From Chrysemys picta bellii (taxonomy: Eukaryota > Chordata > Testudines > Emydidae), in NCBI RefSeq assembly GCF_011386835.1, contig NC_088795.1, positions 106,142,434 to 106,206,433 of the forward strand: a stretch of DNA of 64,000 nucleotides. Reading direction: 5' to 3'. The notes beneath the pieces are model-generated. The model was not told the DNA's origin. It saw only the letters and a list, made by a program, of their open reading frames with translations, and searched no databases. Both the position numbers and the translations under genes were made by a program. Within the stretch, counting starts at the first letter, position 1. Every line of letters starts with the position of its first letter. Shown piece by piece: positions 1 to 64,000 of this stretch.

Positions 1-743
1 CAGTAGATTCATAGCTGTAGATCTACTGTGTTCAACTCACAACTCCCTGTCTCCATCCTCTCTGCATCCTCCCCAAATTCTGTGGATGCTGTGTCATATA
101 AGCCTACCGCTTCCTCAGTCAGGACTTCTCTCAGAAGTGAAGGGGCTGGGATGGGGCAAGCCGTTCCCTAATATGAGAATGGGATATGATTAAAGTATAA
201 TTCCATATACAAAATATTGCTATTGTTACCTTCCTGAGAGTCTCACTAACAGTAAATTGAAGGCCAGATTCAGATCCCACAATGAACAAAACTTTACACC
301 AGGAACGGTTCCATTAATTTCAAGGCCATTACTGACAGAGCAAGGTGCCACTCGCTGTCAGTACCTGGTCATGAGCTCATAGATAGGTTTTTTTTTATAC
401 TGAGAGGTAGCATTCAGTACAATTTGGTTTTACCTAGTAAGTTGTATTAGCATAAACATATTTTAATATCTACACTGCATCAATGATTCTCTGCATATTG
501 CAGAGCAGTTGCTTTATCCAGATAATATGCATATCATACATTGCAGTAAACAATTTGCAGTCATGAAGGATTAATTTGCCTTTGATATAACCATATATAC
601 TGAATGTTTTTCATAACAGAACATTAAATTAAAGGTGCAGGGCTGAATGTGAAGTTATACTGCTGTAAATCTACAGTAATCCCTTCCCCAGATTTATGCT
701 AGGATATGTGAGAGCAGAATATAACTTAAGTTCTTTCTATCTG
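1..743. other. AT-rich DNA, nothing recognised
   Basis: I see no coding region, RNA gene or clear repeat here. The sequence is AT-rich without a conserved-looking frame. Confidence 0.5.
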
Positions 744-925
744 AGGGAGGGATACCTCAGTGGTTTAAGCATGGACCTACTAAACCCAGGGTTGTGAGTT
801 CAATCCTTGAAGGGGCCATTTAGGGACCTGGGGCAAAACTCTGTCTGTGGATTGGTCCTGCTTTGAGCAGGGGGTTGGACTAGATGACCACCTAAGGTCC
901 CTTCCAACCATGATATTCTATTATT
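744..925 (+). mobile_element. tRNA-derived SINE with CR1-like tail
   Basis: The head (about 745-815) looks like a tRNA gene with an internal Pol III promoter: an A-box-like stretch near 752-770 (tacctcagtggtttaagca) and a B-box-like stretch near 791-806 (gttgtgagttcaatcc). The tail (856-925) is almost the same as the 3' end of the CR1 LINE at 42971-43050 read on its minus strand, including agcagggggttggactag and the final gatattcta. This is the design of the turtle Pol III SINEs, which borrow CR1 reverse transcriptase. A few changes from a tRNA-like head suggest an old, inactive copy. Confidence 0.85.
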
Positions 926-1029
926 TATTTATCTGTCTATCACACACAAAACTATGTTAAAATAACATGTTTAAGGTTGCAAAGTCAAACACTCAAATGT
1001 TAGGAAATGCCAGCATTATGACTGTCAGT

Positions 1030-1515
1030 GCCACCTGTTTGATGTTCCCCCTCCCCTACTCCATAATATTTTCTAGTCCCAATCTCCCTCCCCAGGCTTC
1101 TCATCCAATCTTGATCTTCCCTCTTCTCTCCCCCATCCCCGGTTCCTTGTCCAAGTCTCTTTGCCCAGCCAGTCACACATTTTCCTCTTACACCCTGTCA
1201 GTTCTGTCTCTTCTTCCCCCGGCCTCCATTTCTGCCCATGGTCCCCTGCCTCAGTCCCTTTTGCAGCTAGTTCCAGTCTCCCCTTCTCTCCAACTCCTCA
1301 TCTGTTCTCCCCCCTCCAGCCCACTGGCTCACATTTTCCCCTTGTCTTCTCTCACCAGGTCTTAGTCCCAGTGTTGTCTCCTCATCCCATATATGCCAGT
1401 CCAAGTCTCCCTTCCCCTCCTCAGATTCCAGTCCCAGACTACCCTCCCCCAAAACCAATCTCCTTACCCAGAATTCCATCCACAGTTTTTCTCTTCCTCC
1501 CATTCCCTCTCTGAC
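1030..1515. repeat. pyrimidine-rich degenerate tract
   Basis: About 480 bases are dominated by C and T, with loosely repeating phrases such as ccagtctccc, tcccagtc and cttcccctcc at irregular spacing. Frames open in this tract encode only Ser, Pro and Leu-rich protein and are composition artefacts. It resembles the reverse complement of the purine-rich tract at 48430-49430, but I cannot align them. Confidence 0.5.
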
Positions 1516-2559
1516 GAGATTCCTTGTCCCTGATTTATCTCATTTTGGTCCAATTGTTGGCTTTTCTGCATTTGAATCAAACAGCTTCCTCCTCCACACT
1601 GCCTGAATACCAACAAGGGGTCATTGAGAGCACAGGAGAGACAGGCTCCATAATCTCAGTTCTAGCACCTGGCCCAAAGCAGCAATTAGAGGGGAAATTC
1701 TTCTGAATTGCCCCCCACCTCCCCATAAACTGGGGCTGGAGCATGCTCAGTCATTCTGTGGGGATCATGCATGCACTATCTAGTCAACAGTAGGATCCAT
1801 ATGAGGCTTGAACATGCTCAGTAAACATGGAATTGTCTGTTAAAATCTAGCGAGTCTCTACTGATCATGCCTGAACTGCAATTTTCCCAAAGGCTTATAA
1901 CTAGGCCAAATTATGGGAGATTTTCATGTGGATAACAAAAGGCACCACCCCCCTTGACACAAGGTTCATCCCACCGTGCCATATTTCAAATCCCCGATCC
2001 AAATCATAGGAGTACTAAAGCATTCCAAACAAAAGGTCTCAAGAATTTTTTTATCATGAGTAAACAGTATTTTCCCCCAGGCTTATTCTCAGAAAACAGT
2101 TAACCATTTTGGATTAACCTTCAAAAAAATAAATAAATAAGGACAATAAATTTCTGATTCTGTACCACTGAAGTCAAAGAAAGATTGGACATTGACCTCA
2201 ATCATAGCAGGAACATGACCTAAGTCTGTTTTTAACTCAAAGAAAATCATTCAAAAACTTGGGGCTCATCTATTAGGGTTCCAACCTTTTTTGCATTGAA
2301 GCCTATGCAAAGACTTCCACTGATATGAACTGGAGTCCTAATGTTATTTTAATACCCATCTTGACCCTATCATTTTCTCCCTCATTGTGGCTGGTTTGAT
2401 TTAGTTTATTTTCATATATCGGGCTGATTTAATGTAACCTCTTTATAGCATATCACTGGATGTTTACTTCATACAGATTGAATGTGCTCCTGTTTTGAAT
2501 ATCACTCCCCAGATACTTCATTTCAAATGAAGATTGACATTGAATGGGGGTGTTTCTAA
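1516..2559. other. Intergenic DNA with a repeated 10-mer, unclassified
   Basis: No gene is recognised. The 10-mer catgctcagt occurs twice, at 1742-1751 and 1813-1822, in a stretch (about 1720-1960) that has the feel of a dispersed element. No ends could be defined. Confidence 0.3.
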
Positions 2560-3480
2560 TGGGGTTTCTCAGAGATCCGTACTAGGCAAACACTAGTCAA
2601 GATTTTCATTAATGACCTGGAAGTAAATACAAAATCACTGCTGATAACATCTGTGGATCATACAAACTTGACATCAGAAACCTACCCACCCACCCCCCCC
2701 CACCCCCCCGGTCAGCGGGCCTTCTGGCCAGTTTGCCTTGGAGCACTGACTCTTTTCAATTTTGTGGAGCACTTTAAAAATGTGGTTTTCATTTGGAATC
2801 AGAATGAAACCAAATTTCAAAATATCTAAATCTTCTGAAAAACAGAATCACCTTTCTCTATCCAGCTCTAATAAATATCTTCATGGGGAGAAATTTAGCA
2901 GGAGTGTTGTAAACAAGACATGGGAAGTAATTCTTCCACTCTACTCAGCACTGATAAGGCTTCAGCTGGAGTATTGAGTCCAGTTCTGAGCACCACTCTT
3001 CAGGAAAGATGCAGACAAATTGGAGAAACTCCAGGGGAGAGCAATAAAAATGATTAAGATTTAGAAACCATCACCTATGAGGAAGGATTGAAAAAAAACT
3101 GTGTTTGTTTAGTTTGGACAAGAGAAGAGTGAGGGGGGAACATAAGTCTTCAAGTGCATAAAAAGTTGTTATAAAGAGGAGGGTGACAAATTGTTTTCCT
3201 TAACCATTGAGATTAGAACAAAAAATAATGGGCCTAAATTGCAGCAAAGAGATCTAGGTCAGACATTTGGTAAAACTTCCTAACTGTAAGGGTAGTTAAG
3301 CACAGGAATAGACTATCAAGGGATGTTTTTGAATCTTCATCACTGGAGGTTTTAATAACAGTTTAGATAAACACCTGTCAATGATGGCCTAGATAATACA
3401 TAGTTCTGCCTACATAGTGCAGGGGCTGACCTAGATGGCCTATTGAATTCCCTTCTAGTCCTACATTTTTATGACTGTAT
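2560..3480 (+). mobile_element. Old CR1-like LINE fragment with an internal insertion
   Basis: The start (2560-2630) can be read, with breaks, as reverse transcriptase around the motif FINDLE. From about 2890 the sequence resumes as the C-terminal end of the same kind of ORF (..YSALIRLQLEY.., followed by a stop) and runs to a CR1-type 3' region (ctagatggcctattgaattc) near 3430-3480. Between them, about 2682-2870, lies a C-rich tract and a copy of the AT-rich repeat family also seen at 56346-56890. Many stops and frameshifts show that it is an ancient, dead copy. Confidence 0.7.
2682..2870. repeat. C-tract plus AT-rich dispersed repeat inside LINE
   Basis: A poly-C rich tract (2682-2709) is followed by gaaacc/aaatttc-type sequence ending in a ccagctctaata motif near 2860-2870. 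Related phrases occur at 29460-29760, 51498-51610 and 56346-56890. It appears to be inserted in the LINE fragment. Confidence 0.45.
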
Positions 3481-3835
3481 GAAAATACCAGGTATTAAAG
3501 AGATTTTTAGCCTAGCAGAGAAAGGCAAACAAGAGTCAATAGCAGGAAGCTAAAGCCAGACACGTTCAAATTAGAAACAGGGAACAAATTTTTCACAATG
3601 AGGGTGATTAGCCGTTGGAACAAACTACCAAGGGAAGTGGTGGATTCAGCATCTCTTTGTGTGTTCAAATCAAGATTGGATATCTTTCTGAATGATATGC
3701 TTTAGTCAAACACAAGTTTTTGGCTCATTACAAGGGTAACTGATTGAAAGTGTCCTGTGATATGCAACAGGCCAGATTAGATGATCTAATGATTCCATCT
3801 TTTTCCTTATAATCTGTAAGTAGATCCCAACATAT
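3481..3835 (+). mobile_element. CR1-like LINE 3' end fragment
   Basis: The segment encodes, with breaks, the C-terminal LINE phrase resembling RVISRWNKLPREVVDSAS, then a 3' untranslated end with ggccagattagatgatctaa. It is a separate copy from the preceding fragment, since the 3' end region occurs again. Confidence 0.65.
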
Positions 3836-3939
3836 CAACACCATGAACCTGAAACAGAGTACCGTACTATAAAACTTCCTCCATTACTTTATTCTGGGAA
3901 TGCATTTATTCCAAAGTAAGGCATATTGCCAAACTACCC

Positions 3940-5100
3940 TGATATCTTTTTTGATGAGGTTACAAGTATGTTTGATGTAATATACTTAGACTTCTTTAAG
4001 TCATTTGACTTTATACTTCATGACATTTTTATTAGATATCTAGAATAATACAAAACGAATATTGCACACATTAAATTGATAAAAATTGGCTAAATTATAG
4101 ATCTAAAAATGTAATTATAAACAGGGAATCACCATCACAGGGGTACTTTTCTAGTGGGGTCCAGCCAGGCTTGGTTCTTACACTGTTTAACACTTTTATC
4201 AATGACCTGGAAGAAAACATAAATCATCACTGATAAAGATTGCATATGACACAATAGATGGGGACTGGTAAATAATGAAAAGTATAGGTCACTGAAACAG
4301 AGCGATCTGAATTGCTTGGTAAGCTAAGAGCAAGCAAACAATTTGTGTTTTAATATGGTTAATGTAAATGTATACATGTAGAAACAAAGATTGGAGGACT
4401 GTATCCTGGAAAGCATTGACTCTGAAAAAGATTTGGGGTCATGGTAGATAAATCAGCCGAACATGGGTTCCCAGTACATGTCTGGCCAAAAGGACTAATG
4501 CAATCCTGGGATGCATAAACAGGGGAATCTCAAGTAGGAGTAGAGAGGCTATTTTACGTCTGTATTTGGTACTAGTACAGCTGCTGTTGGAATCCTGTGT
4601 CCATTTCTTGCATCCACAATTCATGAAGGATGTTGATAAATTGGAAAGAGTTCAGAGAGAGGCCATGAGGAAGATTAAAGGATTAGAAAACATGCTTCAT
4701 AATGATAGGATCATCATTTAACATAACAAAGAGAAGGTTACAAGGTGACTTGATTATAGACTCTGAGTATTTACATGGAGAACAAATATTTAATAGCAGG
4801 CTCTTCAGTCTATCAGAGAAAGGTATAACCGGATCCAATGGCTGGAAGTTGAAGCTAGACAAATTCAGACTAGAAATAAGGCATACATTTTTAACAGTGA
4901 GGATAATTAACCATTGGAACAATATACTTGGGGTCATGGAGAATTCTCCATTACTAGCCATTTTTAAATTAAGATTGGATGTTTTTCTAAAAGATATGGT
5001 CTAAGAATTATTTGGGGGATGTTCTATGCTGTGTGTGATACAGGAGGTCAGACTAGATGATGACAATGGTCTCTTCTGCCTTTGGAATCTATTAATCTAT
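3940..5100 (+). mobile_element. Old LINE copy, reverse transcriptase C-terminal half
   Basis: The segment runs from a degenerate motif A region (about 3985-4025, LDFFKSFDF) through a degenerate PGLVLTLFNTFINDLEE region (about 4165-4215) to the C-terminal part. An open piece at 4702-5004 reads NGWKLKLDKFRLEIRH and then INHWNNILGVMENSP, which matches the C-terminal phrases of the CR1 at 43063-44511 ([31 protein letters not shown]). It ends with a CR1-like 3' region (aggtcagactagatgatgac). It is a pseudogene with several stops. Confidence 0.75.
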
Positions 5101-6149
5101 CTCCCCTCACCATGACTCCTGGTTTTATCCCCTCTTAACCTTTAACTTTAGAAGACATCTCTAAAAATGTCCTTCTGATATATCCAGGGTAGGAGTATTT
5201 ATTTATTTTTTAAACACTGTTTTTCTTTAGTTGCAAACTGCTGAGGTGTGAGGTTAGGGGAAACATACTGATGAGATGTTCCAATCAATGAGACTTCAGA
5301 ATTGTCCACATTCTATTCTAGAATTACATGAGTCATCTACTCACTGGTCCTTCCATCATATTTATTTGAATTTGATGAATTTTTGCAAGTTACTGATAGA
5401 AATAAAAATATAGTCTTCCTAACGTAGGGAAAGTTTGCCCTGTAGTTCAAACCAATATGTTCTTGCTGCAAGGCATGACACAGATTATTTAACTGTTCCT
5501 TTCAGAACCTTGGGAAAACATTAGTATACCATAATAAATCTAGGTTTACAATATAATAGACATTATTCCCTAGAAATAACATGAATCTACCAGATAATAG
5601 AACTCTGAGTACAGAAAGTTAAAGATTCTTATAGGACCTCATAACTTTGGGCTTTTTTTGTTTGGTTTGGTGTTTGTTTTTAAGAAAAAATACATTCAAG
5701 CAATCCCTGTACTTGCCTTTAAACAAATTTGTAAAGTTTATGGACCAGAACTTCAGTTGGCGTAAATTGGTATAACTCCAGTGAGGCTAACGTAGCTCTG
5801 CCAATTTACACCACCTGAGGATGGACTGCTAGACCTTCAGCAAAAAAAAGCATACTAACTGGAGTCACTGGAGAAACTGTCTAACAAACTTTGAAGCATG
5901 TAAAATACATGGAAAATATCCAGCCTCCTAGAACCTTTTTAACTGAAGCCAAAGCTGGTAGGTTGTAGTTGTTCAATTAAGCATCCTTGGCCCTTGTACA
6001 GGATGATGATAGGTCATAGTGTAATGTAACTGGGCATGTGTAATTTAAATGGATTATTCTAGTAAACAGCTCTATTTATGGTCATAAAAAAGTTGAGGAT
6101 ATCATAACACATGGACACTTCCAAATAGAGGGGGGCAGATCCTCAGATG
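5101..6149. other. AT-rich DNA, nothing recognised
   Basis: No coding region or repeat could be supported on either strand. Confidence 0.5.
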
Positions 6150-6157
6150 GTCTAAAC

Positions 6158-6322
6158 CAGGGATCGGCAACCTTTGGCACGCGGCTCACCAGGGTAAGCA
6201 CCCTGGCGGGCCGGGACGGGTTGTTTATCTGCCGCATCCGCAGGTTCGGCCGATCATGGCTCCCACTGGCCGCCGTTCGCCGCTCCAGGCCAATGGGGGT
6301 TGTGGGAAGCGGTGGCCAGCAC
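6158..6322. mobile_element. hAT MITE, half-length copy
   Basis: The sequence starts cagggatcggcaacctttgg and is GC-rich (caccctggcgggcc), the same family as the full copy at 47382-47600. It stops near the middle of that family (ggtggccagcac) and lacks the second inverted end. Flanking octamers gtctaaac (6150-6157) and atctaaat (6323-6330) agree at 6 of 8 positions, so the right boundary may be a short-form end or chance. An 80-codon minus-strand frame here is not a gene. Confidence 0.7.
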
Positions 6323-6931
6323 ATCTAAATATTTTCTCAAGTGATTTAGGGACTTAGTTGATGGGATTTAGACTCTTATCAATGTCATTTTGGCTCCTAA
6401 GTGCCTCAATCCCTTTTGAAAATGATTTTAGGCTCTTAGTGTTAAATGCAGGAATACCTAAATACCTTTAAAAATCTGGGCCCTGGTCTAATGGCAACTC
6501 AAATTCTCCCTGGGGTTTTTGGAACCATTTAAGCTTGAAAAAGGTCTTCAAGTTTCATTATATCTTTGTTTTCCCACTTGTGTCTGTCTAGAGTCCTGAG
6601 TTCAGGATGGCTGGACTATCAAATCTGGTCCTTTATTATTTGCATTACAGTGGTACCCAAAAGCTCCAGTCAGGATTGGTGCCCCATTGCTAGGTTCCAT
6701 ACAAACACACCAAGAGGCATGATCCCTACCCTGTGAACTTAACATTTTCCTAAGATTTATTCAGGTGGAATACTTGAGATTTAGTTCTGCTGTCAGTTAC
6801 CCAGGTTTAAATCTGGAGTTCTATGATTGCTTTGAATAGAGGACGTCTGGATTTACACTAGTGTTAGTAAAAGCAGAATTTGGCCTTCACTATTTGATCC
6901 AAAGCCCATTGAAACCAAGAGACAGACTCCC
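6323..6931. other. Intergenic DNA, possible old repeat at 6340-6485
   Basis: The stretch 6340-6485 repeats phrases such as ttaggctctta, tggctcctaagtgcc and acctaaatacc, as in dispersed turtle repeats I recall, but ends could not be placed. Otherwise nothing is recognised. Confidence 0.3.
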
Positions 6932-7197
6932 AGGGTATTTCTACACTGTGATAAAAAACCTGCAGCCATGACTCTCAGAGCCCAGATCAGCTGACTCTGG
7001 CTCATGGGGTTCGGGCTGTGGGGCTATACAATTGTATTGTAGATGTTCAGGGTTTGGCTGGAGCCCAGGCTCTGAGACCAACTCCCTCATGGAGTCTTGG
7101 ACTCTGGGCTCCAGTCTGAGCCCTAATGTCTACACTGCAATTATATAGTCCTGCAGCCCAAGTCAGCTCTGGGTCTTTTATTGCAGTGTAGACCCCC
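6932..7197. mobile_element. Palindromic MITE, TCTACACTG-type ends
   Basis: The left end (gggtatttctacactgtgat) and the right end (reverse complement gggggtctacactgcaataa) form imperfect inverted repeats. The interior is also palindromic: agcccaggctctgaga and ctctgggctccagtctgag are arranged head to head. Non-coding. A minus-strand frame of 97 codons starting in the right flank (7340) and ending here is not credible as a gene. Confidence 0.7.
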
Positions 7198-8880
7198 ATT
7201 GACTTCAATAGGCTTTGGATCAGTTCCCTAATGCTTCCTGCAGGTCTTTGATAAAATACAACTCTGACCCTTTTGAAATATTTCTCTTTTGGCTGTGGCC
7301 TGGTTGGCTTCCTGGAGAAGGAATAAGGTTGGATTCCCACATATTACTTCTTCCGGCTACATTTTTAGGTGATATCTAACATTCCTGTAGTCTTCTGTGA
7401 GGTGACATTTACTCTTATGTGTTTGATGGCTGTTTAGTTTTGTATTGGCTGACTCCTCTGTTGAATATCTTCTCACATGCTGAATTTGTTAGTTATTTGT
7501 TTTGTTTGTCTGGTTGTGACACACAATATGCTGCTGCAGTTTTGTTAGTATATCACCGGGGAACTGTGTTATACGATACCAGATGTACTGTGTTTTGCAC
7601 CTCAGTACAAACCTAACTTTGTTCTTTTTGCTATGGTGTAGAATTGCACCCACTCTGATTTATACAAATCTCTATGTGGTTTTTATGTTTGTAATTTTAA
7701 AACTGTTAACTAAAATCTTAAGTAGAAAATAAAAACAAATTGTGGCCTTAGCTTAGAATAGGCAATATTCAGAGCCAGTATCTGCTCTTTTATTGATTAT
7801 GTATTCTTAAGATTTATAGTGAAGTTAGATTAAATCTATAAAATGCAAGCTTAAACCTAGAGTAAAACAACCAAAACACAGAAACATAATTCTGAAGGAA
7901 TCTGGGAACGAATCATGAAAGGAGAAGCCTGGAAATGATAGTAGATGGCAAATTTGAGTTGATTTTGCAATGAGAAAAGGCAGTAAAAAAGGCCAGTGTG
8001 ATCTAAAGATGAATACACAAAATACTTCAATATATCATGGAGAAGGAGGTAATAATACATTTCTATTCTTAAATTCTGCACACTTCATTATGTGGAAAAT
8101 GCATACAAACTGGAGGGAGCAATGAATATGTCACTGAAGATATTGACTTATGAGCAGAGCTGAGTGAACATCTCATAGCAAATAACTTATTCTCCAAATA
8201 AGTTGCATTCTTTCTCTTCCTCTTCATGAATCACCCAGGAACTAACTACTTGTATGACTTTGTGTAGTAGAAATGTTTTGGCACCTGTTTTATGCAAACT
8301 ATTGCTTGGCAAATACACTATTCATAATTTTGGATGAGCGCAGTCTTCGTAGTCATGAGGTAGTGGATAAATTAAATTTATAAACGAGTGGAGGGGAGAG
8401 ACTAAGTCAGTGGGGGTTGTTAAAAAGTTTCCCGGTGATATGCAAACATATCTGATGTGAACCTTTGTGCAGTCAAACATTTTCATGAGCACTTGTGAGA
8501 CTTATTAGTCTGCTAGCATTCTTGCAAATCAAACCAATCAAACAAAAAAGAAATCGTTTGGGCAAATGTTTGCAGACAATGAATAAAAAGGACATGAACA
8601 CCATTGAAGAGAATTTTCAGGTTTTATTCATATGAATGTTTTCATATTTGCATTATTCAACCAGATCTATTTGTGAGAAATTACTAAAACAAGTAAATAT
8701 GCACAGATGATTCTGCAGGGGTATATGGATAATCATGTTCAAATTGTTAAAGGAGGAATAATTTCACAAAGGACAAAAAGGAGTCAGTAAGGCTGGTTCA
8801 CAAGAATTTAATCAAAGCAAGGGGATGAATTAGGGAAAAGGAATATTTATGCTGAATAGATGGAAAACTTCTTGACAGTG
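7198..8880. other. AT-rich DNA, nothing recognised
   Basis: No gene or repeat is supported. The phrase cattgacttcaatagg at 7198-7213 belongs to a motif that recurs through the window. Confidence 0.45.
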
Positions 8881-10620
8881 TGATCTAGAAGGCTGTTGGG
8901 AAGGGGGAACTGCTGCTTCCCCCAGCACAGAGGGTGCTGCTCATTCATTCACCTCAGCCGAGGACTCTCGGGGAGATTTGGAGGGAGGCAGTGGGACCAT
9001 TTGGGAGAAGCTTTTTAGGCAGAGCCACACAGCTCTCTACTCTCCAGGGTGGGGCCAGCAGATGCCCTTCCTGACCCACACAGTTCTTTGAAGTATGGGA
9101 GTGGGAGTGACTGCTGTCCCTGCTCAGGAAGGTTGGCATGGCAGCCACCCCAAGGATAAGGTCCTTTTGTTTGAGGAAGTGTGGATGGCAGAATCTCTAT
9201 CCCCACAGAACCCACTACTTTGGGTTACCTCCCATACTGCACTCTACTCTAGGTGATGGCTGAAGCAAAAGGACCCTTCTTTAGTCACCTATGGAAGAGC
9301 AAGGACAGTTGCTGTGAGGGCTCCTTCCCCTTCTTCTCCATCCATTCAATGCCCAGAAGCAGCAGAATACAACCACCTTAGGAGGAACGCTGGCCAAGGG
9401 CTTCATTTTCTCCCCAGCAACCTAGAGATTGGAAGTGGCTATGGGGCACCCCTCTTCTTTCCCTGCATCCTGAAAACTGGGAGCAGCAGTACTTAAAATG
9501 TAAGCTCTTTGAAACAGGGACCATCTTTTTTTTCTTGTTTGTATAGCACCTATCACAATGGGGTCCTGATCCACAACTAGAGATTCCAGGCACTATGGAA
9601 ATACAAATGGTGTAACCCCTTTGGAGAAGGTGCTTCTGAAATACCACCCTAAACCTCTAAGGGAGTCAACCCAGACAACAGCAGTTATGGTGGCAGGCAT
9701 TTAGGAAGAGTCTATTTTAGGAAGAGTCTATTTTCCAGACTGCCTAAGGTCCAGGATGGAGAGGGAACTGGCTAGCAACACTATCAGAACCAGTCATAAG
9801 CCACAGACCAGAGACAGAAGGGTTTGGTTTTACTTTCAGTGTTGCCTGTGTTTGGGGAGAGAATGTAGCAGGGAGAGAAGCATCACATCCAGGGATGCTT
9901 CTACCCTCCATGTTCCTGCTCAAGTGAAAACTGGGATTTCTGGGACATTGAACAGTGTCATTTCAGCAGAGACCAGAAACCCAGGAGGCTGAGGAGAGGG
10001 TCAAGGTCAGACTACCAGGAGCCAGCCTAACTACACATTGGAATCTAGACCAGCGAGCCACCAGGACAACCTTTTGTGTGGATACTTCATAAGAAGACCC
10101 CTGTTTATTCATTTTACTATTTTGCTTCAAGCTGGCCACTGACCTCAAGGCTACACTACCCATCAAAAATTGAGTCGAAACTCACTTTTTGCCTGGGCAG
10201 ATGCTCAGAGGGAGCACAGCGGTTTGGACTGCTGTACATCTTGGGATGGGTAGAATTTATGTATTGTTGTTTTTCTCTTTTATTATCCTAATTCCTTTTT
10301 CCGTTGTCTTCTATCCTGAGTTTCCCATACCTAATAAAGCCCTAGTTACTGTTTTATTATTTTGGGAATTATGATAGCTGTTTTATTTTTTGTGCTCTGA
10401 CTGATACACCTCTATAATAGATTGTGTATTAAATATTTTCCCAAGGGACAGGCCCTCTATGTTCTCTACACTAGGAGGGGTTTCCTTGGGGGCATCAGGA
10501 GCCCATATAGATGAACCCAGGACCCATACCCCTGACAAGAACAGGGAGAAGGCTGCAGCCACACCTCAGAGCTGGGTTCACATAATAAATACAATAATAA
10601 CAATACCCTGGTCCCATTCC
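8881..10620. other. GC-richer repeat-like region, unclassified
   Basis: The region is less AT-rich than its surroundings and has several short frames on both strands, none of which looks conserved. A canonical polyadenylation signal, aataaa, lies at 10333-10338 on the plus strand. There is a direct repeat of taggaagagtctatttt at about 9703-9735. It may be an old LTR retroelement or a composite of dispersed repeats, but I could not identify ends. Confidence 0.3.
9497..9608 (+). repeat. Dispersed amniote-type repeat
   Basis: The phrases gtaagctctttgaaacaggg, tagcacctatcacaatgggg and actatggaaatacaaat form a module that I recall as widely dispersed in sauropsid genomes. I cannot name the family with certainty. 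Confidence 0.45.
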
Positions 10621-13600
10621 CCCCTGCCCCGGTGACATTTCAGTTTAGTTGTCTTGTCTGATATGTTTGTATTTCTGATCAATATTTGACCAATATAAAT
10701 ATCATTTCCTTTTTGATATGCAATCCCTACATGCTATTAATTCCAGACTACTAAAAGAATCCCTGCTTTCCATTCATGAGAGAAATTAATTGTCATGGAA
10801 ATGCTCCAGATTATCAATCAATGCTTTACAATAAATATTATCTAGCTTCATAATTTACTACCAATATACTAGTATGGTGAAGCCACTTTTTATGACTTTG
10901 TATAATTATTTTCTAGTGGGTTTGTGAAATGTTCTATTTTTGCAAAGTGGGAAGCATTCTGTTAGCCAGTCAGCATAAATGTCTGATTTCTTTAAGCTGT
11001 ACCAGAAAGAGAATTCTGGTGACGAAGACCACATTTCACAAGCTCAGCATTAAGGGTGATATTTTCATACAATTTATTTTGTATCAAACACAAGCCACAT
11101 CGGTGTCAACAACTAAGAAATCTGTTTTGGAAATATTATGGATCAAAATATTAGCATCTATTACTATTATATCTCAGACAGATGCTCTCAGAAAGTTGAA
11201 GTGGGATCAGAAAGTCAAGGAAGGCATCAAGAAAACTGTAAAATGATGCATCATCTGCATGACAATGCTATCTGAGCCCATAACATGTAATAATGAGTGC
11301 TAATGAATTCAAGTACAGAGAGAATAAAAGAGGCCCTGAGATGAGGCACTGTCAAGAATTATAAAGTGATTCAAATGGGAGCTGTTTAAACCATGAAGTG
11401 AATGATCAATCAGGTAAAGGCTATTCAAGCCAACAAAGATCAACTGAGGTGAGCCCCAAACAGACAGCTCAGTCTGTCTAACAAGATTTGATGATTAATA
11501 ATGACAAGTGTGGTAGAAGTATCTGGTGTTAATAAATAAATCTCACCAGAGGCAAGAACACCTAGTTATGAGGTCATTTGCAGAGCAGTGACCGTGCTGT
11601 CCCAAACCAAGATGGATTGTTAGGCTAGTACTTATCACAAGTGAGATATGACACACATGCAGTGACCTTAGATATAAATAAATGGGATATTAGAAGTAGG
11701 TCTGCAATTAGAAGGTAGATACATGGATTGTCTAGTTTCACAGTACAGTCCTATTTTGCTAATATTTTCTCCTGCATTCTTATTGGATATATTATATAAG
11801 TGAAGAGTGTGGCTGGGATTACTGAGCTATTTGAAAGCAGACCTGAGGAATTCTGAATGGAAAAGGAGAGGCTGAAAAATAGAGCTAAAATTAAAATTAA
11901 GCTAAGATACATATATACAAGTAAATCATATGTCCTGATTTCCTTCTATGCTGAGCACTGCAGCTTCTATTAAAGTTTCAAGTACTCTGAATCAGGACAG
12001 TAGCTCTGGTACAGTATTATGGTAATACTATCATTGTTCTTCATTATGACTCTCCATTTCATCACAGCATAGGTCAATATAATTTGCAACCTGGGCAACA
12101 ATCTGTCCAACCTTTATTGCATCCACCTTTATTGCGTCCACCTTTATTGCCAAATTCAAACAAAATATCAGCAGTATTGTCTTGAGTATCTTATTTAATT
12201 AAATCTACGTACTGAGTCATGCTCAAGTACGAGTAGTTGAAGGCACACTTTCTTATGACAGAATGGCCAAAGAGTATTCTTCCTTCTTACCCATATTCCA
12301 GCTGTGCTCTGCTCAGCAGTTTCAAAAGATGAGTAACATTTCCCTCAAAGAGACGAATGGGGCAAATGAAAGAATGTTTCTGTGTATTGCTCCCAGGTGT
12401 GCTGAAGTCTGGCTGAGTGAATGCCGTGCCTGGGATGGGGGATTTAACATGTCACTCTATGTATGGCCACAGAAATAATGGTAGTAACATATTTCCCTTG
12501 ATCCGAACACATTAGATATGCAAGTAGGGTGCAAAATGAAGCAGATTCAATATACTTTAAAATAAACAACTGATTGCAAGAGGCTAGAGGACCAAGGTGC
12601 AGAGATTTCTGATATTACCAAAGCAGGATCCTGACTAGTGATTATTGCTGCCTCATTTTTTGCATGGGTTTCCTTCATTGCTCTCATCCTAACCATATAC
12701 TTAAGATTTCTGTTATGACCCATTTGACTACTGTCTTGTGTATCTTCCCACAATGCAGATACTCTGATGGTGCTGCCTCACCATGGATGGAGTGTTTGTA
12801 TAGGCCTTATTCGTGCCCAGTCTTCTGATTTTTGTGGCACTGTTTGAGCTATGTTTTTTCTTACTTGTACTTGGCCTCTGGCCACAGAGTTGCTAATTTG
12901 GTGCTCTCAGTAGAGGTATTGCCATGTACAACCACTGGCTACTTTTGCTTCCATTTCTAGAATGTTACATGTATGGTTTGGAAATATAAGACATCTTCCC
13001 TGTGTCATATTCACACTGATTAATACTGGTCACTGATATAATTGCCTTGAGCTCTGGTTCCTCCAAGTCACTTCATGTGGCCACCACTTGTCTGTTCTGC
13101 TCCATGACTTCTAAGAGTCATGGTGTGCTTTTTGCTGTTAGCAGCAAATTCACTGATATCTTTGGCCTATCTGTTGCAGATTGTCATCTATTTACAACCA
13201 TTGCATTATGTTGTCTACATACGAAGTTGCTATTGACTCCCCTGCCCCGGAGGCCTCTTTTCTGACCTCTCACACAGTTTCATCTGAACATTTCTGGCCA
13301 TGGTGTGAGCTGCCAGTCTCTAGCTGATGCTGACTGCCTTCCTGCTTCTTTGTCTCTTTAAGAACAATTTTTAATATGGTTCTCTTAACTGTGCATCCCA
13401 AGATAATCTGATCCTACAGATAAAATCCTGGGTCTATTGAAGACAGTGGAAAAATGTCATTAATTTCAAAGGAGTCAGGATTTCACTTTACATGGAAAAG
13501 ACTTGGTCTGCCACCTGACACACTTTTTTCCCATACCCGTTGGTCTTAACAGCAAACTCCTTGACAGCAAACTCCTATAAATTTAGCACTGCTTTTTATA

Positions 13601-14130
13601 GAGCACCAGGTCCTATATGAGCACCTCCTGGGAGTTATTGAATGCCTTTCAACTTCTACTCCCATTGAAGCTGAAGGGAATTAAGAGCACTCAACACAGG
13701 ATTAGCCCCAAGATGATTAAAGGGGAAAAAGTGAAATAAATCCTTAAGAGTATCAAGGAATTTTGGTACAGGGACCAGAGACAGCTGTCAAAACTGCATT
13801 TACTTACACAAGATCAAAATTTGTGACTGATTATTGAATATTTTTTTAGTTTAAATATGGAGAAAATGAAAAGGTGTGAATTACGGAAACTAAACCACAG
13901 TAGAAAATTAAGTCGAAAACAAAGAACATAACTAAGGCCACTTTTATTTTATTTTGCAACTGGATAGACTTCTTAAATACTGCTTTCTTCTCAAATACAG
14001 TAACACATGAATAAAATGGAACATGTTAGAATAACTTTCTATCCCTAGGAATAATGGAGGAATAGAAGAATTCATTTAGAGTAGTAAAATATCTCTACAA
14101 CCACAGCAACAGTAGACTGTACTTTTACAG
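10621..14130. other. AT-rich DNA, nothing recognised
   Basis: No exon or repeat family could be supported, apart from the short tandem repeat at 12112-12152. The longest frame (105 codons, plus, 10929-11246) has no recognisable domain. Confidence 0.45.
12112..12152 (+). repeat. 17-bp tandem repeat, about 2.5 units
   Basis: The unit acctttattgcatccac is followed by the variant acctttattgcgtccac and then a partial third unit. Confidence 0.8.
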
Positions 14131-14390
14131 AACATAAGAACACCCATACTGGGTCAGAACAAAGGTCCATCTAGCCCAGTATCCTGTCTTCTGACAGTGG
14201 CCAATGCCAGGTGCCTCAGAGGGAATGAACAGAGCAGGTAATCATCAAGTGATCCATCCCCTGTAACCCATTCCCAGCTTCTGGCAAACAGCAGAAGCTA
14301 GGGACATCATTCCTGCCCATCCTTGCTAATAGCCATTGATGGACCTATCCTCCATTAATTTATCTAGTTATTTTTTAGAGTTAGGGATTA
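14131..14390 (-). mobile_element. CR1/L3-like LINE 3' end
   Basis: Read on the minus strand, the segment ends with a CR1-type tail (gggctagatggacctttgtt, then gacccagtatgggtg and gttcttatgttct). The same 3' end is seen on the plus strand at 15900-15995 (catctggcactggccacta, gacccagtatggctg). Only the 3' untranslated part is present, which is typical 5' truncation. Confidence 0.8.
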
Positions 14391-15421
14391 GCTTTCTCTT
14401 TGGGATCGATAATATATTATTTGAATTAACTGCCTAATAATTTCTAGAAAGCTTTATGGCAGAATCTTTCAGATGGGTCTGAGTATAATAGAGCTTCATA
14501 GGCCTTATCTGGTGATAATGAAATGATTGAAAATTAAATAACTGATGAGAAATTGTGAACTCAGGTTCTTAACAAATCCTATCTCATACATTTCCTTTAC
14601 ACCCTTTTTGTGTTCTTGAGCACATTTAGATTGTGTTATATCCACATTTATGGTTACAGAATTTATCGGCAAAAAACTGATGTTGTGATCCAATCAGAGA
14701 AAATATAAAAATGGCTAAAAATTCCCTTTGCCTCCCCTCCTTGGGTGTTCATTACAAAGCCATAAAATATTTTAAAACACCTCTTTACCCAATGGTTTCC
14801 CTTCCCTAATACTGAAACAATTGTGGAACAAATCCATAATTTTAAAGGCATCTTCCTCTTATACTAAAACAGGAGAATTCAACATACCCATAGAATGGCA
14901 TATTATCCCATAGAGTATGGTAAGGAGAGCACTTACATTAGACCTTGAAGACATATATTCTAATCAGATTTTGCCCAGGTTTTTCTGAAGAAAAAAAAAG
15001 TTTATGCTAAATAGAACATCAAAATGATGAGACCACAAATTATTTCATCATTGTTCAGCACAATCTCTGATGATTGTATCCATTCAGTGTCCCAATTTCT
15101 CCTTTGTATGAAATGCTTTGCATGTATCAAGGAGACATAGCTCCCTATCAGTAATACTTATAAATTCTCCATACTTCAGCTAATAGTAATGAATAGCAAA
15201 GCTTGAGTTTTAAGTATCTTCTAATGCAGATGTTTGATTGTGGGTTTAACTGATGGATAGCTCTTTCAGAAAGTAGCCAGGATGCAAATGGAGTGGTGGG
15301 CTTGGGCATATAAAGTTAAACTTTCAAATGTTAGGCCCACACGTGCCCACCAAACATGTATTTGTAATTCTGTCTTTATGGGTGCATTTTTTTGGTTTGC
15401 ATTGAACATCTGGGGTAAATG
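14391..15421. other. AT-rich DNA, nothing recognised
   Basis: No gene or clear repeat is supported. Confidence 0.45.
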
Positions 15422-15995
15422 CTCCATCTCAAACAAGATATATTAGAATTGGAAAAGATATAGAGAAGGGCAAAATTATTGGGATTATGCAATAGCTTCC
15501 ATTGGAGGAGAAATTAAAAAGATGGTGCCTGTTCAGTTTACAAAATAGACAAATTATGTGGTGAAAGTGAATAGGGAAGTGTTATTTACCACTTCATGTA
15601 ACATAAGAACTCGAGGTTGCCTTATGAAATTATTAGGCAGCAGGTTTAAAACAAACAAAATGAAGTACTTCTTCTCACAATGCATAGTCAACCTATGGAA
15701 CTTGTTGGCATGGGATGTTGTGAAGGCCAAAAGTATAACTGGGTTCAAAAAAGAATTAGACTAGTTAATGGAGGACAGAGCCATTAAGGGCTATTAGAAA
15801 AGATGGTCATGCTCCAGGTGTCCCTAGAACTCCAACAACCAAAAGTTGGGATTGGACAACAGGAGATGGGTAATTTGAAATTGCTCTGTTCTGTTCATTC
15901 TCTTTGACGCATCTGGCACTGGCCACTAGCTGAGATAGGATACTGGGCTAGACAAACCATTGGTCTGACCCAGTATGGCTGTTCTTATTTTCTTA
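15422..15995 (+). mobile_element. LINE 3' fragment (CR1/L3-like)
   Basis: The 5' part encodes the C-terminal end of a LINE reverse transcriptase. An open piece at 15558-15764 reads [20 protein letters not shown], then [11 protein letters not shown] and GFKKELD. The 3' end (15890-15995) has the module catctggcactggccacta followed by ggtctgacccagtatggctg and ttcttattttcttatt. It is 5' truncated and degenerate. Confidence 0.8.
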
Positions 15996-17222
15996 TTGTG
16001 TGCTGAAATATGGGTGTGTGTTAACACACAGACTCTACTCTCTGTTCTCTAAAATAGTTTCTCCTTGTCATTCAAATTACTATGGTGAAGTTATTCATAG
16101 AAAGGTTTGGGACATACACTGGCTATACTTTTAAATTTATATTATTTTGAAATATTTTATTGTTCATTTTATTTTATTATTGAGTGATATTTCCTATTTA
16201 TATAATTGGAAAGTTCACTAGAAATTGAGACTATTTTAAAAGGGAAAAAACATATTAGAAGATACCGTACTTACTTTACAAAAGGTGTCAGTCAGGATTT
16301 CAGTCTAATTTGTAAGATAATATTTGATTTTTCTGGATAGACTCCTTCTTTTGAAATCTAGTAGCTGTTATAATCAATATTACACTCATATTTTAGAGGG
16401 GTATTTGTAACTGTAGATGTAACTGATTTATTTATGTGTGTGTCTGTGCGTATACACAATTTTTCTTTTAAGAGGCAGGCTTTGAAAATATTAGGAAAAA
16501 GAAAGAGGCAACTCACAGTACTTTTTCTGCAAAGAACATTGTTAAATGAAAATAAGAGGTTGGTTCCTGTATATTATTAGATTCCCACTTCATTAAAATA
16601 CAGATGAAAAATAGCTCATTTAAATGCCACAGGCACAGGGCCAACAGTTAGAAAAAGCATTTGTTAAATGAATGAAAAATGGCAAGTGCTCAGAAAACAT
16701 AAACACAAATGTAGAGGATACAATAGCTGAAGAATTTTTAAAAATATTTATCAGGTAATTCAGATTATCAAATAACTGAAATTGAAACAAAGGGTACCCT
16801 TATACATGTTATTGTTTCTCACTCCGTTTCAGCCAACTGCCTTTTCTCTCCTCCTCCAAATTCCATCAACTCTTCCATAAAGCCTTCCAGATACAGTTCT
16901 TGGAACTGATACTTTAATCTCTTACAGATACTTTACTTGTCACCAAACAAAGCAAATTTACTAATCCTCCATGAGAACTGTAGCTATGCCAAGTCTCAAA
17001 GTTCAGACTTTAGCCATTTTTGCTGTAGCCCATTTCAAGAATCTGGTTAGAATTTCTCTACTCGGGGAAAAAATATTTTGTACAGTCTCTGACTCTGAAG
17101 CACGCCCAGTCCCATATAGTTCAGGAAATAATTGATCAGGACCAAGACACCTACATGAAGTTAGGTAGGCAATAATACAGAGAATTACTTAGATGACACT
17201 TGGCTATCCTTCATGATGTTAA
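15996..17222. other. AT-rich DNA, nothing recognised
   Basis: No gene or repeat is supported. Confidence 0.45.
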
Positions 17223-17440
17223 GTATCAGAGGGGTTGCTGTGTTAGTCTGTATCCACAAAAACAATGAGGAGTCTGGTGGCACCTTAAAGACTAACAGAT
17301 TTATTTGGGCATAAGCTTTCATGTGTAAAAACCCCACTTCTTCTCATGCATCTGAAGAAGTGGGCTTTTTACCCATGAAAGCGTATGCCTAAATAAATCG
17401 GTTAGTCTTTAAGGTGCCACCGGACTCCTCATTGTCATGG
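17223..17440. repeat. Snap-back (fold-back) repeat
   Basis: A head module with gttgctgtgttagtctgtat (17235-17254) is followed by two long inverted arms, 17262-17343 and 17354-17435 (82 bases each, about 90 percent complementary by eye), around a 10-base loop (tcatgcatct). The arms include ggcaccttaaagactaacag and its inverted partner. The related element at 38660-38884 has a similar head. RNA from either strand would form a long hairpin. Confidence 0.9.
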
Positions 17441-19819
17441 TGATGCTGGGATTTGTGAAATAGACACTCATTCACACTGTTGTCATCTCCTCCAATTTTA
17501 TCAAGAGTCTTTCCTTAAAACTCTAACTCCTGAAGTAATTTGGTGACGGGAAAATCTCTGCTTTCATTTAAACAAGGTAGTTTTTAGTACTCATGGTTGT
17601 GCAGAAAAGCTGGAAAGTATGAACCCTAAATGCTCAAAAACAAGGAGACAAATGAAGAATACACAAGTTTTTCTTTTTTTTTAATCATAATTTTCAAGCC
17701 ATTCACATGATTTTTGATGACCTGACTCATGGATTTTGAGCATGAAATTAGCCATTTATACATCCTATCTGAAAACTACGGTGTTTCTCAGGAACAAATT
17801 ATAGCATAGCAGAGTTTTCAAGGATTTGCTTCAAGACAGACTGGTATGGAGAAGAAGTCAAAGAGCCAACCCCATGTAGGTGGGACAATGGCTAGAAGAA
17901 GAAGACTCATGCATTTTGAGCACTTGAGGTTTTCAGCAATGGATTCATAAGCACTATATTGTCACCCTCTGCCAACTGGTAGCAGATGTTGGGTTTGAAG
18001 GTTTGTTTCTTGTTAGAAGAGAAAACAGTAACATGGTTTGGATTTTTTTTTATCGCAGTTTGTTTTATTTTCACTGTATAAACCAGTCTTTCAGCAAAGG
18101 TCTCACAAATGGAAAGAAACCTTCTTTCAGGAATCTCAGCCAAAAACACCATTGCCTGATTCCCACAGACAACTCTGCCCCAGCAATTGACTCTATTTAG
18201 ATTAAGGAAAGGTAAACTCCTTCATTGGCTGCCACAGCTACCCCAACAGAAACTGATTTGCAAAAAGTAACAATAGAAGCATTTCTTTAAAACCTGAACA
18301 TAGCTTGCATGCTAATAAAAATAACTTGCAAGACTATGTATAAAGGCATCACCTGATGGCATCCACCATCGCAACACAGAAACACACAGAGTTCCCTTAC
18401 CAGACCATTGTTCCAAATTCTTTGTCTTATTTTTTAATTAGTGACAACTTAACAACATTGAAAATGACAAAGTATAAACTGGCCCCTATATCTGGAAACA
18501 TAGGGGGTGACTTGAAACCACCTCACCTCCATCCACCTCCTATCAGATCCTATGAAGATCTGCATAGCTCAATTGGACTTCTGCCCTAAGAGTTTTCTTC
18601 ATATATTTCTTCAACATATCTTCCCCTACTGGGGAGGTGATGACCTGAGGCTTTACAGGACCAAACCTGTAAACCAAAGTGGCGATATGGTTGCGGGGAA
18701 GGGTGAGCAAAGACCCAAAATGAGAGAGAAATGAAAAATAATAGCACAATATCTTTAAATTATTTGTTAAATGATTTTTTTTGGAATTAATGCAATTGCC
18801 TGTAGCCTCAGTTTTGTATTTTCATATAAGAAGTCGATCCACAAACATGAGAGATCACTACATTTCAACTGTCTGAAAGTAAAACTGCAACTAGATTTAG
18901 TTGGGACACTCTTCATTTAGGGACTCATTTCAATGGAGCTTATTTCAATAGATTTCTTCCATGGCTGTGTATCCCTGAAGACCTCATGGATGCCTTTCCC
19001 ACCATGTGAGCATTACCAAGATTCCTTAGGAGATTTTTTTTTCCTGGAAATGTTGTTTCAGTAAAAAGAGATCAGTGGAGTATACAAGCATAGTTATGCA
19101 TATGAAAAGAGTGAAATTGGAGGAAATACTTTCAAACTTTATATTAAATTTCCATTTCAAATTGGTTAACAAATGAGTCTTGACCTATGACCCTGTCATA
19201 CTTTTTTAATAACACTATAAGTGTATAATATCAATAGCTTGAAACATGTTGTGGGCAAAGACGAGAATGCAAATAATTGGGTTATTAGGCTTTGCTATGC
19301 TAAAAAGGCATGATTATTCATGTGAGGCCCCATGTGATATGCTCATGCTAAGAATCTATTTTTAGTGAATCAGACAAGGCTAAGGGCTTAACCCTAGGTT
19401 ACGAATTATGTCTTATCATTCTGTGTGACAAACAAGTGACCACAGAAGAACAGGTACACCACAAGCTTGCAAAAGTCATCTTGAAATAGAGGAACAGGCT
19501 GGGTACTTCTGCAATATTGTAAGTAGGCTAAGACATCATTGTCATATATGATTTATTAAGAAATTGATTGACATAAATGGTTAAGTCCATGATTGGAAAT
19601 ATAATTATGGACACCTAAAATACCACCTATGGATAATGAGAGGGTACAAATGTTATTATGTTAACAAATCATTGGCAAATATGGTTATGAATCTGAGTAA
19701 TTGCATAAGGAAGAGGTATAAAAGATCTAGCCCATTTCCCTAAAATTTGGGTGCTTTGGGCTCCTGAAATGGTATGAACTGATTTGAGGCATTTTCAGGT
19801 GCTCTACTAACTGTTTTTT
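17441..19819. other. AT-rich DNA, nothing recognised
   Basis: No exon or repeat is supported on either strand. Confidence 0.45.
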
Positions 19820-19918
19820 TCTATCTTTGTTTTCCATTTTGAGGATGCCCACAGCTGCATGCAGTATTCAAGGTGTGGGCATAAGATGGATTTATATTGT
19901 GGCATATTTTCTGTCCTA

Positions 19919-19921
19919 TTA
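19919..19921. repeat. Left target site duplication TTA
   Basis: TTA directly before the transposon end CACTG, matched by TTA at 22472-22474 directly after the other end. Confidence 0.8.
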
Positions 19922-20218
19922 CACTGGTCTACAATTTTTGAGACGTCGTCTGCTCCAGAGATAAAATGTGCTATTTATTATGTATTTTGATGTGCTGAAT
20001 TCAAATATGACAATTAAAACAACGGATTGACTACTGTTTCTAAGATATTTAAACTTTTACATTTTATGTCTACGTATATTGTGTAGATAGTAGAGTTTTA
20101 ATCATAAATTGTAAACCTAGGTCTTTTCATGTGTTTATGGTTGCTTTACATGATACTATTTCACCTGTCCTGTTTATGTAACACTTTAAAAATCAGCAAA
20201 AGGGTTATCTCAATAAAA

Positions 20219-20224
20219 TTTATT
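20219..20224 (-). promoter_or_regulatory. Polyadenylation signal of the transposase gene
   Basis: AATAAA on the minus strand, about 58 bases after the TGA that ends the transposase frame. Confidence 0.6.
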
Positions 20225-20281
20225 ATGAAACAAAAGGCAAAAAACTATTCTGTACATAGTTCAGTCCTATTCAGTGTCTAC

Positions 20282-21961
20282 TCAGCGCTTCTTGGCTTGT
20301 TTCTTGTATTCATTAAATGGAGCATCTCTTGTCACTGTCCAGCAATAGTCTGCAAGCATTGATTGGCTCTATTTGTCCTGATAGCGTTTCTCCATTGTTG
20401 CAATGTCCTGGTGAAATCGCTCGCCGTGCTCGTCGCTCACTGCTCCGCAGTTCGGTGGACAAAAATCTAGATGAGAGTGCAAAAAATGTATCTTTAGTGA
20501 CATGTTGCAACCAAGGCTTTTGTATGCCTTGAGGAGGTTTTCCACCAACAACCTGTAGTTGTCTGCCTTGTTGTTTCCAAGAAAATTTATTGCCACTAAC
20601 TGGAAGGCTTTCCATGCCGTCTTTTCCTGGCCACGCAGTGCATGGTCAAATGCATCATCGTGAAGAAGTTCACGAATCTGAGGTCCAACAAAGACACCTT
20701 CCTTTATCTTAGCTTCACTTAACCTTGGAAATTTTCCACGGAGGTACTTGAAAGCTGCTTGTGTTTTGTCAATGGCCTTGTCAAAGTTCTTCATTAGACC
20801 CAGCTTGATGTGTAAGGGTGGTAACAAAATCTTCTTTGATTCAACAAGTGGTGGATGCTGAACACTTTTCCTCCCAGGCTCCAATGACTGTCGGAGTGGC
20901 CAATCTTTCTTGATGTAGTGGGAATCTCTTGCACGACTATCCCATTCGCAGAGAAAACAGCAGTACTTTGTGTATCCAGTCTGCAGACCAAGCAAGAGAG
21001 CAACAACCTTCAAATCGCCACAAAGCTGCCACTGATGTTGGTCATAGTTTATGCACCTCAAAAGTTGTTTCATGTTGTCATAGGTTTCCTTCATATGGAC
21101 TGCATGACCAACTGGAATTAATGGCAAAACATTGCCATTATGCAGTAAAACAGATTTAAGACTCGTCTTCAATGAATCAATGAACAGTCTCAACTCATCT
21201 GGATCATGAACGATGTTGAGGGCTGCCATCACACCATCGATGTTGTTGCAGGCTACAAGATCACCTTCCATGAAGAAGAATGGGACAAGATCCTTTTCAC
21301 GGTCACGGAACATGGAAACCCTAACATCACCTGCCAGGAGATTCCACTGCTGTAGTCTGGAGCCCAACAGCTCTGCTTTACTCTTGGGTAGTTCCAAATC
21401 CCTGAAAAGGTCATTCAGTTCACCTTGTGTTATGAGCTATGGTTCAGAGGAGGAGGATGGGAGAAAATGTGGGTCCTGTGACATTGATGGTTCAGGACCA
21501 GAAGTTTCATCCTCTTCCTCTTCCTCTTCTGACTCAAGTGAGAATGATTCTGGTGCATCAGGAACCAGCAGTCCTCCTCCGTGGGGTACTGGGCATATAG
21601 CTGATGGAATGTTTGGATAATGCACAGTCCACTTTTTCTTCTTTGACACACCTTTCCCAACTGGAGGCACCATGCAGAAGTAACAATTGCTGGTATGATC
21701 TGTTGGCTCTCTCCAAATCATTGGCACTGCAAAAGGCATAGATTTCCTTTTCCTGTTCAACCACTGGCGAAAATTTGTTGCACAAGTGTTTCAGCATATG
21801 TGTGGGGCCCATCTCTTGTCCTGATCTCCAATTTTGCAGCCAAAATAAAGGTGAAAGGCTTTCTTAACCATAGTGGTTATACTGCGCTTTTTTGATGCAA
21901 AAGTCACTTCACCACAAACATAGCAGAAGTTATCTGCACTGTTCACACAAGTACGAGGCAT
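20282..21961 (-). pseudogene. Transposase-like protein of the CACTG element, three in-frame stops
   Basis: The frame runs from ATG (21959-21961) to TGA (20282-20284), 559 codons in a single reading frame with no frameshift. Three stops interrupt it: TGA at 21791-21793 (codon 57), TAG at 21437-21439 (codon 175) and TAG at 20369-20371 (codon 531). The longest uninterrupted piece is 342 codons from an internal Met (20369-21397). The N-terminus has a Cys-rich finger-like region (CVNSADNFCYVCGE, then GCKIGDQD), followed by a second Cys pair (SNCYFC), an acidic Glu/Ser-rich stretch (about residues 140-160) and a C-terminal domain. That domain has FIDSLKTSLKSVLLHNGN, CGDLKVVALLLGLQ, a Cys pair in KYCCFLCEWDSRARD and DEHGERFHQDIATMEKRY. 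The Cys pair after the GDLK motif resembles the zinc-binding insertion of CMC-type DDE transposases. The acidic residues of FIDS, GDLK and DEHGE are candidate catalytic residues, by inference. From memory, close relatives are annotated as uncharacterised proteins in several animal genomes. Confidence 0.85.
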
Positions 21962-22079
21962 CTCTGCTCACTTTGGCTAAACAGAAATGTTTCCCTTTGC
22001 AAAATCAAACACTGGCAAATAATAGAGCACGACACTGTATGATTTCTAGAGCTGATATAGGGCAATTTGTTCATCAGAG

Positions 22080-22179
22080 TGATGTAAGCTTTGTTATGAT
22101 TGCATCATTCCTAACTTCTAGGAATAACATGATGCAATTCAAATCATGTATGACGCAATACCAGCTTCAGATTGCATCA
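22080..22179. promoter_or_regulatory. Cluster of C/EBP-ATF4-like motifs upstream of the transposase
   Basis: Five motifs lie 119-220 bases upstream of the transposase ATG. They are TGATGTAAG (22080-22088), ATTGCATCA (22099-22107), TGATGCAAT (22130-22138), TGACGCAAT (22151-22159) and ATTGCATCA (22171-22179). ATTGCATCA is the published amino-acid response element of the CHOP promoter, and TGATGNAAN is the C/EBP-ATF composite consensus. Alternatively, they could be subterminal binding sites for the transposase, since CACTA elements are known for subterminal repeats. Function is inference. Confidence 0.55.
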
Positions 22180-22471
22180 TTCATTGTTTTGCCTAAAAAG
22201 CAAGTACTGTCCAAACCCACTCATAGATTTATTCCTAGATCCAGTCAAAGATGTATTTTAGTCATTTCTGGTTTAAATTGAGATCCCTTCCCTTTATAAC
22301 TCACTTATCCTCCGCCATTCCCAAGTCAAGGGTCGTATATACTGACCCAATAGCATATCTTGAAAACTAGAGCCAATCAACAATTTTCAGCATCATTTTC
22401 ATTCTCAGTGACCCAGAATTAGTAAAGTTTGACTATATTTATTTCAGAAGCATTTTGGCTGTAGAGCAGTG

Positions 22472-22474
22472 TTA
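22472..22474. repeat. Right target site duplication TTA
   Basis: It follows the right transposon end and matches TTA at 19919-19921. Confidence 0.8.
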
Positions 22475-23913
22475 TCTATCTCTTTCCTTATGATTCCTAA
22501 TATTCTGTTAGATTTTTTGAGTGCCACTGCACATTGAGCAGATGTATTCTGAGAACTATCCATGACAACTCCAAGATCTCTTTCTTGAGTGGTAACAGTT
22601 AATTTAGACCCTATCATTGTGTATGTATAGTTGGTATTATGTTTTCCAGTGTGCATTACTTTGCATTTAACAACATTGAATTTCATCTGCTATTTTGTTG
22701 TCCAGTCACCCAGTTTGGTGACGTCCCTTTGTAACTATTCACAGTCTGATTTGGACCTAACTAACTTGAGTAATTTTGTGTCTTCTTCAAATGTTGCCAG
22801 TTCACTGTTTACCCCCTATTTCAGATCACCTATGAATATGTTGAATAGCTCAGGTCCCATTATAGATCCTTGGGTAACCTACTTATATACTTCTCTCCAT
22901 TGTGAACACTGACCATTTATTCTGACCCTTTATTCTCTTTTAGCCAGTTACTGTTCCATTAGAGAACCTTCTGTCTTATCCCATGTCTGCTTAGTTTTCT
23001 GAAGAGCCTTTAGTGTGGGATCGAGTTAAAGGTTTTCTGAAAGTCCAAGTAAAGTATATCAACTGCATCACCCTTGTCCAGATGCTTGTTGATATGCTCA
23101 AAGAATTGTAATGAATTAGTGAGTCATGCTTTTCCTTCACAAAAGCCATGTTGATGCTTCCCCAACATATTAGGTCCATCTATGTGTTTGATAATTCTGT
23201 TTTTTACTATAGAGTCATCCATTTCGCCTGGTACTGAAGTTAAGCTTACTGGCCTGTAATTGCCTCTGGAGCCCTTTTTAAAAAAAACAGAATTACATTA
23301 GCTATCCTTTAGTCATCTGATACAGAGGCTCATTTAATCAATAATCTACATACCACATTTGGTGGTTCTGCAATTTCATACTTGAGTTCCTTCAGAACTC
23401 TTGGGTGAATACCATCTGCTCCTGGTAACTTATTAATGTTTAATTTATCAATTTTTCCAAAATCTCCTCTATTGACAATTCAATCTGGGAGAGTTCCTCA
23501 GATTCGTCACCTAAAAAGAATGGCTCAGGTGTGGGAATCTCCATCACATTATCTACTGTGAAGACCAACACACACAATTTGTTTAGTTTTTCCACAATGG
23601 CATTATCTCCTTTGTGTGTTCCTTTAGTACCTTGATGTCTAGTGGCCCCACTGATTATTTGGCAGGCTTCCTGCTTCTGATGGACTTAAAAAAATTGCTG
23701 TTATTTTTTGTGTCTTTGTCTAGTAGCTCTTCAAAGCCTTTTTTGGCCTGCCTAAATATGTTTTTACACTTTACTTGCCAGAGTTTATGCTCCTTTCTAT
23801 TTTCCTCATTAGGCTTTGACTCCCAGTTTTTAAAAGGTGCCTTTTTGCCTCTAAGCACCTCTTTTACTTTGTTGTTTAGTCATGATGGAATTTTTTGTCC
23901 TCCTATGCTTTTA

Positions 23914-23915
<2 letters not shown>

Positions 23916-23953
<38 letters not shown>
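23916..23953 (+). repeat. (TTA)n microsatellite
   Basis: About 12 tandem TTA units lie within the LINE copy. Confidence 0.9.
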
Positions 23954-23955
<2 letters not shown>

Positions 23956-24400
23956 TTTTTATTTATTTTATGGTGTACATTCAGTTTGAGCCTCTATAAT
24001 TGTGTTTTTGATAGTTTCCATGCTGCTTCCTGACATTTCACTCTTGTGACTGTTCCTTTTAATTTCCAGTTAACTAGCTTTCTCATTTTTGTTTAGTTCC
24101 TTTTTTGAAGTTAAATACTACTGTGATGGAGGTTTGGGGCATTTCCCCCCCTACAACAATGTTACATTTAATTACATTATGGTCACTATTTCTGAGTGGT
24201 TCAGCTATATGCATCTCTTGTACCAGATACTGTGCTCCACATAGGACTAACTCAAGAACTGCCTCTCCCCTTGTGGGTTCCAGGACTAGCTGCTCCAAGA
24301 AGCAGTCATTAATAGTGTCTAGACATGTTATCTGTGGATCCTGTCCTGAGGTGACATGCACTCACTTACTAGGGGGATAGCTGAAATCCTCTGTTATTAT

Positions 24401-26344
24401 TTTGTTACTTGATTATATTAATGAGTATATTACTTTCATTCTTAAGTAAAGTTTTGATTAATGGTATATATCTCTATTGCAAATCACATCAGTCCCACAA
24501 TTAACAAGGAACTTCTATGTAGCCAATTTGGAAAGAACCTCTGATAAACAAGAAGGACTAGAAGTGTGATAAATGTGAAGTTTCATTATCTGACAAGGCT
24601 ACACAGTTAATAAATGATTAATAGCTGTTACAAGCATGTGACAGAGGTTTTAGATGGTTGTAAGAATTTCAGTAGAAGGTGTTATAAATAAATTCAAGCT
24701 ATGATAATAAGAAATCTATAGACCTGTTGGATTCGGTCCATACCAACTGATTAACAATTTATTAAAACTTCTATTAATCATTTAACTTGTTATAAACTGT
24801 TATTGATCCTTAATATTAATTGTGCCCAGAAATAATTCCATAAAGGGAAATGAGAACAATCACTGAAATTCCAATGTCCTCTATTAGAGCTATCTTTATG
24901 CTTGGGGGAGGATGGGTTACATGATGTAGGCATCTAACAGGTACTTTCTCTCTTGCTCTTATATGCCTATGCACCATTAATATATTTTAAAAGACGTTAA
25001 AATAAGTGGAGAACTAAATAGCAATTGATTTGTGAGTTAAGAAGGTCTGTATGTTGCTCATAGCAATAGCCAATTTTGTTTTGCTAATGCTGTATATTTG
25101 CCCAATGTTTTTTCTCTATAAAACACTAAACACCTAAGTCAGCTGTGTCCAAAAGTTGTTTCCCCTTAGGCCAGCATGTATTTTGCATATTGTGCGGCCA
25201 GTATGGAACACCAATAGTAGGAGATTTTTTCTCATAAGGAAGAATTTCATGCCTGTTATGGTTTGCACACCTGTCTCCACACAATTTCAGTAAATTAGTG
25301 TTCATTTCACACTTTCAAAGAATCCTCAGTTATGTTTCTTGCACTGATGTAGCAATATTTATATGATTGTTTTTCTTGGTGTTTCAGCTTTTCCTGGACT
25401 ATTAAAAGAGAACTCCGAGACTTGCAAGGAGACATAGACTCATTTGGCTCAAGTCTGTTTCATCTTTATTTGTATCCAGTCTTCTAATGTTTTTAAGAAA
25501 ACACATTATTTATTTGAATGTATTTTTGTAGTTTATACTCAACCATTTAATGCCTATTTTGTCCCTTTTTACTTTTCACACTATTATTATGCATATATAA
25601 CTCAGTCAAAACACTTTGCCTGAGCTACATGTATACACCAAACTCTACTCCCCAAACTCCTCTGTACTATCTGCTGAAAAGAAGGTGCTAAAATATCTTA
25701 GACTTACCTCCAATTAATAGTAAAGAAATATAAACGTTAAATAATGCACCACACAAAAATGTAGCAAAACTGACCAATTGACAGTACCTGGGGCACAAGC
25801 CATCCCAGAAATGGCGAAGAGGAGATGAAAGGAAGCAAGGATATGTCCCTCCCTCTCCATTGGCCAGGCACACATGAAGATAAAGCCTGCACTATTCATT
25901 GAAGCTGGGAAAGAGATGTGTTTTGGTTTTTTTTGTTTTTGGGTTTTTTTTCGAGGCATAATTCTCCCTAAAGCTTCTGCTAGGGCAGTCCAGTTGTCCT
26001 TGTCCCCAAATCATAATTTTAATCTGTCCAAAAATGTTTTACAGCTTAAAGTATTATTAGATAGGAAATGCACTAGATTAAACAATTAACCCACCAAACA
26101 AACAAAAATCCACGCTTAGCAAAACATATCATGATTGAAAATTTAAATGCACAAAAAATAAATAATTCAAATGTATCTTAATTCCCATAGAAATTATGAT
26201 GTTGTGACACAAAGAGAAAAAGACCTCATGATGCACAAAAATATATATACGGAAGGAGACAGAATTATGGTTATTGTAGTGATCACAGCTTTACATTGTG
26301 TGACTTTCATTAATATTTTTGGAGGGTGGAGGAGTACTTAGTCC
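24401..26344. other. AT-rich DNA, nothing recognised
   Basis: No exon or repeat is supported. Confidence 0.45.
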
Positions 26345-26497
26345 AGAACTAGAAACCAGAATCTCCGGATTCTTATCCCGTAGCCAGTAACAAATGTTTC
26401 TGTAATCTTAGATAAATCACTTACACTCTCTGCTTCAGCTTCCTCATCTGTAAAATGAAGCTAATAATACTTATAAAACCTACATGTGTATTGTGAA
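26345..26497 (+). mobile_element. MIR-like SINE remnant
   Basis: The phrases cggattcttatccc, taaatcacttacactctctg and cttcagcttcctcatctgta followed by aaaatgaagctaataatact match the conserved body of MIR (a CORE-SINE known from amniotes). It directly abuts the next CR1 piece. This is an ancient, inactive copy. Confidence 0.7.
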
Positions 26498-26935
26498 TAT
26501 AGAATGATAGAAACGTTGGGCTGGAAGAAATGTCAAGAGATCATCTAGTCCATTCCCTCCCCCCTGTACGCTGAGGCAGGACCAAATATACCTAGAACAA
26601 CACTGACAGGTGTTTGTCTAACCTGTTCTCTTAAAAACTTCCAATAACAGGAATTCCACAACCTCCCTAGAGAACCTGTGTCAATTTTTAACTATCCCTG
26701 TAGTCAGAATTTTTTCCCTAATATCTAACCCAATTTCCCCTTGCTGCAAAATAAGCCAATTACCTTTTGCCCTACTCTCAGTGTAACCAAAAATCAATTA
26801 ATCTATCAATCAACATCCTCCTTTGTAACTTTTTACATATTTGAAGACTACCATGTCTCCCCTCAGCCTTCTCTTTTCTAAACATGCCCAGTTCTTTCAG
26901 TCTTTCTAAATAGGTCATGTTTTCTAAACCTTTTA
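26498..26935 (-). mobile_element. CR1 LINE 3' fragment
   Basis: Plus-strand phrases agatcatctagtccattccc, acaggtgtttgtctaacctg, ccacaacctccctag and catgtctcccctcagcc are the reverse complement of the CR1 3' end and C-terminal coding region, as in the better copies at 42971-44546 and 53480-54010. It is 5' truncated and degenerate. Confidence 0.85.
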
Positions 26936-27146
26936 TCATATGACTTCATTAACTAATTAAGTTTTGCAAACTGCTTTGACAATTAAAGCCCTATTTAAAA
27001 TGTTAACTACTAGTACAATTTTCTCCCATAAATCTGTATTAATGTATTTGTAGTAAAGTGGTAAACAAGAGCTAACTTGGTTCCTCAGAATATTATGGGA
27101 TGGAGCCCTGCTCCAGCACTCCCTTACTTCCAGTTTAGTCACTGGG

Positions 27147-27203
<57 letters not shown>

Positions 27204-28201
27204 CTCTGTTGCGATGAAGTTAAATAAAGCAGCAAGTTCCCAGCCAGCAGTCCTGTGAGTAGACTTATTTTTCTTTACAGAAATATTTTTCAGTGGATCC
27301 CTTTCATGATAAAAAGGGAGAAAAATGAATATACAAAGAACTATGACACATGTAAGTATACATGGGGATGAATCTGTCCAACTATGTGCAGTTTTGAGTA
27401 TGCAATGTACATTGATTACACTGACAACACCATTTTACATTCACACAAACCATGTGTCAGAAGAGGTGCTTAATTGTTAATCTGAATGCCAACTTTTAGA
27501 AAACACTGAATAAAAACACCAATTTTTCTCCTCCACTGGGATCTTAGGGGCAGAAAAACTACCAACAAATTAACATCTGAAGTGTGGGGTACTTAAGCTT
27601 CAAACTAATATGTGACCAGTGGTATTTGCTTTTAACAACAAAATGAATGTGGAAAGACTGGAATTTAACTTGGCATATTTATACCCAGACACAATTTATT
27701 GCAAAACTAATTTATCTGCTTGTGTAACCTTTGCGTGGGCTAGAGTTCACTTCATTACCCTTCTCCAGTGCCTAAAAAAAAACCCCAACTCCCATAGAAG
27801 AGTAGCTGGAGATCCAGAGTTCAGTCTCTAAGGATTTTCATCAAGGATTGCACAGGGTCAACCTCCCCACATTTAAGTCCCAAAAGGAACTAAAGAAATG
27901 AATTTAATTTCTCAAATAACTTTATAAAATCTTATGATAAAGAAACAAATAATAATCTATTTTTTCCAGCATGACATGGCTATTTTATAATACACAGACA
28001 TTACCTTCACAGTTATACATAAACATAAATAAAGAAAACACATTAAAATCTGAACACTTCAATCCTCACAGAAATACAGTGAAAAGAAACTGAAAGTTCC
28101 CAAAGCTTAGGTTTTGTCTCAGTTAGAGTCTTTGTTCACCAAATCTATACAGTCTGCTGAGTCTAAAACATCTTCCCTCCACTTCCTTGTAGGAATCTTC
28201 A
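26936..28201. other. AT-rich DNA with a CA microsatellite
   Basis: No gene is supported. The CA repeat at 27152-27200 is the only repeat seen. Confidence 0.5.
27152..27200 (+). repeat. (CA)n microsatellite, about 24 units
   Basis: This is an uninterrupted CA run followed by a short TC run (27201-27208). The Val/Cys-rich frame over it on the minus strand is an artefact. Confidence 0.98.
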
Positions 28202-28209
28202 GTTAGAAT
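28202..28209. repeat. Left 8-bp target duplication of MITE
   Basis: GTTAGAAT, matched by GTTGGAAT at 28516-28523 (7 of 8). Confidence 0.75.
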
Positions 28210-28515
28210 CAGGGCCGACTCCAGGCACCAGCCCACCAAGCTTGTGCTCGGGGCGGCACCTGGAGGGGGGCGGCGCGGCGCTCCGGCTCTGGCCGCTGGG
28301 GAGAGCGGAGCCCCGGCTGGGCTCGCCGCCCTCCCCCGGCGCTCTGGCCGCCGGGGAGAGCAGAGCCCCGGCCGGGCTTTCAGCCCTCGTCCTGGGACTC
28401 CGGCCGCCAGCGGAGCCACAGCAGGCTCGCCGCCGGCCCTCCGGGGGTGGGGGGGCGGCGGCAGCGGCGGGAGGCTTTTTTGCCTTGGGCGGCAAAAAAG
28501 CCAGAGCCGGCCCTG
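28210..28515. mobile_element. CAGGGCC hAT MITE, GC-rich copy
   Basis: The ends are inverted: left CAGGGCCGACTCCAGG, right reverse complement CAGGGCCGGCTCTGGC. The flanking octamers agree at 7 of 8. The core is extremely GC-rich (ggcggcgcggcgctccgg), which opens long frames on both strands at 28123-28685. These are composition artefacts without a known domain. Sister copies at 31149-31561 and 50936-51129 share the ends and differ inside. Confidence 0.9.
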
Positions 28516-28523
28516 GTTGGAAT

Positions 28524-30870
28524 CCATGCAGATTCTTCCTCTGCTGAAATCACTGATAGCCACTCAACTAACTGATTAGCCAACAACTCAGTTAAGTGTA
28601 TAGATTTAAAGAAAACTCTGCTGCAAAATGCTTCAGTGTTAGGGACAACAGCCTGCTTTCTGCTCCTGGGCTCAGCTTCTCCCAACTCACACAGGGCACA
28701 TGGCCTTCTGCAAAGCAGCTGCCCTGACTGCTTGCCCTCATGGAGTCTGACCCCAGCAAGACGGAACCTATCAGAGCAGACCGAAAACTACCACACCCAA
28801 TTCCAGAAGCTTCTGGATGTGGAGTCCTTAATCAGCCTAGCAACAATGACCCAGACACATCTCACTCCTACCTTTGCCAATGGGTCTCTTAAAGAGATAT
28901 CTCCCTATTGGGCACATGGGTTGCACTTGCAGTATTCAGGGATTTGTCAACACACAGGAAATCCTTAAACATTGCCATGGGATTGCTGTTCATAAACTCT
29001 CCTCTTCCACAACCCCCACATAACACCATGACCAAACTGTGAAAATAACAAGTAGTAGTGATGTGGTAAAAATTAATAAGCTTCCAAGTTGCAATTAATT
29101 ATATCACCTCCATTAAAAACACCATCACCTTCCCCATAGAGGTCTGTCAATGGAGAAAAGTAGTAGATCCAATACTGTGTCAATGGTCAAGAAGTGAAAT
29201 GTGAAAATACTGTCTGTTGCTCAAACACTGAGTTGTCTGGAGCATTATTTTAATTGGTGTCAGTGGAATGAATAATTTCCCTCACCCTCTTTCTCACAAA
29301 TACAAGTAACCGACCCAATCAAAATTCTAACTAACTATGGTGCTGATCTTGCACCATTAAACACAATGGGAGGTTTGCTCTTGATTTCAATGAATACAGT
29401 ATCAAGCTTTATAATATTAAAAATCACCCAACAGCAGGCCATTAGACTAGATAGTGTTGACTGAAATTTCTCAACCAACTCTATGTTTCTACCATAAAGT
29501 GGAGTTTCGTACAAAATTATTTTTTTCATAGAAAAAATGTCATTTTTACTGGCAATTTTCAGTTTTTGATGGGAAATTTCAAAATTGAAATAAAAAAAAC
29601 ATTTTCAAATGGAACATTTTGCTTTGTCTTGGTTTTTGAAACCCAGAAAAGAGTTCCAAATTTGAGATTTTTATTTTTTCCTTTCCCCCATTTTTGAATC
29701 AATGTCTAGATTTTCCTCGGCTTTTCCTTTTCTTCACTCTAACTTTTCAAAACTCCATGTATTCAGAAGAAATAAAAAGAAACATTCTAATGTTGCCACT
29801 CAGACTCCATGGTGCTAATTTATGATAGAACTGTCAAACTTTTCTTTTTTAAGTGAACACTTAGGGTTCTTTAGAACAATAGATTTTTTCTTTTAGTGCT
29901 GTTTTTCAGAATATGATAGTTGGTGCTTTGACAATATGTTAGCTTGTGCCTGCCTCCTGACTACATAGGCAATAGGTGGAATGCACAAGTAGTCCTTCTT
30001 CACACCATCTAAATAAACTGCATTCTAGATGTTCTAGTGACTATTACAAAATTTGTCATTTTTGACACAGCTAGTGGAACTATTCCAAAATTTAGTAATT
30101 TGGGGACATCAGTATATATTTAATCTAATGGAAGAAATGATAAAAGCATTCAGTTTTAACAGCTTTATTAGGATTTGATTTAAAACAGACGGTTCATGCC
30201 AGAGCTATAGTTAACAAGAAACTGCACTGTACTGAAGATATGTCTTTTTCCTATTGATCCATGTAAATGTTCTTGCCTCTGGGTAAATTCCAGATTTACC
30301 ACTTCTTAATAAAGTATAGGATATATTTTTGCCGGTAAAGATAAGCAATAATGAAGATGATTAAAATAAGTATGACTCTGTTTTGTAGGTTATTTACAAG
30401 TATGTACCCATGAAAATATACATGTAACATACGTGAGTAGATTCACAGATATTTGGTGCAATATTGCTGTACACAGATACCCGTGAATTCAGGAAACAAT
30501 AAATAAATGTAACTTGTAGAGGGCAATTTTCTTGTATATACCTAATCTTTACTTTTGTGTCAGGAATCACCAGATGACTCTGTTAAACACAGTCTTAGAA
30601 GTTCTTTTTCTGAGTGTGTAAGCAAACATTCAATCTTTGGAAGAAAGGGTTCTTGTTGGTAGTTTTGTTAGGTTGCGGACCTTGAAAAGAAGCTGTGGAA
30701 GATAGTTAAGTGCTTGTTTTCTGCTGTGTCCTCTATGCTTGGAAGCAATTCTTGGGATAGAGTAGCTTCCTGGGAATCAGACATTGTTGTATATGCAGGG
30801 ACTTCTGAGGGGATTGACTGAATGGTGATGGCCTCTGTTTTAGGACTGGTGTGCGTATGTATCTACAGCT
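28524..30870. other. Intergenic DNA with an AT-rich repeat at 29460-29760
   Basis: No gene is supported. The sub-region 29460-29760 holds phrases such as ttttcaaatggaacatttt and gatgggaaatttcaaaattg, related to the AT-rich family at 56346-56890. Confidence 0.4.
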
Positions 30871-31148
30871 AGGGTATTTCTACACTACAAGAGCTACAGC
30901 AGCATGGCTGCAGTGCTTCAGCTATGCTGCTGTATCATAGACATTTAGTACAGTGACAGAAGGGGATTTTACAGCACTAATCTGTACTAAATCCATCCCT
31001 TCAAGAGGGGGTAGTTAGGTTGACAGAAGAATTCTTCCAACAACCTAGTTGTATCTATACCAGGGCTTAGATCGCTTAGGGGTATGATTTTTTTCAAATC
31101 CCTGAACAACACAACTGAATCAACCTATGTTTTAGGTGTAGACCAGGC
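30871..31148. mobile_element. MITE, TCTACAC-type ends
   Basis: The left end agggtatttctacactac and the right end (reverse complement ggcctggtctacaccta) are imperfect inverted repeats, as in the element at 6932-7197. The interior phrase agagctacagcagcatggct is followed at about 15 bases by an inverted partner (cagctatgctgctgta). Another MITE is inserted right at its right end. Confidence 0.65.
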
Positions 31149-31561
31149 CAGGGCCGGCTCCAGGCACCAGCTGAGCAAGCTGGTGCTTGGGGCGGCAGAT
31201 TGAATGAGGTGGCATTTCGCCCAATCCTAGGGCGGCACAGCTGCCTTTTTTGTTTGTTGTTGTTCCGCTCCGGCCGCCCTGTAGGGGGCGGCGGCACGGA
31301 GGACAGGAGCGCCCTGCAGCAAGCCCGGCGGGGCAGTCCGCGTCCTTTCCTCCCCCACGACCGTAGCGGAGCACTCCCCTGGCCTCCCCACTTCTCTCTG
31401 TCTCCTGTCCGCTTCCTCCCCCTCGCCCCCCCCTAGCCGGTCCCCCTGCACCCTCGTTCCGGCGCACAGATCACTGTTTGTTTTTGTTTTTGTTTTTTTT
31501 GCTTTGCTGTTCTGGCTGCCCCGTTTTGCTTGGGGCGGCCAAAAAGCCAAAGCCAGCTCTG
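31149..31561. mobile_element. CAGGGCC hAT MITE, copy 2
   Basis: The element starts CAGGGCCGGCTCCAGG and ends with the reverse complement of CAGAGCTGGCTTTGGC. The flanks are GACCAGGC (31141-31148) and GACCAGAC (31562-31569), 7 of 8. The GC-rich interior opens frames on the minus strand that are not genes. Confidence 0.9.
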
Positions 31562-31569
31562 GACCAGAC

Positions 31570-33242
31570 CTCAGTATATATCTAGACTCCACATCACTGA
31601 TTTTTTTTTCCTACTGGTAAGACAACCTGCAAAGCTCTGGACATTTGCTGCAGCTCAGCAGAGGGGCATTGCCAATGTCAGAAATGAAACACTGGTGCCA
31701 GAGGAGGGGCAATCTTATAATAAACAGATGTGCTAAAAGAAATGGTTTGCATTTTTAGAATGCAGTCAGATAAAAATCAGGCAAAGAAAACTCTGAAAAA
31801 TATCTCCCTTTATTTGTTACAAAATATTTGTGTAGTGTTATTAAAAAAAACCAACAATGTTAGCTTCAGTATGAAATCAGTAAACTCTAGCACATATTCT
31901 CTATAATCTTTGGTATCATACCACATTTCTTATAAAATATAATTTTAAATAAGTTGAAGCTCCATTACACAATAACACCAGCACGTAGCAATATGGAACT
32001 GTATTGTATGTAGCATTTTAAAAGTAACACCTCTGTGACATTTCCAGCTCATGTTCCAGTCTAATACATGGCCAGAGAAGTTGTAATAGAACTTTATTTT
32101 GTAAACCTGGTTTTATTTGTCATATGTAGACAATGTCATTATATATTAAACTCACACTGATGATAAAGGACAGATCTGACTAATAGAATCTTCATAAAAA
32201 ACAAATTAATTATCTAACATTTACAAAATATAGGTTTGAGGGGATGAATGGCTTAATTTTGTTAGTTTCTTTTAATAGGACAATGATTAATACCTTTGAG
32301 GCACACGGTAAATCAGTAAATATGTTTCTGTTTTTACAATTGTTTTTTACAAAATAGTGCTTTTGATATTTAATGTACTGAATATGACATTAATAAAACT
32401 ACAGCAAGATTTGAAAAAAAAAATAGCTGGGGCAAGGAATGTAAGGATTGCTATGCCAGATCTGATCAACTCTTCTTCTAGCCTAGTCTCAGTCAGTTAG
32501 GTCCAGATGCTTCAGAGGAAAGTGCAAGAAAAAATGTAATGGACAATTATTGATTAACTTGACCATAGGAGACACTTCCTTTCCCCTTACCTCTTCAGTT
32601 AGTGGTTGGCAACTGCCCTGAAGCTTGAGGGTTTACCTACTATTTTTATCATATGTAATGCAGCTGTGGGTGTTTTCTCTAGTCATGTAAATGTCTAATC
32701 CTTTTTGAATCTTGTTAAGTCCCTTTTCACTTTGTGTATAAATTAGAATGTTGGCACCTTTGACTAGCTTATTTGCAGCCACAGTTAAGCAGTTAAAATA
32801 CTCTGATTTGTGTCCACAGTTAAAACTGTAGGTTCAGAAAACAGTCACAAATATGGAAGCTCTGCCTTTGGAAAATGGTTCCTAAAATGTCAGGAGTGGA
32901 CTTGCAATAATCAGCAATTTCAATAATCAGAAGTTTTCATTTCTATAATTTTAATATAATAATAAATCTTAGCAGGTCACTGTATTTGTGTCACACAGTT
33001 AAACATTGTTATAAAATAACTGACCTTGCACGCTCTTGCATTCTTGTGTTAACTGTGCCAAATTTTATAAGGTAAGGGCTATGACTGGTTGGTAGTATTG
33101 TCTTTCTATACAGAGGAAGAAGCAAGAAGAGAGTGTAGTTGGTTATTATCTGTGTGCATGTGTGTAAATAATACACCTTAACAGAGTTTTATGCTACCAC
33201 TATTTTGTTTTATGAATGACTTACAATTTCTGCTTTATGATG
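31570..33242. other. AT-rich DNA, nothing recognised
   Basis: No gene or repeat is supported. Confidence 0.45.
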
Positions 33243-33493
33243 AATCGTAGAATCATAGAAGATTAGGGTTGGAAGAGACCTCAGGGGGTCATCTAATCCA
33301 ATCCCCTGCTCAAAGCAGGATCAACCCCAACTAAATCATCCCAGTCAGGGCTTTGTCAAGCTGGGCTTTAAAAACCTCTATGAGTAGAGATTCCACCACC
33401 TCCCTAGGTAACCCATTCCAGTGCTTCACCACCCTCCTAGTGAAATAGCTTTTCCTACTATCCAACCTAGACCTCCCCCACTGCAACTTGAGC
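33243..33493 (-). mobile_element. CR1 LINE 3' end, short copy
   Basis: On the plus strand it begins with the CR1 3' terminal repeat (gaatcgtagaatcatagaag), then ggttggaagagacctcaggg and ccctgctcaaagcaggatc. The coding remnant continues to tagacctcccccactgcaac. It closely parallels 42971-43225, so this is a fairly young, heavily 5' truncated insertion. Confidence 0.93.
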
Positions 33494-36297
33494 TACATAG
33501 TACTCTACATATAACTGTAATTAAAATCTGTGCTAACTGTTGTAGAAATGTATGATTGTCAACATACCCGTGGATCGAGTTATTGACATGCCTACTTTAT
33601 CAGTGGCCATTATAGCATATGGTCTGACTAAAGGTAATGCAATCAGTATTGTGAAAGAGAAAAAAATGATAGACACAGACACATATGTACCACACTAGGA
33701 TGTGGTGGGTGATTATGAAAAAAAACTGTGTTGCATAATGAACTAATATACAAGTAGCAGGTTGCTGTATGAATAAGGGATGGTGAAATTGGTGGAAAAT
33801 ATCATGATATTTATTTATAAATTCATTATGTGTTGTTTTTGAGACCTCAATGTTTCAAATTGTTTTCACAAATCAACTGACAAAATCACCTTTCTTTCTC
33901 AAAAAAGTAATAGAAAAGGTATGAGACACTCATGTTTGGTAATATTGGGTTGTGGAGAGAAGACAGGAGGGATAGAATATGAGAAAGTCAAGCACATCTT
34001 TGTAACATACCCCAGACACAGATGTACAACGAGGTTATCAACTATATATGGGAACAGAGAGATTGAAGAAGATGAGTATGGAAAATCTTTGTTCTTGGTA
34101 AGAAGAATTTGGTAGTTATTTTTTGTGGTTTCAGTTGACTTTTTCTTTTGGTTATTATAATAAGTTTATATGTTCGCTGCTTTTTTGATGTTTGCTATTA
34201 CATTTCTTTGCAATAAAGGTCAATTGAAGACCACAGATAACTCTCTAATTTATAAAGCACCTCTGGATAAAAGAATATGGAAGTGAATGATTTTGTTTAG
34301 GTCTTAAATATACTGAAGGGCAGGATGATGCTGGTACTCTGCCAAACTATCTTATTGTTTCTGTTTATGACTAGTCTTTACATAACACAATATAAAACTA
34401 ATGAAATATTTTAGTATGACCCTTGACCTACCAAACTTGAAAAATAGTTTGGCAGAAGTAGTACAGAGTTAGGCCCTGCTTTATCTTGTGTTTAACTTTA
34501 AGGATGTACGTAGTCTTATTGACTTCAATGGGATTACTCGTGTTCACAATTAGCTACTTGTATAAGAATTTACTGGCTCAGGGCCTAAAAAGTAGGGAAA
34601 TTTCTGTTGGAAAAAATAAAGTGGATTTTTTTAAAATAAAGCATACTGACTTTTGCTATTTTTATTTATTTATTTGGGGGGTCAGGGCATTCTAGCAAAG
34701 TTTGTCACAATATAATAGTGAGCATTTATCTACATCTTTAATCAGCCACACAATATTGATCAAGAAACAGATCTCTGTAGTACTTAGCAGAGACACAAAC
34801 ATGAAACAATAGGAGTGCTACTAATAAGAATATATTACTAAGGATTGATGTATATGGCTGGGATGCTTGTATAGTGTCTGCCACAACAATGGCTGACTAT
34901 GCACAATAATATAATTTCCTCTCCTAAATGGAGATGAATATTCTATAAATATTTTAAAATGTAAAAGGATACTTTTACAGGTCTCTCATTTGGGAGAGAG
35001 GGAGACTTTTAGATATGAAATACTCAATCTTAAACTTGTCAGGGGTAATTAGCAATGCTGCTAATAAAATACCTGCCCTGGTTAGCAAGCACTTCTTGTT
35101 CCTCATTACCCAAATTACTTTCAGGTCATACATCACAATAATGCCACTTTCATGTTTAATTGCTTAAATAAATGTGTAATTAATGCCTAGTAATGGGATT
35201 ATGGAACTCTGTAGAAATAGTGTTGCACCTTACTTGCGACCATTGGATTTGTTTAGCAGAGTGCAATATTATATTTATCAACCATTATGTAATTAAACAA
35301 GCTAAAATTTAAATGTGTAATTTAATCACTACCTGTGGGAACTACAGAAATGTTTGTATTATGACACTAAGAAAGTTCAAGAAGGCTACTTTCCCTTAGA
35401 ATAACACACAGAACATAAGCAATAATTGTATGATTCGTATATGGTAATCAACATATCTGAACACAAACAATCATAGTAATAAACTTCTGCAAAATAGTGT
35501 GATCAAAAATCTTGAAATAGAACAATTAGTGCAATTTATATATTGCTGTGGGATTTTTAAAAAAAATTACAACAAACCTACATTTAAATATCAAAATATG
35601 GCAAGCCAAATAAGCAAGAAAATGAAATTACAGCTAAAACTCAATCTTTAATCTGTTTTATATTTTGTCAGAATTTAACACTTCTGCTTCCCCCTCCACC
35701 ACAAAAAATAACCACAGCAGAAGATGTGGAATGAATCCTGACCCTACTGAAATTGATAGGAATTTTGCCATTGACTTCAATGGGGCCAATATTTCACCCA
35801 TGATGTATAACATCACATTATGATATAATTCTTTCTGTACCTATGTACAGTGATTCGAGTTCAGGATAGGAGAGTAAGAGAAAAAACATTAGTATATTAG
35901 AAAAACATTAGTAGATAATGGGCCTCATTATCATTGACACTAAAAGATTCCGCTGCACTGCTCTTGTAAATTACCCCTTGAGGCCCCTATACGCTACCAT
36001 CTGGTCCATAATGTAGACTCCAGGTTAACACACTACGATAAGACCTTAATATGGTAACTTATTTTTATGTTTTAGGAACCTAATACCATATGTTAAAGTT
36101 TAGTCAAGAAATAGTAAGAGGTTAGGAGGAAATCCTAGCCTGACTGCACTCAAGGGCAAAACTCCCATTGACTACAATGGGATTAGGACTTCACCCTGGA
36201 TTTGTAAAGGGCCTAAATCGGGCCTTCAATTTTGCAGATGGAATTTTGCACCCAGAAATATTTGTACTTATGATATTTTTGCCCAGAGCTAAGTGGT
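33494..36297. other. AT-rich DNA with recurrent attgacttcaatggg motif
   Basis: No exon is supported. The motif occurs at 34518-34532, 35769-35785 and, with one change, 36166-36181. Confidence 0.4.
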
Positions 36298-36560
36298 TCA
36301 TAGATTTTTAAGGCCAGAAGGGACCATTACCTCATCTAATCTGCTCTCAGGTATAACACAGGGCATAGAATCCCAACCACTATTTCCTGCACCAAGTCCA
36401 TAATTTCTGGTTGAACTAGAACATATTTCTTGCAAAGGCATCTAAATAATGGAGAATACATCACATCCCTAGCCAAGTCATTTGTCTAGCTTCAGCTTCT
36501 AGTTTTAATAGACCACAATCCAATCACTTCTTAACTTTCTTTCCTCTGGAAATTCCCCAC
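36298..36560 (-). mobile_element. CR1-like LINE 3' fragment
   Basis: Plus-strand phrases catagatttttaaggccaga, agggaccattacctcatcta and ctgctctcaggtataacaca resemble the reversed 3' end of a CR1-like LINE. It is degenerate, and the coding part is not readable. Confidence 0.6.
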
Positions 36561-38659
36561 TGTTCCCAGATTTGTTAAAAATAAACATCTGTTGATTTAT
36601 AATTGTGTCCAAGGAATGCTGGGTTTAAAAGTCTCAATTTGTGTTTCATGAACTTGGGGCTTGTTCAGGGCCATTCCAGTCACCAATATAATTTGCAACA
36701 GACTTAAACTTGGTTTAAATTATGCCAGATGCCATTGACCCTTGTAGGCTGTTCCAAAGACCAAGGATCAATCTGTAATAAGGGTGCCCTTGATCTGACC
36801 TCTTTTCCTTTACCATCTCAGCAAATGGAGGACTCAGAGTCCTGTAGAGATTACAGAGACACAGGACATTGCGGCTGGGTTGAATGCAACACTGTCTTCA
36901 TTTCTTGTTCACACAGATTTTCCTCCTTTATTATATGATCCCTAGGGGCCCCTTTGAATAGTGGCTCTAAACACTAAGATGCACTGCCACTTAATAATTG
37001 TCCTATGTAAGGGGATTCTTCAGCTGGCTAGATTTTCCTTCTTTGTGGCAACTTTTCATCAGGAGATGTGTAAAGCTGCTCAAATGGACTTGAAAATCAT
37101 GCCCTAGATATTTAACAACCTGATTTGTAGGCACAGTCAGGCAGTTGGATGTTGTAATTCTATGATATGAACCTGCAAAAAAAAAAGGGGGGGATGCTAT
37201 TATTTATGGGCATAATTGCATAATTGAGGCCGTCTATGAAACTCAGGCCCTAAGTATAAGTGTTGCAGAAGAAAGTTGGGATGGGTGGGAGGTCAGTGTG
37301 GGGGAGATTCTTAAATTGGAAAAACTAGAAACTTATGAAAGTATACAGTATTGCAGAGCGTTGGTAGTGTTATGAAATAAAAAACTGATGCTGTGCTTTT
37401 GATAGAAGAGATATACGAGGTAAAAATAATTTAAAATTGCTCATACAGGATGACAGCTCAAGATATTAAAGAACAAATAGATTAAGCAAGTAAGTATATG
37501 GGGAATTAAAACTTATACAAAAGAAGAACTTGGAAAAGCAACTATTGGCTCTTCACAGAAATGTTTCATTAGTGGAAATGCCAAACAAATTGTCCAAGGA
37601 ATAGCTTTGTTAAGCCCAAAGCTGATGCTTAAAATCTGCAGACAGAGAAGGATAAATATCCCATGTACAGTAAGTAATCTCACTAAAATTGAGGCAGATC
37701 TTCTATCAAGTTATATCCAGTACATAGATAATATAATTCATGTAGCGGCACTAGAATCAAAGGGCCATGTCCTCAGCAGATGTAAATTGATATAACTCCA
37801 CTGAAAACAATAACACTGCATCAGTTTCTTCACCAAAATGTAACTTTGATTAGAGATCCTGGACTTACAAGTTTCAGTTTTAACATAACATCTTTTTAAT
37901 AAGAAGACTGGGCCACAAGATATCAGATGTTAATAATATCTACTGTCTTGAAATACAAAATTAATTAAATCATGATTAATTCTCAGACAAGTAACAAGTG
38001 CTTATAGGGCTTGCTGTGTTTGAGAGATCAAATTGGAATTTTCAAAATGTACATTGAAAAAGCAATGTCTAATTTAACATTAATGTTGGGGGAAAGACTA
38101 GGAGCAGAGTAACTTATTAAAGAAACTAATTCCATAGATGTGTGATAATAGTTGGTCACGGTTATATAGTCTCAGTCAGTCCAGAAGCATATGAGCATAG
38201 GTAAGATCTTAAATGTATTGAAATATTGAAGAAAATAATATGAACCAATAAGACAGAGAGCTATTGATTTACACCCATTGAAGGTCTATCCCACTGTTAT
38301 AGTGTGGGTTACTTCTTGACACATTTCATCCATCTTTAAAATGTAGAATTTTTTCTTAATATTTCATTCAGTACATTCAGGATTTCAGACTCATATGCTG
38401 CTTTGACTAAAATCAGCATAACTTTGACAATTTACACTAGCTGAGAATCTTCTCTTGTGTCTTTGCTCCCCACACCTGTCGCTGATCCACATAAGAGGCT
38501 ACTACAGCTGTTAGCTAACAGAGTTACTATTTTAACTCTAGATCATGCTCTTAGCACTGAATGTCCCAGGTTGAAATCCCTCTAACTCAAGCAGAGGGGT
38601 TGTATTATATATTTTCATAAATGGACTGAGTAATAAGATCATCATCATTGTATGCAGCA
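36561..38659. other. AT-rich DNA, nothing recognised
   Basis: No gene or repeat is supported. Confidence 0.45.
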
Positions 38660-38884
38660 TCATTGTAGCCATGTTGGTCCCTGGATATTAGAGATACAAG
38701 GCAGGTGAGATAAAATCTTTTATTGGACCAACTTCTCTTGGTGAGAGAGACAAGCTTACAAACTTACGCAAAGCTCTTCTTCAGGTCTGGGAAGAAGATC
38801 TGTATGTAAGCTTGAAAGCTTGTCTCTCTCACTAACAGAGGTTGATCCAATGAAAGATATTACCTCACTTACCTTGTCTCTCTA
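38660..38884. repeat. Snap-back (fold-back) repeat
   Basis: The head has tgtagccatgttggtccctg (38664-38683). The arms are 38690-38757 and 38816-38883 (68 bases each, mostly complementary by eye), sharing tattggaccaacttctcttg and its inverted partner. Between the arms lies cttcttcaggtctgggaag. It has the same architecture as 17223-17440. Confidence 0.88.
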
Positions 38885-41800
38885 AGAACAGCATTGAACA
38901 GTTGAATTCAGAAATTTAAAATCAATTTTATTTTTGAAAAACATTGACACTTGTATAAGTAAAAAAAAAGCATGACTATGATGGGCTAATGAAAAAGAAT
39001 CATACAGCAAGCAGAAATGAATAATGGCTGTACACATTAAACACAACAATGGATATTTTGCAAAGAAAGACAAATAATGACACACCTATAGAAAGTTTCT
39101 GACAGAAATAAAAAATGGAAAATCCCGAGGCTCTATTGCTAACTAATAGACTGATCCAGCTTTTATTGCTTTAATAGGCTTTGGATCCAATCTGGGGAAA
39201 CCATAGTGGGGCATGAGGGAGCAATTTGTCGCAGTGTAGTGCTACACCCCATCCTGAGGGGCTGTAGCAGGCTAGTGCAGTTCCAACATTAACAGAAGTA
39301 CCTGTTTTCTTGCATAATCCCTGCTAAGCACCTCTCATAAGCCATATCCTGCACCATGGAGGTTTATAATTTACTTCATTGGGAATAGGATTGGGTTATG
39401 GTGTGGATGAGGATTCCATGTCAATGCACTCGGCAGTGAGCTCCCCTCTTTTTGGTACTGTGTAGCCATGCAGAAAGGAATGGTGGCACAAATAGGGGAC
39501 GCTCACAATCCCAAGCATGAGGAACTTAACGCATTGTGTAGTTTCTGCCTTTACACCCACCAAGTATGTTTGCACATCTCTCTTCCATATAATGGAGGGT
39601 CAAATCCTACAGAAGTGTCAAAGTGCTCCATACTTGCCCAAGCAAAGAGAATGGTTATGATGCAAGATATAGGGGTGGATACCATCAGTCATTTAAAGAC
39701 ACTTAACATTTCAAAAAAATGAATGGGGGGATGGGAAGGGAACAAGAGAATAGCATGTGTAGACCTGGTGATGTGAAGTTTTGAGAAATACAGCCATCAG
39801 GATTGTGAAGGAGATGGCATATAATGCAAAATGCATGTGTTCATTATTCTGTGAATGTCTTTTGAGAGGGAAACCAACACAGGTCTTCCCCTAAAAAATC
39901 TCATTAAAGAGGCCAAATCAGCTGTAGCAATTTGTATTTCTGAGACAAAAATCACTTTTACAGTTAATCAGAAAGAAAGCTGTGCCTTATCCTGCCACCT
40001 GAGGTTCCATATTTACTGGTAAAAACCCAGCCCTTTCCAGAGGATAGAATAGCTAACTTTTGAACCTCTCCTTTCACCCTGCAAGAAAGAGCCCACAACA
40101 ATACTAAGAGAAAAGTCTATAGCTATAATATCAACTGGAAATGAACTCATTCTTTTTTTTATGCTCACATGGTAGCAGCTTCAACTGAACTGATTACCTG
40201 TGATCACATCTTAGAATTGATTTCTATGTGCATCAATCTTGGGAACGGTAACAAAGATTTCTACCGGTGTGCATGACTTGAGATTACTATGAAGTCCTTC
40301 AGCTTCATCATGCATACTTGGCTTTATAGCTAGTAAGTTTGCTCAGGGAATTAAAAATATCCTTTAAGTCGCAAAGAAGCTATCAGATGTGAGTGGAAGT
40401 TTGATAAATTGCATGTGGGAGTGAGCTGGCTAAATGTTAGTTACAGCCAAAAATTAGTTGTGACTCATGACATCATCCAGGAACTACCTATGTTTATCCT
40501 GTGAATATTTTCAATGGGTCACTCAAAGAACTGAAAGCCTGATTTAACTCCCATTGAAGAAACTTGAAAGACTTTCATTCATCAGGGAGAGCTGGATTAG
40601 ACCCTGATGGACAACTTAGAGTTGCTATTTAAAGGTGATAAGATTAATAGTATATTAACAATGAATAAAAGAACTAGTTGAGATTAAATAATTATTGATT
40701 TGAACTTTCAGTCAAAATTCAGACGGCACCTTGAGCTGACATTTCTCAGGTTTAAAAAAAAGGTTGGTAATTTTCCTCTTACTATTTTTCATTTCTGGAC
40801 TAAGAGTGCAAGTGACAAAATATCACAACAATGGTGAATCTCTGACAGAGTTGTCATCCCAGATGAAAGCAAGAAGAATTAGAAAGTTGAATTCATGAGA
40901 TTTTGGCTCAGATTTTTAGATACAAGTTAAAATAAGCTTCACTCAGTTGCCTGTGAAAGGTGTTGTACCAAAACCAAAAATGGCAAGTATGAACTCTTTT
41001 GCCATTATTACAGAAAAAGGTGTCACAAATCACATTTCAATAATATAGTTTTACTTATTTTCACCATACTTTGTACTAGCCAAATTTCAAACAGAGAGTT
41101 ATATTTGAGTGTTCATTAATGCAGCAAAGGAGAGGGAGATAAATTGCATTGTTCCCAAAAGAAAATCATGCTAACTTTCAGGCATGTAAGTCAGATAGCC
41201 CTTAACGTGAATATGGTGAATTAGGTTTCTTTCCTTTTCATCTTATTAAATAGACACTGACCAATGAGGCTAACATGACCTTTCCTTTCCTCAAGGGCAA
41301 TAAGGAAGATGATTATATCCTCTTGCATCCCCATGATGACATCAATTATTGAATTGTCTGATACAAATATGAAAGTGGAATAAAAATAAGGGCTAGATCT
41401 GCAGGAAATTTTGTTCAAACTTGAGACAAAATGTTTTATACTCGTTTTGTCTTGTTAAAATGTGTACTTTTTTCTGGTACAATTTTGAATATAAGACTAT
41501 GTGTCACAAGGTGATTTCCTCCAGATCCACATGCTGGCTTTCTCAGCCTTTCCTTCTGGAATCTAAATTCTGATATGGGCTTAGAACTTATATTCCATAT
41601 AAGTTCTTAGTTCCAATATTGGCTTCCATCAGTGTTGTATCTGAGAGCCTGCAATGCATTTAAATAAATCTCTTTTTTCTCATCATATAGGAGTAAAATG
41701 CTTGAATAAAGTTAAGTGATGTGTGTGTGTGTGTGTTTTATTTGATGAATGCTAGTTCAAAGAGTTGGGACATTTGGTTCTGAAGGCAGTGACATTAGAT

Positions 41801-42970
41801 GTCAATACAATCTTTTGCATGAGTGAGTTCCACAGTCCAGGTCCCATTCTTGTGGAAGTCCTGTTTTGTGCATTCATGGATCTTCACCTATTGCATTGTC
41901 CCCATGGAGTGTAGCTGTCATGAAGAGTTATGGTAGTACCATGCAATGGATCCTCACTTCCTGCGGTCCCTGAAAATCAATCTTAGAACATGATTCTGCA
42001 TTAAGTGAAATGCTCCTGGAAACCTTCATTAGTTAATATACAGGCTACTGGATTGTGCATCAGTTGGAGGTCCTTCGAGAATGTGATGTCATTCCTAGAT
42101 ATGAGTTGCAGCAAACTACAATGGCCTGTGAGAGCAAAGATAGAGCAGAAGATGTTTAGGGGTCATTAAGACAAAGAATTGTAACAGAGTGGAGACTAGT
42201 CTGTCAATAGAACAGTATTTTCCTCCAGTGCCCTCTGGAAACTCCTAAACTTATTTTATCCTCCCAGGGTGAACCATTAAAATGGGTCCACTTCCTGATG
42301 GGAGAAAAGTTTCCCAGTTCCAAATTGAAGAAGATAATTGTAGGTCCATGATAGGCACTCAAACACTGACCAATATATGCTGGGATTGTGTGTGTGTGTA
42401 TGTATAATCACATTATCAATATGTATCATTCACACCACATATATTTGTATGTATTAAGCAATGAAGCACATGATCTCAATATAGCATTATGTAGTGTATG
42501 TATTTCAAACCATTACATGGCCTGAATTGGCCTATGTCTTTCTATAATCCTGTTCACTTGTTATAACTATCCTATAACACTTTGCAAAGCTGAAGTCAGG
42601 CTTGATATTAAAAAATAAGAAACATGTCAAAGGCATAGTACATTAATGTTCTGCCCTGGTACAAGCTGGAGAAGTACCTTCATGGACCAGTACCTAGAAT
42701 GCTAAAATCCAAAACAATGATAAGGAAAGATACAGAAGTTAAGGAACTGGGCCAAACTGGTGGATTGGATTTCAATGACATGTAAAAAACTATCAACTAT
42801 AAATATCACCAATGTGTACCTTTGGGACCACATATTCTGTGTAAGGTAAACTTAACAATGCTTCACAAGACAGCTTCCTAGAAACTGATATTGTATTGAA
42901 CTTTTGTCTTCTACTATATTATTATTGACTTTGAGCAATAAACCTGACTGATATTGATTATTTGGTCTCT
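38885..42970. other. AT-rich DNA, nothing recognised
   Basis: No exon or repeat family is supported. Short GT runs occur at about 41720-41737 and 42388-42400. Confidence 0.45.
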
Positions 42971-43062
42971 TAGAATCATAGAATCATAGAATATCAGAGT
43001 TGGAAGGGACCTCAAGAGGTCATCTAGTCCAACCCCCTGCTCAAAGCAGGACCAATTCCCAG

Positions 43063-44546
43063 CTAAATCATCCCAGCCAGGGCTTTGTCAAGCCGGGCCT
43101 TAAAAACCTCCAAGGAAGGAGACTCCACCACCTCCCTAGGTAACGCATTCCAGTGTTTCACCACCCTCCTAATGAAATAGTTTTTCCTGATATCCAACCT
43201 GGACCTCCCCCACTGCAACTTGAGACCATTGCTCCTTGTTCTGTCATCTGCCACCACTGACAACAGCCGAGCTCCATCCTCTTTGGAACCCCCCTTCAGG
43301 TAGTTGAAGGCTGCTATCAAATCCCCCCTCATTCTTCTCTTCTGGAGACTAAACAATCCCAGTTCCCTCAGCCTCTCCTCATAAGTCATGTGCTCCAGAC
43401 CCCTAATCATTTTTGTTGCCCTCCGCTGGACTCTTTCCAATTTTTCCACATCCTTCTTGTAGTGTGGGGCCCAAAACTGGACACAGTATTCCAGATGAGG
43501 CCTCACCAATGTCGAATAAAGGGGAACGATCACGTTCCTCGATCTGCTTTCAATGCCCCTACTTATACAGCCCAAAATGCCGTTAGCCTTCTTGGCAACA
43601 AGAGCACACTGTTGACTCATATCCAGCTTCTCATCCACTGTGACCCCTAGGTCCTTTTCTGCAGAACTGCTACCTAGCCATTCGGTCCCTGGTCTGTAGC
43701 AGTGCATGGGATTCTTCCGTCCTAAGTGCAGGACTCTGCACTTGTCCTTGTTGAACCTCATCAGGTTTTTTTTGTCCCAATCCTCTAATTTGTCTAGGTC
43801 CCTCTGTATCTGATCCCTACCCTCTAGTGTATCTACCACGCCTCCTAGTTTAGTGTCATCTGCAAACTTGCTGAGAATGCAGTCCACACCATCCTCCAGA
43901 TCATTAATAAAGATATTAAACAAAACCGGCCCCAGGACCGACCCTTGGGGCACTCCGCTTGAAACCGGCTGCCAATTAGACATGGAGCCATTGATCACTA
44001 CCCGTTGAGCCCGACGATCTAGCCAGCTTTCTATCCACCTTACAGTCCATTCATCCAGCCCATACTTCTTTAACTTGGCAGCAAGAATACTGTGGGAGAC
44101 CGTATCAAAAGCTTTGCTAAAGTCAAGGAATAACACATCCACTGCTTTCCCCTCATCCACAGAGCCAGTTATCTCATCATAGAAGGCAATTAGGTTAGTC
44201 AGGCACGACTTCCCCTTCGTGAATCCATGCTGACTGTTCCTGATCACTTTCCTCTCCTCTAAATGTTTCATAATTGATTCCTTGAGGACCTGCTCCATGA
44301 TTTTTCCAGGGACTGAGGTGAGGCTGACTGGCCTGTAGTTCCCCGGATCCTCCTTCTTCCCTTTTTTAAAGATGGGCACTACATTAGCCTTTTTCCAGTC
44401 ATCTGGGACCTCCCCCGATCGCCATGAGTTTTCAAAAATAATGGCTAATGGCTCTGCAATCTCACCCACCAACTCCTTTAGCACCCTCAGATGCAGCGCA
44501 TCCGGCCCCATGGACTTGTGCAGGTCCAGTTTTTCTAAATAGTCCC
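43063..44546 (-). pseudogene. CR1 reverse transcriptase, 482+ codons open
   Basis: The open part from the internal Met at 44511 is 482 codons long. It contains the fingers motif [16 protein letters not shown] (residues about 58-73), motif [16 protein letters not shown] (about 129-143) with the first catalytic Asp, [20 protein letters not shown] (about 186-205), and the catalytic FADD box (about 216-219), followed by the CR1 C-terminal region to KALAGMI. Catalytic residues are kept. It is only the C-terminal part of the CR1 second ORF; the N-terminal part continues beyond the LTR at 45741. The frame is the same on both sides, since the inserted 1194 bases are a multiple of three. The cause of death is the LTR, an upstream frameshift and truncation. 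Confidence 0.93.
44542..44546. repeat. Left target duplication of the solo LTR
   Basis: GTCCC, matched by GTCCC at 45736-45740. A preceding A on the left also matches the last LTR base, so 6 bp is possible. Confidence 0.8.
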
Positions 44547-45042
44547 TGTGACGTTGTGCAGTCTATATGGTTTTATAAAAACTTGATAATAAGTCAATAT
44601 AATGTAACTGAGATAGTTTTAGAGAAAATACGGTAATAAGTGAATGTAACGTAACTGGGATATGCCTCATGCAAAAGGTCTCTTGTAAGGTATCATTACA
44701 AAGCTTATAATCTACTGCGTATGATCATCTGATTTGTATAAATGTACCACTCTTGTATCTAAAACTAGAAATATAAAATGTAAATCTAAGGGCCTATTGT
44801 AATTGTGTAAAGTGTGGACCATTAATGATGGTTTGGAATCTTGATGACTCCCATTGTCTGCAGATGGCTGTATTTACCTGTGAGTCTTCCTGTATATGTG
44901 TGTGCTGGCAAGTGAGTAATGAAGTCTTGCAGTGACATGTGATCATGTCACCTGAACTGGAATCCATCTTTAACCTGGTGCTTTTCCAGTGAAGGGGAGA
45001 TGGAAAACCAGAGAGACAAAGAGTTCCCGCCTTATGCAAAAG

Positions 45043-45052
45043 ATATATAAAG
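45043..45052 (+). promoter_or_regulatory. TATA box of the LTR
   Basis: atatataaag lies about 280 bases before the LTR polyadenylation signal, in the same orientation. Confidence 0.65.
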
Positions 45053-45326
45053 GGGGGAAGAGAACAGAGAGGGAGAGGAGCCATCATGAAGAATTCCCTA
45101 GCTACCACCTGAGCTGCAACAAGAGCTGTACCAGGGGAAAGAATTGTGCCCAGGCCTGGAAGATGTCCAGTCTGAGAAAAACTTACTGAAGCATCTCTGA
45201 GGGTGAGATTATCTGTATTTAGTTTGATTAGGCATAGATTTGAGCATTTTTTTTTATTTTGCTTGGTGACTTACTTTGTTCTGTCTGTTACTACTTTGAA
45301 CCACTTAAATCCTACTGTCTGTATTT

Positions 45327-45332
45327 AATAAA
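45327..45332 (+). promoter_or_regulatory. Polyadenylation signal of the LTR
   Basis: aataaa within an A/T-rich context (tatttaataaaatcac). Confidence 0.65.
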
Positions 45333-45740
45333 ATCACTTTTTATTTAGTAATTTACTCAGTATGTATTAATACCTGGGGGAGCAAACAGCTGTGCATATC
45401 TCTCTATCAGTGTTATAGAGGGCGAACAATTTATGAGTTTGCCCTGCATAAGCTTTATGCAGAGTAAAACGGATTTATCTGGGTTTAGACCCCATTGGGA
45501 GTTGGGCATCTGAGTGCTAAAGACAAGCACACTACTGTGAGCTGTTTTCAGGTAAACTTGCAGCTTTGGGACAGGAGATTCAGACCCTGGATCTGTGTCT
45601 GGAGCCAGACGGGAGTGTCTGGCTCAGCAAGACAGGGTGCTGGAGTCCTGAGCTGGCAGGGAAAGCAGAAGCGGGGTAGTCTTTGCACATCGGGTGGCAG
45701 CTCCCAAGGGGGTTTCTGTGATCCAACCCGTCACAGTCCC

Positions 45741-46912
45741 GAACCACTTCTTTCTCCACAGAGGGTTCGTCACCTTCTCCCCATGCTGTACTGCCCAGTG
45801 CAGCAATCTGGGAGCTGACCTTGTGCGTGAAGACAGAGGCAAAAAAATCATTGAGTACATTAGCTTTTTCCACATCCTCGGTCACTAGGTTGCCTCCCTC
45901 ATTCAGTAAGGGGCCCACACTTTCCTTGATTTTCTTCTTGTTGCTAACATACCTGAAGAAACCCTTCTTGTTACTCTTAACATCCCTTGCTAACTGCAAC
46001 TCCAAGTGTGATTTGGCCTTCCTGATTTCACTCCTGCACACCTGAGCAATATTTTTATACTCCTCCCTGGTCATTTGTTCAATCTTCCACTTCTTGTAAG
46101 CTTCTTTTTTGCGTTTAAGATCAGCAAGGATTTCACTGTTTAGCCAACCTGGTCGCCTGCCATATTTACTATTCTTTCTACACATCGGGATGGTTTGTTC
46201 CTGCAACCTCAATAAGGATTCTTTAAAATACAGCCAGCTCTCCTGGACCCCTTTGCCCTTCATGTTATTCTCCCAGGGGATCCTGCCCATTTGTTCCCTG
46301 AGGGAGTCAAAGTCTGCTTTTCTGAAGTCCAGGGTCCATATTCTGCTGCTCTCCTTTCTTCCTTTTGTCAGGATCCTGAACTCGACCATCTCATGGTCAC
46401 TGCCTCCCAGGTTCCCATCCACTTTTGCTTCCCCTACTAGTTCTTCCCTGTTGGTGAGTAGCAGGTCAAGAAAAGCTTTGCCCCTAGTTGGTTCCTCCAG
46501 CACTTGCACCAGGAAATTGTCCCCTACACTTCCCAAAAATTTTCCTGGATTGCCTGTGCACCGTTGTATTGCTCTCCCAGCAGATATCAGGGTGATTAAA
46601 GTCTCCCATGAGAACCAGGGCCTGCGATCTAGCAACTTCTGCTAGTTGCCAGAAGAAAGCCTCGTCCACCTCACCCCCCTGGTCTGGTGGTCTATAGCAG
46701 ACTCCAACCATGACATCACCCTTGTTGCTCACATTTCCCAACTTTATCCAGAGACTCTCAGGTTTTTCTGCAGTTTCATACTGGAACTCTGAGCAGTCAT
46801 ACTCCTCTCTTACATACAACGCAACTTCCCCACCTTTTCTGCCCTGCCTGTCCTTCCTGAACAGTTTATATCCGTCCATGACAGTACTCCAGTCATGTGA
46901 GTTATCCCACCA
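45741..46912 (-). pseudogene. CR1 endonuclease and N-terminal part of the second ORF
   Basis: The minus strand encodes an endonuclease piece (46912 down to about 46540) with GDVMVGVCYRPPDQGG and LMGDFNHPDICWESN, the signature of apurinic-type LINE endonucleases. The linker region follows in a second frame (about 46560-45741): VLEEPTRGKAFLDLLLTN, SDHEMVEF, RRPGWLNSEILADLKRKK and RYVSNKKKIKESVGPLL. The two frames overlap, which indicates a single 1-base indel near 46530-46545. The downstream end (VEKEVVRDC) meets the LTR. Loss of the first 5' part and the frameshift make it a pseudogene. Confidence 0.9.
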
Positions 46913-47373
46913 ATATATTGAATATATTTCATACTGAATCAAAGTATGGTCAAGCAATTAACTATACAATTGATGTATACAATTGTATTCTGTTGTTGAT
47001 AACAACAGAAAGGCAATGAGGGCTATATTGGCACCTAGATAGATAGATGAGTGCCAGCTCCCTGAACTACAATCTGAACACCATATTTAAAGTGTCGTTA
47101 GATGTAAGAGTTGAGCTACAAAGTATCTGAGGACTATCCTATGGCAGCCAAGAAATTCCAAGTCTACCCAGGAGCATTGTCACCTGTGTGGACGTTGAAG
47201 TGACCAAGCACAGCTAGCACCAGCGCCACCCCAGTGCTTTGCAGAGAAGAACCTGGTCAACCTTCTGAAGGTTACTGCAGTGCAGTGGGATGATACATCA
47301 TCATTCCTATCTAAGGACTCATGCAAAATGGACATATTCAATCAGATATATTGTGGAGGCAGAAGATGTCTTA
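46913..47373. other. Intergenic DNA, nothing recognised
   Basis: No gene or clear repeat is supported. Confidence 0.45.
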
Positions 47374-47381
47374 CATTACAT
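47374..47381. repeat. Left 8-bp target duplication of MITE
   Basis: CATTACAT, identical to 47601-47608. Confidence 0.95.
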
Positions 47382-47600
47382 CAGGGGTCAGCAACGTTTG
47401 GCACGGGGCGGCGGGAAGCGGCACGGGCAAGCAATGTGCTGACCGCGGCTTCCCGCCACCCCCATTGGCACGGGACGGCGAACCGCGGCCAGTGGGGGCC
47501 GTGATCGGCCGAACCTGCCACGTCAGCAGGTAAATAAACTGGCTCAGCCTGCCAGGGTGCATACCCTGGCGAGCCGCATGCCAATCATTGCCGACCCCTG
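47382..47600. mobile_element. hAT MITE, CAGGGGTC ends, full copy
   Basis: The left end CAGGGGTCAGCAACG and the right end (reverse complement CAGGGGTCGGCAATG) are inverted repeats, and the flanks are a perfect 8-bp duplication, as expected of hAT. The GC-rich interior (gcggcgggaagcggcacggg) is partly palindromic. The related half copy at 6158-6322 shows the same family. Short frames across it are artefacts. Confidence 0.95.
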
Positions 47601-47608
47601 CATTACAT

Positions 47609-48429
47609 AGATGGTCTGTGCATTTCCATTTTCATGTAGTTATTTATTATTCTTTAAAGCATCACTGGAATAAATAAGACATTTTTTCCTAACAAAATAT
47701 ATGACCTATCTTACTATCCTATCCAACTGCCTGATGTTGGTATTTGATAGAGGATGATTCCATTTAAAGTAGATTTGGCACATCCTACTCTTCTCCAGAA
47801 CAACATTTAATTTCGGAGGTTAAAAATGTAACTTGATTTTTAAACAAAGGCAATTGTTTTGTATCTCCCTAGTACTGGAGCCAGCAAAATTCAGAGTAAA
47901 CATTAATTATTCATGGAACAATTAATTTTAATTAGGGCTTGTGTAGAATCCCATATGGTTTCAGACATCATCAGTTCACTAATGCAAACCATTTGCAAGA
48001 GGGTATTGGGAAGGTCTAGGAAGTTTGGCTGACGACAGTAATTGTAGTCTAGTGTATTAGGCATGAGGCTGGGAGCTAGAGACTCCCGTGGCTTCAACCC
48101 TGATTTCTCCTGTGGTCTTAAGTAAGTTATTTAACCTCACTGTCTATTTTACATCAGCAGTAGGAGATACAGCTGTTTCTGTTGAAGCAAGGTATTACCT
48201 GAGTGGGTCGCATACCCAACAGCAGAGTCCTCTTTTATCCAGGCTTGGACCAGTACTGTTACTAACAGTAACAGAGTTTTGTATGTACTGACATCATGTG
48301 GGAAGAAGTACCACAATTAGTGAGTGACTAATCAGTGAAGGAACTGGACTGCCTGAATTGTCAGTGGCACAAGAGAACCTAAGTAAGTGTAAGTTGACGA
48401 CACAACTAGGTGTGGATGGTGGGTGGATT
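47609..48429. other. Intergenic DNA with a possible MIR remnant
   Basis: At about 48074-48175 the phrases gcttcaaccctgattt, cttaagtaagttatttaacc and tcactgtctattttacatc loosely resemble a MIR body. Otherwise nothing is recognised. Confidence 0.35.
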
Positions 48430-49430
48430 GGGGGAAAGATTGATTTGTGGCAATGCCGGCTCTTTGATTCCTCTTGTGGGATCAAGAATGATATAGAACA
48501 GTGAGAAAAAACAGAGACCACTAGCGCAGGTGCAATTACAAAGGGAAATGGAAAGACCTGTCCTCCACTAACTTTGAGAGACTCTGGGGAGTTGGGGGCA
48601 GGAGGGAGAGTGACCACTGAAGTAAGTGAGACACAGAGACACTATGGTAATGGGTCACAGAAATTGTAAACTGGGAGACTTGCAAAGTGACACTGGCAAA
48701 GAGAGGTTAGGGAAGGTGCTATTAGTGATAGAGAGTCCAGGAATCTAGGAACTGGGACACAGCTACATTGACTCTAGGGAAGACACAAAAGTGGGGAGGG
48801 AGAACAGATGCTGGGGAGTTAGAACATGGACAGTGACTCTGCAGAGTGTGGGATGGGAACGGTGACTCTAGCAGGAGATGAGGGAAGGAACCTAGAGAAT
48901 GGAGCATAGGAAAGAGACCCTGGGGAGTGGAGGATGGGGAAGTGACCCTAGTGGGGACACAATTACAGTGCAAGGAGAGAAAATTGGCATGCTGGGGAGT
49001 AAGGAACAGGAATTGAGGGTTGAGGGGCTGAATATAGATTAAGGGGGTGGGAAAACATGGTAGACATGGGCAGAGATTTAAGAGCTAAATGGTTACCATA
49101 GGTGTGGACAGGAACAGGGACAGGGAATGAGAGGCATCCTGGAGAGGGGATAAAGAGATCCTGGGCTACCATTGCTAATGCCATGAACAACAAGGAGATC
49201 CTAGGAAGGACAGATGTCCTGGGGGCAGTGGTGATTGGTTAAGGAATTCAAGGGTAGGAATAGGGGGAACAAGGTCTATGTGCAGGTTTGGGGGCTAGTA
49301 TTTGTGAAGGAACAGAGGATATTCAGAGCATAGAATTTGTTGGGTTAATTTAGATTAGAGATAGAATGAGAAAGAAAATTAAGGGGTCAGGAATAATTGG
49401 GGAGGAATACAAAGCTCCCAAGAGAAATTA
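48430..49430. repeat. Purine-rich degenerate tract
   Basis: About 1 kb of G and A-rich DNA has loosely repeating phrases such as gtgactct, ctggggagt, gggatggg and gggaagtgaccct at irregular spacing of roughly 30-60 bases. It looks like a decayed minisatellite. Frames on the minus strand rich in Ser and Pro are artefacts. Confidence 0.5.
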
Positions 49431-50927
49431 TTGCAACACTGAGCATTAACTTTTTTTTAACCAAAAGCCCTAATAATTCATATAATCTATTTTCATCCCT
49501 AGATATTATTATGCATTAATATATGTATACATTCGCTATGACTTTCATCACCAAATGCTGTGACAAAATCATGAAAAAGTACACCTGTCCAATTTTTCGG
49601 AATATTATCATTTGATAGACATGCCTTTTTTATAAAATGTGTATTCAGAGAATTCATTCAATTTAATAAAATCACTAAAAATGATGTCCTGGGTAGTGCA
49701 AAGACACTCACTCTGTAACGTGGTAACACCCTATTAAACAGAGAGCTCTTGTGATATTACTGTATAATGTTTCTCTAAACAAAAGTTCATTCTTGCAATG
49801 ACTATTGTACTGTTTCTGATACTTATATGGCTAGGATTGGCAAATCTGTTAAAACTTCCTAAATAAAGGCTTCATTTTAAAAAACCAAACATACCATGTA
49901 GTCCATAAGCAGAAAAAAATGTGTTACTCCAGTATTCCTATCTCAGTATGTACATATTGATTTACACTTAAATGCTAAATAGGTCAAATACTATCAAAAG
50001 AATAAATTATTCATTGTAAAATTTGACAAACACATGTAAAATAAATAATGCATTCTGATTTATGGAAACAGAGTTGAACGTAATTTATTCAAAGATTGAC
50101 TGAATAATCCTCTATGAATTTTAATATTTTCCCTCCATATTGACATCACACTGAATAAAGTTGCACATGGTGTGAATCTAACATCTTCTAAATAAAATTA
50201 TCTTACATATGCTAACTAGTGCTAATTTGGAAATAGATAATCCATGAGATATACCTTGCAAATGTTTGGCGTATTCCAAAAAAGTACCTGAGAGACTGTC
50301 CATTAGAGTTGCGTGAAGCCTAATTATGAGTGTGGTGGAGAGAAGCAGCACCTTGCTAACACCAGTAGCAGTGCTCAGTGGCCCTCAGGGGATGTGTCTC
50401 TGTGGAAGGGGGGTTAATGGCATGGCCACAGCACTGAAGCCACTTGTGTGCTGGCAAAGTATAAGAGGACTGTGCGGTGAGAGAGCACTGAACATATGCT
50501 GCACCCTTTCTACAGACATAGCCACTGTTATGTCCATGGCATACCATCAGAGGTAAAAAACATCAAATACTCTTTTAGAGAGGTTGCAGTGTAACACTAC
50601 TTTATTTCTTAAAATCCCAAACATTAGCACACAAGAACCAAGAACAGAGAGAGGGGAAGCAGGCTGCTCCCTAAGGAGGTGAGGCACAACTCATTCCACC
50701 TTGCTGTAAGCTGGCTCTTTCCAGACAGACATGCTTTCCTACAGAGCGATCTAGCCTGCAGGCAGGACCAAGACATTCCTTACAAATTAAAGTGACATCC
50801 TACAATTCTAACCCAGTTTTCAAATACACCACATTCTTCTGAGTGCCCCTGCAGGTGTCTGACTGCTCTTGGACTCTGGAGGAATAATTCTTCCAATCAT
50901 CACTGGTTTTGTTAACGTGCCATCTTT
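49431..50927. other. AT-rich DNA, nothing recognised
   Basis: No gene or repeat is supported. Confidence 0.45.
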
Positions 50928-50935
50928 CCTCCATG
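50928..50935. repeat. Left 8-bp target duplication of MITE
   Basis: CCTCCATG, identical to 51130-51137. Confidence 0.95.
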
Positions 50936-51129
50936 CAGGGCCGGCTCCAGCATTTCTGCCGCCCCAAGCAAAAAAAAAAGCCACAATTGGCGGCGGCAGT
51001 TCAGCGGCAGGTCCTTCACTCCTAGAGGGAGCGAGGGACCTGCCGCCCCCGAATTGCCATAGGTGCCACCCCTCTCCCTTGGCCGCCCCAAGCACCTGCT
51101 TGTTAAGCTGGTGCCTGGAGCCGGCCCTG
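50936..51129. mobile_element. CAGGGCC hAT MITE, copy 3 (194 bp)
   Basis: The ends CAGGGCCGGCTCCAGC and (right, reverse complement) CAGGGCCGGCTCCAGG are nearly identical inverted repeats. The 8-bp duplication is perfect. The interior has ggcggcggcagttcagcggc and an A-run (50971-50980). It is the shortest and best preserved of the three family copies. Confidence 0.96.
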
Positions 51130-51137
51130 CCTCCATG

Positions 51138-53479
51138 CTCTCTGTTGTGCCCTGGCTCTAAGAGCTAAATGTATTCTTTACTACTGAAATGCAGCCATGG
51201 CCACAGTTAGGTCTTGACAGTTCTTAATTTGCTGCACATGATAACTCAGAACTTCATGTTGACAGAGGGCTCAGGGTGCCTCTTGCTACAAAAGCACAGG
51301 TTTTTCACCATTTGAATTAAAAGGAAATCTCTGTTAGCAACCAGGAGTCAGAAAAGTGATCATTCCTATCTGCCCCATTTGGACACATGGTGGTTTGTAA
51401 TGACTAGTTCATGTTTGTGAGCACAATGCCAGTGCTACTAGCCAATAGAATGTGCATGCATACTGGGTGTGATTTGGAAGTAGAGTGGTTTGGTCAAGTA
51501 GATCTGGTCAAAAAAAAATTCAGTGGAACAGTTTTCCATGGGAAAATGCAGCTTCATATAAACTGACATATTTCACAGGAACACGTATCAATTTCTAATT
51601 CTATTGATAAACTTCCTCTCCAGGCTGGCCTTGTACATATTGATGCAATCATGTTCTGCCTACTCTGAAAATAGAAGTCCAAGAAAGAAGGCCAGAGCCT
51701 CATCTGTGCAAGAGCCTTTTTTGACAGCTCCTCAAAGCTTTATGCCATCTTTACTTCCCCAGACATCTGGAAGCTGGTTTGTAGCAGCCCCACAGAGGCT
51801 GTCATACTGGCCTCATTTCACTGGAGCACAGCACACTCCAGTCATGCCACCTATCATCCCAAGCACTCTACCGGCTAAGTAGTGTAATAGTTGTTGCCAA
51901 CTTGTGATTATAACATAAGAGATGATACTGGAGACTCTTTAAAGTAAAAGTAAACACTTAACTTCCTGATGAGATCTGTAAAGCCAGGTTTTGCTAACTT
52001 GCTTGCCTGGCTCCAACTGCAAGCCATGTGCTACTGCTGATAAGGCTAACTACATAATGATTCCCACCATGCAACACTATGGGTAACTTTGATTACTACT
52101 CAAAGTTCCTACACATAGTCTCTACACCAGCTGAAGACTCCTTCACACTGAAGAAGTCCTCAGCTGCCCAGAGCAGAGCAGAAGGGCCAGAGATCCAGCC
52201 AACATCTGGCAAGAGGAGCTCAATTTCACAAACGTTTTGCTTCTTGAGCATCTGCATTACACAAACATGTAGCTAGAGTATGATTCCCTTTGTAATAAGT
52301 CTCCTTTCCACTTGATAGTTGCTGCTGTGAAAAAAGCATTGATGGTATTCTGCAGGTTGCATGGCTCAGAGAGCAGATGACACTTTCAGCTGCATTAGAT
52401 TGTATGTGGTAAGGTCACGTATTGCATGATTGTAGGAATACTGGGGTAATGTGATGTGGCTATTATAATTCATTATGATGTGAGATTAAATCAGTTCTGT
52501 GATCATGCCCTGTTCAGCTAATTATATTAGCTGTGTTTTGCATCCATATACACAGGAATAAGGGCCTAATCTAGTAATATGCCTAAGCATTGCAAATCAA
52601 TTGGACTACTCTCATACTTGAAGTTAAGCAGATGCTTAAGCACTTTGGTGGGTCAAGGCATAAATGACCATATAAACTGCAGGCACATCATTTGTGTGAA
52701 ACAGGAATTACATTTGAAAAGTTACATGAAATTTGTGATAACTAAAGCACAACACAACAAAAACCTACACAATTAAAAACTTTACTTCTTAGCCATTCCT
52801 AAATTTCTAATGAACATCGGCTTCAGTGTTGACTAGAACCAAATTTTGTAATGAATTTGATATCCAGAAACATATATTGGAGATTAAGGATTTAATCTCA
52901 TCTCTAGAGGTAATCCACTATATGGCCTAAGGGATTATCCCAAGACCATTAAAATCAATAGAGGTATGTTCATGTATTCCAACAGACTTTGGATCAGGCC
53001 CTACTCAACCAATCACAGTAAAATCTAAAGAGATGGTGATTTAGAAATAGACATTTCATAACCTGAATAGTTCACAAAAGCATGAATTATTACCTAATAA
53101 TACACACGTTGTCATAATTTATTAATGAGACATTCCAAACCATCAGTGCTTTACTGACACAACAATATTGAAAAATAATCAGTCACTAATATTTTGGTTG
53201 GTGCTGTATCAAACTTTTTTGGTGTGTTCACAAATGGAAAGTAGGAATGATCATGACTGCTACATATTAAGAAATCATCACTGTAGTTGGCAGAATCAAA
53301 TTAGTGAAGTTAGATTATTGTTGTGGATGGATGAATTGATACATCTGAAAAAAACAATTGACCCAAATATTCACCTAAAAGCTCAAACCAAAGTCAAGGT
53401 TAACTCCATCCTTCCATTTTTATTATTATTTTTTATTTTCTGCAGTTTTTCATGTCCTCCTGTATCTACAGAAGTTCAG
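51138..53479. other. AT-rich DNA with an AT-rich repeat at 51498-51610
   Basis: The sub-region 51498-51610 begins with atctggtcaaaaa and has ttttccatgggaaaatg, matching the family at 56346-56890. No gene is supported elsewhere. Confidence 0.4.
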
Positions 53480-54010
53480 ATAGAATCACAGAATCATAGG
53501 ACTGAGAGGGACCTCGAAGCACTCATGTCAGGACTAAGTATTATTTAGACAATCCCTGACAGGTGTTTGTCTAACCTGCTCTTAAAAATCCCCAGTGATG
53601 GAGATTCCACAATCTCGCTAGGCAATTTACTCCAGTGCTTAACCAGTGCTAACCTGATGGTTAGAAAGGTTTTTCCTAATGTCCAACCTAAACCACCCTT
53701 GCTGCAATTTAAGCCCATTGCTTCTTGTCCTATCCTCAGAAGTTAAGGAGAATAATTTTTCACCCTCCTCCTTGTAACAACTTTTTATGTAGTTGAAAAT
53801 TGTTATGTCCCGCACAGTCTTCTCCTCTTCAGAGCAAAGAAACCCAGTTTTTTTCAATCTTTCCTCATAGGTCATGTTTTCTAGACTTGAATAATTTTTG
53901 TTGCTCTTCTCTGGCCTTTCTCCAATTTGTCCACAGCTTTCCTGAAATGTGCCGCCCAGAACAGGAGACAATTCTCCAGTTGAGGCCTAATCAGCATGGA
54001 GTAGAGTGAA
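53480..54010 (-). mobile_element. CR1 LINE 3' fragment
   Basis: On the plus strand the CR1 3' end gatagaatcacagaatcata is followed by reversed coding sequence. The minus-strand frame 53639-53971 contains NMTYEERLKKTGFLCSEEE, then [14 protein letters not shown] and FRLDIRKNLS, matching the CR1 at 43063-44511. It has frameshifts and stops and is 5' truncated. Confidence 0.92.
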
Positions 54011-54397
54011 AGAATTACTTCTCGTGTCTTGCTTACAACACTACTATACATTTAATTTATAAACATCCAATAATCAAATCAAAGCTCTGCATCTTTTGAA
54101 ATTTACCCGTCACTAAGCCTGAAGAAAACCATAAAAGTTGTAGACTAAAGGAATGAATGTATTTTGCTTTTTATGTGTACAGGTAAGCAGAAATAGAGGA
54201 GAATCTAAAGAGTAACATACATTAAAGGGAGTTGTTTATTTCATTGAAATTTAATCATTCACATGGCTCAGAAAGAATTTTTTCATGTTCATGAAGTGTT
54301 TTATGAATTGTTTGGAGATGACAGTGTGTTGGGGTGTACTTAGTCTTTGCGGCTCTTTATGGGAGACCTCGAGGTCCTATTACACCCCACCCCAGGA
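54011..54397. other. Intergenic DNA, nothing recognised
   Basis: No gene or repeat is supported. Confidence 0.4.
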
Positions 54398-55258
54398 CAG
54401 GGCCACCCAGAGGATTCAGGGGGCCTGGGGCAAAGCAATTTCAGGGGCCCCTTCCCTAAAAAAAAGTTGCAATTCTATAGTAACATGTATTTGGAAATGT
54501 AAAAATAACCAGTGAAATACATTCAAAAATTAATTTTTAATAATTTGAAAATACATGAAATACATTATTTAAAAACTTTAAATGCTTTAATGGTATGTAT
54601 ACATTTGCAATTACATAATGGGCTGTCGCTGGGTGATGGTGATGGTTGGTGCCAATGGGCTGTCGCTGCGTGGGGGTGGTACTACTGTTGCCCAGGGCTG
54701 GGTGGGGAGCTGGGCTCTGGGTCGGGGGTTCCCGGCTCAGAGGGTCTGGGCTCGGAGCTAGAGGTCAGGGCTGTGGGGGGCTGGGGTCGGGGGGTGTCCG
54801 GCTCAAAGGGGCTGGGCTCAGAGCTGGGGGTCAGAGCTGGTGGGTATGGGGTCGGGGAGTGCCCAGTACAGAGGGGCTGGGCTCAGAGCTGGGGGTCAGG
54901 GCTGGGGGGAGTGCCCAGCTCAGAGGAGCTTACCATGCCACTTCCCCCGCCTCCTACCTCTCCCAGAGCCCCAGCGAGCTGTGTCCAGGAGCTCCTGCCA
55001 CTCAGCCCACCGGAGCTCGCAGCTCCACCCCCTTACCATGCGGCTCCAAGCAGGAGGACCTCAGGCCCCGCCCGAGCCAAGCCACTGCAGTGCTGTCCAG
55101 GGCCGCTCCTGGACACAGCGCGCTGAGGTGCCGGGGGATGGGGGAAGGCGAAGGAGGAGGCAGGGGGAGCCTTCGACATTCTCGTGGGGACCCCTGAGGG
55201 GCCCGGGGCCTGAGGCAAATTGCCCCACTTGCCCCCCCTACTCACCCGGGTGGCCCTG
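54398..55258. mobile_element. hAT-like MITE, CAGGGCCACCC ends
   Basis: The left end CAGGGCCACCCAGAGGATTC and the right end (reverse complement CAGGGCCACCCGGGTGAGTA) form an inverted repeat, followed on both sides by gggggcctgggg- or ggggggcaagtggg-type sequence. No matching 8-bp duplication is seen (left CCCCAGGA, right TACTAGCA). The interior (about 54700-54930) has 3 to 4 degenerate units of 50-66 bases rich in gggctcagagctgggggtc. Three overlapping GC-rich frames (152-204 codons) are low-complexity artefacts. Confidence 0.75.
54700..54930 (+). repeat. Degenerate minisatellite within the MITE
   Basis: Units start near 54732, 54798, 54862 and 54914 and share ggctgggctcagagctgggg. Confidence 0.65.
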
Positions 55259-55426
55259 TACTAGCATTCTGCACTGTAACTATCTCATGTGTGGGTGAAA
55301 ACTGAAAGGTACCTGATTTGCATTAACATAGCCCTGTTTAAAGAAGACTACATTAATACAAAGTATGTAGCTTTTAGTTCATGCCAGAACTGCCTACCAG
55401 TGGAGTTACAGTGCAGAATGCTAGTA
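55259..55426. repeat. 22-bp perfect inverted repeat pair, possible old MITE
   Basis: The sequence 55259-55280 (tactagcattctgcactg..) is exactly inverted at 55405-55426, with 124 bases between. The left arm abuts the MITE end. It could be a separate small fold-back element. Confidence 0.65.
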
Positions 55427-55699
55427 TTCACTGCAATTCATACCCCCTTAGTCCAAACTGCGGGGCTGCATACACATAGCCCTAGTGAATAAAAAGACAG
55501 GAGGTGAATCTACAGTGCCCTGTTTGCTGTGCACTACGTCTCCATGCCCTTAGGCTCAGCATAAAGGTGACTAATCATCCTATAATTGAGTCACAGAACG
55601 TATGTATATCCCTAAACAAAACATGAAGGCAAAGGGGGGAAATACAATATAGTAAAATAACAAGGTACAGTAGTTTATTTGAACTGAACAGGAATCCTT
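55427..55699. other. Intergenic DNA, nothing recognised
   Basis: No gene or repeat is supported. Confidence 0.35.
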
Positions 55700-56130
55700 A
55701 CCAAAATAAAAGCTACGGGAAAGGAATGGATGTAAAATGTAACACTTAAAAATAATGTGGAAATTAGGACTGGGGGACCAAGAAGAACAATTAACTAAAA
55801 ACATACAAAACAAACAAGAAATTCTTTAAATATATCAGAAGCAGAAAGCTAGTAAAAAAATTGGTCTGATGGTTTTCTAGGAAGTGAAGGGAGCAATTAA
55901 AGAGTTTTAAGGACATTGCAGAGAGGCAAAATAATATATTTGAGACAGCCTTCATCACAGATGATGTCAATGAGACACATATCCTGCCCCTACTCTTTCA
56001 GATAATAAAGCTGAGGCAGATTGAGGTATCTGAGGAGGAGGTGCTAGAACAAACTGAGATATTAAACCACAACACATCACTGGGATTGGATGCCATTCAT
56101 CCAAAAATTAAAAAGAAACTTTAGAGTGAA
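55700..56130 (+). mobile_element. CR1-like LINE fragment, linker and early RT
   Basis: Plus-strand translation at about 55815-55860 gives KFFKYIRSRKLVKKLV, and at about 55970-56115 gives HILPLLFQ, EVSEEEVLEQTEILN and SLGLDAIHPKI, matching the LINE linker and the GPDAIHP region. It is broken at both ends and has stops. Confidence 0.75.
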
Positions 56131-56249
56131 GTGAGTGTGATGCCATCAAAATATGCAATGTTACTATATGTTACTATTCATAAGGGCCTTACAGCACCTG
56201 ACTGTTAACTTTAGTCTTGCTGAATATTCTTACTTTTCCTCCTGTCTCC

Positions 56250-56345
56250 TAGCCAAATTCTAATCCAGGTTGTTACCCCTTATCCCATGACAACTTTGTC
56301 TCTTTAGTAGACTTGTGTAAGAGACTGTCCAAGGCTTTCTGGACG
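56250..56345 (-). mobile_element. Short CR1-like LINE piece
   Basis: The plus-strand phrase gtccaaggctttctggacgt resembles the reversed coding sequence of LINE motif A (KAFD region), as in the copy at 22991-23060. It is very short. Confidence 0.4.
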
Positions 56346-56890
56346 TCAAAATTAAAGTTGGTCAAAAATGTTCCAGTGGAACTTTTTCCATCAGAAACCA
56401 AAACTTTCTGTAGGAATTTGTCAATTCAAATAAAATTTCACTTTGAGGGAAAAAAAACAAAAACGGTGGTTTGAAAATGTCAAAATGTTCCATTTGACAT
56501 TTTCAGAATGGACTATTTCAATTTTTCATCTTGAAATAAATTTTGATACTTTTTTTAATTTCAAATTTTTAAAAGAAATCAAAATGAAATGTTTTGGTCT
56601 TATTTAAATGACTTTTTCAATAGACCTGATTTTTTTAACTTGAGTGTGATGGAAATTTAGAAATTTTGTTTTCATTCCAAATTGGAATAAAAACAAATCT
56701 CAAAATTGCAGAATTTCCCACAAAATGGAAATTTCAGTTTTCACCAGGTGAGCTTCTGGGGAGATGCATAAGTAGGAACAATTTTCTGATGGAAAATAAC
56801 ATTTTCCAGCAAAACTGAAATATTCCAGTGGAAATTTTGATTTTGTGAAAAGCAACATTTTTGGTAGAAACTCATTCCAATGGAAAATTC
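56346..56890. repeat. AT-rich dispersed repeat, ggtcaaaa head
   Basis: It begins gttggtcaaaaatgttccag and contains ttccatcagaaaccaaaa, caaaatgttccatttgacat and tttggtagaaactcattcc, with many short inverted phrases. Related copies are at 2715-2870, 29460-29760 and 51498-51610. It is noncoding. Confidence 0.55.
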
Positions 56891-58201
56891 CTGACCCACG
56901 CTACAGAAAGTGTCATTCACCTACACAAAGCAGATGCAGAGGATTGTAAAGGGACAATGTTATTATGTTGAGCCCATGTCCTCTTGTGCTGAGTAGCCCA
57001 AATCCAACAGAATACCTGCAATGGGACATTTGTGGGGCAAAAAAGAATAATGCCACAGAAGCCATCCCTCCCTCTTCTACATTCACTGGACAGGAATCCT
57101 GTAGATTCTAATCTCTTTGTGCTCATGAAGGTAGAGGTGCTGTGGTCCCAACTGTGGGATTTCTAACACTTGAATCATCACTGTGAATGCATGCTATATA
57201 TTGCAGAGAATCAACCAACTGAAAAATAAGAAGACCTAACCAACACTTCACTGAGTTACTGTAAAGTGATACAACTCTTCCTAGTTCCTTAAGGTAGAGT
57301 ACATTGCTATGTTACATAGATGTTGAAAGAGGGAGCTGTAATGTCTTTTAGGCTGGGATTCACAACACTGAACAAGTAAAGAATATGCTATATTTGCTTA
57401 GTCAATCTAAAAAAATGTAGAAAATATACTTTGATATAACTTCCATTTCCCATTTTGCATATTAAACTGAAAAAATGGAATATTATCATATAAATGCCCA
57501 TTTGACATGTTTTACATGATCCATTTGCTGAATTATTCAATAGCTCTTCCTCAGTAGATCTTCCCTTAAATAACGCAAGGTGTTTTCTGAACACCTTTCA
57601 TAATATATATATATAATTTTTAAATATTTTTTAGTAGGAAAAATAGCCTAATGTTTTATGTTTGTAGAAACGATTCTGAAATTTACAAAATCTAGTTTAA
57701 AAAGAAATTCCCAAGATATTTTTTTTAATCCTTTTAGTTTCCTTTGGCTGGGCATTTCTCTAGATGTATATATTGTGTTTTATACAATTCATGTTCTGAA
57801 CTGAAGCAGCATTGACTACAGTATGTTACAGGTTTCTCTTTCTATATAGCTGCTATGGTATGCAATTGATATTTATGGGGATTTTCCATAATTTTTGGAT
57901 TTGATTTTTATAGGATTATTTATCGTTCCTTCTCATGTTTGTTTGTTTTTTCATTTTTATATATAAAACACTAATATAATGAATCTCTTATGATTTTCAA
58001 AACTATTTAAGCTTTATTCTGTGAATTTATATATTCACAAATGTTTCTGCTAGTCGGCCTAATCCCACATCATTGACTTTGATGGGAGCAGGATCAAATC
58101 TTTAATGAATAGTTTTCTTTTTTATGGATGTCACTTAAGAATTATACATAAAATTATGGAGGGATGGGAGCAAAATACTTACTGTAAAACTTGATATTTA
58201 C
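56891..58201. other. AT-rich DNA, nothing recognised
   Basis: No gene is supported. Motif cattgactttgatggg is at 58071-58086. Confidence 0.45.
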
Positions 58202-58209
58202 ATTTTAAT
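58202..58209. repeat. Left 8-bp target duplication of hAT element
   Basis: ATTTTAAT, identical to 60525-60532. Confidence 0.9.
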
Positions 58210-58765
58210 TAGGGCTATCAAGTGATTAAAAAATTATCACAATTAATTGCATGATTAATCGCAGTGTTAAACAATAATAGAATACCATTTATTTAAATAT
58301 TTTTGGACATTTTCTACATTTTCAAATATATTGATTTAAGTTACAACACAAAATACAAAGTGTACAGTGCGCACTTTATATTTCTTTTTGATTGCAAGTA
58401 TTTGCACTATAAAAAAACAAAATAAATAGTATTTTCAATTCACCTAATACAAGTACTGTAGTTCAGTCTCTTTATCATGAAAGTTGAACTTACAAATGCA
58501 GAATTATGTACAAAAAAATTGCACTCAAAAATAAAACAATGTACAATTTTAGAGACTACAATTTCATTCAGTCCTGCTTCTTGTTCAGCCAATCGCTCAG
58601 ACAAACAAGTTTGGTTATATTTGCAGGAGATAATGCTGCCCGCCTCTTATTGACAGTGTCACCTGAAAGTGAGAACAGGCAATCTAATGGCACTGTTGTA
58701 GGAGGCATCGCAAGATATTTACATGCCAGATGCATTAAAGATTCATATGTCCCTCATGCTTCAAC

Positions 58766-58769
58766 CACC
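58766..58769. repeat. Left flank repeat of the LTR-like element
   Basis: CACC, near match CAGC at 59443-59446 (3 of 4). It is a weak candidate duplication. Confidence 0.4.
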
Positions 58770-59442
58770 TGTGACAGACCCAGACCAGTGGGGTACAGGA
58801 GTCTGGTAGAGGGAAAATATACGGGTCACTGGATGAGTAGTTTTCTGTTCCCAGAGTGACCAAAGCAGGGGCTGCACTAGAGTAATCAGGAACCTGCTAG
58901 AACCAGTCAAGGCAGGCAGGCTAATTAGCCAATTAAGAAGAAGCTGCTAGAATCAATTAAGGCAGACTAATCAGGGCACCTGGGTTTTAAAAAGGTTTTA
59001 AAAAGGAGCTCACTTCAGTTTGTGGTGTGAGTGTGAGGTGAGGAGCTGGGAGCAAGAGATGCAAGAAGCTGAGAGTGAGAGGGTGTGCTGCTGGAGGACT
59101 GAGGAACACAAGTGTTATCAGACACCAGGAGGAAGGTCCTGTGGTGAGAATAAGGAAGGTGTTTGGAGGAGGCCATGGGGAAGTAGCCCAGGGAGTTGTA
59201 GCTGTCATGCAGCTGTTACAGGAGGCACTATAGACAGCTGCAGTCCACAGGGCCCTGGTCTGGAACCTGGAGCAGAGGGCAGGCCTGGGTTCCCCCCAAA
59301 CCTCCCAATTGACCTGGACTGTGGGTTCTTCCAGAGGGGAAGGTCTCTGGGCTTTTCCCCAACCCACGTGGTGAATCTCTGAGGCAAGAAAATCTGCCAA
59401 TAAGCGCAGGACCCACCAAGATACAGCAGGAACTTTGTCACA
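58770..59442 (+). mobile_element. LTR-like element, TGTGACA ends, 673 bp
   Basis: The element begins TGTGACAGACC and ends TTTGTCACA, giving a 7-bp inverted repeat with TG..CA ends, as in the LTR at 44547-45735 (TGTGACG/CGTCACA). A TATA-like stretch (ttttaaaaagg) occurs twice at about 58985-59007. No clear aataaa is present. It has no gene; the frames across it (up to 169 codons) are composition artefacts. The strongest evidence is the empty site: the other hAT arm joins accacc directly to attccagg. A small TIR transposon is an alternative. Confidence 0.7.
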
Positions 59443-59914
59443 CAGCATTCCAGGGAACATGCGTCCATGCTGATGACAGGTTCTGCTCAATAACAATCCA
59501 AAGCAGTGAAGACCAAAGCATGTTCACTTTCATTATCTGAGTCCGATGCTACCGGAAGAAGGTTGATTTTCTTTTTTGGTGGTTCGTGTTCTGTAATTTC
59601 TGTAGTGTTGCTCTTTTAAGGCTTCTGAAAGCATACTCTACACCTCATCCTCTCAGATTTTGGAAGGCACTTCAGATTCTTAAACCTTGGGTCAAGTGCT
59701 GTAGCTATCTTTAGAAATCTCACATTGGTACCTTCTTTGTGTTTTGTCAAATCTGCAGTGAAAGTATTCTTAAAATGAACAACATCTGAGACTGCTCTAA
59801 CATGAAATATATGGCAGAATATGGGTAAAACAGAGCAGGGGACATACAATTTTCCCCCAAGGAGTTCAGTCACAAATTTAATTAATGCATGCTTTTTAAA
59901 CAAGCATCATCAGC

Positions 59915-60133
59915 ATGGAAGTACGTCCCCTGGAATGGTGGTCAAAGCATGAAAGGGCATACAAATGTTTAGCATATCTGACACGTAAATACCTTGCAAT
60001 GCCAGCTACAAAAGTGACATACAAATGCCTGTTCTCACTTTCTGGTGACATTGTCAATAAAAATAGGGCAGCATTATCTCCTGTAAATGTAAACAAACTT
60101 GTTTGTCTTAACAATTGGCTGAACAAGAAATAG
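59915..60133 (+). pseudogene. Inverted duplicate of the hAT C-terminal domain
   Basis: The plus-strand frame, within the right arm, reads LFSLSGDIVNKNRAALSPVN then VNKLVCLNNWLNKK and a stop (60131-60133). This is the hAT dimerisation domain, inverted relative to the copy in the left arm. There is no upstream catalytic region. Confidence 0.85.
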
Positions 60134-60524
60134 GACTGAGTGAACTTGTAGGTGCTAAAGTTTTACATTGTTTTGTTTTTGAGTCCAGTTATGTAACAAA
60201 AAAAATCTGTGTTAGTTGCACTTTCACGACAAAGAGATTGCACTACAGCACTTGTATGAGGTGAATTGAAAAATACTATTTTATCATTTTTACAGTACAA
60301 ATATTTGTAATCAAAAACAATATACACTTTGATTTCAATTACAACACAGGATACAATATATATGAAAATGTAGAAAAATATCCAAAATATTTACTAAATT
60401 TCAATTGGTATTCTATTATTTAACAATGTGATTAAAACTTCAATTACTCACTATTAATTTTTTTAATCACAATTAATTTTTTGTGTTAATTGCATGAGTT
60501 AACTGCGATTAATCGACAGCCCTG

Positions 60525-60532
60525 ATTTTAAT
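60525..60532. repeat. Right 8-bp target duplication of hAT element
   Basis: ATTTTAAT, identical to 58202-58209. Confidence 0.9.
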
Positions 60533-62978
60533 ATAATATGATTAGAACTGTTTTGAATTCCTTTTGACTATATACAATAAGGCATGAATCACAATGTCCA
60601 CTGTAATATTTAAACTCCTTCTCAGATTCAGTATGTTTTTCATATATCCAAAATGTCTTAACGATAGAAGATACATGGCTTTTATCTACTCTATTGAGTT
60701 TCTTACCTGGCAACCATTTGGAGATATAGATTTTGTAGCAGATCATCATTCTAAAGCATATTGCTAGAAATAAATTATAGTTCCCTTGAATTTTAATTGG
60801 GCTAATTATTCTTATTGATGAAAAATTGCCCTAATATGCGATATCAACAGCAGACAACTAAGTGGGATCCTTGCATACTTAGCCAATGTAAAGTATATTA
60901 ATGTTCTGAGTTACTAAAGCAACATTATTATTTAGCTCAATATATATTTTATAATTTATCTCTTTTGAAAGCTGTATAAATTTTCTTTCTAATTCTCCAC
61001 TTATGGAAGTATTTCCAATTAATCTCTGTAATGTGTAATTGTTTTTCTCACACATCATCTCTAGTTACCAACTTTAGGACCGGGAAATGTTATTGACCTT
61101 GGACTTCATTCTTAGAAACATTTTTATATCATGCTGCCCTGTGGGAACAAAATGGTATGGTATTTTATTAGGCATGCTTTACTCTATCACAGTGATTTTA
61201 AAAATGATGTAATGGGGTAGTTTGATTTAAAAATAATTATAAAAAATAATTAGAATGAGGAAATAGTAAAACCAGAAAAAATATAGAACAGATACAGAAT
61301 GGACCATGGCAGAGCAAGATTTCTCATACTGCCTAGGAATATGCCCTGCAATTCTGTTGTGAGAGGGTAGTTCAGTATGCATGTCCATATTATTCTTGGT
61401 CTTTGTTGAGACTTCCAAGTACAGTGTCAAGTAATGGTGGGGTTTGTAGTGGTATTAACATCAATTGCTAGGGTCTAGAATTAAGACTCATATAATGAAT
61501 TCTTAATTCTGAGGTTCACCTAATGTCCCATTCTTATAAGCTGTAAGGTCCTGACTCTAATAGGAATAAAGTTGCGCATATGCTGAAGTGTTTGGAGGAT
61601 CAGGGAATAAATAATGATATACACTATCAGGCAATTTATATATTTTTAATCTCCTAATTTGACAATAGTTTTGGCCAAATCCCCAATGAAGTGTATATTT
61701 TCAAATTAAAGCATTCAAGTGTAGGCTTGAAAGGGTCCTTGAAGAATTTGTTTTTAAATTAATTCATCAATATGAAATTCAAAAGCAGAACATCAAAAAA
61801 AAATGTTGCCAAGCAACTAATGGAAGTCCATTATGTGTTTTGTATATTTTAGACAACAGATTTTTTTTTGGAATTGCACAGAAAATTAAATATACTTTCT
61901 CTTTCATCTCCGTAATGTTCTTATCAAAGTGCAGCATTTCTTGTTGTATTATTTCTCTCTAGTTACATATATTTAGAGTGATATCTCAAAGATCAAATGG
62001 GAGTTTTGCCTGAGTAAGGACTGCAGAATCTCACCCATATTTGGGCTTACTGCAAAGGCCATTGAAACCAATGTGAGTTGTGGATTTTAGCTGACTTTGC
62101 ACCAGGCTCATTATTAGCTGAGATTTTGGTCAGTGCTCACATTTGTACCAAAATTAGGGATCCCTTTAATCTCAGAAAACCAAATTCATCCCTACCACAA
62201 ATATTATCCACAGTACTCTTAGGCTAGGCACAAAGAGTTGGTGGAGTATTTGTTATCTTCAGTCATAATTGGTCTCCTCTGCTTGAGATCCTGTAGATGC
62301 CGTTGTTCATGAAGGGCCACTTAAGCTACTGCATTACCACTGTTTATTTTTCTCCTTTGTATTAATGGAAATGGGGAAAACATGTTTTTTATTTACCATC
62401 TAAAAAGCAGCACGGGGGGAAAAATATAAGACTACAGTGTCATTATCTATACTGGCCCTGGTACATTAGATCTAATCCTAATACTAAACAAAAATTCAAA
62501 ATAACATTTGCAAACTTCTGAATATAGTTTGCTTAGAAAAAAAGATTTAATTCTAATCTACCGATTAAAAATAAAAATGCAGAACTGAACCAAGCAAGTT
62601 AAATGTCAGTTGTAAACAGGGTCAAATGAATGCTTCCCTGACAGCTAAATGGGAGGGGAAGAGACTATGGGGGTGTTTATGTCAATACAGGTTGCTCCTG
62701 CTCTGTTTACATATTCATCATTTACAGCTGTGTCAAAGGATCAACTCTGGCTGGTGTTGGGTACAAATGACCTTAGTACTTGAATGCAGGGGTAGTGAAA
62801 TATGGTTACCAATGTTGTAATTATTGTAGCAATACAGAAAAGCAGGACTGTCCCAAATGAGGTGGGGCACCCTCAGTTGAAAGAACATCATTAAGCAGGG
62901 GCTCCAATGTCAGAGCCCTATGAAAGCAAGAGGGAATGGGGACAGAAATCCCAGTGTGCTTGTCAGGTGGTAGCACAA
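60533..62978. other. AT-rich DNA, nothing recognised
   Basis: No gene or repeat is supported. Confidence 0.45.
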
Positions 62979-62982
62979 TGCA

Positions 62983-62996
62983 CCCCCCCCCCCCCC
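62983..62996 (+). repeat. Poly-C run, 14 bases
   Basis: Uninterrupted C run following gca. Confidence 0.95.
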
Positions 62997-63059
62997 AGGG
63001 TCATCTCTATAACCTGTTCTTCCCAGTTGATTGAAGAATAGAGCTAAATAGGCTTTAGT

Positions 63060-63838
63060 AGGAGTCTCTTTTGTTGTTGTAATTGCTCAATCAGAGCTGA
63101 AACCAGTTGTGGTAGAACTGTTTCTGCCCTGCCTGCTAAGAGGTGAAATCACTTGAGATGGGGCAGTGTTTTTGGCCAACCTGCAAAAGAGCTGAAAATC
63201 ACTGAGAGCCTGATGTGCATAGGTCACAGCAGAGAGGCAGAAGGTGACTGAAAGCCAGCAAGGTGGTGGCAAAGAGGTGCAATGAGCGGCCAGCAGGGTG
63301 GCTGGTGGAGGGGTGTGGCGAGAGCAGTGAGCAGGTGGCTGGTGAGTGGCTAGCAGAGTGAGTAAGATGCCTGTTTACCCCCACCTAAGTTGGGAGGTGA
63401 ACTGTGCAGATGCACCTCTGAACTCTGGGTCTGAACTGACCAAAGACAGCAACTGTGAGTGGGGTGCAGAGAAGGGTCGGGCATGTGAAAGGGACTTTTG
63501 TGTTGCTGGAGTTAAGAACCTGAGGGGAAAAGGACACTGTCCAACCTACTTGGTGGTGGGTCTTTTACTCCTGGTTTATGTTTATGAACCCTGTTTGTGG
63601 TGTTTTCACAAATTAACTCAGTTACTTCCCTCCTTTTATTAAGTTTCTTTTCTACGCTCGGACTCTGTGCTTGCAAGTGGGGAAGTATTGCCTCTCAGAG
63701 GTGCCCAGGGTGGTATGTAATTTTCCCAGGTTACTGGGTGGGGGCTCAAGCTGGTTCTGTTTTGTACTGATGGAAAGAAACCCCTAGATATTGAACCAGG
63801 ACCTGATTGTTCTAGCTCCACCTGGCTGAAGGGTTACA
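63060..63838 (+). mobile_element. LTR-like 3' end, unclassified
   Basis: The region is richer in G and C than its flanks, with a late part (63655-63838: ctcggactctgtgcttgc, ttgcctctcagaggtgccc, gggtgggggctcaag) ending in gggttacaca, which resembles the R-U5 end of turtle LTRs that I recall. The left boundary, target duplication and polyadenylation signal were not found. No gene is supported. Confidence 0.4.
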
Positions 63839-64000
63839 CAATCCTGTTTCTACCTCACTTTTCAATACAACTTTGGCAGGAGTGATACTTGCATGTAACA
63901 CAGATCTTCATGCCATACATACTCATAAAGTAATAGCTCCAGTATTAACTTCTTTTATATAAAACAAAACAAAAACAGTGATGAAACTTCAACTAAGATC
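63839..64000. other. AT-rich DNA at the window end
   Basis: Nothing recognised. Confidence 0.4.

What the first reader, a model, noticed from the sequence alone, without database searches (positions are those of the whole stretch)
19919..22474. CACTG-ended transposon with a TTA duplication, confirmed by the in-frame empty site
The inverted ends (CACTGGTCTACA / CACTGCTCTACA) are flanked by TTA on both sides. Removing 2550 bases plus one TTA rejoins LINE reverse transcriptase coding sequence in frame (KEID|NRTEN), and that joined phrase parallels the CR1 at 43063-44511 ([26 protein letters not shown]). This fixes both ends to the base without any database. CACTG ends with a 3-bp duplication point to the EnSpm/CACTA group, which is poorly documented in reptiles as far as I know.
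Basis: partly seen in the sequence, partly recalled or inferred. Interest (0 to 1): 0.85.

Follow-up and report, generated by a model that had tools for sequence, protein, structure and literature searches.

The report
Recent Chapaev3 transposon in painted turtle
A 2,550-base "jumping gene" sits inside an older jumping gene in the painted turtle genome; its ends were read exactly right, it belongs to the Chapaev3 group, whose cutting enzyme is predicted to be built like the RAG1 enzyme of our immune system, and a lamprey carries a surprisingly similar copy, which suggests that it crossed between species.

The parts
19919..19921 (.). left target-site duplication TTA
19922..22471 (-). Chapaev3 transposon, 2,550 bp, gene on the minus strand
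   Evidence: 39 other full or nearly full genome matches, fetched; same ends
19922..19933 (+). terminal inverted repeat CACTGGTCTACA (gene-distal end)
   Evidence: identical in 37 of 39 copies
22460..22471 (-). terminal inverted repeat CACTGCTCTACA (gene-proximal end)
   Evidence: identical in 35 of 39 copies
22472..22474 (.). right target-site duplication TTA
20267..21961 (-). transposase gene, 564 codons in the family, ATG at 21961, natural stop 20267-20269; broken here
21791..21793 (-). premature stop (TGC in 50 of 53 copies)
21437..21439 (-). premature stop (CAC in 48 of 53 copies)
20369..20371 (-). premature stop (TGG in 49 of 53 copies)
20282..20284 (-). premature stop five codons before the natural one; same stop in 5 of 53 copies, the window included
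21176..21178 (-). likely first catalytic Asp (D232 of P0001)
   Evidence: D in 55 of 56 rows, the other a gap; kept in the window; role inferred
21014..21016 (-). likely second catalytic Asp (D286 of P0001)
   Evidence: D in 55 of 56 rows; D-18-C(2)C spacing as in turtle RAG1
20948..20959 (-). C(2)C motif (C305, C308 of P0001)
20810..20815 (-). LH motif (L353-H354 of P0001)
20471..20488 (-). H(4)H motif (H462, H467 of P0001); H482/H487 is a second match to the same pattern
   Evidence: each H in 53 of 56 rows
20420..20422 (-). likely catalytic Glu (E484 of P0001); E481 or E494 not excluded
   Evidence: E in 53 of 56 rows; choice inferred from motif order
22293..22298 (-). TATAAA upstream of the gene, possible promoter
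   Evidence: same in 48 of 53 copies; function inferred
20219..20224 (-). AATAAA about 40 bases after the natural stop, possible polyadenylation signal
   Evidence: same in 42 of 53 copies; function inferred
19813..19921 (-). downstream part of the interrupted LINE reverse transcriptase
22475..22689 (-). upstream part of the interrupted LINE reverse transcriptase

Best explanation
A dead copy of a high-copy Chapaev3 (CMC group) DNA transposon of the painted turtle. SHOWN: its ends; a 3-bp, mostly TWA, duplication; the empty site in paralogous LINEs; a one-exon 564-aa transposase frame open in many of the copies most like it; decay without selection on the protein. INFERRED: one main burst; a DDE transposase with a RAG1/Transib-type fold pairs the two CAC ends, cuts the element out (probably leaving hairpins on the host side, as RAG1 and Transib do, recalled) and joins the 3' ends to a target with a 3-base stagger that repair turns into the duplication. 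INFERRED: the family came into turtles by horizontal transfer from a source that also reached lampreys.
Against: Sequence profiles do not join Chapaev3 to RAG1 (hhalign P 0.041 on a 12-column chance-like match and 0.12). Foldseek TM-scores are at most 0.49. No published Chapaev3 sequence was at hand. The model is of P0001, a metagenome protein (510 of 534 residues as in the window's broken gene). A and T flanks are a preference here, not the 'always' of the paper. Six of 39 loci lack an exact duplication. Of 14 copies in the second sample none has a full frame. 152 of 907 variants among the 39 copies are shared by two or more, so the star is not perfect. The transfer rests on one lamprey protein and no lamprey DNA.
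Confidence: 0.93

Rival explanations
1. An EnSpm/CACTA element in the strict sense.
For: CACTG ends and a 3-bp duplication; the CMC group unites CACTA, Mirage and Chapaev.
Against: No Pfam transposase family among 56 related proteins at E up to 1, nor for four of them at E up to 10; the duplication is mostly TWA, the published Chapaev3 mark; the motif set is that given for Chapaev. No EnSpm profile was compared directly: the genome search with PF02992 did not complete.
Confidence: 0.04
2. A Transib-superfamily element close to RAG1 itself rather than a Chapaev.
For: Fold nearest to RAG1 and Transib; Kapitonov and Koonin place Chapaev3 as a clade of the Transib superfamily (passages).
Against: 3-bp duplication, where I recall 5 bp for Transib; PF12940 (RAG1) matches one place in this genome, the RAG1 gene, so these copies do not match it.
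Confidence: 0.03
3. Vertical descent: the family was in the common ancestor of lampreys and turtles and stayed similar.
For: The transposase family has thousands of relatives (3,830 at E up to 0.001), named ones from insects, a leech, a frog and a lamprey.
Against: Turtle copies change without protein constraint; the lamprey protein matches 31 of 34 residues in a frame other than that of the transposase; the frog relative lies elsewhere in the tree.
Confidence: 0.05

Closest known systems
Merrow (Chapaev3-1_PM) of lampreys, PMC4079192
   Same: Chapaev3, TWA duplication, CAC...GTG, 2,451-2,455 bp and 78 + 484 aa in lampreys (table rows seen); a lamprey is involved here too
Conan (Chapaev3-1_ET, Chapaev3-3N1_AC) of tenrec and Anolis, PMC4079192
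   Same: Chapaev3 in amniotes, reported as horizontally transferred
   Different: The paper found Conan in no other reptile genome then available and most lizard copies 80-90% identical to consensus; the turtle copies are about 1.7% from their majority
Garfield of silkworm and a bracovirus, PMC4079192
   Same: Chapaev3, 556 aa, same three motifs
   Different: 2,289 bp, two exons, insect hosts; no relative confirmed in the viral contigs searched
RAG1 / HzTransib
   Same: Predicted fold, D-18-C(2)C spacing, LH and H(4)H in the same order; CAC at the ends (RSS and Transib ends recalled)
   Different: No significant sequence profile match; longer distance between the first two Asp in RAG1 (patterns); 3-bp duplication; one gene only in the element
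EnSpm/CACTA
   Same: CACT ends, 3-bp duplication, CMC group
   Different: TWA target and no Pfam transposase match

Membership tests
Chapaev3 | 3-bp TWA target duplication | tested here: met
   33 of 39 loci have an exact 3-bp duplication, 29 of these TTA or TAA
Chapaev3 | insertion between A and T | tested here: inconclusive
   A in 23 of 33, T in 27 of 33; the paper says always; the window copy has both
Chapaev3 | 5'-CAC ... GTG-3' termini | tested here: met
Chapaev3 | C(2)C, LH and H(4)H motifs in a DDE transposase | tested here: met
   the window keeps them
Chapaev3 | N-terminal Chapa zinc domain | tested here: inconclusive
   conserved cysteine pairs; weak matches only: zf-AD in 4 of 56 members, best E 0.0017, RAG1_imp_bd in 1, E 0.54; hhalign P 0.12
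Chapaev3 | transposase groups with reference Chapaev3 sequences in a tree | not testable with these tools
   no labelled Chapaev3 protein was found; a 65% identical Helobdella protein (P0065) comes from a species in the published Chapaev3 tree
EnSpm/CACTA | EnSpm-type transposase | tested here: inconclusive
   no Pfam transposase match among 56 proteins at E up to 1; PF02992 genome search did not complete
EnSpm/CACTA | CACT(A/G) ends and 2-4 bp duplication (recalled) | tested here: met
   shared with Chapaev, so not decisive
Transib/RAG1 | RAG1-type catalytic core fold | tested here: met
   predicted model only; sequence profiles not significant
Transib/RAG1 | 5-bp duplication (recalled) | tested here: not met
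   exactly 3 bp in 33 of 39, none longer at 4 bp

The most novel reading that the evidence does not exclude
A Chapaev3 family invaded the painted turtle lineage by horizontal transfer from a source shared with lampreys, burst to very many copies, and still has copies with complete frames, so a RAG1-like transposon may have moved recently, or may still be able to, in a vertebrate that itself uses RAG1.
Probability: 0.65. Interest if true: 0.6.

Novelty: new member of a known kind. Interest (0 to 1): 0.45.

Why it matters
It corrects the class and gives a base-exact Chapaev3 family in a vertebrate, with many open transposase frames among the best copies. Such copies would let the mechanism of a RAG1-like transposase outside the Transib line be tested. 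It would add turtles to the hosts with likely horizontal Chapaev3 transfer, with a lamprey link. The transposase family has thousands of relatives, and none of the 120 listed has a precomputed Pfam domain.

Tried and rejected
Relatives in viral contigs and prokaryote genome contigs: none confirmed. BFVD: no match at E up to 0.001. Sequence search of PDB with A1: two chance-like matches at E 1.3 and 2.3. Pfam and NCBIfam: nothing usable. hhalign against RAG1 not significant; the best stretch pairs the N-terminal cysteine region with RAG1 residues 216-282 of the translated frame, which may be the Chapa domain. Subterminal repeats: nothing convincing. MITEs: one internally deleted copy of 1,382 bp among 16 (L068); no MITE family seen, but no dedicated search ran. 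First-look candidate numbers (3,554 for the whole element; 915 for the 3' end; 165 for the 5' end) depend on word commonness and are not copy numbers. Rfam on the window: nothing. Dating in years was not done: no turtle neutral rate came from a call.

Papers: PMC4079192 abstract, sections 12 and 13 and passages; PMC4411706 and PMC12730594 passages; PMC11008031 outline, abstract and passages (horizontal transfer of hAT-6_XT in turtles; no Chapaev or CMC in its text); PMC4054807 (painted turtle genome) passages, with terms other than Chapaev, not listed by the Chapaev-turtle search; PMC7397244 passages; PMC7070016 searched for Chapaev, CMC, EnSpm, CACTA, turtle, none found. All others: listing only. 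Supplements were not seen.

Sampling: the first 39 copies are those most like the window copy, so open frames and youth are overstated there; the second sample was seeded on the last 82 bases. Dropped rows: L024 (flanks as L023) before the counts; L062 and L068 before the counts (rearranged or deleted). The tree used 28 of 120 hits.

Full report
WHAT IS THERE. Window 19922-22471 is a 2,550-bp insert between two TTA triplets (19919-19921, 22472-22474) in a CR1-type LINE read on the minus strand. The inverted repeats are 12 bp with one mismatch, and no further terminal symmetry follows. The window lies on contig C5 of a 2.37-Gb assembly. Contig C4 has exactly the length, 156,561,005, of the contig that carries NCBI protein P0030 of Chrysemys picta bellii, so the host is taken to be the western painted turtle.

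THE ENDS HOLD IN OTHER COPIES. A search of the same genome scored the best 40 of 3,554 first-look candidates: the window plus 39 places at 96-97% identity over the full or nearly full element. I fetched the 39 with flanks. One (L024) has the same flanks as L023 and was dropped, leaving 39 loci with the window. Exact 3-bp duplications flank 33 of 39: TTA 15, TAA 14, and TTT, TAG, TAT, ATG once each. There is no 4-bp duplication; moving both boundaries outward by 1 to 3 bases gives 0 matches and by 4 to 7 bases 1 to 3; pairing left and right flanks at random gives 13.1 on average and 23 at most in 2,000 trials. The base before the duplication is A in 23 of 33 and the base after it T in 27 of 33. 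A second sample, seeded on the last 82 bases only (16 of 40 places fetched), gave both ends by exact match in 12 of 16 and an exact 3-bp duplication in 10 of those 12 (read by eye).

THE EMPTY SITE. The joined flanks with one TTA were scored at 40 places; one is the window's own right flank and the other 39, LINE loci, all span the joint. In the 11 of these that were fetched and aligned, the sequence runs through with a single TTA (10) or TTT (1).

THE GENE. On the minus strand a frame of 564 codons runs from 21961 down to its stop at 20267-20269. The window copy has four premature stops; three are found in one or two of 53 copies, the fourth, near the end, in five, the window counted each time. 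Of 39 copies in sample 1, 17 have an open frame of 564 aa or more; of 14 in sample 2, none does and the longest is 555. Changes among the 39 copies fit no selection on the protein: nonsynonymous, synonymous and stop 439, 152 and 24 against 430, 152 and 31 expected from the noncoding spectrum. Mean K2P to the majority is 1.2% (sample 1) and 1.7% (sample 2, 14 copies), and pairs in sample 2 differ by 3.3%, about twice the distance to the centre, as in a star. Of 907 variants among the 39 copies, 755 are in one copy, 119 in two or three and 33 in four or more, so there is some substructure or recurrent change; the simplest reading is one main burst from few masters.

WHAT FAMILY. Published hallmarks of Chapaev3 (PMC4079192; abstract, sections 12 and 13 and passages read) are a TWA duplication, insertion between A and T, CAC...GTG ends, and C(2)C, LH, H(4)H motifs. 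All are met, the A/T flanks only as a preference. The ordered motif D-D-18-C(2)C-LH-H(4)H-E, written from P0001, is present in 114 of the 120 listed relatives and in none of 120 shuffled ones. The protein search found 3,830 relatives at E up to 0.001 (best 120 listed), none of the 120 with a precomputed Pfam domain. Strict EnSpm is not supported: no Pfam transposase family in 56 proteins at E up to 1; a direct EnSpm profile search of the genome did not complete.

TRANSFER. The closest named relative outside the turtle in the list is a lamprey protein (P0012, Lethenteron reissneri, contig of 13.8 Mb; 86% over 85% of the query). Over 472 residues it is 78-81% identical to the five turtle copies printed. 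Against copy L035, in-frame pieces are identical at 85 of 100 and 282 of 321 aligned positions. Residues 109-142 are read in another frame, and there up to 31 of 34 (median 30 over 53 copies) equal the turtle element read in a frame other than the transposase's in 51 of 52 copies that could be judged, against at most 10 of 34 for shuffled letters. Protein constraint cannot explain this, so the DNA itself must be close. In a tree of 29 rows (28 of the 120 hits plus the window piece) lamprey and turtle group with 100/98 support and the frog lies elsewhere. With lineages apart for some 500 million years (figure of PMC4079192 for lampreys and jawed fishes), transfer is the likely reading; donor and direction are open, and no lamprey DNA was seen. 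Searches for Chapaev with turtle, Chapaev3, CMC-Chapaev, CMC-EnSpm with turtle and horizontal transfer with lamprey and turtle listed no paper, by title and abstract start, on Chapaev in turtles. Most subscription journals are not in the library and no supplement was seen, so the family may well have a Repbase name.

VERDICT. A correct, exact observation; a family name to correct; a new family, as far as I could see, of a known kind, with a likely horizontal origin.

Noticed in passing
window 43063-46957, minus strand: A larger CR1-type LINE: reverse transcriptase frame at 43063-44562 and further LINE-like frames at 45580-46957, interrupted between them (identity by eye).
   Followed up: partly
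window about 19902: Ten of 11 paralogous LINE copies carry 3 or 6 extra bases about 17 bases upstream of the joint, of no relation to the transposon.
   Followed up: no
P0001-P0120: A transposase family with 3,830 relatives at E up to 0.001 shows no Pfam domain in any of the 120 listed; many lie on contigs of 2.0-2.9 kb, about the length of one element.
   Followed up: partly
window 54719-54930: G-rich tandem repeat of 65- and 52-bp units.
   Followed up: no
L068: Internally deleted copy of 1,382 bp flanked by AAA on both sides.
   Followed up: no
L076: Turtle RAG1 is a single open frame on C4, the only PF12940 match reported in the genome.
   Followed up: yes
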